From contig CAIXXC010000016.1 in NCBI GenBank assembly GCA_903923205.1, forward strand, positions 1-37,633: DNA of 37,633 bases. Direction: 5' to 3'. The position numbers were made by a program, and so were the translations under genes. The notes beneath the pieces are model-generated. The model saw only the letters and a program-made list of their open reading frames with translations. It made no database searches and had not been told where the DNA came from. This DNA comes from an uncultured Rhodospirillales bacterium. Lineage in GTDB: Bacteria; Pseudomonadota; Alphaproteobacteria; ATCC43930; CGMCC-115725. Numbering within the stretch: the first letter of the stretch is position 1; each line of letters begins with the position of its first letter. Of this stretch, positions 1 to 37,633 are shown one piece after another.

Positions 1-27
1 CGGTCGCCGGTCGCCGGTCGCCGGTCG
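1..27. repeat. 7-bp tandem repeat at window edge
   Basis: The unit CGGTCGC occurs three times in perfect tandem, followed by a partial fourth copy (CGGTCG). It probably continues to the left, because the window starts inside it. It abuts an AT-rich block and has no coding signal of its own. Its function is unknown. Confidence 0.85.
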
Positions 28-240
28 AAAACTAATTGATATTTTAAATATTTGAAGATCATACCATTAATATTTTAAGTACAAATTAACAATATCTTAA
101 TTATAAATTATATAATGAAGATTAATTTATAATATTGGTTTCGATAGAATCAATTTTATTAAATTTTTATCGGTGTCATAGGATAGTCTTGATCACGATC
201 TGTCACAGGATCTATTTCCTGCGGCGGCATCTTCGATAAA
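28..240. other. AT-rich intergenic leader
   Basis: This stretch is strikingly richer in A and T than the rest of the window, up to about position 180, and no convincing gene is seen in it. It precedes the hybrid histidine kinase and probably holds its promoter, but I could not pick a single convincing -35/-10 pair. Short AT palindromes are expected by chance in such composition. Confidence 0.6.
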
Positions 241-285
241 TTGACAAATGCTTGTGCGGCAGAACGATCGAGCGAGCCAAAGGCG

Positions 286-2694
286 ATGACCACGGACACA
301 CCACTTACGCGAGGGGCTGCGGACGAAATCGACAGCAGCAAGCTCTGGACGGCGCTGGCGAGCATCAACGATGCATTCGTCGTCGCCAACCGTAATGGTG
401 AATTCATCGAGATCAGCGACGGCTTCGCGACCTTTCATCGCTTCGACAATCACGATCCGACAGCTCGTCATTTCACCGCTTATACCGCGTTATTGGAAGT
501 ATTCTCGGAATCCGGCGACTTGGTTCCGCCAGACCAATGGCCGATCGCCCGGGCATTGCGTGGCGAAACCCAGGCCAATATCGACTGTATCTTGCTGCGT
601 CGCGACACGGGTGAGAAATGGGACGCGTGCTATAGCTTCGCGCCCGTCCGCGATGAAAACGGCGGCGTCATCGGAGCCGTTGTCACCGCCCGCGACATTA
701 CCGTGCGCAAGCGGTCTGAGGCAGCTGCGCGGGCTGCCAAGCATCAAATCGAGGAGTCCAATCGGCTCCTCGCGCTCGGCGAACGGCTCGCGACGATGGG
801 TACCTGGCATTTCGATCCGGCCAATCAGCAGATCGAATGGTCGGACGGAATGTATCGGATCCAGGGGCTACCGCCGGGTGATGGTCGACCGGACCTCATG
901 ACTGGTGTCCGAAGCTGGCATCCAGACGACCGACAACGCCATCGCGAAAGCTTTACGACCGCGTTGGCTTCGGGGAATGGTTATTCCTTCGACGGCCGCA
1001 TGTTGCGCCATGACGGCACGGTTCGCGAGGTCTTGGAGGTTGCGCAATGTCACGTCAACGGCGACGGCATTATTATCGGCGTTTTCGGGATCGTGCAGGA
1101 CACCACCGAATTCAAGGATGCCCAACGCAGGCTGCTTGATGCCAATAATCGGCTCGTGGCGGCGACCCAGGCCGGACGCGTCGGAATTTGGGAAATTTCG
1201 TGCGTCGATGGCACCGTCGCCACCGACGCTGTCACGCGGCAGCTCTGCGGGCTCGGTGGTACCGCAGTCGAGCCCCCAACGGAGGCCTGGTGGAGCCTCC
1301 TGCACCCCGAGGATCTGCCTAATTTCCAGCAGGCGATCGATCACTGCATCGCCGGCCAGAATTTGGCGGCAGAGTTCAGGGTCGTGTGCCCAGATGGCTC
1401 CGTGCGCTACCTCGAGACACGGGCCGGCTTGATCTCTGATATCCTGGGTCGCCCGATCAACATTCTGGGGACGCTCTGGGATGTCACCGAAACCCACGCC
1501 TTGAATGCGCAGCTCATCGCGGAGAAGCAACGCGCGGAGCAGGCCAATCTCGCGAAATCGAGATTTCTGGCCATGATGAGCCACGAGATCAGGACGCCGA
1601 TGAGCGGCATCATCGGCATGAACCAGCTCTTGCGCGATAGCGAGCTGACGCCACGACAACGCTTCTTCGCCGATACAATCCATGACTCTTCGAGCGGACT
1701 GCTGAGGATCATGGATTCAATTCTCGATCTCTCAAAGCTCGAGGCCGGCAAGCTCACGGTCGAAGTCGCGGATTTCAATCTGGTCGAGTTGGTTGAGCAG
1801 TCTGCCATCGCCTTTTCGTCTGCGGCAGAGGCCAAGGGTCTCGCGCTGTCGACACAACTCGCGTTACCAACGCCAGCGTTCTTCCAGGGTGATTCGGCAT
1901 TGTTGCGGCAAGTGCTGCTGAACCTGATCGCAAACGCAGTCAAGTTCACCGAGAAAGGCGCCATAACGGTCGTCGCGACAGGGTCGACGCTGGAAAACAA
2001 CGACTTGAAGCTCAAGATCGAGGTTCGCGATAGTGGGATCGGCTTAGCCGCCGAAGCAAGGTCGAGACTGTTCAACCCTTTCGAACAGGCCGACGATAGC
2101 ATCAGCCGCCGCTTTGGAGGCACCGGGCTTGGCCTCAGCATCTCCAAACATCTGATTGAACTGATGGGCGGCACGATTGGCGTCGAAGGCAATCAGCCTG
2201 CAGGGTCGATCTTCTGGTTCGAACTGATTCTGCGTCATGCCGAAGCACTCGAGCCCCCCGTCATCATCGCGAGCGATCCTGGAGTGGAGCCAGACGAAGG
2301 CACCGGGTCGGGTCAGATCCTGGTCGTCGAGGATAATCGCATCAACGCCACCGTCGTAACCGCATTCCTGGCAGCAGGCGGGTATACCTGCGACCTCGCC
2401 GCTAATGGCGTTGAAGCGATCGTCGCTATTGAAGCCAAGCAATACGATCTGGTGCTCATGGACGTACAGATGCCCATACTCGACGGCCTGTCTGCGACCC
2501 GGCGAATTCGGGAACTGCCGCAAGGAAGTGCCATCCCGATCGTGGCGATGACGGCGAACGCGATGACTGAGGATCGCGACCGCTGCCTTGCCGCCGGGAT
2601 GGACGATTACATTTCAAAACCGATCGACCGCATGACGCTCTACGCAACCTTGAATCGCTGGATCGGCCAAGCCAGTCGGCAACGCCGCAGTTGA
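286..2694 (+). CDS. PAS-domain hybrid sensor histidine kinase
   Basis: This is a soluble hybrid two-component kinase of about 802 residues. Three PAS/PAC modules (roughly residues 15-145, 165-285 and 290-410) precede a HisKA domain with the phospho-acceptor in SHEIRTPM (His433). A HATPase domain follows, with NLIANAVKF, DSGIGL and FGGTGLGLSI boxes. A C-terminal receiver has its phospho-acceptor in LMDVQMP (Asp726) and the conserved Lys in SKPI. No membrane segment is visible, so it should sense a cytoplasmic signal. The ATG at 286 is used; an in-frame TTG at 241 would add 15 residues, and neither has a strong ribosome-binding site. The output is unknown: no separate response regulator or Hpt protein is adjacent. 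Confidence 0.93.
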   Translation: MTTDTPLTRGAADEIDSSKLWTALASINDAFVVANRNGEFIEISDGFATFHRFDNHDPTARHFTAYTALLEVFSESGDLVPPDQWPIARALRGETQANIDCILLRRDTGEKWDACYSFAPVRDENGGVIGAVVTARDITVRKRSEAAARAAKHQIEESNRLLALGERLATMGTWHFDPANQQIEWSDGMYRIQGLPPGDGRPDLMTGVRSWHPDDRQRHRESFTTALASGNGYSFDGRMLRHDGTVREVLEVAQCHVNGDGIIIGVFGIVQDTTEFKDAQRRLLDANNRLVAATQAGRVGIWEISCVDGTVATDAVTRQLCGLGGTAVEPPTEAWWSLLHPEDLPNFQQAIDHCIAGQNLAAEFRVVCPDGSVRYLETRAGLISDILGRPINILGTLWDVTETHALNAQLIAEKQRAEQANLAKSRFLAMMSHEIRTPMSGIIGMNQLLRDSELTPRQRFFADTIHDSSSGLLRIMDSILDLSKLEAGKLTVEVADFNLVELVEQSAIAFSSAAEAKGLALSTQLALPTPAFFQGDSALLRQVLLNLIANAVKFTEKGAITVVATGSTLENNDLKLKIEVRDSGIGLAAEARSRLFNPFEQADDSISRRFGGTGLGLSISKHLIELMGGTIGVEGNQPAGSIFWFELILRHAEALEPPVIIASDPGVEPDEGTGSGQILVVEDNRINATVVTAFLAAGGYTCDLAANGVEAIVAIEAKQYDLVLMDVQMPILDGLSATRRIRELPQGSAIPIVAMTANAMTEDRDRCLAAGMDDYISKPIDRMTLYATLNRWIGQASRQRRS

Positions 2695-2784
2695 CCGGAT
2701 ATTATCGTCCCCTCGTCAAGTGGAAGATCCTGTTCTACCTTCATATCCAAGCCTTACCTTGAAGAAGAAAGAAGGATACCCGCC

Positions 2785-3558
2785 ATGCCCGTCGCAGCAC
2801 CGGTGTTCAACGACTATGCCACTCGCTACGATCATATCGCGATGCGTCGCGAAGACGGCATCCTGGAACTGACACTCCATACGGGCGGCGGCAGCCTGTG
2901 CTGGGGCGCGGCCCCACACGAAGAACTCGGCTATTGTTTTGCCGAGATCGGCGCTGATCGCGACAACCAGGTGATCATCCTGACGGGTGCGGGCGACTCC
3001 TTTTGTGCCGGGTTCGAAGAGGGCAGCTTCGGCGACATCACGCCCCAGAATTGGGACAAAATGTATTTCGACGCCAAGCGACTGCTCAACAACCTGCTCG
3101 ATATCGAAGTGCCGATCATCGCCGCGGTCAATGGCCCGGCGCTGATCCATGCCGAACTGGCTGTCCTTTCGGATATCGTGATCGCGGCGGAGACGGCGAC
3201 CTTCCAGGATGCGCCGCATTTCCCGGCGGGGCTGGTTCCGGGAGACGGCGTACATATCGTTTGGCCGCAGCTCCTTGGCATGAATCGTGGTCGTTACTTT
3301 TTACTGACCGGCCAGACGCTGGATGCTCGGACAGCGCTCGAACTTGGCGTTGTCAGTGAAGTGCTCGCTCCCGCGCAATTGATGGCACGTGCCTGGGAAC
3401 TCGCCCGCATGATCGCCCGGCGCCCGGTCCTCACCCGCCGCTATGCCAGGGTCGCACTCACCCACGAGTTGAAGCGACTGATGCATAACCACCTCGGCTA
3501 CGGGATCGCGCTTGAAGGCCTTGCTGCTGTCGATTACTGGCCAAAAAGCGGCGAGTAA
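2785..3558 (+). CDS. 6-oxocamphor hydrolase-like crotonase family protein
   Basis: This 257-residue crotonase-fold protein has the layout of 6-oxocamphor hydrolase (OCH), a retro-Claisen enzyme that cleaves C-C bonds in cyclic beta-diketones without CoA. Residues Trp40, His45, His122, His145 and Asp154 fall at the same numbers as the active-site set I recall for OCH. The stretch [14 protein letters not shown] and the downstream [11 protein letters not shown] also resemble OCH. The usual enoyl-CoA hydratase glutamates are not evident, which argues against a plain hydratase. A GAAAGAAGGA-type ribosome-binding site lies just upstream of the ATG. The substrate is unknown. The neighbouring oxygenase, SDR and isomerase suggest catabolism of a cyclic compound, which is inference. 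Confidence 0.85.
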
Positions 3559-3640
3559 TTCGCTATACCGCAAGGATCGGAGCGCCCGACAGCCGCACGA
3601 TCCCGGATATTGACGCCAGCGACACCCCACCGGAGCCGTC

Positions 3641-4345
3641 ATGCGCGATCCCTGCACCGCCATCAATGTCGACACGACCACCGCCGCCCTCGATCATGAC
3701 GGTTATGCCGTCCTTCCCGGCCTGCTCTCGTCTGCGGATTGCACCGCACTCTGCGCGCTCTATGACGCGCCGGAGGTGGCGTACCGCTCAACCGTCGTCA
3801 TGGCACACCATGGTTACGGCCAAGGCGAATATCGGTATTTTGATCGTCCCCTTCCGGACAGGGTGCAAAGCCTGCGCGAGGGGCTTTATCCGGCCCTGGC
3901 GGCGATTGCAAACCAATGGGCGGCCCGCCTCGGCCAGACCGATCACTGGCCACCAACGCACCGCGAGCTCAGCCAGCTTTGCGCCGCCGCCGGACAGACC
4001 CGGCCGACGCCCCTGCTCTTGCGTTATGGTCCGGGGGATTACAACCGTCTCCATCAGGACCTGTACGGTCGGCTCGCCTTTCCGCTGCAGGTTGTTATCC
4101 TGCTCGACAAGCCCCAACGCGACTTCGGCGGCGGCGAGTTGATTCTGGTAGAAGGCCGGGCGCGCATGCTGTCGCGGCCCATTGTCTTGGCCTTGGATCA
4201 GGGTGACGCCGCAATCATACCGGTGCGCGACCGGCCGATCGAGAGCGCCCGTGGTTGGGCCAAGGCAAGCATGCGGCACGGCGTCGGCGTGATTCGCCAT
4301 GGGACCAGACGAACCCTCGGCATCATTTTTCATGACGCTGCGTAA
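3641..4345 (+). CDS. 2OG-Fe(II) oxygenase family protein
   Basis: This 234-residue protein looks like the bacterial 2-oxoglutarate/Fe(II) oxygenase family that Pfam describes as possibly acting on damaged DNA (PF09859). The iron ligands are visible as H138-Q-D140 in the context DYNRLHQDLYG and a distal His213 in MRHGVG. An Arg-rich stretch and GIIFHDA close the double-stranded beta helix, the Arg being the likely 2-oxoglutarate anchor. The N-terminus (DGYAVLPGLLS) is typical of dioxygenase folds. It stands about 80 bp from each neighbour, so it may have its own promoter. DNA or RNA repair is the family hypothesis; a small-molecule role with the flanking genes is the alternative. Confidence 0.82.
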   Translation: MRDPCTAINVDTTTAALDHDGYAVLPGLLSSADCTALCALYDAPEVAYRSTVVMAHHGYGQGEYRYFDRPLPDRVQSLREGLYPALAAIANQWAARLGQTDHWPPTHRELSQLCAAAGQTRPTPLLLRYGPGDYNRLHQDLYGRLAFPLQVVILLDKPQRDFGGGELILVEGRARMLSRPIVLALDQGDAAIIPVRDRPIESARGWAKASMRHGVGVIRHGTRRTLGIIFHDAA

Positions 4346-4424
4346 GTCGGCGGCGGCGCTGGACAGCGGGTGACTATCATTTATATAGTTATCCATCGCG
4401 CCTCTCAAGGCGCCTGCGGAGGCT

Positions 4425-5156
4425 ATGTGGATGCCCGATCCTGCCATTCTGGTGATAGGCGCCGGCGATGCCACCGGGGGTGCGATTGCCCGCCGGTTTG
4501 CTCGTGAAGGCTTCGTTGCCTGCGTTGTCCGTCGTAACGCGGATCGACTTGATCCGCTCGTGGCGACCATCACGGCAGAGGGCGGGCGCGCCGTCGCCTT
4601 CGGTGCGGACGCCCGCGACGAAGATCAGATAAACGCACTTATCGATCGTATCGAGAACGAGATCGGACCGATCGAGGTTGCCGTCTTCAATATCGGCGCC
4701 AATGTGCGTTTCCCCTTGGGCGAAACAACGTCGCGCGTTTTCAGAAAAGTATGGGAAATGGCCTGTTTTGCCGGATTTCTGACCGGTCGGGCGGTCGCAG
4801 GCCCGATGCAGGCGCGTGGGCGCGGCACGATCCTGTTCACTGGCGCCACGGCGAGCCTGCGGGGCGGGAGCGGCTTTGCGGCCTTCGCGGCAGCCAAGTT
4901 CGGTCTGCGTGCCCTCGCCCAGTCGATGGCGCGCGAACTCGGACCCGCTGGCATCCATGTCGCCCATATCGTCATCGACGGTGCGATCGATACCGCCTGG
5001 ATCGCCGAGAATTTTCCCGAAAGCCATGCCCTGAAAGACCGGGATGGCATCCTTAACCCCGAGCATATCGCAGAGACATATTGGCAAGTTCATCGCCAGG
5101 AGCGTACGGCCTGGACGCATGAACTTGACCTGCGCCCCTGGATCGAAACCTTCTGA
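4425..5156 (+). CDS. SDR family oxidoreductase with Tyr-to-Phe change at the catalytic site
   Basis: This 243-residue short-chain dehydrogenase/reductase has an N-terminal Rossmann nucleotide-binding motif (VIGAGDATGGAIA, residues 10-22) and an NNAG-equivalent at about 89-92. A Ser is present in the TGATAS strand (Ser144). The expected YxxxK motif reads F154-A-A-A-K158, so the general acid/base Tyr is absent while the Lys is kept. The protein is therefore either an atypical SDR or one that binds cofactor without classical redox catalysis. The ATG at 4425 is used; an ATG two codons later is also possible. It is followed after 13 bp by the isomerase gene, with a GGAG site in the gap, so the two are probably co-transcribed. 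Confidence 0.86.
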   Translation: MWMPDPAILVIGAGDATGGAIARRFAREGFVACVVRRNADRLDPLVATITAEGGRAVAFGADARDEDQINALIDRIENEIGPIEVAVFNIGANVRFPLGETTSRVFRKVWEMACFAGFLTGRAVAGPMQARGRGTILFTGATASLRGGSGFAAFAAAKFGLRALAQSMARELGPAGIHVAHIVIDGAIDTAWIAENFPESHALKDRDGILNPEHIAETYWQVHRQERTAWTHELDLRPWIETF

Positions 5157-5169
5157 CGGAGACCGCACG

Positions 5170-5760
5170 ATGCCCACCCCGATCGAATTCTTCCTCGACG
5201 TTGGCAGCCCGACCACCTATCTCGCCTGGACCCAGATGCCCGGCCTTGCCCAGCGAACCGGATCGACCATCGCCTATCGCCCGATGCTGCTCGGCGGCGT
5301 CTTCAAGGCAACCGGCAACGCCAGCCCTGTCGAGGTGGCCGCCAAGGGCGCCAACATGATGCGTGATATCGAGCGTTATGCCGAATTCTATGGGGTTCCA
5401 TATCGCGTCAGCCCCTATTTTCCGATCAACACGCTGGCCCTGATGCGCGGTGCAGCGTCCTGCGCGCCCGGCGGTGAGCTTGAGCGCTATCTTGGTGTGA
5501 TCTTCAGCGCCTTGTGGGAGCAACAGCGCAACCTCGGCGATCCAGCCGTGCTGCGCGAGGTTCTGACCGCTGCGGGCTTTGATGCGGAGGATTTGTTTGC
5601 GCGGGTCCAGACCCCTGAGGTCAAGCAGGCCCTTGTCAACACGACGGAAGAAGCGGTTCGCCGCGGTGTCTTCGGCGCGCCGACATTCTTTGTCGGCGGC
5701 GAGATGTTTTTCGGCCAGGACCGTCTGGCGATGGTAGAGGAATACGCCAAAAGAGACTGA
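5170..5760 (+). CDS. 2-hydroxychromene-2-carboxylate isomerase family (DsbA/kappa-GST fold)
   Basis: This protein of about 196 residues belongs to the DsbA-fold isomerase group that includes 2-hydroxychromene-2-carboxylate isomerase and kappa-class GST. The N-terminus FFLDVGSPTTYLAW places the conserved Ser at residue 13, where DsbA has its first Cys. The cis-Pro loop is GAPTFFV, followed by the typical FGQDRL ending. In naphthalene and related pathways this enzyme isomerises a glutathione-dependent intermediate. The ATG at 5170 has GGAG 8 bp upstream. An in-frame start at 5044 would overlap the SDR heavily and is rejected. Its pairing with the SDR and the OCH-like hydrolase suggests an aromatic or alicyclic degradation role, but the substrate cannot be read from sequence. 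Confidence 0.88.
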   Translation: MPTPIEFFLDVGSPTTYLAWTQMPGLAQRTGSTIAYRPMLLGGVFKATGNASPVEVAAKGANMMRDIERYAEFYGVPYRVSPYFPINTLALMRGAASCAPGGELERYLGVIFSALWEQQRNLGDPAVLREVLTAAGFDAEDLFARVQTPEVKQALVNTTEEAVRRGVFGAPTFFVGGEMFFGQDRLAMVEEYAKRD

Positions 5761-5832
5761 TCCCGCTGTGTCCGTGGCAACCCACGCCGGCTAGAAGGGA
5801 AAACGAAAGTCGCACCCGTGGTGTCAGCCGCG

Positions 5833-6126
5833 CTAGGCTCGCCGGGTTGGGCCGTTCAGCGCGGACCGGAACCACCCCGATAGATTGCGCAACTCGGCGA
5901 TCAAACCACGCCCGCGACGAGTTCGGGCGACATCGATCCAGATCGACTGGCGCGCGCCTCTGTTGAACAGGGCATCGATCTGCGACCGGGCCTCGACAAA
6001 GGCGGAAAAGGGATGGGCATGAAGACCGGTCTTGCGATGGGTGTCCGTGATTCTCACCCGCCAGCCCCGGGCTTCGCGCTCTGCAACCAATTCATGATCG
6101 CGATAGATCGTCGTCTGCATCGTCAT
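5833..6126 (-). CDS. Small hypothetical protein
   Basis: This is a basic 97-residue protein with no family I recognise. The N-terminal half (MQTTIYRDHELVAERE, then WRVRITD) looks like a short beta-rich domain, followed by a probable helix and an Arg-rich tail. AGGGAA lies a suitable distance upstream of the ATG at 6126; an ATG two codons later is possible. It is convergent with the isomerase gene. The start context and amino-acid pattern favour a real gene, but this is a moderate call. Confidence 0.5.
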   Translation of the reverse strand: MTMQTTIYRDHELVAEREARGWRVRITDTHRKTGLHAHPFSAFVEARSQIDALFNRGARQSIWIDVARTRRGRGLIAELRNLSGWFRSALNGPTRRA

Positions 6127-6324
6127 CCGGGCAGTTCCCTGTCAGCCTGCTTCCTCAAGCAGCAGGAGCAAGCCGGATGCCACGCGCGAAAGCCCCGGGA
6201 ATTTCGATATTCTCCATAAAATACATATGGTTATATAAACTCTACCGAAGCTGCGTCGGCGGCGCCGGCGGGGGTCGCCCGGCAGAAACTGCCGTCTCGC
6301 GCGGCGGGATCGACCGGGATTGGT

Positions 6325-6696
6325 TCAGGCCATCGGGATGATTGTCTTGCCCACGGGCGCGATACTCAGCCTCGCGAGCTTCAGGTGAGCCCAGGCAAAG
6401 GGCAGGCCAATGATGGTAAGCGCGAAGCCGAGCGCCAGGATCAGATGACCAAGGCAGAGCCACCACCCCGCCAGCACAAACCAGAAGATGTTGCCAAGCG
6501 TGCTCACCGCACCCTCATTCCCGGCGACCACCTCATGACCAAACGGCAACAGGGAGTAGCGGGCAATCCGAAATGCTGCCGGCGACCAGGGTATGAACAC
6601 AATCGTCACAGCCATCAGAACCGAGGCGATCAGCCAGCCGAGCGCCATCGCCAAACCGCCAAAGACGAGCCAGAGAATATTCAGGATAAGGGTCAA
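6325..6696 (-). CDS. yccF: YccF family inner-membrane protein
   Basis: This 123-residue protein is almost entirely hydrophobic and matches the YccF/DUF307 family. The family pattern is an N-terminal ILNILWLVFGG, then VFIPWSPAAFRIARYSLLPFG, a central GNIFWFVLAGWW, and a closing ALTIIGLPFAWAHLKLARLSIAPVG. Two repeated YccF units of about 50 residues are visible, giving probably four or more membrane segments. The cellular role of the family is not well established. It sits alone on the minus strand between two unrelated genes. Confidence 0.88.
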   Translation of the reverse strand: MTLILNILWLVFGGLAMALGWLIASVLMAVTIVFIPWSPAAFRIARYSLLPFGHEVVAGNEGAVSTLGNIFWFVLAGWWLCLGHLILALGFALTIIGLPFAWAHLKLARLSIAPVGKTIIPMA

Positions 6697-6857
6697 AAGA
6701 GCGATCTCCGTCCGTCACGCCAGCACGATGGTGATGGCTTGACGACTTGGCGGGGAGAAATCGCACGTCGTCAAGCCGGATCGGCCCTGCGGGACATGGA
6801 CAGGCTTCGCGCGCGACGACAAAATGGCCGCCCAAGATCAAGAGCTGAGGAACAGCC

Positions 6858-7250
6858 ATGGACCTGATTCGCTTTTTCGAAACGCCAGACCGCGGATCGA
6901 CGTTCGAGACACACGCGCTCACCTTTCCAACCTCGTTCACCGACGCCTACGGCAATGTCTATGGCCTCAGCAAACCCTTCGAGATTGCCAGCGCGATTTT
7001 CGCCGAACTGCCGGACGCCCTCGACCAGCATTGGCATGGGGCGCCCAATCGCCAACTCGTCGTCGTCCTGACCGGTCGTCTCGAGGTCGAAACCACGGAT
7101 GGCGGGCGCCGCCACTGGGGGCCGGGTGATATCTTCATGGCAGATGACACCAGCGGCAAAGGCCACAAGACCCGGGTGCTTGAAGGACCGGCAAAGCTGC
7201 TGTTCCTGCGCGTGGCATCAGATTTCAAGATCGCCGAAGTCGTCAGTTGA
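6858..7250 (+). CDS. Cupin domain protein
   Basis: This 130-residue single-domain cupin has metal-site candidates His58 and His60 (QHWHGA), Gln66 and His103. The second cupin motif begins at GPGDIFMADD, around residue 88. The length is typical of small monocupins, and a GAGGAA site precedes the ATG. The metal and substrate cannot be predicted. Gln in place of the usual Glu in motif 1 is seen in some cupin branches. No operon partner is evident: the upstream gene is divergent and the downstream gene is convergent. Confidence 0.85.
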   Translation: MDLIRFFETPDRGSTFETHALTFPTSFTDAYGNVYGLSKPFEIASAIFAELPDALDQHWHGAPNRQLVVVLTGRLEVETTDGGRRHWGPGDIFMADDTSGKGHKTRVLEGPAKLLFLRVASDFKIAEVVS

Positions 7251-7331
7251 CTCCTGGCGGCGCGCGGACATGAGCGAAAGCGATGCTATGCGATCCGTTG
7301 TCATCGTCCACACAGAGGCCGACAGCGCTTC

Positions 7332-7985
7332 TTATCGCCGGGAAATTCCTTCGAAGCGGAAGATGAATTCCGGGCTTGTCATCATGCCGGCAAACGTCAA
7401 GCTGACTTCCTGAACGCAGTCCGTCGGGTCCGGGAAGAAACTGCCTGAAAAAATCACCTCGGTGCCAGGCTGCATCGCATCTACGCCGGCGAAGCTTGGC
7501 GATTGAATATCGATCGGGACGGAATCCGAACTCTTGGAAATGAAATTATTGTTTGTACTGATATAGACATTATCGGCGATTTCGATTTTCAATCCGCCGA
7601 GCCCGTCCGGGGTAACGCTGAAGCTCTTTATGGTTCCGATCCAATCGCGCATGCGCAATCGGGACCGCAGGGCGGTACAGAGAGAGCGGGCTCGTGCCAA
7701 CTGCAGCGCGGGCTGGTCCGCGTCTCCGCCGGCCGCCTGATATTGTTGCCGTATATTGAAAATCGCATTGACGAAGCTGATCTCGTTCTCGGGGTCGGAT
7801 GAGTATCTCGGATTGAATATGGATAGGTTCTTCGGCCTTATCTCGGTCACAACAGTGGTTGGCCCTGTTTGCGTCCCGACCGGATGTTCTTTCGGATAGA
7901 AAATGAGTATCGTTATCAAAACGAAAACCGACACCAGGCCAAGCGAAAGTATTTTTAGATTCTTTCTATTTTTTCTTTTCGCCAT
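7332..7985 (-). CDS. Membrane-anchored hypothetical protein
   Basis: This protein of about 217 residues begins with a lysine/arginine-rich stretch (AKRKNRKNLK) and one hydrophobic segment (about residues 12-30), so it is a signal-anchored protein with its body outside the cytoplasm. The C-terminal part runs from a helix rich in Arg and Leu into DWIGTIKSFSVTPDG, then beta-rich sequence ending GTEVIFSGSFFP and FIFRFEGIS. This rhythm suggests an OB-like beta barrel, as in other uncharacterised bacterial proteins; that is an impression, not a match. Three ATG codons are possible at the start (8018, 7988, 7985); the last is chosen because the basic stretch follows directly. Its local DNA is AT-richer than its neighbours. 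Confidence 0.65.
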   Translation of the reverse strand: MAKRKNRKNLKILSLGLVSVFVLITILIFYPKEHPVGTQTGPTTVVTEIRPKNLSIFNPRYSSDPENEISFVNAIFNIRQQYQAAGGDADQPALQLARARSLCTALRSRLRMRDWIGTIKSFSVTPDGLGGLKIEIADNVYISTNNNFISKSSDSVPIDIQSPSFAGVDAMQPGTEVIFSGSFFPDPTDCVQEVSLTFAGMMTSPEFIFRFEGISRR

Positions 7986-8112
7986 CATCGTCAAACGTCC
8001 AATTTCTATTGAAACCAACGCAGTTATTTTTTTACCCTCTTATTAAAAGGACAATTCTGCCAACGATTTATGAATAATTGTACATATTCTTCGAATATAA
8101 ACTAGGCCATAT

Positions 8113-8590
8113 TTAGCCCAGCAGTACGGTCCTATTGCCCGCTGTTTGAGCGGGTTGCGGTGTTGCCGGGATCGTGACATCAAACTGACCATCGGTGAGT
8201 TTCTGCATCACCGCCGCCAGCCGCTCGAGGGACCCTGTGACATAGGTCAGGACGCGATAGGACAACATTTCCGCAAAAAGGATGAACAGTAAGACCGAGC
8301 CGCCGAAGCGGCCGCTGAATAAATTAACGCCGATACTAACGAAAAGTGGAGCCATTATTGCCATTTTCGTTAGGAATCCGTATTATAAATGCCACATCAG
8401 GTTCCAAAAACAAAGCTCTCCTCCTCCCGCACCGAAGTCGCGTTTTGGGATGAACATGTATATTTCTACGGCCTCCCCGATACGGGCCAGCTTGCTGTTC
8501 ACGCTGTTGATATTGGTAACGATGATCACAATACTTGCCAGTCTCGTACGAAATATTCCCGACAGGAATTTTTATTTCAGAGCCGTCTTT
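8113..8590 (-). pseudogene. Remnant of a membrane sensor with HAMP-like segment
   Basis: One minus-strand frame carries two conserved-looking pieces separated by an in-frame TAA near 8384. The upstream piece reads FRTRLASIVIIVTN, a possible first membrane segment. The downstream piece has a long hydrophobic stretch and then SLERLAAVMQKLTDGQFDV, which resembles the HAMP linker of chemoreceptors or histidine kinases, and stops soon after. No signalling domain follows. I read this as the decayed N-terminal part of a methyl-accepting chemotaxis or kinase-type receptor. The alternative is a short genuine membrane protein beginning at the ATG at 8364. Confidence 0.35.
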
Positions 8591-8813
8591 CAAAATGACG
8601 GTTTTCGATATTGCCCTTTGGTCTGCCCCGGTTGGGGATCCCCGCTAAACTGACATTGAAACTGCATCACCGATCAGGGGCAGGCTTGCTGCAGTCGGAG
8701 CCCGATCTATCTTCTGATCGTCGGCATTTTATTCATCCCGCAAGCTGGGCGAGGTTCTGGCCGGGAGGGAGGCGAGTCTTGTCCTCGCTCGATCATCGTC
8801 CGGGAGCCAGGAT
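8591..8813. other. Intergenic, no gene seen
   Basis: No frame here has a convincing start, ribosome-binding site and protein-like composition. Together with 8019-8590 it forms an approximately 800-bp gap of decayed or AT-rich sequence between the membrane-anchored hypothetical and the DCC gene. Confidence 0.5.
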
Positions 8814-9206
8814 ATGTCGGTGGCGTCAACTTCTTGTCAATCAACCCTGTATTTTGACGGCTCCTGCTCCCTGTGCCAGGCGGAGATCGGCTATTACCGC
8901 AAGCTTGACCGGTCAGGTGCCCTTCGCTTTGTCGATGTCTCTGCAGTTGGCGCGTCGGCACCGGACGGAGTGACACGACAACAGGCCATGGAGCGGTTTC
9001 ACGTCCAGGCAGGCGATGGGCGGACCCTCTCAGGGGCGGCGGCCTTTGTCGAGGTATGGAAGCGGTTGCCGGGGTGGCAAGGGGCTGCACGCGTGGCGGC
9101 CCTGCCCGGTGTTTTGGCCGTCCTGGAATTTGGTTATCGCGCGTTTCTGCCCCTGCGTCCCATGGTCTCGCGCGTCTTTCGGCGGCTACGGCGCGGGCGG
9201 GAATAG
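8814..9206 (+). CDS. DCC family thiol-disulfide oxidoreductase-like protein
   Basis: This 130-residue protein has the hallmark of the DCC (DUF393) family: LYFDGSCSLCQAEI, giving the D15-G-S-C18-S-L-C21 motif on a thioredoxin-like fold. Members are presumed redox proteins with poorly known partners. It lies 120 bp upstream of the photolyase gene in the same direction. The tail is hydrophobic then basic (FGYRAFLPLRPMVSRVFRRLRRG), as usual in the family, and may touch the membrane. Confidence 0.88.
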   Translation: MSVASTSCQSTLYFDGSCSLCQAEIGYYRKLDRSGALRFVDVSAVGASAPDGVTRQQAMERFHVQAGDGRTLSGAAAFVEVWKRLPGWQGAARVAALPGVLAVLEFGYRAFLPLRPMVSRVFRRLRRGRE

Positions 9207-9326
9207 GCCGATGGCGCAGATGCGGCGCAAGAAATGGGCACGCGACGGGGAAAACGTGGAATACCGCTCCGACCGCTGCCGCAGCGCATCTGCGAGGGCA
9301 CCGGCTCCTGACAAACCGTCCCTGTC

Positions 9327-10862
9327 ATGACGGTCTTGAGGCTCATCCTCGGCGATCAACTGTCGCCCGATCTTTCTGCGCTGACCGGGCTCGATCCCCG
9401 GAACGATATTGTTGTGATGATGGAAGTGCGCGAGGAAAGCACCACCGTCCCGCACCACAAGCAGAAGATTGTTCTGGTGCTGTCGGCGATGCGGCACTTC
9501 GCCGAGGCACTGCGCGGGCGCGGCGTGCGCGTCGATTATGTCTTGCTCGACGATCCCGATAATACCGGCGCCTTCACGACCGAGGTGGCACGGGCAATTG
9601 CCCGGCATGACCCGAGACGGATCGTCGTGACAGAGCCGTCGGAGTGGCGTGTGCGCACACACATCGAGGGCTGGGCGTCGGTTCTCGGCATCGCGGTCGA
9701 GATCCGTGCCGATGATCGATATTTTGCCAGTCATGACCGGTTTTCGCTGTGGGCGCGGGGGCGGCGGAGCTGGCGGATGGAGCATTTCTATCGCGAGATG
9801 CGGCGGGAGCATAACCTGCTGATGGACGGCGCGGTGCCCGCGGGCGGGGAATGGAACTACGATCATGCCAACCGCAAAAGCCTGCCCGCGCGGACAATAC
9901 CCCCCGCCAGGCTGCGCTTTCCGCCCGATCCGACGACGCGGGCGGTCATGGCGCTCGTCGAGCAGCACTTCCCCGATCATTTCGGCACGCTTGATGAATT
10001 CGGCTGGCCCGTGACTCGCGCCGATGCGCTGCGCGCGCTCGATCATTTTATCGCGCAAGGACTATCGGAATTCGGCGATTACCAGGACGCCATGAAAATC
10101 GGCGCGCCGTTTCTCTACCACTCCCTGCTCGCGCCGACCCTCAATCTCGGGCTGCTCGGCCCGGCCGAGGTTTGCCGCGCGGCAGAAGCCGCCTGGCGGT
10201 CAGGGGCGGCACCGTTGAACGCGGTGGAAGGTTTCATCCGCCAGGTGCTGGGCTGGCGCGAATATGTACGGGGCGTCTATTGGAGCTTGATGCCGGATTA
10301 CGCCGCCATGAACGCGTTGCAGGCGAGCAGACGCCTGCCATCACTCTACTGGACCGGTCGAACCGATTTGCGCTGTCTGCGCGAAGCGATCGACGGCACC
10401 ATCCGCTATGCCTATTCGCATCATATCCAACGGCTGATGGTGACCGGTAACTTCGCCCTGCTGGTTGGCGTCACGCCCCACGAGATCGAGCGATGGTATC
10501 TCGCTGCCTATGCCGATGCGTTTGAATGGGCCGAGATGCCCAATACCCTCGGCATGGCCGTGTTCGCCGACGGCGGTCGGATGGCGTCGAAACCCTATGC
10601 GGCATCGGGGGCGTATATTGATCGCATGTCCGATTTCTGTGCGGGCTGCCGCTATGATGTGAAACAGAAGAGCGGCCCGGACGCCTGTCCCTTCAACTAT
10701 CTCTACTGGGCGTTTCTGATCCGCCAGAAAGACCGGCTTTCCGATAACCCCAGGATGGCGATGCCTTACCGAACCCTGGCGGGATGGTCGCCCGATCGCG
10801 CTGCGCTTGTCCTTGCCGACGCAGACGCCTTTCTGGATCAGCTGGATGATCATAAGGATTGA
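9327..10862 (+). CDS. phrB: FeS-type (6-4) photolyase / cryptochrome-like protein
   Basis: This 511-residue protein belongs to the FeS-BCP branch of the photolyase/cryptochrome family, which uses FAD and light to repair (6-4) photoproducts. The N-terminus (LRLILGDQLSPDLSAL) is the lumazine-binding Rossmann domain. The C-terminal helical domain holds the FAD site, with the signature ALLVGVTPHEIERWY and an MPNTLGMAVFADGG stretch. Four cysteines positioned to bind the [4Fe-4S] cluster are at 350, 438, 441 and 454 (CAGC then C), the same numbers I recall for Agrobacterium PhrB. The ATG at 9327 begins the family-typical N-terminus. It is downstream of a DCC gene and upstream of the tRNA-Val element boundary. 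Confidence 0.93.
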   Translation: MTVLRLILGDQLSPDLSALTGLDPRNDIVVMMEVREESTTVPHHKQKIVLVLSAMRHFAEALRGRGVRVDYVLLDDPDNTGAFTTEVARAIARHDPRRIVVTEPSEWRVRTHIEGWASVLGIAVEIRADDRYFASHDRFSLWARGRRSWRMEHFYREMRREHNLLMDGAVPAGGEWNYDHANRKSLPARTIPPARLRFPPDPTTRAVMALVEQHFPDHFGTLDEFGWPVTRADALRALDHFIAQGLSEFGDYQDAMKIGAPFLYHSLLAPTLNLGLLGPAEVCRAAEAAWRSGAAPLNAVEGFIRQVLGWREYVRGVYWSLMPDYAAMNALQASRRLPSLYWTGRTDLRCLREAIDGTIRYAYSHHIQRLMVTGNFALLVGVTPHEIERWYLAAYADAFEWAEMPNTLGMAVFADGGRMASKPYAASGAYIDRMSDFCAGCRYDVKQKSGPDACPFNYLYWAFLIRQKDRLSDNPRMAMPYRTLAGWSPDRAALVLADADAFLDQLDDHKD

Positions 10863-10962
10863 TGAGGTAGCACCGCGACAAACGACACTCCTTCCATTCC
10901 CCTCGTCGGGCGAAACGCGGCCTCGAAGTCGATCTTCTAAGCTTTTGGTAACAGGGGAAAGT

Positions 10963-11011
10963 TTGGTGGGCGCGAGAGGGATCGAACCTCCGACCACTAC
11001 GATGTCAACGT
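10963..11011. repeat. Left attachment repeat (displaced tRNA-Val 3' half)
   Basis: This 49-bp sequence is identical to 14954-15002 and comprises the 3' half of tRNA-Val from the anticodon region to CCA, minus-strand sense. Beyond 11011 similarity stops, so no complete tRNA can form here. It marks the host-element junction; host flank lies to the left. Confidence 0.92.
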
Positions 11012-11103
11012 CGTTCTTATTTCCTAACTCGTTGTATCTGTTCAACTCTGGTAGATTCGAGTGCAATTAATTGCCTAGGGATTCCCTCAATCTCGACCTA
11101 GTA

Positions 11104-11133
11104 GCTGTCTACAATCTGTCTATTAGACAGATT
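11104..11133. repeat. Left-end integrase arm-type repeats, inverted
   Basis: A degenerate copy ending CTGTCTA (11105-11111) is followed by CAATCTGTCTA at 11112-11122, and then its inverse TAGACAGATT at 11124-11133 after one base. The 10-bp inverted repeat ends on the integrase stop codon. The same 11-mer appears twice near the right end, so these look like arm-type recognition sites; a terminator hairpin is a second possibility. Confidence 0.65.
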
Positions 11134-12197
11134 CATTTTGAGACCCTGGTTCTGCCGAACGCACCCTTCATCTCACGTTGGTAGTCGGGGTGGTGCTTTG
11201 CGTAAGTGCTGTCGAGGATCTTCGGGCTCATGCCGAGAAAGCCACTGACCTGATAGGCGTCGTGGCCGGCGTTCATCAGCCAAGTGGCCGCCGTATAGCG
11301 CAGCGTGTGCGGCGTGACATGCTTGTCGAGACCGGCTTCCCGAACCACCCGGCCAAAGCCTGTCTTGACCGACGTCGTGATGGGTTTGCCATTCCACTCG
11401 ATAACCGCCCTCTTCGAGATCCCAAGACGGTGCCATCGGCGGAGATGGTGCAGCAGCCGATCTGGGATCCGCGCGGGAGGCTGCCGCTTGTTCGTCTCCG
11501 TCTTACCCTCTCGGAGCCGGTGGAAGATCCCCTTTTCCAGGTCGATCCAGCCCATGCCGGGCGTCTTCACGAACGACGCTCCCAGCACCGCATCAAGGCG
11601 GGTCCCGGTGTAAAGCGCGAGCAGAATGAAGCGTGCGATGTGGCGAGTGGTGAAGCGTCTGGTCGGCCGAACCTCGGCACAGCCCGGAGTGCGCGACACC
11701 TTCTGCACCTCGCGCAGCCGCCATGCCGTCCACAAGAGCTTTGCGACCTCGTCGGGCTCCAGGAAAACGTCTCGGGCCTTTCCCTTGGGAGGTGTGTAGA
11801 CCTCGACGACGGCGTTACAGAGACCCTAACGGCGGTGGTAGTTGATCGCCGCTCGAAGGTCTTCCAACTCGCGTCGCGCCGTCGCCACTGTAACAGCCCT
11901 GGCTGACTCGTCGTTCATTGCTCGAATGGTTACCCGGACCTTCTGCTTGGTACGCCACGTCACGTAGTCCCGGCAGGTTTTGCCGTTAACGTCAGCGAGG
12001 GTCTTGTCGCCCCACCACTCACCAAGGGTCGCGATCCGATACGTTGCCACAGCTTCAGAGGGGAGCCCCTTAATCTGCTCGGTCATATATAAGACCAGCG
12101 CCTCGGCGATCCGGTTAGTAGCTGGTGATCCTGCGCGACGACGCAGCCAAGAGCGAAAGCTCCAGGCCCCATCTATCTTGCACTTAATTGCAATATC
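11133..12197 (-). pseudogene. Tyrosine site-specific integrase, interrupted by amber codon
   Basis: The frame encodes a phage-type tyrosine recombinase. A SAM-like core-binding region (RIAEALVLYMTEQ through CRDYV) precedes a catalytic domain with LYTGTRLDAV (catalytic Arg), HTLRYTAATWL (His-x-x-Arg) and a final TYAKHHPDY bearing the nucleophilic Tyr. An in-frame TAG at 11826-11828 separates the two domains after INYHRR; the frame continues on both sides without shift, so one base change explains it. Upstream, protein-like sequence extends past the ATG at 12086 to an in-frame TGA at 12198-12200, with no ordinary start codon between. The original N-terminus is therefore also lost or altered. 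It should have driven insertion into tRNA-Val. Confidence 0.85.
12179..12194. repeat. 16-bp inverted repeat, left copy
   Basis: TGCACTTAATTGCAAT is the exact reverse complement of 13826-13841. The pair flanks the fic gene and its control region. A related palindrome, GCAATTAATTGC, lies at 11063-11074 near the left end. Possible binding site for an element-encoded protein; role unknown. Confidence 0.7.
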
Positions 12198-12291
12198 TCA
12201 CTGGACAGATAGCTGTAAGGGTACGCTTGGGAGCGTTAAGTAGGCGGCTAGAGTTATCGTCCCAGGATCCTGCGGCGCTCTTCAACCCCGC

Positions 12292-12321
12292 GCCGTTCCT
12301 TAAAGCAATTAAGGAACCGGC
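12292..12321. other. Strong imperfect hairpin
   Basis: GTTCCTTAA (12295-12303) pairs with TTAAGGAAC (12309-12317) across a 5-base loop. GCC (12292-12294) extends the stem by pairing with GGC (12319-12321) past a one-base bulge. No T-run follows on the plus strand, so a terminator is not clearly indicated. Confidence 0.6.
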
Positions 12322-12338
12322 ACCACGATACGGCTTCA

Positions 12339-12540
12339 GATCGGCCAAGTAACCGGCCAATTCTCCGAATCTATCGAGAATAACATCTCTATTTCAGTAG
12401 GTTAGGACGCCCCAATAAGCGGCCAGATGCGGGAAAGACGCATCCCGCGAAGGATCGGCCAAAAGATCGGCCAAACTGACTAGATAGACTCGGTTTACTC
12501 GTTTAAGATCATACAATTATAAAATTCATAGATCGGCCAA
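12339..12540. promoter_or_regulatory. GATCGGCCAA box array upstream of fic
   Basis: Four perfect GATCGGCCAA boxes (12339-12348, 12453-12462, 12465-12474, 12531-12540) and one variant (ACCGGCCAA, 12352-12360) lie in 202 bp. The GGCCAA cores form two tandem pairs with the same 12-bp period (12343/12355 and 12457/12469). A last single box ends three bases before the fic start codon. A further GATGGCCAA sits at 13842-13850, ahead of the EEP gene. The arrangement suggests operator sites for a regulator, possibly the Fic protein's own C-terminal DNA-binding domain. Confidence 0.75.
12494..12523 (+). promoter_or_regulatory. Candidate fic promoter
   Basis: TTTACT (12494-12499) and TATAAA (12518-12523) are 18 bp apart and could be -35 and -10 elements. 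Transcription would start near 12530, at the box just before the GTG, giving a leader of about 14 bases with no Shine-Dalgarno sequence. This is a by-eye assignment. Confidence 0.4.
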
Positions 12541-12543
12541 ACC

Positions 12544-13737
12544 GTGAACATCGAACCCGTTGAACGGATCGAGCCCGCAAGACTTGAAACTATCCCCGAA
12601 GCCATCTCAGACGTAGTGGCGGAACTCGCGGCCACGACCGCTACGCTGGGGAAATCACTTCACCCCCGGACCGCGTCCAATCTCGCCGGCCTCGTTCGGA
12701 TCATGAACAGCTACTACAGCAACCTGATTGAGGGGCATCACACTCGCCCGAAGGACATTGAACGCGCGCTCGTCGGGAACCTAGACGACGACAAAGAGCG
12801 CCGCAACCTTCAGGTCGAAGCGGCTGCGCATGTCCGTGTCCAGGAGCAAGTCGATCGTTTAGCTCTGGAAGGAAAACTTCCGGAGCCAGCCTCACGCGAG
12901 TTCATCCTCTGGCTTCATCGTGAGTTCTATAAGGGTGCCGCTCCCGAGATGCTGACCTTGCAGGTTGGTGAGTTGGAAGTCAGTATGACCCCTGGCACTT
13001 GGCGCGCGCTGCCGGAACACGATGTGACCGTCGGTCGTCATCAGCCACCTTCCAGCGATCGCGTCGCCGACTTCATGCGCTATTTTGAGGACCGGTATCG
13101 ACTAGAGCCGCTTGGGAAGTCATCGCGCATTGTTGCTATGGCTGCTGCCCATCATCGCTTTAATTTCATCCACCCCTTCCCCGACGGCAACGGGCGGGTC
13201 AGCCGCCTGATGAGCCATGCCATGGGACACATAGCCGGAGTAGGCGCGCACGGCCTCTGGTCGGTCTCCAGGGGGCTGGCACGCGGCTTGGAGAGCCGTG
13301 GCGACTACAAGGGCATGATGGATCACGCCGACATGCCTCGTCAGGGTGACCTGGATGGTCGTGGCAACCTCTCGACTCGTGCGCTGATCGAGTTCGTTCT
13401 GTGGTTCCTGAGAGTCTGCCTGGACCAGGTCAACTTCATGTCAGACCTTCTCTCAATCGACACACTGTCGCGCCGGTTCGGTAACTACGTCCGGCACAGC
13501 AACACACTAAAGCCGGAGGCCCTTAGGTTATTGGAAGAGGCACTGATCCGCGGGGAGTTCGAGCGCGGTGACGTGCCCCGCATCACTGGGCTACCGGAGC
13601 GCACAGCGCGCAGGGTCTTCAATGACGTGATTGATGCAGGCCTGCTGGCATCGGACACGCCGAAGGGGCCTGTATCGCTCCGCTTCCCCGTGGACACCCT
13701 TGATACGCTTTTCCCTAGGCTGTTCCCGGAAAGTTGA
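12544..13737 (+). CDS. Fic family AMPylator-type protein with C-terminal winged helix
   Basis: This 397-residue Fic protein carries the complete active-site motif [12 protein letters not shown] (His210 catalytic). Such enzymes transfer AMP, or another nucleotide-derived group, to a hydroxyl side chain of a target protein. An inhibitory-helix motif S59-N-L-I-E63-G is present upstream of the Fic core, which places it in the autoinhibited class II (N-terminal) group. After the core, residues from about 325 on ([27 protein letters not shown]) look like a winged helix-turn-helix, as in many stand-alone Fic proteins. The start is GTG at 12544 with no ribosome-binding site, directly behind a GATCGGCCAA box. 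It is cargo of the tRNA-Val element; target and trigger are unknown. Confidence 0.92.
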
Positions 13738-13810
13738 GCAGCCGAGGTTGGAGGGTTACGCTGTGCGGGCTGGTCAGCCCGATGGCGGCAAGCGGTCTCT
13801 ATACAGGTCC

Positions 13811-13850
13811 AATTGCAATGGCTAAATTGCAATTAAGTGCAGATGGCCAA
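13811..13850. repeat. AATTGCAAT repeats and right copy of 16-bp inverted repeat
   Basis: AATTGCAAT occurs at 13811-13819 and again at 13825-13833, 14 bp apart; its core ATTGCAAT is self-complementary. ATTGCAATTAAGTGCA at 13826-13841 is the exact inverse of 12179-12194. GATGGCCAA follows at 13842-13850, a variant of the fic box. The cluster sits in the 238-bp gap before the EEP gene and probably contains its control sites. Confidence 0.6.
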
Positions 13851-13975
13851 TTAAGCCCAGCATGTTCATCAAGAACCAATCCCGCTAACGTCCTATCCAG
13901 GCGGCCCAATCTCCAGGGCCGTTCGCATCGCCAACCGCTGATCGTGCTGGCACCTTCCCAAGATTGACATTAAAA

Positions 13976-14746
13976 ATGAACCAGGCGTCCCTCCGGCTCG
14001 TCTCGTGGAATTGCCACATGAAGTTCCACAGCAAGTGGGAAGATCTGCAAAAGCTTCGCCCCGACATTTCAATCGTACAGGAGTGTGCATCTCCATCTGT
14101 GTTGGCGAGACGAAATTTAAGTCTTGATCCAACGCAATGCCTTTGGATCAACAAGGCTGACGCAACGACAGAGGACAAGGGTCTCGGCGTCTTTGCCTCC
14201 GACGGCGTGAAGATTCGGGTTGCGGCCTGCTGGTCAGAAATCAGACGCCGATGGGATGACGACCCCTCGCGTCTAGACGTGCTGCTTCCGTTCGAGATCG
14301 TTTACCCCCGGCGCTTAAACGTCCTAGCTGTATGGTCGTTCAACAACCGGACTCGGTTAGGGAAGAAGACCATGCGGGGGCCGGTCCTCGTCGCAATCGA
14401 CGAACTCGGTAACTGGCTAACGGAGGCCCCCTCGTTGGTGATCGGCGACTTCAATAACCATCGACGCTGGGACACTTCGCGCGACCTGAACAACTTCGCC
14501 CATCACCTGACCGCGTTCGACGAGATTGGGTTCAAGAGCGCCTATCATAGCCTCAATGATATCGGGCACGATGAAGAGCCGGATCAAACCCATCTCTGGC
14601 GCGCTGGCAAGAGTTACCACATCGACTACGCATTCGGCGCTGCTGGCCTGCTTGAAGGCGCTTCATGCCGAGTGGAGCCTTTGGAACGCTGGTGTGGCAA
14701 GGGCGGCTTATCCGACCACTCGCCCTTGGTTCTCGACCTTCTCTAA
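13976..14746 (+). CDS. Endonuclease/exonuclease/phosphatase (EEP) superfamily protein
   Basis: This 256-residue single-domain protein has the catalytic signatures of the DNase I-like EEP superfamily: VSWNC (Asn12), IVQEC (metal-binding Glu36), IGDFNNH (Asp158, Asn160), HIDYAF, and the terminal LSDHSPLVL (Asp247, His248). Members hydrolyse phosphodiester bonds in DNA, RNA, lipids or protein-nucleotide adducts; the substrate here cannot be told. No signal peptide is visible, so it should act in the cytoplasm. The ATG at 13976 is preferred over a TTG four codons upstream; neither has a clear ribosome-binding site. It is the second cargo gene of the element, co-directional with fic but separated by a 238-bp repeat-bearing gap, so it is perhaps independently transcribed. 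Confidence 0.88.
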   Translation: MNQASLRLVSWNCHMKFHSKWEDLQKLRPDISIVQECASPSVLARRNLSLDPTQCLWINKADATTEDKGLGVFASDGVKIRVAACWSEIRRRWDDDPSRLDVLLPFEIVYPRRLNVLAVWSFNNRTRLGKKTMRGPVLVAIDELGNWLTEAPSLVIGDFNNHRRWDTSRDLNNFAHHLTAFDEIGFKSAYHSLNDIGHDEEPDQTHLWRAGKSYHIDYAFGAAGLLEGASCRVEPLERWCGKGGLSDHSPLVLDLL

Positions 14747-14863
14747 CGGGCTTAAGACACGCCGCATAGGGTTCGAGAGAAGGTCGGTGCGCTCCGCGAT
14801 CTCAGCATGATGACGGCGGTCGCGCGGAGTTCATCGGTGCCGCCGACCAGCATGTCCTGGACC

Positions 14864-14886
14864 CAATCTGTCTATCAATCTGTCTA
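14864..14886. repeat. Right-end integrase arm-type direct repeats
   Basis: CAATCTGTCTA occurs at 14864-14874 and 14876-14886, with a 12-bp period. The same 11-mer is found at 11112-11122 near the other end of the element. The location just inside both attachment repeats fits arm-type integrase or excisionase binding sites. Nothing else is seen in the gap 14747-14953. Confidence 0.7.
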
Positions 14887-14953
14887 GAATTGCATGAGAA
14901 TGCCAGATTGACCCGAAGGCCATCTGCTAATCTCTTGATCTTAATGGGGAAAA

Positions 14954-15002
14954 TTGGTGGGCGCGAGAGGGATCGAACCTCCGACCACTACGATGTCAAC
15001 GT
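14954..15002. repeat. Right attachment repeat inside tRNA-Val
   Basis: This 49-bp sequence is identical to 10963-11011 and overlaps the 3' half of tRNA-Val plus one flanking base. The integrase crossover probably lies within it, perhaps in the anticodon stem-loop; the exact crossover cannot be located from identical repeats. Confidence 0.92.
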
Positions 15003-15029
15003 AGTGCTCTACCGCTGAGCTACACGCCC
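14955..15029 (-). tRNA. tRNA-Val (GAC)
   Basis: The minus strand folds as a standard cloverleaf: 7-bp acceptor GGGCGTG/CGCGCCC with encoded ACCA, D-arm GCTC..GAGC, anticodon stem CTACG/CGTAG with loop TTGACAT (anticodon GAC), and a T-arm with GGTTCGATCC. It is intact even though it is the integration target: its 3' half is supplied by the element, and the original 3' half is displaced to 10963. Confidence 0.96.
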
Positions 15030-15165
15030 GCCGTGACTGCTTACCTCGGACCTGAACCGCAAGCCCAATCCGGAGCGGTGAGGTAGCGAATTTCATCGCC
15101 TGACGCAAGCCTGTCGTCTAGCCGGTCTCTCGCCCCGCCTGAGCGGATACAAGGATCGCGGCTTT

Positions 15166-15242
15166 TGGTCGGAGTGAGAGGATTCGAACCTCCGGCCCCT
15201 AGCTCCCGAAGCTAGTGCTCTACCAGGCTGAGCTACACTCCG
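15166..15242 (-). tRNA. tRNA-Pro (CGG)
   Basis: The minus strand gives acceptor CGGAGTG/CACTCCG with encoded ACCA, anticodon stem CTAGC/GCTAG and loop TTCGGGA, anticodon CGG. It lies upstream of tRNA-Val in the same direction, with 136 bp between them; separate or joint transcription cannot be decided. Confidence 0.96.
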
Positions 15243-15316
15243 TCCGCCGAGGTGCGACCTTATAAAGACCATCCCCCGGACTGACAACCATTATCTGACC
15301 CACGCCGAACCGGTCG

Positions 15317-16348
15317 TCAGTACCCGCGCTGAAGGCAGAAGGCGACAACATCGAGGAGGGCGCGCCGCGCCGGAGAGTCGGGAAAAATACGGATCGACGC
15401 CTCGGCTCGATCGGTGAATTCGCGGGCGCGCTCGAACGTCTGCTCTAGCGTGCGATGGCGTCGCAACAGCATGATCGCATGTTCCAGATCAGCATCGGTC
15501 TGGTCCTGCTCTTCCATCGTGCGGTGCCAGAAGGCCCGCTCCTCGGCGTCGGCCTTGCCGATCGCGAGCACGATGGGCAGCGTCATCTTGCCGTCGCGGA
15601 AGTCATCGCCGACAGCCTTGCCGAGTTCCGCTTCGCGGGCGGAAAAGTCGAGCATGTCGTCGATCAATTGGAAGGCCATGCCGAGATTGTGGCCGTATTG
15701 CTCGACCGCGTCGATCTCAGCGGGTGAGCGCCCGGCGACGACCGCGCCGATCTTTGTCGCAGCCGAAAACAGCGCCGCAGTCTTGGACGCGATGACCTGC
15801 AGATAGGCTTCTTCCGTCGTCGCGATATCGTTGGCCGTCATCAACTGCAGCACCTCGCCCTCGGCAATGGTGGCGGAAGCATCGGCCAGGATCTTCATCA
15901 CCGGCAGGGAGCCTTCGAGGATCATCATCTGGAAGGCGCGGCTGAACAGGAAATCACCCACCAGCACGGAGGGCTTGTTGCCCCAGACCGCATTCGCGGT
16001 GGCAAGGCCGCGACGAAGATCACTCGAATCGACGACGTCATCATGCAGCAGGGTCGCCGTATGCATGAACTCGATGGCGGCGGCGAGCGGGTAGTGACGA
16101 TCGCCCTCGTAGCCGCAGAGCTTTGCCGCCGCGAGCGTGAGAATGGGCCGCAGGCGCTTGCCGCCGGCCGCGATGATGTGTCCGGCCAGTTGCGGGATCA
16201 ACGCGACCGGGCTCTGCATGTGATCCAGAATCAGCGCGTTGACGCGCTCAAGGTCAAGCGCCACCAGTTCCTGGATCGCGCTCAGGTCACCGACGGGTGC
16301 CCGCGCGCCCGACGCTCCATCGTCCAAACCCGGCAGTGAAACCGCCAA
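15317..16348 (-). CDS. ispB: Polyprenyl diphosphate synthase (octaprenyl/longer chain)
   Basis: This 343-residue trans-prenyltransferase makes the long isoprenoid diphosphate for the ubiquinone side chain by head-to-tail addition of isopentenyl diphosphate. The first aspartate-rich motif is DDVVD (103-107) in LLHDDVVDSSDLRRG, and the second is DDMLD (230-234) in GMAFQLIDDMLDF. The substrate-binding GGKRLRP is at about 62-68. A small Ala98 five residues before the first motif fits a long-chain product. The chain length cannot be stated from sequence. It is divergent from the methyltransferase gene across a 208-bp intergenic space, and tRNA-Pro follows it. Confidence 0.93.
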   Translation of the reverse strand: MAVSLPGLDDGASGARAPVGDLSAIQELVALDLERVNALILDHMQSPVALIPQLAGHIIAAGGKRLRPILTLAAAKLCGYEGDRHYPLAAAIEFMHTATLLHDDVVDSSDLRRGLATANAVWGNKPSVLVGDFLFSRAFQMMILEGSLPVMKILADASATIAEGEVLQLMTANDIATTEEAYLQVIASKTAALFSAATKIGAVVAGRSPAEIDAVEQYGHNLGMAFQLIDDMLDFSAREAELGKAVGDDFRDGKMTLPIVLAIGKADAEERAFWHRTMEEQDQTDADLEHAIMLLRRHRTLEQTFERAREFTDRAEASIRIFPDSPARRALLDVVAFCLQRGY

Positions 16349-16556
16349 TTCCTGTTACTCCCTCGCGGTGATACCCTGCCGTAGCGCGGCTTTTCCTGTT
16401 CGTCAAACGCTACATGACACGTCTCTCTCGTCACAATAGGGTCAGTACAGCAAGGGTCAAGCAACCTCGGCGGCGGGATCGGGCGTTTCGCCCTGCAATT
16501 TTCCCCCGCAACGCGATACTATGCCGCCAACGCATGACCATTGAACAAGGATCGGC

Positions 16557-17336
16557 ATGACCGGGGTTGTGGTGAATTTGAACGCAGTTCCTCTGGCACC
16601 CGGCCTGACCGAAGATCGGCTGCTGGGTGGTCGTGTTGTTCTGCGGCAACCTGTCGACGGCCTGCGCGCGGCGATCGATCCGGTCCTGCTGGCCGCAGCC
16701 GTAGCAGCGCAGCCCGGGGAGGCGGTGCTGGAGATCGGCACGGGCACCGGTGCCGCGGCGATGTGTCTCGCCACCCGATGCCCCGGCGTTCGGGTGACTG
16801 GCATCGATATCCAGCGCGATCTGATCCGGCTGCTCGGTGACAACGCCACCCTTAACCGCCTCAACGACCAGGTTGAGGGGATGGTCGGCGATATCCGCAA
16901 TCCACCGCCGCGCCTCAGCCCCGGCAGCTACGATCACATCATGGCCAATCCGCCTTACCTTGAGGCCGGGGCCGGTTCGCTGCCTCCCAATCCGGGCAAG
17001 GCCCAGGCGGTCAGCGAAGGGGCGACGGATTTGCGCACTTGGGTGCGGTTCGGCCTCGCCATGGTGCGCAATCGCGGCTCAATCACCTTTATACACCGCG
17101 CCGACCGGCTCGATGCACTGCTGGCGGAATTGACCGGAAAGGCTGGAGAAATCACGATTTTCCCGCTCTGGCCCGGTGACGGCAAACCGGCCAAGCGGGT
17201 GATCGTGCGGGCAAGGCGCGGCATCCAGACGCCCACACGGCTCCTGTCCGGTATGATCCTGCACCTGCCCGATGGCCGCTTCACCACGACGGCAGACGCG
17301 ATCCTGCGCGACGCCGCCCCGCTGGAGCTGATCTGA
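16557..17336 (+). CDS. tRNA1(Val) (adenine-N6)-methyltransferase-like protein
   Basis: This 259-residue SAM-dependent methyltransferase is of the COG4123 (TrmN6/YfiC) type. The SAM-binding motif LEIGTGTGA is at 58-66, an acidic second strand GIDIQ at 82-86, and the catalytic NPPY at 131-134, a motif used by adenine-N6 or glutamine methyltransferases. E. coli YfiC methylates A37 of tRNA-Val, but family members with other substrates exist, so the target is provisional. Its stop codon overlaps the start of the next gene by one base (TGATG), implying translational coupling. Confidence 0.87.
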   Translation: MTGVVVNLNAVPLAPGLTEDRLLGGRVVLRQPVDGLRAAIDPVLLAAAVAAQPGEAVLEIGTGTGAAAMCLATRCPGVRVTGIDIQRDLIRLLGDNATLNRLNDQVEGMVGDIRNPPPRLSPGSYDHIMANPPYLEAGAGSLPPNPGKAQAVSEGATDLRTWVRFGLAMVRNRGSITFIHRADRLDALLAELTGKAGEITIFPLWPGDGKPAKRVIVRARRGIQTPTRLLSGMILHLPDGRFTTTADAILRDAAPLELI

Positions 17337-17578
17337 TGGGATGGTCACTCTGGAAACTCCTCATCCTCGCTGCAGTCGTCTATTACGTCTGGAACTGGTT
17401 TCGTCGGCAGCAGCTTCAATCCGGCAGACCGGCAGCGCCCTCAGACGCAGGCAACGCCGCACCGGCGAGTGGGCGTCGTCCCAAGGCTGTTGACCTCGTC
17501 AAATGCCCGAAATGCGACTCCTACGTCACTCAGGGCAGCGGTCACGGCTGCAACAGGCCAGATTGCCCAACCCTGTAG
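17336..17578 (+). CDS. Small membrane protein with zinc-ribbon-like tail
   Basis: This 80-residue protein has one N-terminal membrane segment (about residues 3-22, WSLWKLLILAAVVYYVWNWF), a Pro/Ala-rich linker, and a C-terminal cysteine cluster CPKC (58-61) with two more Cys in CNRPDC, suggesting a zinc ribbon. It begins on the stop codon of the methyltransferase gene. Similar small proteins are known in alphaproteobacteria without a function. It was kept because of the coupling and the clear domain order. Confidence 0.75.
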   Translation: MGWSLWKLLILAAVVYYVWNWFRRQQLQSGRPAAPSDAGNAAPASGRRPKAVDLVKCPKCDSYVTQGSGHGCNRPDCPTL

Positions 17579-17669
17579 CGCCAATGTTGCCTTGATTATA
17601 TGCGCTGCGGAATCTAGGTTTCGCGGCCCCGGTTACCCGGGGGCTGATGCCGTATTAAGGGATTGAAGA

Positions 17670-18563
17670 TTGACGATCATGGCGCCGCCCAGCCTCTCCG
17701 CGACTAGTTTCCAGGCGCTGATCCTGCGCCTTCAGAGCTTCTGGGCAAACCAGGGCTGCGTCATCCTGCAGCCCTATGATGTCGAGGTCGGTGCCGGTAC
17801 GTTCCACCCGGCCACCACCCTGCGCGCCCTGGGCCCGCAGCCCTGGCGCGCAGCCTATGTTCAGCCCTCGCGGCGGCCGACCGACGGGCGCTATGGCGAG
17901 AACCCGAACCGCTTGCAGCATTATTACCAGTTCCAGGTCATCCTGAAGCCGTCGCCCGCCAATTCGCAGCAGCTCTACCTCGACAGTCTGGCGGCGCTGG
18001 GCATCGATGTGTCGCTGCATGATATCCGCTTCGTCGAGGATGATTGGGAAAGCCCGACGCTCGGCGCATGGGGCCTGGGCTGGGAAGTCTGGCTCGACGG
18101 GATGGAGGTCAGCCAGTTCACGTATTTCCAGCAGGTCGGCGGCATCGAGTGTGATCCGGTGTCGACCGAGTTGACCTATGGGCTGGAGCGTCTGGCCACC
18201 TACATTCAGGGCGTCGATTCGGTCTATGACCTTGATTACAACGGTGGCTCGGGCGATACCAAAGTGACCTATCGCGATGTCTTCCTGCGCGCCGAGAAGG
18301 AATTTTCCGCCTATAATTTCGAGCGCGCCAATACGGCCAAGCTGTTCGAGCATTTCCGTGACGCGGAGCTTGAAAGCCAGGCGCTGGTAGAAGCGGGGTT
18401 GGCCCTGCCCGCCTATGACCAGACCCTGAAGGCCAGTCATCTGTTCAATCTGCTCGACGCCCGCGGCGTCATCAGCGTGACCGAGCGGGCAAGCTATATC
18501 GGCCGTGTCCGCACACTCGCCAAGGCGTGCTGCGAAACCTGGCTTTCCGGGATCGGGAGCTGA
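17670..18563 (+). CDS. glyQ: Glycine--tRNA ligase alpha subunit
   Basis: This is the alpha subunit of the heterotetrameric bacterial glycyl-tRNA synthetase, about 297 residues, the usual length. Recognisable stretches are [40 protein letters not shown], and the motif region FTYFQQVGG to LTYGLERLA. The start is uncertain. TTG at 17670 has AAGGG 8 bases upstream, while ATG at 17679, three codons on, lacks a good site; TTG is preferred here on that basis. It is followed closely by glyS (4 bp), so the subunits are co-expressed. Confidence 0.95.
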
Positions 18564-18567
18564 GACC

Positions 18568-20700
18568 ATGCCCGAATTCCTGATCGAACTCTTCTCGGAA
18601 GAAATCCCCGCCCGCATGCAGGCCCGCGCCGCCGAGGAATTGCGCGCCCGTCTCCTTGATCTCGCCAAAGACAGCGGTGCCGGCATCCCTGCTGACGCCA
18701 TCCGCTGCTTCGCCACGCCTCGGCGCATCACTGGCGTGATCGACGATCTGCCCGCGGAGCAGGCGGCCAAATCGACCGAGCGCAAGGGTCCTCGTGTCGG
18801 CGCCCCAGAACAGGCGATACAGGGTTTCCTTGCCTCGACCGGCCTTGCCGGCCTTGATGCCTGCGTGATACGCGCTGTCGGCAATGCCGAATTCTATTTC
18901 GCGATACAACACGTGCCCGGTCGCGCCACGATCGAGGTCTTGCGAGAGAAGCTGCCGGAGCTGATCCGCAGCTTCCCCTGGCCGAAATCGATGCGCTGGG
19001 GCCATGGCACCGCGCGCTGGGTCCGCCCGCTCCATCGCATTGTCGCGGTATTCGGCGGGACCCCGATCGGCGGCGAGATCGGCTTTGGGTCTTCCGACCC
19101 GAGCCGGCCGGAAATCACCATCCCTTTCTCGAACGTGACCGAGGGCCATCGCTTCCTGGCACCGGAGCCGATCATCGTTGAGGATTTCGCGGGATATCGC
19201 GCAAGCTTGCTGGCGGCCAAGGTCGTCATCGATCCCGCCGAGCGGAGAGCGAAGATTATAGCCGACGCCGCAGCCCTCACAGCCCCGCTGGGCCTCCAGC
19301 TAAAGAGCGATCCCGGCCTGCTGGATGAGGTCGCCGGACTGATCGAATGGCCGGTCATCCGCATCGGCAGGATCAAGCCTGAATTCATGAACCTCCCGCC
19401 CGAGGTTCTGACGACGTCGATGCGCACGCACCAGAAATACTTCGCTTGTGAGAACTCGGGCGTTGGCAGCCTTGCGCCCTATTTCATCGTCGTCGGCAAT
19501 AACGAGACCCGCGACGGCGGCGCACAGATGATCGCGGGCAACGAAAAAGTACTGCGCGCGCGTCTGTCGGACGCCCAATTCTTCTGGGATCAGGATCGTC
19601 AGGCCAGTCTGGAAAGCCGCGTCGGCAAGCTGGTTGAGCGGATTTTCCACGCGCGGCTCGGCACCGTTCGCGACAAGGTGCAGCGCATGTCCGCGCTGAC
19701 GCCTGCCCTCTGCAGATATGTCCCCGGCGCTGACGTCGCGCTGGCAGAGCGTGCCGTGCTGCTGGCCAAGGCGGACCTCTCCAGCGCCATGGTCGGCGAG
19801 TTTCCGGAATTGCAGGGGGTCATGGGCCGCTACCTCGCCCGTCACGGCGGCGAGCCGGACGCGGTTGCCGAGGCGATCGCCCGCCATTACGCTCCTGTTG
19901 GCCTTGCCGACGATGTCCCGACCGAGGCCACCGCGATCGTCGCCGCGCTGGCCGACAAGATCGATACCCTGGCGGGGTTCTTCGCGATTGCCGAAAAGCC
20001 GACCGGCTCCAAGGACCCCTATGCCCTGCGCCGGGCGGCACTCGGCATTATCCGGACCATCCTGGAAAACGGCTTGCGCCTACCGCTGCGCAGTGTCTTC
20101 GCCGAGGCTCTTGCCGTGTTAGGGCCGCAGCTCGCGGACCAGAAAATCACGACGGCGACGGGTGAGATCCTCGACGAACTGATGGAGTTCTTCGCCGATC
20201 GCCTGAAAGTGGCGTTGCGCGAACAGGGTATCCGCCACGATCTGATCAGTGCCGTCTTCGCGCTCGGCGGCGAGGATGATCTTGTCCGCCTCGTCGATCG
20301 CACCCGCGCGCTGCAGGGCTTCGTCGCCAGCGAAGACGGGGCCAACCTGCTGACCGCCTATCGTCGCGCCTTCAAGATCGTCCAAATCGAAGAGAAAAAA
20401 GACGGCGCAGCCTATACCGTCACGCCGCCGGACGTGACCGCTCTTGAGCTGCCTCAGGAACGGGCTTTGGCTGATTGCCTCGCCAGGATCACGCCGGAAA
20501 GCGCTGGTCTCTTGGCGGCAGAAGACTTCACCGCGGCGATGGCATCGCTGGCACAATTGCGCCAACCCGTTGACGATTTCTTTGAGCATGTAACGGTAAA
20601 TGCCGAGCAACCGGCGCTGCGCGTCAATCGTCTGCGGATACTGGGGCAGATATGGCTGACACTGAACCGGGTCGCGGATTTCTCCAGGATCGAAGGATAA
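18568..20700 (+). CDS. glyS: Glycine--tRNA ligase beta subunit
   Basis: This is the beta subunit of glycyl-tRNA synthetase, about 710 residues, matching the usual size. It opens with the family-typical MPEFLIELFSEEIPARMQ, continues through KSMRWG and EFMNLPPEVLTTSMRTHQKYF, then the HD-like and anticodon-binding regions (SKDPYALRRAALGI; LRILGQIWLTLNRVADFSRI). It starts 4 bp after glyQ. An open extension to 18505 overlaps glyQ and is rejected. It ends 7 bp before ppdK. Confidence 0.97.
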   Translation: MPEFLIELFSEEIPARMQARAAEELRARLLDLAKDSGAGIPADAIRCFATPRRITGVIDDLPAEQAAKSTERKGPRVGAPEQAIQGFLASTGLAGLDACVIRAVGNAEFYFAIQHVPGRATIEVLREKLPELIRSFPWPKSMRWGHGTARWVRPLHRIVAVFGGTPIGGEIGFGSSDPSRPEITIPFSNVTEGHRFLAPEPIIVEDFAGYRASLLAAKVVIDPAERRAKIIADAAALTAPLGLQLKSDPGLLDEVAGLIEWPVIRIGRIKPEFMNLPPEVLTTSMRTHQKYFACENSGVGSLAPYFIVVGNNETRDGGAQMIAGNEKVLRARLSDAQFFWDQDRQASLESRVGKLVERIFHARLGTVRDKVQRMSALTPALCRYVPGADVALAERAVLLAKADLSSAMVGEFPELQGVMGRYLARHGGEPDAVAEAIARHYAPVGLADDVPTEATAIVAALADKIDTLAGFFAIAEKPTGSKDPYALRRAALGIIRTILENGLRLPLRSVFAEALAVLGPQLADQKITTATGEILDELMEFFADRLKVALREQGIRHDLISAVFALGGEDDLVRLVDRTRALQGFVASEDGANLLTAYRRAFKIVQIEEKKDGAAYTVTPPDVTALELPQERALADCLARITPESAGLLAAEDFTAAMASLAQLRQPVDDFFEHVTVNAEQPALRVNRLRILGQIWLTLNRVADFSRIEG

Positions 20701-20707
20701 GAAGATC

Positions 20708-23392
20708 ATGACGAAATGGGTCTATACCTTTGGAGATGGGTCCGCCGAGGGCAGAGCCGAGATGCGCAACCTCCTGGGCGGCAAGGGCGCCAATCTCGCC
20801 GAGATGAGCAATCTCGGCCTTCCCGTGCCGCCGGGTCTGACGATCACAACCGAGGTCTGTACCTATTTCTATGCCAATGGCGAAACCTATCCGCCCGAGT
20901 TGGTAAGCCAGGTCGAGGCCGCGCTTGCCCATATTGAGACGCTGATCGGTGCCAGGTTCGGCGATGCCGAAAACCCGCTGCTCGTCTCCGTGCGATCCGG
21001 TGCGCGGGCGTCGATGCCGGGCATGATGGATACCGTTCTGAACCTCGGCCTTAACGACGAGACCACCGAGGGGCTGGCAAGACGCAGCGGTGATGCGCGC
21101 TTTGCCTATGATTCCTATCGCCGCTTCATCCAGATGTACGGTCAGGTCGTGCTCGACGTTGAGCATCACTATTTTGAGGAAATCCTCGAAGACCACAAGC
21201 TCGAGATCGACGCCCATCTGGACACCGAATTGACCGTCGATGACTGGAAGACGGTGATCGCGGGGTACAAGGAAGTGGTGCTTGAGCATCTCGGCCGTCC
21301 CTTCCCCTCCGACCCCAAGGAACAGCTCTGGGGTGCGATCGGCGCGGTATTCGGCAGTTGGATGAACCAGCGCGCCATCACCTATCGTCGCCTGCACGAA
21401 ATCCCTGCCGAATGGGGCACTGCCGTCAACGTCCAGGCCATGGTGTTCGGAAATATGGGCGATGACTGCGCGACCGGCGTCGCCTTTACCCGCAACCCCT
21501 CAACCGGTGCCAACGAGTTCTACGGCGAATATCTCGTCAACGCCCAGGGCGAGGATGTCGTCGCCGGCATCCGGACGCCGCAGACCATCACGATTGCCGC
21601 CAAGGCCGCGAGCGGGACAACGCTTCCGGCGATGGAAGAGGTCATGCCGGATGTCTTCGCCGAGTTGGACCGCGTCCGCCACCTGCTCGAAGCGCATTAT
21701 CGCGACATGCAGGACATCGAGTTCACCGTCCAGCAGCGCAAACTCTGGATGCTGCAGACGCGCAACGGCAAACGCACCGCACCGGCGGCGCTGAAGATCG
21801 CCGTCGACCTCGCCAATGAAGGCGTCATCGACGAGATCGAGGCGGTCCGCCGTATCGATCCATCCTCGCTTGACCAACTCCTGCATCCCACACTGGACCC
21901 CAAGGCCGCCAAGCAGGTCCTGGCCCGTGGTCTCCCGGCCTCGCCGGGTGCAGCCTCAGGCCGTGTCGTGTTCTCGGCCGAGGATGCCGAGGCGCTGGCG
22001 CAGAAAGGGCAGAGCGTCATTCTCGTCCGCATCGAAACCAGCCCAGAGGATATCCACGGCATGCACGCCGCCAAGGGCATCCTGACGACGCGTGGCGGCA
22101 TGACCAGCCACGCCGCCGTGGTCGCCCGCGGCATGGGCCGCGCCTGTGTCGCGGGTACCGGCGATATCCGGGTCGACTACAAGGCCCAGAGCTTCAGCGT
22201 CATGGGCACAACGGTAAAGGCCGGGGATATCATTACCATCAACGGCTCAACGGGGGAGGTTATCCTCGGTGCCGTCTCGACGATCCAGCCCGATCTGTCG
22301 GGCGATTTCGCGGCGCTGATGGTTTGGGCCGACAAGGTCCGCAAGCTGAAAGTCCGCGCCAATGCCGAGACCCCGCTTGATGCGGCGACCGCACGGCGCT
22401 TTGGTGCCGAAGGCATCGGCCTGTGCCGGACCGAGCATATGTTCTTTGACGCCGATCGCATCATCGCCGTGCGCGAAATGATCCTGGCCGAGGATATTAC
22501 CGGTCGCCGGGCCGCGCTTGCCAAGCTGTTGCCGATGCAGCGCAGCGATTTCGTCGAACTGTTCCAGATCATGCAGGGCTTGCCGGTGACGATCCGCCTG
22601 CTCGACCCGCCCCTGCACGAATTCCTGCCGAAGTCGCAGCAGGAATTTGAGGAGGTCGCCAAGGCCACGGGCAAGGAGCTGTCCTATGTTCGCTATCGTG
22701 CGGCGGCGTTGCATGAATCCAACCCCATGCTGGGCCATCGCGGTTGCCGCCTCGGCATCACCTACCCCGAAATCTACGAGATGCAGGCCCGTGCGATCTT
22801 CGAGGCAATGGTCGAAATCCGTAAATCCGGCGGTGAGCCGATCATCGCCGAGATCATGATTCCGCTGGTCGCCTGGAAGAAGGAACTCGACGTTCTCAAG
22901 GCGCTGATCGATCAAGTGGCGGGCGAAGTCTCAGCCACCGCCGGGGTGCCGCTCGACTATCTGGTCGGCACCATGATCGAACTGCCGCGCGCCGCCATCA
23001 CCGCCGACAAGATCGCTGAGAGCGCCGAATTCTTCAGCTTCGGCACCAATGACCTGACCCAGACGACCTTCGGCCTGTCGCGCGACGACGCTGGCGCGTT
23101 CCTGACCGCCTACCAGCGTCAGGGGATCATCGAGCGGGACCCGTTTGTCTCGATCGACATCGAGGGTGTCGGCACCTTGGTAAAGATGGCCGCAGAAAAA
23201 GGGCGTCGGACACGGCCCGATATCAAGCTCGGCATCTGTGGCGAACATGGTGGCGATCCGGCCTCGATCCATTTCTGTGCCGAGACCGGCCTCGATTATG
23301 TCTCGTGTTCGCCCTATCGCGTGCCGATCGCCCGCCTGGCCGCAGCTCATGCCGCGCTGAACCAGAGCGACGACCCCAGCCGCAACGCCTGA
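20708..23392 (+). CDS. ppdK: Pyruvate, phosphate dikinase
   Basis: This 894-residue enzyme interconverts pyruvate + ATP + Pi with PEP + AMP + PPi. An N-terminal nucleotide-binding domain (LLGGKGANLAEMSNLGLPVPPG) is followed by the swivelling phosphohistidine domain with GGMTSHAAVVARGMG (His468). The C-terminal TIM barrel ends with FFSFGTNDLTQTTFGLSRDD and the catalytic Cys region GICGEHGGDP. The length is standard. It lies 7 bp behind glyS with its own purine-rich AGGATAAGAAGA site. Regulation by an associated PpdK regulatory kinase is common, but no such gene is in the window. Confidence 0.97.
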   Translation: MTKWVYTFGDGSAEGRAEMRNLLGGKGANLAEMSNLGLPVPPGLTITTEVCTYFYANGETYPPELVSQVEAALAHIETLIGARFGDAENPLLVSVRSGARASMPGMMDTVLNLGLNDETTEGLARRSGDARFAYDSYRRFIQMYGQVVLDVEHHYFEEILEDHKLEIDAHLDTELTVDDWKTVIAGYKEVVLEHLGRPFPSDPKEQLWGAIGAVFGSWMNQRAITYRRLHEIPAEWGTAVNVQAMVFGNMGDDCATGVAFTRNPSTGANEFYGEYLVNAQGEDVVAGIRTPQTITIAAKAASGTTLPAMEEVMPDVFAELDRVRHLLEAHYRDMQDIEFTVQQRKLWMLQTRNGKRTAPAALKIAVDLANEGVIDEIEAVRRIDPSSLDQLLHPTLDPKAAKQVLARGLPASPGAASGRVVFSAEDAEALAQKGQSVILVRIETSPEDIHGMHAAKGILTTRGGMTSHAAVVARGMGRACVAGTGDIRVDYKAQSFSVMGTTVKAGDIITINGSTGEVILGAVSTIQPDLSGDFAALMVWADKVRKLKVRANAETPLDAATARRFGAEGIGLCRTEHMFFDADRIIAVREMILAEDITGRRAALAKLLPMQRSDFVELFQIMQGLPVTIRLLDPPLHEFLPKSQQEFEEVAKATGKELSYVRYRAAALHESNPMLGHRGCRLGITYPEIYEMQARAIFEAMVEIRKSGGEPIIAEIMIPLVAWKKELDVLKALIDQVAGEVSATAGVPLDYLVGTMIELPRAAITADKIAESAEFFSFGTNDLTQTTFGLSRDDAGAFLTAYQRQGIIERDPFVSIDIEGVGTLVKMAAEKGRRTRPDIKLGICGEHGGDPASIHFCAETGLDYVSCSPYRVPIARLAAAHAALNQSDDPSRNA

Positions 23393-23442
23393 ACCACATC
23401 GAAGGCTCGGGCGAGTATGAAACCATTGATGAGGACTTCGAG

Positions 23443-24402
23443 TTGAGCGATCTCACCCCAGGCGATGGGGCCATTAGGCGCCCCGGCCTTTATGGCTCTT
23501 CGATTGAAAACACGTACGCCGGGGTTCTGTCCTTTCTGCGACGGCGCTATAGCCGTGATCTGGCGGGGGCGGATGTCGTTATTTCAGGGATCCCGCTCGA
23601 TCTCGCCACCACGTTCCGGCCCGGCGCGCGGCTCGGACCCGCGGCGATCCGATCAGCCTCGGTCCAATTGTCCGAGTTGAAGCCCTTCCCCTGGGGCTTC
23701 GACCCGTTCGACGATCTGGCTGTCATCGATTACGGCGATTGCTGGTTCGATGCCCATAACCCGTTGACCATCAAGGACAGCATCATCAACCACGCCCGGA
23801 CGATCCTTGGCAGCGGCGCGAAGATGCTCACCTTTGGCGGCGACCACTACGTGACCTATCCGCTTTTGCTGGCCCATGCCGAACGCTTTGGCCAGCCGCT
23901 GTCGCTGATTCACTTCGACGCTCATTGCGACACCTGGGCAGATGCATCAAGCGATTCCCTGAACCATGGCACGATGTTCTACAAGGCGGTCAAAGAGGGG
24001 CTGATCGACCCGGAACACTCAGTTCAGGTCGGCATCCGCACCTGGAACGACGATTTCATGGGTATCAACATCCTTGACGCGCCGACCGTCCATGCCCTCG
24101 GTGCCCAGGCGACCTTAGAGCGGATTTTGGGTATCGTCGGCAATCGCCCAAGCTACCTGACCTTCGATATCGACTGCCTCGATCCGGCCTTCGCGCCGGG
24201 CACGGGGACACCTGTTCCAGGCGGGCTGACATCGGCGCTGGCCCTTGAGATCGTCCGAGGCATGGGACCCGTCAATCTGATTGGCGCCGATGTCGTCGAA
24301 GTCTCGCCCGCCTACGATCAGAGCGACATCACGGCGCTCGCCGCCGCTCATATCGCCCTGGATCTGCTCTGCGTGATGCGGAACCAGAAACTCGGCATCT
24401 GA
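23443..24402 (+). CDS. speB: Agmatinase-like ureohydrolase
   Basis: This 319-residue enzyme of the arginase/agmatinase family hydrolyses a guanidino group to urea and an amine; agmatine to putrescine is the likely reaction. The dinuclear manganese ligands are visible: His135 in GGDHYVTYP, Asp159-x-His161-x-Asp163 in FDAHCDTW, and Asp242/Asp244 in FDIDCLDPAFAPGTGTP. The TTG start at 23443 has GAGGA with a 7-base spacer and gives the usual length. The upstream open frame overlapping ppdK has no suitable start. An ATG at 23417 is out of frame. A related guanidino substrate is possible. It may form an operon with ppdK. Confidence 0.93.
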   Translation: MSDLTPGDGAIRRPGLYGSSIENTYAGVLSFLRRRYSRDLAGADVVISGIPLDLATTFRPGARLGPAAIRSASVQLSELKPFPWGFDPFDDLAVIDYGDCWFDAHNPLTIKDSIINHARTILGSGAKMLTFGGDHYVTYPLLLAHAERFGQPLSLIHFDAHCDTWADASSDSLNHGTMFYKAVKEGLIDPEHSVQVGIRTWNDDFMGINILDAPTVHALGAQATLERILGIVGNRPSYLTFDIDCLDPAFAPGTGTPVPGGLTSALALEIVRGMGPVNLIGADVVEVSPAYDQSDITALAAAHIALDLLCVMRNQKLGI

Positions 24403-24416
24403 CCTGGACGCTAGAG

Positions 24417-26069
24417 CTACGACATCGTCATCGTCTGGAGTGCGTCCCCGACCTGTTCGATCACACCAGCCCAGTCCCGGGGCGTGGATTGCCGAAACAG
24501 CCGCATACTCGGATAAAGGTCGGTCTGATCTCCCTCCAGCCCCCATCGCCAGTCGGGCGCCCGCGGGAGCAAGAGCCATACCGGCCGACCCAGGGCTCCC
24601 GCCAGATGGGCGAGCGAAGTATCGACCGTGATTACGAGATCAAGAGCCTCTATCACCGCCGCCGTCTCGGCGAAATCCACCAGGTCCGGTGCAAGATCGA
24701 CAACCGATTCAGGAGCCAATGCGGCCAATTCACCTTGTCGCGGACCCAATTGAAGGCTGAATAGGCGAACCCGAGGGCAGGCGACGATGGGGCGCAAGGC
24801 ATCGACCGGCATCGAGCGGTTACAATCATTGAAATGGGAAGGGTTCCCAGCCCAGACCACACCAACCCGCAGACCGGGTTCATCCCCGATCCGGTCACGC
24901 CAGCGTCCGACATCCGCCGCCGACGCTTTGAGATAGGCTTCCGGCGCCATTAAAGCCTCTCTTGAAGCACTGAATAGCACTGGCAAGGCAGCCTCTGGCA
25001 AGTGCTGAGCCCGCTTTGGCGTTGGCGACCCCGTCTCGGCGATAGAAATGCCCAGCTCAGACTGCCGAAGCAGTCGCTTTAGCGGCGGGGTCGTGACGTA
25101 GACAACGCGCGCCCCTAGTGTCACGAGCCGCGGCAGATAACGGACATAATGAAGACTGTCACCGAAACCCTGATCGGACTCAATCACAACGTCCCGCCCG
25201 GCAAGGCTCGATGGCGTCTCCGGCAGGTGAAGGCTCACTCCCCTCAATATTGCGCCCATGTGCAGCCAGGCCCGCATGCAGGCCCATCCCTCCTCTGCTC
25301 CGCGATCAAGGAACGTTATCCAGGCCCGAAACTGGCTTACATCAAGGCTGCTAGGACAATGAGAAGCCCCCTGGTCGATGATCGACATCGCAGCGCCCGC
25401 GCTTTCATCCTCAAGCGCTATCATGGCCAATGTGGTCCAGGCCTGTTCGTTTCGAGCCTCAAGCCCAATGAGCTGGCGGCACAAGGCGGTAGCCGTGGCG
25501 AAATCGCCATTCCAACGTGCACACCAAGCCTGTTGCAGCAACAACGCGGGATGAGCTGGAATAAGCTTGGCAGCATCCTCAAGAAACGGCCCGGCCTCCC
25601 GACCGCGTCCTTGAAGCATCAGCGTATTGGCGATCATCACACCAATATGAGGGTTGTCCGGTGCCCGCATGGCGGTCTCACGCAGCAGACGTTCGGCCAG
25701 GGCGGGGGCCTGAACCTTGGTGAGGGCGAGCGCCAATAAAATACGCGCATCGATCCACTCTGGCTTCAGCGCGACCGCACTCTCTAGATGGATTCGCGCC
25801 TCATGGGGGTCGCGCTGGGCGAGGCAGAGCCGGCCGAGATTGAAGCAGGCATTAACCGCCCTAGGATTAAGCTCGATGGCACGGCGCAGGGACCGTCGTG
25901 CCGCCGCCGCCTCGCCGCGATCACGTAAAACGAGCCCAAGGCCATGATGTGCTTCGGCATTGCGCGGAGACTTAGCAAGGATTCGACGATAAAGGCGCTC
26001 CGCCTGATCCAGTCCTCCAGCCTGCTGTGCCGCAAATGCCTGTTGTAAAGCAGGCTGATGATCGGTCAT
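24417..26069 (-). CDS. TPR-repeat protein with C-terminal glycosyltransferase-9-like domain
   Basis: This protein of about 550 residues joins tetratricopeptide repeats with a glycosyltransferase-like half. At least three repeats are clear in the first 130 residues (AERLYRRILAKSPRNAEAHHGLG, ARRSLRRAIELNPRAVNACFNLG, ARIHLESAVALKPEWIDARILLA), and degenerate ones follow to about 260. From about residue 290 (DVVIESDQGFGDSLHYVRYLPRL) the sequence resembles ADP-heptose-type transferases, with the signature VITVDTSLAHLAGALGRPVWLLL near 490-512. Acceptor and sugar are unknown. The ATG at 26069 is chosen; a GTG six codons upstream is possible. Confidence 0.85.
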   Translation of the reverse strand: MTDHQPALQQAFAAQQAGGLDQAERLYRRILAKSPRNAEAHHGLGLVLRDRGEAAAARRSLRRAIELNPRAVNACFNLGRLCLAQRDPHEARIHLESAVALKPEWIDARILLALALTKVQAPALAERLLRETAMRAPDNPHIGVMIANTLMLQGRGREAGPFLEDAAKLIPAHPALLLQQAWCARWNGDFATATALCRQLIGLEARNEQAWTTLAMIALEDESAGAAMSIIDQGASHCPSSLDVSQFRAWITFLDRGAEEGWACMRAWLHMGAILRGVSLHLPETPSSLAGRDVVIESDQGFGDSLHYVRYLPRLVTLGARVVYVTTPPLKRLLRQSELGISIAETGSPTPKRAQHLPEAALPVLFSASREALMAPEAYLKASAADVGRWRDRIGDEPGLRVGVVWAGNPSHFNDCNRSMPVDALRPIVACPRVRLFSLQLGPRQGELAALAPESVVDLAPDLVDFAETAAVIEALDLVITVDTSLAHLAGALGRPVWLLLPRAPDWRWGLEGDQTDLYPSMRLFRQSTPRDWAGVIEQVGDALQTMTMS

Positions 26070-26243
26070 TGCGTCTGGCCTTGCCACGGTGCGAGTTCAC
26101 CCTGTAATCCACCAACTGACGGAGACACGACCTCCGTTATCTGTATGATGACACTTAGCGCGGTGGCGTGACCGATTTGTGTCGAAAGCCTGACCGCAAG
26201 GACAGGAAAGATCTGTTCCTGCCTAGACCTGCGGAAATGCCTC

Positions 26244-27110
26244 ATGCGACTTCGCTTTCTTCTGATCCTCTTGTTCATCTTCGTTTGCCGGCCAACGCAA
26301 GCGGCGCCGATCGCGATCGTAGCGGCGGAGAATTTTTATGGCGATATCGCGCAGCAAATTGGCGGTGATCGGGTCACGGTGGATGCGATTCTGGCCAACC
26401 CGAACCAGGATCCCCATCTCTTCGCAGCCAGCCCATCGACGGCACGGGCGCTCGCCAACGCCCAGATCGTGATCTCAAACGGGGTCGATTACGATCCCTG
26501 GATGGCCAAACTGCTCTCGGCATCCAGCGTCGCCAACCGTCAGGTTATCGTTGCCGGTGACCTTGTCCACCGCAAACCTGGCGATAATCCACACATCTGG
26601 TACGACCCAACGACGATGCCCGTCATGGCCCGAGCCATCGCGGCAGCCCTCATCGCCGCAGATCCGAATCATCAGGTTGATTATGCCCGCAGGCTTGACA
26701 CCGTTCTGGCGTCGTTGGAGGCGATCGACGGCGAGATAGAGGGTATCAAAGCCGGTCATGGCGGACAGACGGTCACCGCGTCTGAGCCCATATTCGGCTA
26801 TATGGCAGCGGCGCTCGGGCTGCAAATGCGCGATGCCCGTTTCCAGTTGAGCGTGATGAACGACACCGAGCCAAGCGCGAGCGACGTTGCCGCCTTCGAG
26901 CAAGGTCTTCGGAATCGCAGCGCCAAAATCATGTTCTTCAACAACCAGGTTCTCGATCCGACGATTACGCGTTTGCTCGGTATTGCCCGTGAGGCCGGCA
27001 TTCCGGTTGTAGGCATCAGCGAGTTGGAGCCGCCTGATACACCCTATCAGGCCTGGATGCTCGACACCCTGCAGTCGGTGGACGCGGCACTCGGCCTGCC
27101 GAAAAAATAG
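26244..27110 (+). CDS. Zinc/manganese ABC transporter substrate-binding protein
   Basis: This 288-residue periplasmic protein of the ZnuA/TroA (cluster A-I) family begins with a signal peptide (about residues 1-20, PTQA/AP). Metal-ligand candidates are His58 (DPHLF), His117 (NPHIWYDP), Glu181 (ASEPIFGY) and Glu260 (GISELEPP); many ZnuA proteins have His at the third position, so this belongs to the EPxFGY variant branch. The His-rich loop of typical ZnuA is missing. No permease or ATPase gene is next to it, so it must work with a transporter elsewhere. The downstream GFA gene is probably unrelated. Confidence 0.88.
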   Translation: MRLRFLLILLFIFVCRPTQAAPIAIVAAENFYGDIAQQIGGDRVTVDAILANPNQDPHLFAASPSTARALANAQIVISNGVDYDPWMAKLLSASSVANRQVIVAGDLVHRKPGDNPHIWYDPTTMPVMARAIAAALIAADPNHQVDYARRLDTVLASLEAIDGEIEGIKAGHGGQTVTASEPIFGYMAAALGLQMRDARFQLSVMNDTEPSASDVAAFEQGLRNRSAKIMFFNNQVLDPTITRLLGIAREAGIPVVGISELEPPDTPYQAWMLDTLQSVDAALGLPKK

Positions 27111-27215
27111 CTTCACTTGACCAAATCGGGGCTTCGGTGCCATGCCACATGCGACGCCCGGAACCCAACAGGGCGGCAACGCAGAAAATTTATCGAGCAG
27201 GGGAAGGATACCAGT

Positions 27216-27623
27216 ATGACCCATCGCCACGGCGGCTGCCTGTGCGGCGCCATCCGCTATGAGATCAAGAGCGAACCGGCACTCGTCGCGGTCTGCCATT
27301 GTCAAAACTGCCAGAAGCAGAGCGGCGGAATGTATTCGACCAATCTCGGCGTGCCCGAAGCCGACTACGTCCAGACCGGCGAGACGAAGGTATTCCACGA
27401 CAAGGGGGATAGCGGCAGAGCCGTTGATCGCTACTTCTGCGCCAATTGCGGCTCGCCGATCCTGAGCCGCGCCGAGGCCCTGCCGGGCATGGTGCTGATC
27501 AAGGCCGGTACGCTCGACAGCCTCGCCGGGATCGTGCCGAAAATGGAACTCTACACCGATCGTGCGGCCGAATGGGTGGCAGCCGTCCCGGGCTCGCAGC
27601 GCTTCGCACTTGGTCTTGGCTGA
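27216..27623 (+). CDS. GFA family (CENP-V/glutathione-dependent formaldehyde-activating) protein
   Basis: This 135-residue protein has the full zinc-binding cysteine pattern of the GFA fold: C8-x-C10 (GGCLCGAIRYE), C27-x-C29-x-x-C32 (VCHCQNCQKQSG) and C75-x-x-C78 (YFCANCGS). The first described member was reported to speed the formaldehyde-glutathione reaction, but most homologues are unassigned. GGGGAAGG lies 8 bases upstream of the ATG at 27216; an open extension to 27117 is rejected for lack of homology-like sequence. Confidence 0.9.
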   Translation: MTHRHGGCLCGAIRYEIKSEPALVAVCHCQNCQKQSGGMYSTNLGVPEADYVQTGETKVFHDKGDSGRAVDRYFCANCGSPILSRAEALPGMVLIKAGTLDSLAGIVPKMELYTDRAAEWVAAVPGSQRFALGLG

Positions 27624-27670
27624 TCTGGCCTAAATCCGCCCGAGACCGGCATAAGACAGGGCCGATCAGA

Positions 27671-28564
27671 TCAGGTCTTGAGCCAGGCCGGCAGTGCCGC
27701 AACCAGGGTGCTGCCGGCCGCGTAGAGAGGGCCTGCCTGATTACCCAAGGTCTCGAGTCTCAGCAGGGCGAGGCCAATGTCGCCCTGGCTTGAGCGCATC
27801 TCGCCCGCCTCCTTGCCGCCCTGCTCGATCACGGCGCCAAACGGCGGGGCAGCGCCGTTGATCCGCACGGGGATGAGCCGTTTTTTGATCAAGGCCCGAT
27901 ACTTGGTGCGCGCGGTCAGTTCCTGCCCGATATAGCAACCCTTGGTCCAGGACACCCCTTGCAACTCGTCGAACCCGGCTTCCAGCAGGATCGATTGTTC
28001 AGGGACCAGATCGCGCGTCCCCTCTGGCACCCCCGCCTCGATCCGCAAGCGATCCCAGTCGGCAAATTCGGCAGCCTCAAGGCCGCTTGATGCGAGAACC
28101 CTTTCCGCCTCGGTTTCGAGCGCAACAAGGCGGAGGCCCAGGCCGGCAAGCCGCGGATCGGCGAAGATTACCCCACCCGCAATGAGACGTCCGCCCTCGT
28201 TCTGGTTAAGCCCAATGGCCGCCAGGGCGGCGGCACCCCAACCGAGCCAGACCTGCGCGCCGGGCAGGATCTCAAGGCCAACCTTGGCGCGGAGCTTGAA
28301 GCGGCGCAGCCGCTGAAGCAAATCCTCGGCGCGCCCCGCCTCGATATCGAGCAGCAGGCGCTCCCCGGCATCGACAACGAAAAAATCGCACAGATATTTG
28401 CCTTGTGGCGTCAGCAGCGCCGCCCAGCGCGCCCCGCCCGGCGACAAAGTCGAGATATCGTTGCTGATCAAAGCCTGCAGGAACGAAACCCGATCCTTAC
28501 CCGACAGTGCGATCACCGCTCGGCCTGGATATTCGCAGTAGGAACCGCCCATTTTCGTCACCAT
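27671..28564 (-). CDS. ygfZ: YgfZ/GcvT-domain folate-binding protein
   Basis: This protein of about 297 residues carries the YgfZ signature KGCYIGQELTAR (residues 208-219, with Cys210) and a GcvT-like N-terminus (RAVIALSGKDRVSFLQALISNDI). YgfZ-type proteins bind tetrahydrofolate and help maintain certain iron-sulfur enzymes. The start is chosen at the ATG at 28564, preceded by a G-rich AGGGGG stretch; an ATG four codons on (28552) is equally plausible. The open frame to 28654 adds residues unlike the family. It is divergent from the GT9 gene across about 115 bp. Confidence 0.87.
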   Translation of the reverse strand: MVTKMGGSYCEYPGRAVIALSGKDRVSFLQALISNDISTLSPGGARWAALLTPQGKYLCDFFVVDAGERLLLDIEAGRAEDLLQRLRRFKLRAKVGLEILPGAQVWLGWGAAALAAIGLNQNEGGRLIAGGVIFADPRLAGLGLRLVALETEAERVLASSGLEAAEFADWDRLRIEAGVPEGTRDLVPEQSILLEAGFDELQGVSWTKGCYIGQELTARTKYRALIKKRLIPVRINGAAPPFGAVIEQGGKEAGEMRSSQGDIGLALLRLETLGNQAGPLYAAGSTLVAALPAWLKT

Positions 28565-28680
28565 CCCTGTACCCCCTGACGAAAGTGGCCCTGCGAGCGA
28601 TCCTTGGCAAGTCTGCGAGATCGGCAATACCAAAGCATGGCGCTGGATTTCCACGGTCGCGAACGCTTATAAGCCGCGGC

Positions 28681-29673
28681 ATGCTTGTTCGCCTCGGTCC
28701 CCTACCTGCGAGCCCTGTACGCCGTATCCTGTTCGTGACCGCGACGCGGATCGGCGACGCGGTACTGTCGACAGGTCTGCTTGCCTCACTGCTGGAACAG
28801 TATCCCGAGGCTCGGGTCACGATCGTCGCCGGTCCCGTGGCGGCGCCGCTGTTCACGGCCGTGCCCCGGCTTGAGAAACTGATCGCGCTCACCAAGCGCT
28901 CCCACAGTCGACATTGGCTGGACCTTTACGCCCAGATCGTCATGACCCGCTGGGACCTTGTCGTCGATCTGCGCGGCTCGGCTCTGTCCTGGCTGCTTTG
29001 GACGCAGCATCGGCGCGTTATCGCCAAAGGCGATCCTGGCGAACACCGGGTCGTGCAACTGGCACGGCTCTTCGATCTTGCAAAGCCACCAGCGCCGCAT
29101 CTTTGGATCTCAGCAAGCGATAAGGCGACCGCTGACCGCCTTCTCGGGGCCGGGCCCATACCGATTCTCGGCATAGGACCTTCCGCCAACTGGGGGGCGA
29201 AGCAATGGCGGGGCGAGCGGTTCGGCGAATTGGCGCTGCGCCTTACCGCTCCCGGTGCCGTCTTCGCCGGAGCGCGAGTAGCGATCTTTGGTGCCCCCAG
29301 CGAGCGAGCAGTCATTGCCCCGGTTCTCGCAGCGTTGCCTGCGGACAGGCGGATCGATCTGGTCGACGCCGGGGCGCTTTCTGTCGTCGCCGCGTGCCTC
29401 AAGCGCTGCAGCATGTTCATCGGCAACGATACCGGGCTGATGCATATGGCCGCCGCGATGGGCACGCCCACTCTGGGCCTGTTTGGGCCAAGCCCGGTGA
29501 CACAATACGGTCCCTGGGGCGATCATACCGCGACGGTGCTGACGCCGATCAGCTACGACGCTTTGGTCACCGACCCGAGCTTCGACCATCGCCGCCAGCT
29601 TAGCCTGATGGACAGTCTGACGGTGGATGCGGCAGAGATCGGGGCGATCAGGCTCGCCGCTCGCCGGCGCTAG
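28681..29673 (+). CDS. Glycosyltransferase family 9 (heptosyltransferase-like)
   Basis: This 330-residue GT9 protein opens with the family-typical RILFVTATRIGDAVLSTGLL. The donor-binding end has GIGPSANWGAKQWR and FIGNDTGLMHMAAAMGTPTLGLFG. Such enzymes add heptose or a related sugar to the LPS inner core, at the cytoplasmic face of the inner membrane. ATG 28681 is used; an open extension upstream overlaps the divergent YgfZ-like gene and is not family-like. Its stop shares the palindrome CTAG with the stop of the convergent SMR gene. Confidence 0.88.
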   Translation: MLVRLGPLPASPVRRILFVTATRIGDAVLSTGLLASLLEQYPEARVTIVAGPVAAPLFTAVPRLEKLIALTKRSHSRHWLDLYAQIVMTRWDLVVDLRGSALSWLLWTQHRRVIAKGDPGEHRVVQLARLFDLAKPPAPHLWISASDKATADRLLGAGPIPILGIGPSANWGAKQWRGERFGELALRLTAPGAVFAGARVAIFGAPSERAVIAPVLAALPADRRIDLVDAGALSVVAACLKRCSMFIGNDTGLMHMAAAMGTPTLGLFGPSPVTQYGPWGDHTATVLTPISYDALVTDPSFDHRRQLSLMDSLTVDAAEIGAIRLAARRR

Positions 29674-30011
29674 AGACTGACGCTCTTCGAGAACAGGTTA
29701 ACGACGACAACGCCCAGGACAATCAGACCGAGCCCAACAAGGGCAGGGATATCAAGGGTCTGCTTGAACCAGATCCAACTGACGGCGCAGATCAGAACGA
29801 TCCCGACACCCGACCATATCCCATAGACGATCCCGGTCGGCATCGATTTCAGCGTCAATGACAGGAACCAGAAGGCAACCAGGTAGAACCCGATCGTCAT
29901 CAGGGTCGGCACGATCTTCGTAAAGCCATCACAGGCCTTCAGGGCCGAGGTGGCGATGACTTCGGCGACGATCGCCGTGCCAAGGTAAAAATATGTCGAA
30001 ACAGCGGTCAT
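29670..30011 (-). CDS. SMR family small multidrug transporter (EmrE-like)
   Basis: This 113-residue protein with four membrane helices closely follows EmrE. AIVAEVIATSALK contains the proton/drug-binding Glu17 (EmrE Glu14), followed by PTGIVYGIWSGVGIVLI and a final LGLIVLGVVVVNLFS. Members exchange protons for cationic drugs, and some export guanidinium or polyamines. Its ATG overlaps the stop of the upstream GT2 gene by four bases (ATGA), so it is translated from a glycosyltransferase mRNA. An alternative in that setting is an ArnE/F-like lipid-sugar flippase, but the EmrE-like conservation favours cation efflux. Confidence 0.9.
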   Translation of the reverse strand: MTAVSTYFYLGTAIVAEVIATSALKACDGFTKIVPTLMTIGFYLVAFWFLSLTLKSMPTGIVYGIWSGVGIVLICAVSWIWFKQTLDIPALVGLGLIVLGVVVVNLFSKSVSL

Positions 30012-30802
30012 TTCTTCGTCTTGTCCAAGGGTTCAGTTCGCATCGCCTGCGCGCGCAATTCAAGGATCTTGAGGTGGGTGAGGACCGGGTAAAGCCCCGA
30101 AAATAGGGCGAGAGCCACACCGCGCCAACCCTCGCGATGTCCCTTGCGACTGATATAGGACTTCAGGAAACGCGAAAAGAACCGTCGCGTCGTTGTTGTC
30201 ACCTCAGGGACCTGATTGCTGCGGATACCGTCGCGCGCCGCAGCGCTGGCGTAGCGGTCGAGCCGCGCAAACAGCGCGCTGCTATCAGCATAGACGTAGT
30301 GGTCGATATGGCCGGCCAGAATTCCCCCCGTACCGGTGAAGGTGATCTTGGGATGAACCTCGCCGGCACCCCACAGCTTGTGGCCCTTGCGAAACAGCGC
30401 CCTCTTGGCGGCCGTGCCGTTATAGGCGCCCCAGCCATGGCGAACCCAGATGTCACCAATGAAATTATGGAAAGAAATCAGGTAGAAATCAGCGCCGGGA
30501 GCAGCCAGTACAGGCTCCAACTCAGCCCGGAGTTCAGGTGAAACCCGTTCGTCGGCGTCGAGCTCGAGGATCCAGGGCCCGGCGCACGCAGCGATCCCGG
30601 CATTACGTCGATCAGCCTCGACCGGCCAGCCGCCTTCGATCAGCCTGGCCCCCGCAGCCCGGGCAATCTCTGCCGAGCCGTCGGTCGAACGATCCAGCAC
30701 GACGACGATCTCATCGGCGAAAGCGGCGCTGGCGAGGCAATCGGGCAGGTGTACCTCCTCGTTACGCGCGACGACCAGCACCGAGAGGGCCTGCCTAGGC
30801 AT
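30008..30802 (-). CDS. Glycosyltransferase family 2 (WaaE/KdtX-like)
   Basis: This 264-residue GT-A fold enzyme begins with SVLVVARNEEVHLPDCLASAAFADEIVVVLDRSTDGS, typical of the LPS core glucosyltransferase WaaE/KdtX group. The metal-binding DxD equivalent is ELDADERVS (about residues 80-88). A basic amphipathic C-terminal part (RKGHREGWRGVALALFSGLYPVL) suggests membrane contact. Donor sugar and acceptor are not determinable. It is the first gene of a two-gene minus-strand unit with the SMR transporter, divergent from the GT4 genes across 212 bp with no other gene. Confidence 0.88.
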   Translation of the reverse strand: MPRQALSVLVVARNEEVHLPDCLASAAFADEIVVVLDRSTDGSAEIARAAGARLIEGGWPVEADRRNAGIAACAGPWILELDADERVSPELRAELEPVLAAPGADFYLISFHNFIGDIWVRHGWGAYNGTAAKRALFRKGHKLWGAGEVHPKITFTGTGGILAGHIDHYVYADSSALFARLDRYASAAARDGIRSNQVPEVTTTTRRFFSRFLKSYISRKGHREGWRGVALALFSGLYPVLTHLKILELRAQAMRTEPLDKTKK

Positions 30803-31014
30803 TGCCTTCCCCCATGGTCGCCTCGTTCTCCCGCAAAGATGTCAGCCCAAACGTCATCGACCCTGTCTAGCCGAGCAGCCGCGTCATGCCAAGCCATCCA
30901 ATCACGCTGAGCCGTTTGGGCTTGAAATCGGAAACGCGGCGCGAATAGCGGATGCCATCCCCGCGCCAATGCGATAAGTCTGGGTAAGCTGGTCTTTCTG
31001 GGAGCGCATGCCGG

Positions 31015-32067
31015 GTGAATCGCGAGAGTGGAGCCACCATCGTCATGGCCGATGATGGCGTTCCCTTCGATGGCGGAAGCCTCAACGCCGGACCGCTGGG
31101 CGGCGCGGAAACAGCCTTTATCGGGCTGGCGCAGGGGCTCGCGGCGCGCGGTCATCGCGTCCAGGCTTTCACGCGCACCACCCGACACCTCGAACTTGAG
31201 GGGGTGTCGTGGAAACCGATCGACAGCAGTCATCCGGAGCATTGCGATCTCTATATCGCCAACCGGGGTACCCGCGTGCTCGACCTGATGCCCGGCGCCA
31301 GGCAGATTGCGTTCTGGGTCCACAACCCCGCCCGCTACCTCCTCAAAGCTCGCTATCTGTGGCGGCTCCTTCGCCGCCGGCCCGTCGTCGTCTTCGTTGG
31401 CAACTGGCACGCCACCACTTTGCCGCCTTGGGTACCAAGCAGGGGTCGCCGCGTCATCCCACTCGGCCTGAATGCGGTATTTCGTGGCCTCCCTCGGCAG
31501 GCTCCACCACCTCCTCGGGCAATCTTTACCTCGAACCCGCTGCGTCGGCTCGATTGGCTGCTTGATCGCTGGGTCGAAGAAATCCGACCTCACGTGCCGG
31601 CCGCGAGCCTTCATATTTATTCGAGCCTCGCGACCTATGGCGATCTCGCCCCGAAACATCAGGCATTGGTTGCCCCGATTCTTGCCAAGGCAGAGTCATT
31701 GGCGAATGAAGGCGTCTTCCTGGCGCCGCCCTTGGCGAAACCCGCGCTGGCGGACGCATTGTCTGAGAGCCGGGTTTTCCTTTATGGCGGCGATCCAGGG
31801 GAGACGTTCTGTCTCGCAGCCGCAGAATCCCAGGCCGCGGGCGTACCCGGCGTTGTGGCGCAATCGACCTGCCTTGGTGAGCGCGTTCGCAACGGCGAAA
31901 CCGGCTTCGTGGTCGCCGATGATGACAATACGGGCTTTTCGTCCCATGCCATCGAACTCCTGCGCAACGATAGCCTGTGGCAGGCGCAGCATGATGCCTG
32001 CCGCGCCCATCAACAGGGACTCTCCTGGACAGAGGTCGCAGGCCTCTGGGAAGAATTGCTGCCGTGA
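31015..32067 (+). CDS. Glycosyltransferase family 4-like protein
   Basis: This 350-residue GT-B glycosyltransferase has an N-terminal acceptor region containing GGAETAFIGLAQGLAARGHRV (about 29-50) and a donor-binding half with GETFCLAAAESQAAGVPGVV (about 262-281), the E-x7-E-like element of GT4. The start is GTG at 31015 with GGGAG upstream; an ATG at 31045 would remove 10 residues. The last four bases overlap the next gene (GTGA at 32064-32067). It is the first gene of a GT4-GT4-asnB operon. Confidence 0.85.
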   Translation: MNRESGATIVMADDGVPFDGGSLNAGPLGGAETAFIGLAQGLAARGHRVQAFTRTTRHLELEGVSWKPIDSSHPEHCDLYIANRGTRVLDLMPGARQIAFWVHNPARYLLKARYLWRLLRRRPVVVFVGNWHATTLPPWVPSRGRRVIPLGLNAVFRGLPRQAPPPPRAIFTSNPLRRLDWLLDRWVEEIRPHVPAASLHIYSSLATYGDLAPKHQALVAPILAKAESLANEGVFLAPPLAKPALADALSESRVFLYGGDPGETFCLAAAESQAAGVPGVVAQSTCLGERVRNGETGFVVADDDNTGFSSHAIELLRNDSLWQAQHDACRAHQQGLSWTEVAGLWEELLP

Positions 32068-33089
32068 CGAGGTTGGTCCAAATCATGGCGGGCGCCCGCC
32101 ACGGCGGCGCGGAAGCCTTCTTCACCCGCCTCGCGATCGGACTGCAGGACGCCGGTGAAGATCAACATCTCCTGATTCGCCGCGACCCGGCACGGGCGAC
32201 GCGTCTGCGGGACGCCGGGATCCTTCTGCGCGAATTCCGCTTCGGCGGCCCCCTCGACATCATGACGCGCTTCAGTATCCGGCGGGAGCTCAAAAGGCTC
32301 GATCCAAAGATTGTTATGACCTGGATGAACCGCGCAACAACCGTGACGCCGACGGGGTCCTATACCCTGGCTGCTCGACTCGGTGGCTATTACGACCTTA
32401 AATATTACCGGCACTGCGGTCATCTCATTGGTAACACCCGCGATATTGTTGCCTATTTTCGCAAAAACGGATGGCCGGAAGATAGGTCGCATTATCTCCC
32501 GAACTTCGTGGAGGCAACGCGGGTGGCCGGCATCAGCCGCGCCGAACTTACAACACCAAACGACGCGCCCTTGCTGCTTGCGCTCGGTCGGCTTCATCCC
32601 GTAAAGGGCTTTGACGTGCTGCTGGCCGCGCTCGAAAGCGTCCCCGGCGCCCATCTCTGGCTGGCCGGAGAGGGGCCGGAGCGGCAGCGGCTCGAACACC
32701 AGGCCCAACAGCTGGGTGTCTCAGAACGCGTGCGCTTCCTCGGCTGGCGCGAGGATACAGCGGCCCTGCTGGCCGCCGCTGACCTCCTGATCTGCCCGTC
32801 ACGGCACGAACCCCTTGGCAATGTCGTGATCGAAGCCTGGGCCCATGGTGTCGCGATAATCGCGACCGATGCTGAGGGCCCTCGAGAATTGATCCGACCA
32901 GGGATTGACGGCTTGCTGGTGCCGCGCGACAACGCCGATGCGCTGGCACAGATGATCCGTCTGCTCCTCGCGAACTCCGTCGCCCGCGATGCGTTGGCGC
33001 AGGCGGGGTATGAGAGTTATTCCCGGCAGTTTTCGGAGCGGACGGTGATTGCAGCGTACCAAGAATTTTTCGACAGGGTGGCGCGCTGA
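32064..33089 (+). CDS. Glycosyltransferase family 4 protein
   Basis: This 341-residue GT4 enzyme begins VQIMAGARHGGAEAFFTRLA. The C-terminal donor domain is canonical: LALGRLHPVKGFDVLLAAL, LAGEGPER, VRFLGWRED, then CPSRHEPLGNVVIEAWAHGVAII, holding the E-x7-E motif. It is likely to extend LPS core or another surface glycan from a nucleotide-sugar. Start GTG 32064 overlaps the previous stop, and its own stop TGA overlaps the asnB start (TGATG), so the three genes are translationally coupled. Confidence 0.9.
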   Translation: MTRLVQIMAGARHGGAEAFFTRLAIGLQDAGEDQHLLIRRDPARATRLRDAGILLREFRFGGPLDIMTRFSIRRELKRLDPKIVMTWMNRATTVTPTGSYTLAARLGGYYDLKYYRHCGHLIGNTRDIVAYFRKNGWPEDRSHYLPNFVEATRVAGISRAELTTPNDAPLLLALGRLHPVKGFDVLLAALESVPGAHLWLAGEGPERQRLEHQAQQLGVSERVRFLGWREDTAALLAAADLLICPSRHEPLGNVVIEAWAHGVAIIATDAEGPRELIRPGIDGLLVPRDNADALAQMIRLLLANSVARDALAQAGYESYSRQFSERTVIAAYQEFFDRVAR

Positions 33090-34852
33090 TGTGCGGCATC
33101 GCCGGGATCATGACCGTCGATGGTTCGCCTGCACCTTTCGCCCAACTCGGGAAATTGAGTGAGGCGCTGGCCCATCGCGGCCCCGATGGCAGCGGACAAT
33201 ATCGTTCCGGCAATACCGGGATGATCCAGACCAGACTCGCGATCATCGATCTGAAAACCGGCGATCAGCCCTTGCACGAGCCAGGTGGCGCCGCGCTGAT
33301 CGGCAATGGCGAGATCTATAATTATCTGGAACTGCGCGAAGAAATGGCAGCGGTGGTGTTCGCCACCAGCTCGGACTGCGAGGTCCCGCTTCACCTCTAT
33401 CGCCGGCACGGCCTCGACTTCACCCGCCATCTGCGCGGCATGTATTCACTGGCGATTCATGACCCGGCCTCGGCCCATTTGATCCTGGCCCGGGATCCCT
33501 TCGGCATCAAACCGCTTTACTATATCGAAACGGCGCGCTGCTTCGCCTTCGCCTCCGAGCCAATGGCGTTGGTCAAGGCTGGACTCGTTGGCACCGAGAT
33601 CGCCCGGCAGGCTCGCAATGAGTTGCTGCAACTGCAGTTCACGACCGGGCGCGACACAATATACCACGGCATTCGCCGGGTTCTTCCGGGCGAGACGCTC
33701 GTCATCGCCGAGGGTCGGGTCGTGGAGCGACGCCGCATTGAGCCACTGCCGATGGGCGGGCCGCTTGAGCTGAGCCATCACGACGCGCTGCCGATGCTCG
33801 ACAGTCTGTTGCGTGACTCGGTGCTTTTGCATCAGCGCTCCGACGTGCCCTATGGGATGTTCCTGTCAGGTGGGATTGATTCGACGGCTGTACTGGCGAT
33901 GATGGCGGAACTCAACGACCGCCCCGTGACAACATTCACGATCGGTTTTTCCCACACGCACAGCGCTGACGAACGTCCTGCGGCCCGCATCATCGCCGAG
34001 GCGCTTGGTGCGGATCACGTCGAGATCGACTTCGACGAGAACGACTTCTGGACCCTGTTGCCGCGGGTGGCCGCAGCGATGGACGACCCTGTTGCCGACT
34101 ACGCGATCCTGCCGACGTTCCGCCTTGCCGAAGTTGCGCGGGCTCATGGCCTGAAGGTGATCCTGAGCGGCGAAGGCGGCGACGAGTTGTTTGCCGGTTA
34201 TGGCCGCTATCGCAGTGTCATGCGACCATGGTGGGCTGGTGGCCGCCTGATCCGCGCGCGCGGGAATTTTGATGACCTCAACGTGCTGCGCAACGATGTC
34301 ACCGGCTGGCGTGACGGTATTCTTGCCGCGGAAGTCCGGGCAAATGATGGCGGCCGCACGCGGCTGCAGGTCGCCCAGGCCGTCGATTGCGCCGATTGGC
34401 TGCCCAATGATCTGTTGACCAAGCTCGACCGCTGCCTGATGGCCCATGGTGTGGAGGGGCGGACCCCGTTTCTGGATCGCGGCATTGCCGATTTCGCGTT
34501 CCGCCTGCCCGATAGTCTGAAGGTTCGCGAGGGATTGGGGAAATGGCTGCTGCGCTCCTGGCTCAACACCAAGGTGCCGGCCGCCGACGCGCTGGGGCGC
34601 AAGAAGGGCTTCACCGTCCCTGTCGCGGAGTGGTTGCGCCGTCGTGGCGGCACGCTGGGGCCTTTGCTCGCCCGGCAGCCTGCAATCAGGGAGATATGCC
34701 TGCCTGATGCCGTCGAGCGGCTTTTTGCCAAGATCGATGGTAAGCGCGAGGGCTTCGCCGCGTGGACACTTCTCTTCTATGCGCTCTGGCATCGCGCCCA
34801 TATTGCCAAGCAACTACCTGAAGAGGATGTATTTCAGACGCTATCGGCTTAA
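33089..34852 (+). CDS. asnB: Asparagine synthase (glutamine-hydrolysing) type amidotransferase
   Basis: This 587-residue class II glutamine amidotransferase has the N-terminal nucleophile Cys2 in MCGIAGI, the glutamine-site AHRGPDGSG and GNGEIYNY, and a synthetase domain with the PP-loop LSGGIDST (from residue 260) and the SGEGGDELFAGYGRY stretch. AsnB makes asparagine from aspartate. Genes of this type inside surface-polysaccharide operons may instead amidate a sugar acid. It is coupled to the two GT4 genes. Length and all main motifs are complete. Confidence 0.92.
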   Translation: MCGIAGIMTVDGSPAPFAQLGKLSEALAHRGPDGSGQYRSGNTGMIQTRLAIIDLKTGDQPLHEPGGAALIGNGEIYNYLELREEMAAVVFATSSDCEVPLHLYRRHGLDFTRHLRGMYSLAIHDPASAHLILARDPFGIKPLYYIETARCFAFASEPMALVKAGLVGTEIARQARNELLQLQFTTGRDTIYHGIRRVLPGETLVIAEGRVVERRRIEPLPMGGPLELSHHDALPMLDSLLRDSVLLHQRSDVPYGMFLSGGIDSTAVLAMMAELNDRPVTTFTIGFSHTHSADERPAARIIAEALGADHVEIDFDENDFWTLLPRVAAAMDDPVADYAILPTFRLAEVARAHGLKVILSGEGGDELFAGYGRYRSVMRPWWAGGRLIRARGNFDDLNVLRNDVTGWRDGILAAEVRANDGGRTRLQVAQAVDCADWLPNDLLTKLDRCLMAHGVEGRTPFLDRGIADFAFRLPDSLKVREGLGKWLLRSWLNTKVPAADALGRKKGFTVPVAEWLRRRGGTLGPLLARQPAIREICLPDAVERLFAKIDGKREGFAAWTLLFYALWHRAHIAKQLPEEDVFQTLSA

Positions 34853-35008
34853 TCGCGACCATATCTGGATAGCTCCGCGCGCCATTCCTAACAAGATATC
34901 AATAGTCTCGGGATTATCGTGCTCCTAGAGGCCGTAAGCGCGGCCAGGGTCACAGGAAAGGGGTGCAATCCGGTCGTGGTGCGCGATTCCCCTTTGATCG
35001 AGGTGGTG

Positions 35009-37633
35009 ATGCGGTCTGGTAGACGGATATTGCGGCGAGATCGTGGGAAAACGCTGGGCCCGATCGTGTTGGCCATTGCGCTTCTGCTTCTCCTTTTCGC
35101 CTCGGCAACTGCGGAACGGCTAAATCGCCTCGAAGCACACCTCTCATCCGGCGACAGCCGTATCGACGCAGCAGTTTCCGACCTGTCGCGCAATTCTGGT
35201 CTTCTGGCCAATTCTGACACCAAAGACAATCTCGGAGCGAACCGGTCGGCCTTGGCCACGCTGCGCGCCGATATCGCCACAATCCGGGACACCCTAAAGG
35301 ATCAGGATGAGCACACCCGAACAAAGGACAGCGTAAGCAATTTTCTGGCCGGCGGCGTCGCTGTTTTAGGCGTGCTTCTGATCGGTTTGATCGCCGGGCA
35401 GATACGCGCACGGATCGAAGCAGAGGTCGCGCTCCGAGTAAGCGAGGCTCGCTATCGCCTGCTTGTCGAGCACGCTTCCGACGTCATCTTCCAGCTCGAT
35501 CTGAACCTCTACCGCGAATATATCTCACCATCGGTAACTACTGTCTTTGGTTACCAGCCCGAAGAACTGATCGGCCTGAAGATAACGAAGCAGTTCCATC
35601 CCGACGATGCGCAGCGGGTTAAGGAGGCTTATACCGCACTATCGCGCGGTGATGATTCCGTTACACTTGTCGCGCGCGTGCAGCCTCGCGACGGCGGCTG
35701 GATCTGGGTCGAAGCACGTAATCGCCTGGTCCGGGACGAAACAGGGGCACCCGCCAAAATCATCGGCATCATGACCGACATCTCCGCACGCCACGCCGCC
35801 GAGACCGCATTGCAGGAAAGTGAGGAGAATTATCGCTCGCTCTACGCCAATGCGCCCGCGATCATTTACACGGTCGATACGACCAACAAGATCCTGACCG
35901 CAACGAACCAGGCGCTTGACCTGTTTGGTTACACCCGCGAGGAGGTGATCGGGCGGAAGGGCGATGAGTTCATGACCCGCGCGGCGCGACAGGCACTCCC
36001 CCTGCATCTGCGCCCTGAACTCATCCAAAGCGGTGGCGTCGTCGATGTGCCGGGACAAATTCTCACGAAGGCAGGGGATACCCGCGATGTCCTGATGTCG
36101 GCGATTGCCCAGCGTGATGCCGCAGGCAATATCACACGCACGATCGTGTTGGTCACCGACGTGACCGAGCGCAAGCGACTTGAAGCCGCGCTCCGCGACA
36201 GTGAGGCACGCGCCCGTGAGATCGCAGAAAACGCCAGCGACGTCATTGGTCGTTTTGATGCATCCGGCCGTTGTACCTTCGCCTCCCCCGCCTATAGCCG
36301 CGTGTTTGGCTATGATGCGAGTGAGATCCTTGGCCAAGAAGTCACAACGGCATGTATCCCCGAGGATATCCCGCTTGTCCAAAGCACATTCGAGGGCATG
36401 ATAAAACACAAGCGTCCAACACTGATCACGATCCGGGGGCGTCACAAGGATGGACGCCAGCTCTGGCTTGAGGCGAATTCCAGTGTCATCTGTGATCGGT
36501 CGACGGGGGCAGTCTCCGAAGTGGTGTCGATCGTCCGCGATGTCACGGAGCGTCATCTCGCCAATCTGCGAATCGAGGAGGCAAAGCGCGAGGCCGAACA
36601 GGCCAATCGCGCCAAGTCGGATTTTCTTGCAACCATGAGCCACGAGCTCCGCACACCCATGAACGGCGTTCTCGGCTTTACGTCGATCCTGCTTGAAACC
36701 GATCTGAACCCGGAACAGCGTCTCCTGCTGGCACGAGTCCAGAACTCTGGCGAGGCACTGCTGGCGATCATTGATGACATCCTCGACCTGTCAAAGATCG
36801 AAGCAGGCGCCCTGACCCTTGAGGACATCCCGTTCTCGCTTCGTGAAATCGCCTACAACGCCGTCAATGTCCTCGAACCCAAGGCACAGGCCAAAGCACT
36901 GCCTCTTTCGGTTGAGATCGACGACGACGTGCGGGATGCCGTGCTCGGCGACCCGACCCGGCTCAGGCAGGTGCTGTTGAACCTGCTCTCGAACGCGGTC
37001 AAATTCACCGAGAGCGGGGGCGTTGTGCTCCGGATTGTGGAGATTGCAGGGTCAGATCGCAATGTCCTGCGGTTTGAAGTCATCGATAGCGGGATGGGCA
37101 TCTCCCAGGATGATCAAAAGCTGCTGTTCCATCCGTTTTCGCAAATCGATAATTCCATGACGCGCCGGTTTGGTGGCACGGGCCTTGGCCTAGCGATCAG
37201 TCATCGATTGGTGAAGGCGATGCCGGGCGGCAATATCGGGGTGGAAAGCGAGCTCGGTCGGGGCAGTCGATTCTGGTTCACGGCTGTGTTGCCGGAAGCG
37301 GAGGTTGACGGTTCCGCGTTCGCGAGGGCAGAGGGCGCGAGGCACTCCAGGCCGCGCCGAATTCTGGTCGCAGAGGACCATTTGGATAATCAATGCATCA
37401 TCGAGGCTTTTTTAACCCATACCGGCCATTCCGTGACCGTCGTCGATGACGGCGAGGCCGCAGTGGCCGCGGCGCGCGCCGGCGCCTATGATCTTGTGCT
37501 GCTGGACGTTCGCATGCCGGGGATGAACGGCTTGGAAGCCGCCCGCGCGATCCGCGAACTCCCCGGGAGAAATGGCCGCGTCCCGATTATCGCTCTGTCT
37601 GCAGATGCCATGAAGTCGGACATCGACGCGTGC
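35009..37633 (+). CDS. Membrane-bound PAS hybrid sensor histidine kinase, 3' end outside window
   Basis: The frame is open to the window end, 875 residues so far. An N-terminal membrane segment (about 14-36), a helical periplasmic loop of about 75 residues and a second membrane segment (about 112-132) are followed by three PAS domains (about 147-265, 270-395, 400-525). The HisKA domain has SHELRTPM (His545), then HATPase boxes NLLSNAVKF, DSGMGIS and FGGTGLGLAI. The receiver domain has its acceptor in LLDVRMP (Asp833) and is cut before its end. ATG 35009 has GAGG 5 bases upstream; several in-frame GTG codons precede it. The overall architecture resembles the kinase at the window start but adds an extracytoplasmic sensor. 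Confidence 0.92.
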   Translation, partial: MRSGRRILRRDRGKTLGPIVLAIALLLLLFASATAERLNRLEAHLSSGDSRIDAAVSDLSRNSGLLANSDTKDNLGANRSALATLRADIATIRDTLKDQDEHTRTKDSVSNFLAGGVAVLGVLLIGLIAGQIRARIEAEVALRVSEARYRLLVEHASDVIFQLDLNLYREYISPSVTTVFGYQPEELIGLKITKQFHPDDAQRVKEAYTALSRGDDSVTLVARVQPRDGGWIWVEARNRLVRDETGAPAKIIGIMTDISARHAAETALQESEENYRSLYANAPAIIYTVDTTNKILTATNQALDLFGYTREEVIGRKGDEFMTRAARQALPLHLRPELIQSGGVVDVPGQILTKAGDTRDVLMSAIAQRDAAGNITRTIVLVTDVTERKRLEAALRDSEARAREIAENASDVIGRFDASGRCTFASPAYSRVFGYDASEILGQEVTTACIPEDIPLVQSTFEGMIKHKRPTLITIRGRHKDGRQLWLEANSSVICDRSTGAVSEVVSIVRDVTERHLANLRIEEAKREAEQANRAKSDFLATMSHELRTPMNGVLGFTSILLETDLNPEQRLLLARVQNSGEALLAIIDDILDLSKIEAGALTLEDIPFSLREIAYNAVNVLEPKAQAKALPLSVEIDDDVRDAVLGDPTRLRQVLLNLLSNAVKFTESGGVVLRIVEIAGSDRNVLRFEVIDSGMGISQDDQKLLFHPFSQIDNSMTRRFGGTGLGLAISHRLVKAMPGGNIGVESELGRGSRFWFTAVLPEAEVDGSAFARAEGARHSRPRRILVAEDHLDNQCIIEAFLTHTGHSVTVVDDGEAAVAAARAGAYDLVLLDVRMPGMNGLEAARAIRELPGRNGRVPIIALSADAMKSDIDAC

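Follow-up and report, generated by a model that had tools for sequence, protein, structure and literature searches.

Positions 10963–15002 of the window (the whole stretch of DNA analysed, 37,633 nucleotides) are probably best described as a dead tRNA-Val element with two independent passengers, Fic and EEP, in which Fic is both self-inhibited and autorepressed. Ahead of fic lies a tandem pair of GATCGGCCA sites 12 bp apart, with a third copy 65–67 bp downstream at the start codon. This DNA control element is conserved across the Fic family and is not described in the papers searched. The features of the region are as follows.

10963–11011 (−): left direct repeat, an exact copy of 14954–15002; the tRNA-Val 3′ part native to the chromosome, now displaced (chromosomal attachment half)
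11112–11133: predicted left arm-type integrase sites, AATCTGTCTA at 11113–11122 (+) and 11124–11133 (−)
11136–12086 (−): tyrosine-integrase pseudogene; C-terminal part 11136–11735 and N-terminal part 11829–12086 in the same frame
11826–11828 (−): in-frame TAG stop in the integrase, read from the sequence
12339–12429 (+): predicted second operator module lying upstream, with CGGCCA 12 bp apart at 12342 and 12354 and again 66 bp later at 12420
12453–12543 (+): main predicted fic operator, GATCGGCCAA at 12453 and 12465 (12 bp apart) and at 12531 (66 bp later)
12544–13737 (+): class II Fic protein, 397 aa, with a C-terminal winged helix (approximately residues 323–382); PF02661, motifs and CccR profile match
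13976–14746 (+): EEP family protein, 256 aa, with all catalytic motifs present; motifs and predicted fold
14864–14887 (+): predicted right arm-type integrase sites, AATCTGTCTA at 14865–14874 and 14877–14886 (12 bp apart)
14954–15002 (−): right direct repeat, carried in by the element and making the tRNA-Val whole; repeat and ARAGORN
14955–15029 (−): intact tRNA-Val(GAC); ARAGORN

The Fic protein and its upstream sites

The fic gene starts at a GTG codon, and its product matches Pfam PF02661 (1.3e-13) and fits the motif HxFx[DE]GNGRxxR. Together with an N-terminal inhibitory motif ([ST]xxxE[GN], here SNLIEG), the Fic motif assigns the protein to class II. Among solved structures, CccR of Yersinia pseudotuberculosis (PDB 7XUX; E 7.7e-21) matches the family profile best, with positions 19–367 of 395 aligned to 20–345, through the winged helix. 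An AlphaFold model built on three sequences was of unusably low quality (pLDDT 42), so the assignment of the winged helix rests on this alignment. Fic homologues occur on plasmids and chromosomes in many genera and beside differing neighbors; fic is a mobile, stand-alone gene for a predicted AMPylation enzyme, of a kind found repeatedly on alphaproteobacterial plasmids. One homologue lies near a tRNA-Thr gene (locus L049 of genome G085), where no tRNA repeat was found.

The third site of the main operator ends 3 nt before the GTG, and the 4.5-Mb genome contains a single copy of the pair ATCGGCCA-N4-ATCGGCCA. The start-proximal site is present in all 15 close Fic homologues (0.2% in shuffles), in each case 0–11 nt before the start codon, where the ribosome binds, and the exact 12-bp pair is present in 10 of the 15 (0% in shuffles). 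Among these close homologues the sites are 91–94% identical, as against 34–36% for the spacers and 26% for the upstream sequence. Exact 6-mer matches across 27 upstream regions peak at lags of 12 (96) and 13 (20), with about 2 at most other lags, and distant homologues show the same geometry with altered words. A criterion fixed beforehand, then slightly tightened to 7-mers, was applied to 13 held-out loci; the arrangement was recovered in nine, compared with 0.3% of shuffles and 8 of 626 control windows, and the four loci that failed the strict criterion are all 40–45% identical. No sigma-70-type promoter was found by scan.

The pair was matched at the right spacing in 48 of 372 genomes, and at a control spacing (N3, period 11) in 4 of 385; none of 51 loci with the control spacing was at Fic. 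The paired site was rejected as a means of finding Fic genes on its own: only 4 of 150 right-spacing loci, from viral contigs and genomes, were Fic, and some of the matches look like coding repeats. Because the paired pattern alone is not specific, the case for an operator rests on position, spacing and conservation.

The site word also varies with the recognition helix of the adjacent Fic protein. The helices KTSERTARNT, GTGERQARRI and GVAPRTARAV go with the words ATCGGCA, CGGACA and TAGTGGCA, respectively, and ATCGGCCA goes with a different, 10-residue recognition helix. Word and helix could both merely track phylogeny.

These observations suggest that Fic probably represses its own gene through the GATCGGCCA operator, in a variant of CccR-type regulation. 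CccR is a class II Fic protein with, as here, an N-terminal inhibitory helix and a C-terminal helix-turn-helix (HTH) domain; it represses its own promoter, binding through the C-terminal domain near the −35 and −10 boxes (PMC9755527). In the literature searched on Fic operators this was the only one found, and repression was shown there. In our model Fic would be checked twice, by autorepression and by the N-terminal inhibitory helix carrying SNLIEG, a role taken from other class II Fic proteins. The C-terminal winged helix would bind the tandem pair approximately 80 bp upstream and also the third site 65–67 bp further on, which overlaps the ribosome-binding region before the start codon, and a promoter between the sites would thereby be shut by Fic itself. 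It is by analogy with CccR that we infer binding to these conserved sites, repression and toxicity of Fic.

The two systems differ in several respects. Overall sequence similarity between the proteins is low. The CccR operator is an inverted repeat of two 10-bp boxes, AGATAATCAT-N26-ATGATAATCT, whereas here there are three copies in the same direction, 12 and 65–67 bp apart. CccR is also a type VI effector, and nothing points to such a role for this Fic. A further class II Fic protein with a C-terminal HTH, CbFic2 of Coxiella burnetii, alters its enzymatic state on binding DNA; in the reported assays, however, it bound random DNA, and no specific operator was identified (PMC10628234).

The sites may instead be real but bound by another factor, or may work at the mRNA level, masking the ribosome-binding site. 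The placement of the third site in the ribosome-binding region of every close homologue is what such a mechanism would predict, but the upstream pair lies some 80 bp away, the site word shifts together with the Fic recognition helix and the nearest solved relative uses its C-terminal domain to bind its own promoter. Moreover, the fic genes span many genera and different neighbors, which makes control by one outside regulator unlikely. Considered together, these points make an external factor or an mRNA mechanism improbable, and we favor autorepression by Fic.

Relation of Fic to EEP

The second intact gene encodes a protein that scores 17.3 bits against Pfam PF03372, below the gathering score of 24.5. 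Its predicted fold nevertheless resembles those of the LINE-1 endonuclease, TDP2 and exonuclease III (Foldseek E 7e-11 to 1e-8, TM approximately 0.55–0.65; best match among LINE-1 endonuclease and TDP2, E 7e-11) at only about 15% identity, and it shares their catalytic motifs; WNC, QEC, GDFN, HIDY and SDH are invariant across three divergent sequences. EEP is a probable metal-dependent phosphodiesterase or nuclease. Its bacterial homologues are distant (25–41%) and thinly scattered over phyla. In two genomes of one genus the gene lies directly 3′ of a sigma-70-like gene, and its settings elsewhere are unrelated, so no shared context was found for EEP.

The sequence-only reading had named a class II Fic protein and an EEP-family hydrolase as the only intact genes of the element, and all of this stands: PF02661 and SNLIEG support the first assignment, fold and invariant motifs the second despite the low Pfam score, and the integrase is a pseudogene. 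It had also likened the two genes to a defense, toxin or interference module, proposing a search for fic-EEP adjacency in other genomes and holding that the idea would fail if the two never co-occurred elsewhere. We found no adjacency in any homologue examined, and so, as far as adjacency goes, the refuting outcome named by that reading applies. No EEP gene lies near these Fic homologues, annotated plasmid neighborhoods included, and no Fic gene near 10 EEP homologues; searches of genomes, plasmids, phage records and viral contigs likewise revealed no linkage. Among 385 class-level genomes, EEP occurs in 6 and Fic in 12 (at different E-value limits), and both are present only in the genome of the window and in one other, G318, which carries them on different contigs. 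The two genes are thus passengers independent of each other and do not make up a two-component system.

That the island brought in Fic and EEP as a two-gene module, whether anti-phage or toxin-antitoxin, accordingly appears very unlikely. The appeal of the idea is that the genes lie on the same strand, approximately 240 bp apart, as the sole intact genes of a small tRNA element, and that the PADLOC SoFic model matches Fic at 7.4e-24. SoFic (Sofic) proteins form single-gene anti-phage systems (NF046030; PDB 3EQX, 3ZCN) and, like the protein described here, are class II Fic proteins with a C-terminal domain, stand-alone and in a mobile context. According to the available text of one report (PMC12249575), class II Sofic proteins protect against phage and are regulated via a downstream 47-aa protein, AS1, and no operator is described in that text. 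Against a module stand the missing adjacency, the lack of any EEP match in PADLOC or PHROGs and a gap that seems unlike that of a tight operon. SoFic identity itself was rejected, as Fic scores 28 bits on the equivalog against a curated cut-off of 550.

TDP2-like EEP enzymes cut a 5′-phosphotyrosyl bond between protein and nucleotide, chemically like the bond that Fic makes in putting AMP on a hydroxyl side chain. This likeness raises the idea that EEP is the antidote of Fic, the island pairing an AMPylating toxin with a structurally unrelated de-AMPylase. No such pairing was found described in the literature searched, and we regard the idea as a long shot.

The tRNA-Val element

The sequence itself identifies 10963–15002 as what is left of a tyrosine-integrase element inserted into tRNA-Val(GAC), in the 3′ part of the gene. 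The direct repeats bracket an insert of approximately 4 kb; they are exact over 49 bp, far beyond chance, and given the intact tRNA-Val(gac) called by ARAGORN they correspond to the 3′ two thirds of that gene. A congener (G001) has tRNA-Val without the insert, and its 3′ flank, ACTTTCC, agrees over seven bases with the native flank adjoining the left repeat of the window and not with the right junction; its contig stops 1.1 kb past the apparently empty site. AATCTGTCTA occurs four times in the 37.6-kb window, with 0.03 copies expected, and all four lie just inside the two ends, placed as integrase arm-type sites would be. The G+C content of the element is approximately 0.54–0.62, compared with 0.62–0.66 in the right flank.

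The integrase remnant matches Pfam PF00589 over 11136–11735 (−) at 5.7e-10 and aligns with an intact Bradyrhizobium integrase (44%), but is missing the N-terminal region that related integrases have; no relatives were found in viral contigs. With this domain absent and an in-frame TAG, the integrase is a pseudogene, so the element can no longer move by itself and is counted a remnant. No excisionase, replication or transfer gene was seen in the element. It resembles tRNA-integrated islands and satellites with tyrosine integrases in its 3′ tRNA repeat, its integrase beside one attachment site and its predicted arm-type sites at both ends, and differs from them in its very small size and broken integrase.

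The perfect repeats, displaced tRNA 3′ part and intact tRNA-Val on which the sequence-only reading had built a small integrated element are borne out by the exact repeat and by ARAGORN, and a tRNA-bounded island is further supported by the predicted arm-type sites and the congener's apparently unoccupied site; the adjacent tyrosine integrase is indeed present beside the attachment site, but is dead. That the region was never inserted, its genes being ancestral and the repeat having arisen by chance or by partial duplication of the tRNA in an ancestor, is scarcely credible: the congener's contig is short and more than 7 bp past the repeat is unlike the window's left flank, but such an origin is at odds with the exact repeat, the integrase remnant and the predicted arm-type sites, and among 43 genomes of the order full-length EEP is found in this genome only (three others have weak partial matches) and Fic in five. 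Nor were relatives seen that carry this fic-EEP segment here but no tRNA repeat.

Implications

The candidate "new Fic-EEP system" is dropped from the list. In its place the analysis proposes a rule that would hold for mobile Fic enzymes across a large family: their operator has a 12 + 66 bp layout, extends to the start codon and has a word that varies with the enzyme's own DNA-binding helix. The operator geometry would provide a sequence signature for finding such Fic genes, and the matched helices and operators of the family would form a natural series from which winged-helix DNA recognition could be worked out. If true, autorepression would explain how stand-alone class II Fic genes with no antitoxin gene stay safe on plasmids and islands.

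The tRNA-Val element and its state

The sequence-only reading proposed a small element bounded by tRNA-Val, and its boundaries are borne out by two exact 49-bp repeats and an intact tRNA gene. The right repeat overlaps this gene, so the repeat corresponds to its 3' part. The features of the element are:

10963-11011 and 14954-15002, exact 49-bp repeat, two copies
14955-15029, minus strand, intact tRNA-Val(GAC)
11136-11735 and 11829-12086, minus strand, two halves of an integrase in one frame
12544-13737, Fic protein gene, GTG start
13976-14746, EEP gene

An element that integrates within the 3' part of a tRNA brings a copy that restores the full tRNA gene, and pushes the native 3' part to its far end. 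G001, a same-genus genome lacking the insert, agrees with such a displacement of the native tRNA-Val 3' part, which its sequence supports without proving. Synteny between G001 and the window (83-84%) covers tRNA-Val and the polyprenyl-synthetase-like gene after it. Past the tRNA 3' end G001 reads ACTTTCC, the same as the left junction of the window, whereas the right junction reads TTTTCCCC. Comparison with a relative without the insert thus goes part of the way, since this match extends only 7 bp past the repeat core, with the end of the G001 contig 1.1 kb further on. Beyond tRNA-Val in G001, an open frame that we take to resemble a CoA-transferase (L006, the G001 tRNA-Val locus, 2355-3245) occupies the place of the photolyase-related gene of the window (9327-10862); the left flank has therefore been rearranged too.

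A TAG at 11826-11828 splits the integrase, and an intact relative from Bradyrhizobium aligns over the stop position at 44%. The N-terminal region carried by a related integrase is missing. Barring a sequencing error at the stop (one assembly), the element reads as a remnant, immobile without help. Four exact copies of AATCTGTCTA, at 11113(+), 11124(-), 14865(+) and 14877(+), lie inward of the repeats, by ∼100 bp on the left and 70-90 bp on the right, the position expected of arm-type sites to which the integrase would bind; there are no further copies in the 37.6 kb (0.03 expected by chance). In kind, the island is ordinary and decayed. A near-palindromic TGCAATTAATTGC-like word also occurs three times inside the element (11062-11074, 12179-12194 and 13826-13841), two copies forming an exact 16-bp inverted repeat either side of fic.

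Fic, EEP and their relatives

The proposal that Fic and EEP form a joint defence, toxin or interference system is not supported. Among 385 class-level genomes, 6 have EEP (E up to 1e-8) and 12 have Fic (E up to 1e-80); only the genome of the window and G318 have both, and in G318 they lie on different contigs. Within flanks of up to ∼10 kb, no EEP homologue was found near other Fic loci and no Fic near other EEP loci, so a search for fic-EEP adjacency elsewhere came back empty. One Fic homologue, on a plasmid of Sinorhizobium medicae, has a gene annotated as a 3'-5' exonuclease (L326, 2674-3645) 18 bp downstream.

EEP scores under the Pfam gathering score. The fold predicted for it (pLDDT 74) resembles those of LINE-1 endonuclease and TDP2, and divergent homologues retain the catalytic motifs WNC, QEC, GDFN, HIDY and SDH. 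Homologues reside on megaplasmids of Cytobacillus, Paenarthrobacter and Klebsiella; at L053 and L054, loci from two genomes of one genus, the homologue sits 14-32 bp directly downstream of a sigma-70-like gene, presumably of rpoD type.

Fic carries both the Fic motif and SNLIEG, and is therefore class II. The nearest solved structure is CccR of Yersinia pseudotuberculosis (PDB 7XUX), which a profile of 16 Fic family members matches through the winged helix (E 7.7e-21). The SoFic equivalog model (NF046030) scores 28 bits, far under its cut-off of 550. Fic homologues occur in 218 plasmid records (E up to 1e-40), with no match in phage records, and on annotated plasmids their neighbors vary, including AbiEi/AbiEii, BrnTA and HipA toxin-antitoxin genes and plasmid partition genes. 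In islandless G001, a non-tRNA site (L025, contig C638, 505-597) has a Fic-related fragment, 65% over residues 296-324, which is a relic of another Fic copy; it shares its contig with homologues of window positions 4356-7251. At L049, in genome G085, a tRNA-Thr (6432-6506) lies ∼300 bp from the start of a Fic homologue (60%); no tRNA repeat was found there.

A predicted operator upstream of fic

Two modules of like geometry precede the gene:

12453, 12465 and 12531, GATCGGCCAA sites, the third stopping 3 nt short of the GTG start
12342, 12354 and 12420, a second, weaker module (CGGCCA) upstream, with the same 12 + 66 spacing

A similar layout is present upstream of close Fic homologues on other plasmids and chromosomes. 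Of 15 such homologues, every one has the start-proximal site (0.2% of shuffles), and 10 have a pair spaced exactly 12 bp (0% of shuffles). The pair member nearer the gene lies 65-67 bp from the start site in 14 of the 15 loci; the remaining locus lacks a pair with that spacing. A tally of exact 6-mer matches over 27 upstream regions gives 96 at lag 12 and 20 at lag 13, against ∼2 at most other lags. Between homologues the sites are 91-94% identical, the spacers 34-36% and upstream DNA 26%, a disparity that recent common descent alone does not explain.

A criterion set in advance and then run slightly tightened (7-mers) recovered 9 of the 13 plasmid Fic loci held out, compared with 0.3% of shuffles and 8 of 626 control windows. 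The other four are the most distant homologues (40-45%), three of them with weaker CGGCA-type sites by eye. The site word differs by subfamily (ATCGGCCA, ATCGGCA, ACCGGCA, TAGTGGCA) while the geometry stays constant, and a more distant subfamily has CGGACA repeats 12 bp apart at the start. The word varies in step with the residues of the winged-helix recognition segment, with phylogeny as an uncontrolled confounder. In the whole 4.5-Mb genome of the window the exact pair is present a single time, making a wider regulon unlikely at that stringency. A viral contig (L234) carries a duplicated pair-plus-single module upstream of Fic, like the window, which suggests that such duplications recur.

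Proposed autoregulation

CccR represses its own promoter, bound through its C-terminal domain (PMC9755527). By analogy, autorepression by Fic is the simplest and most likely reading; the sites, their spacing, their conservation and the domain make-up of the protein form its basis. By occupying the upstream pair and the site at the start codon, Fic would close off the promoter and the ribosome-binding region, and the inhibitory helix would meanwhile restrain the enzyme, whose toxicity and target are presumed. The CccR operator consists of inverted repeats; in contrast, the fic operator architecture here differs, and no description of it was found in the literature searched, which mostly excluded subscription papers. 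The predicted operator family would add a new form to known Fic autoregulation, and it is what merits testing at this locus.
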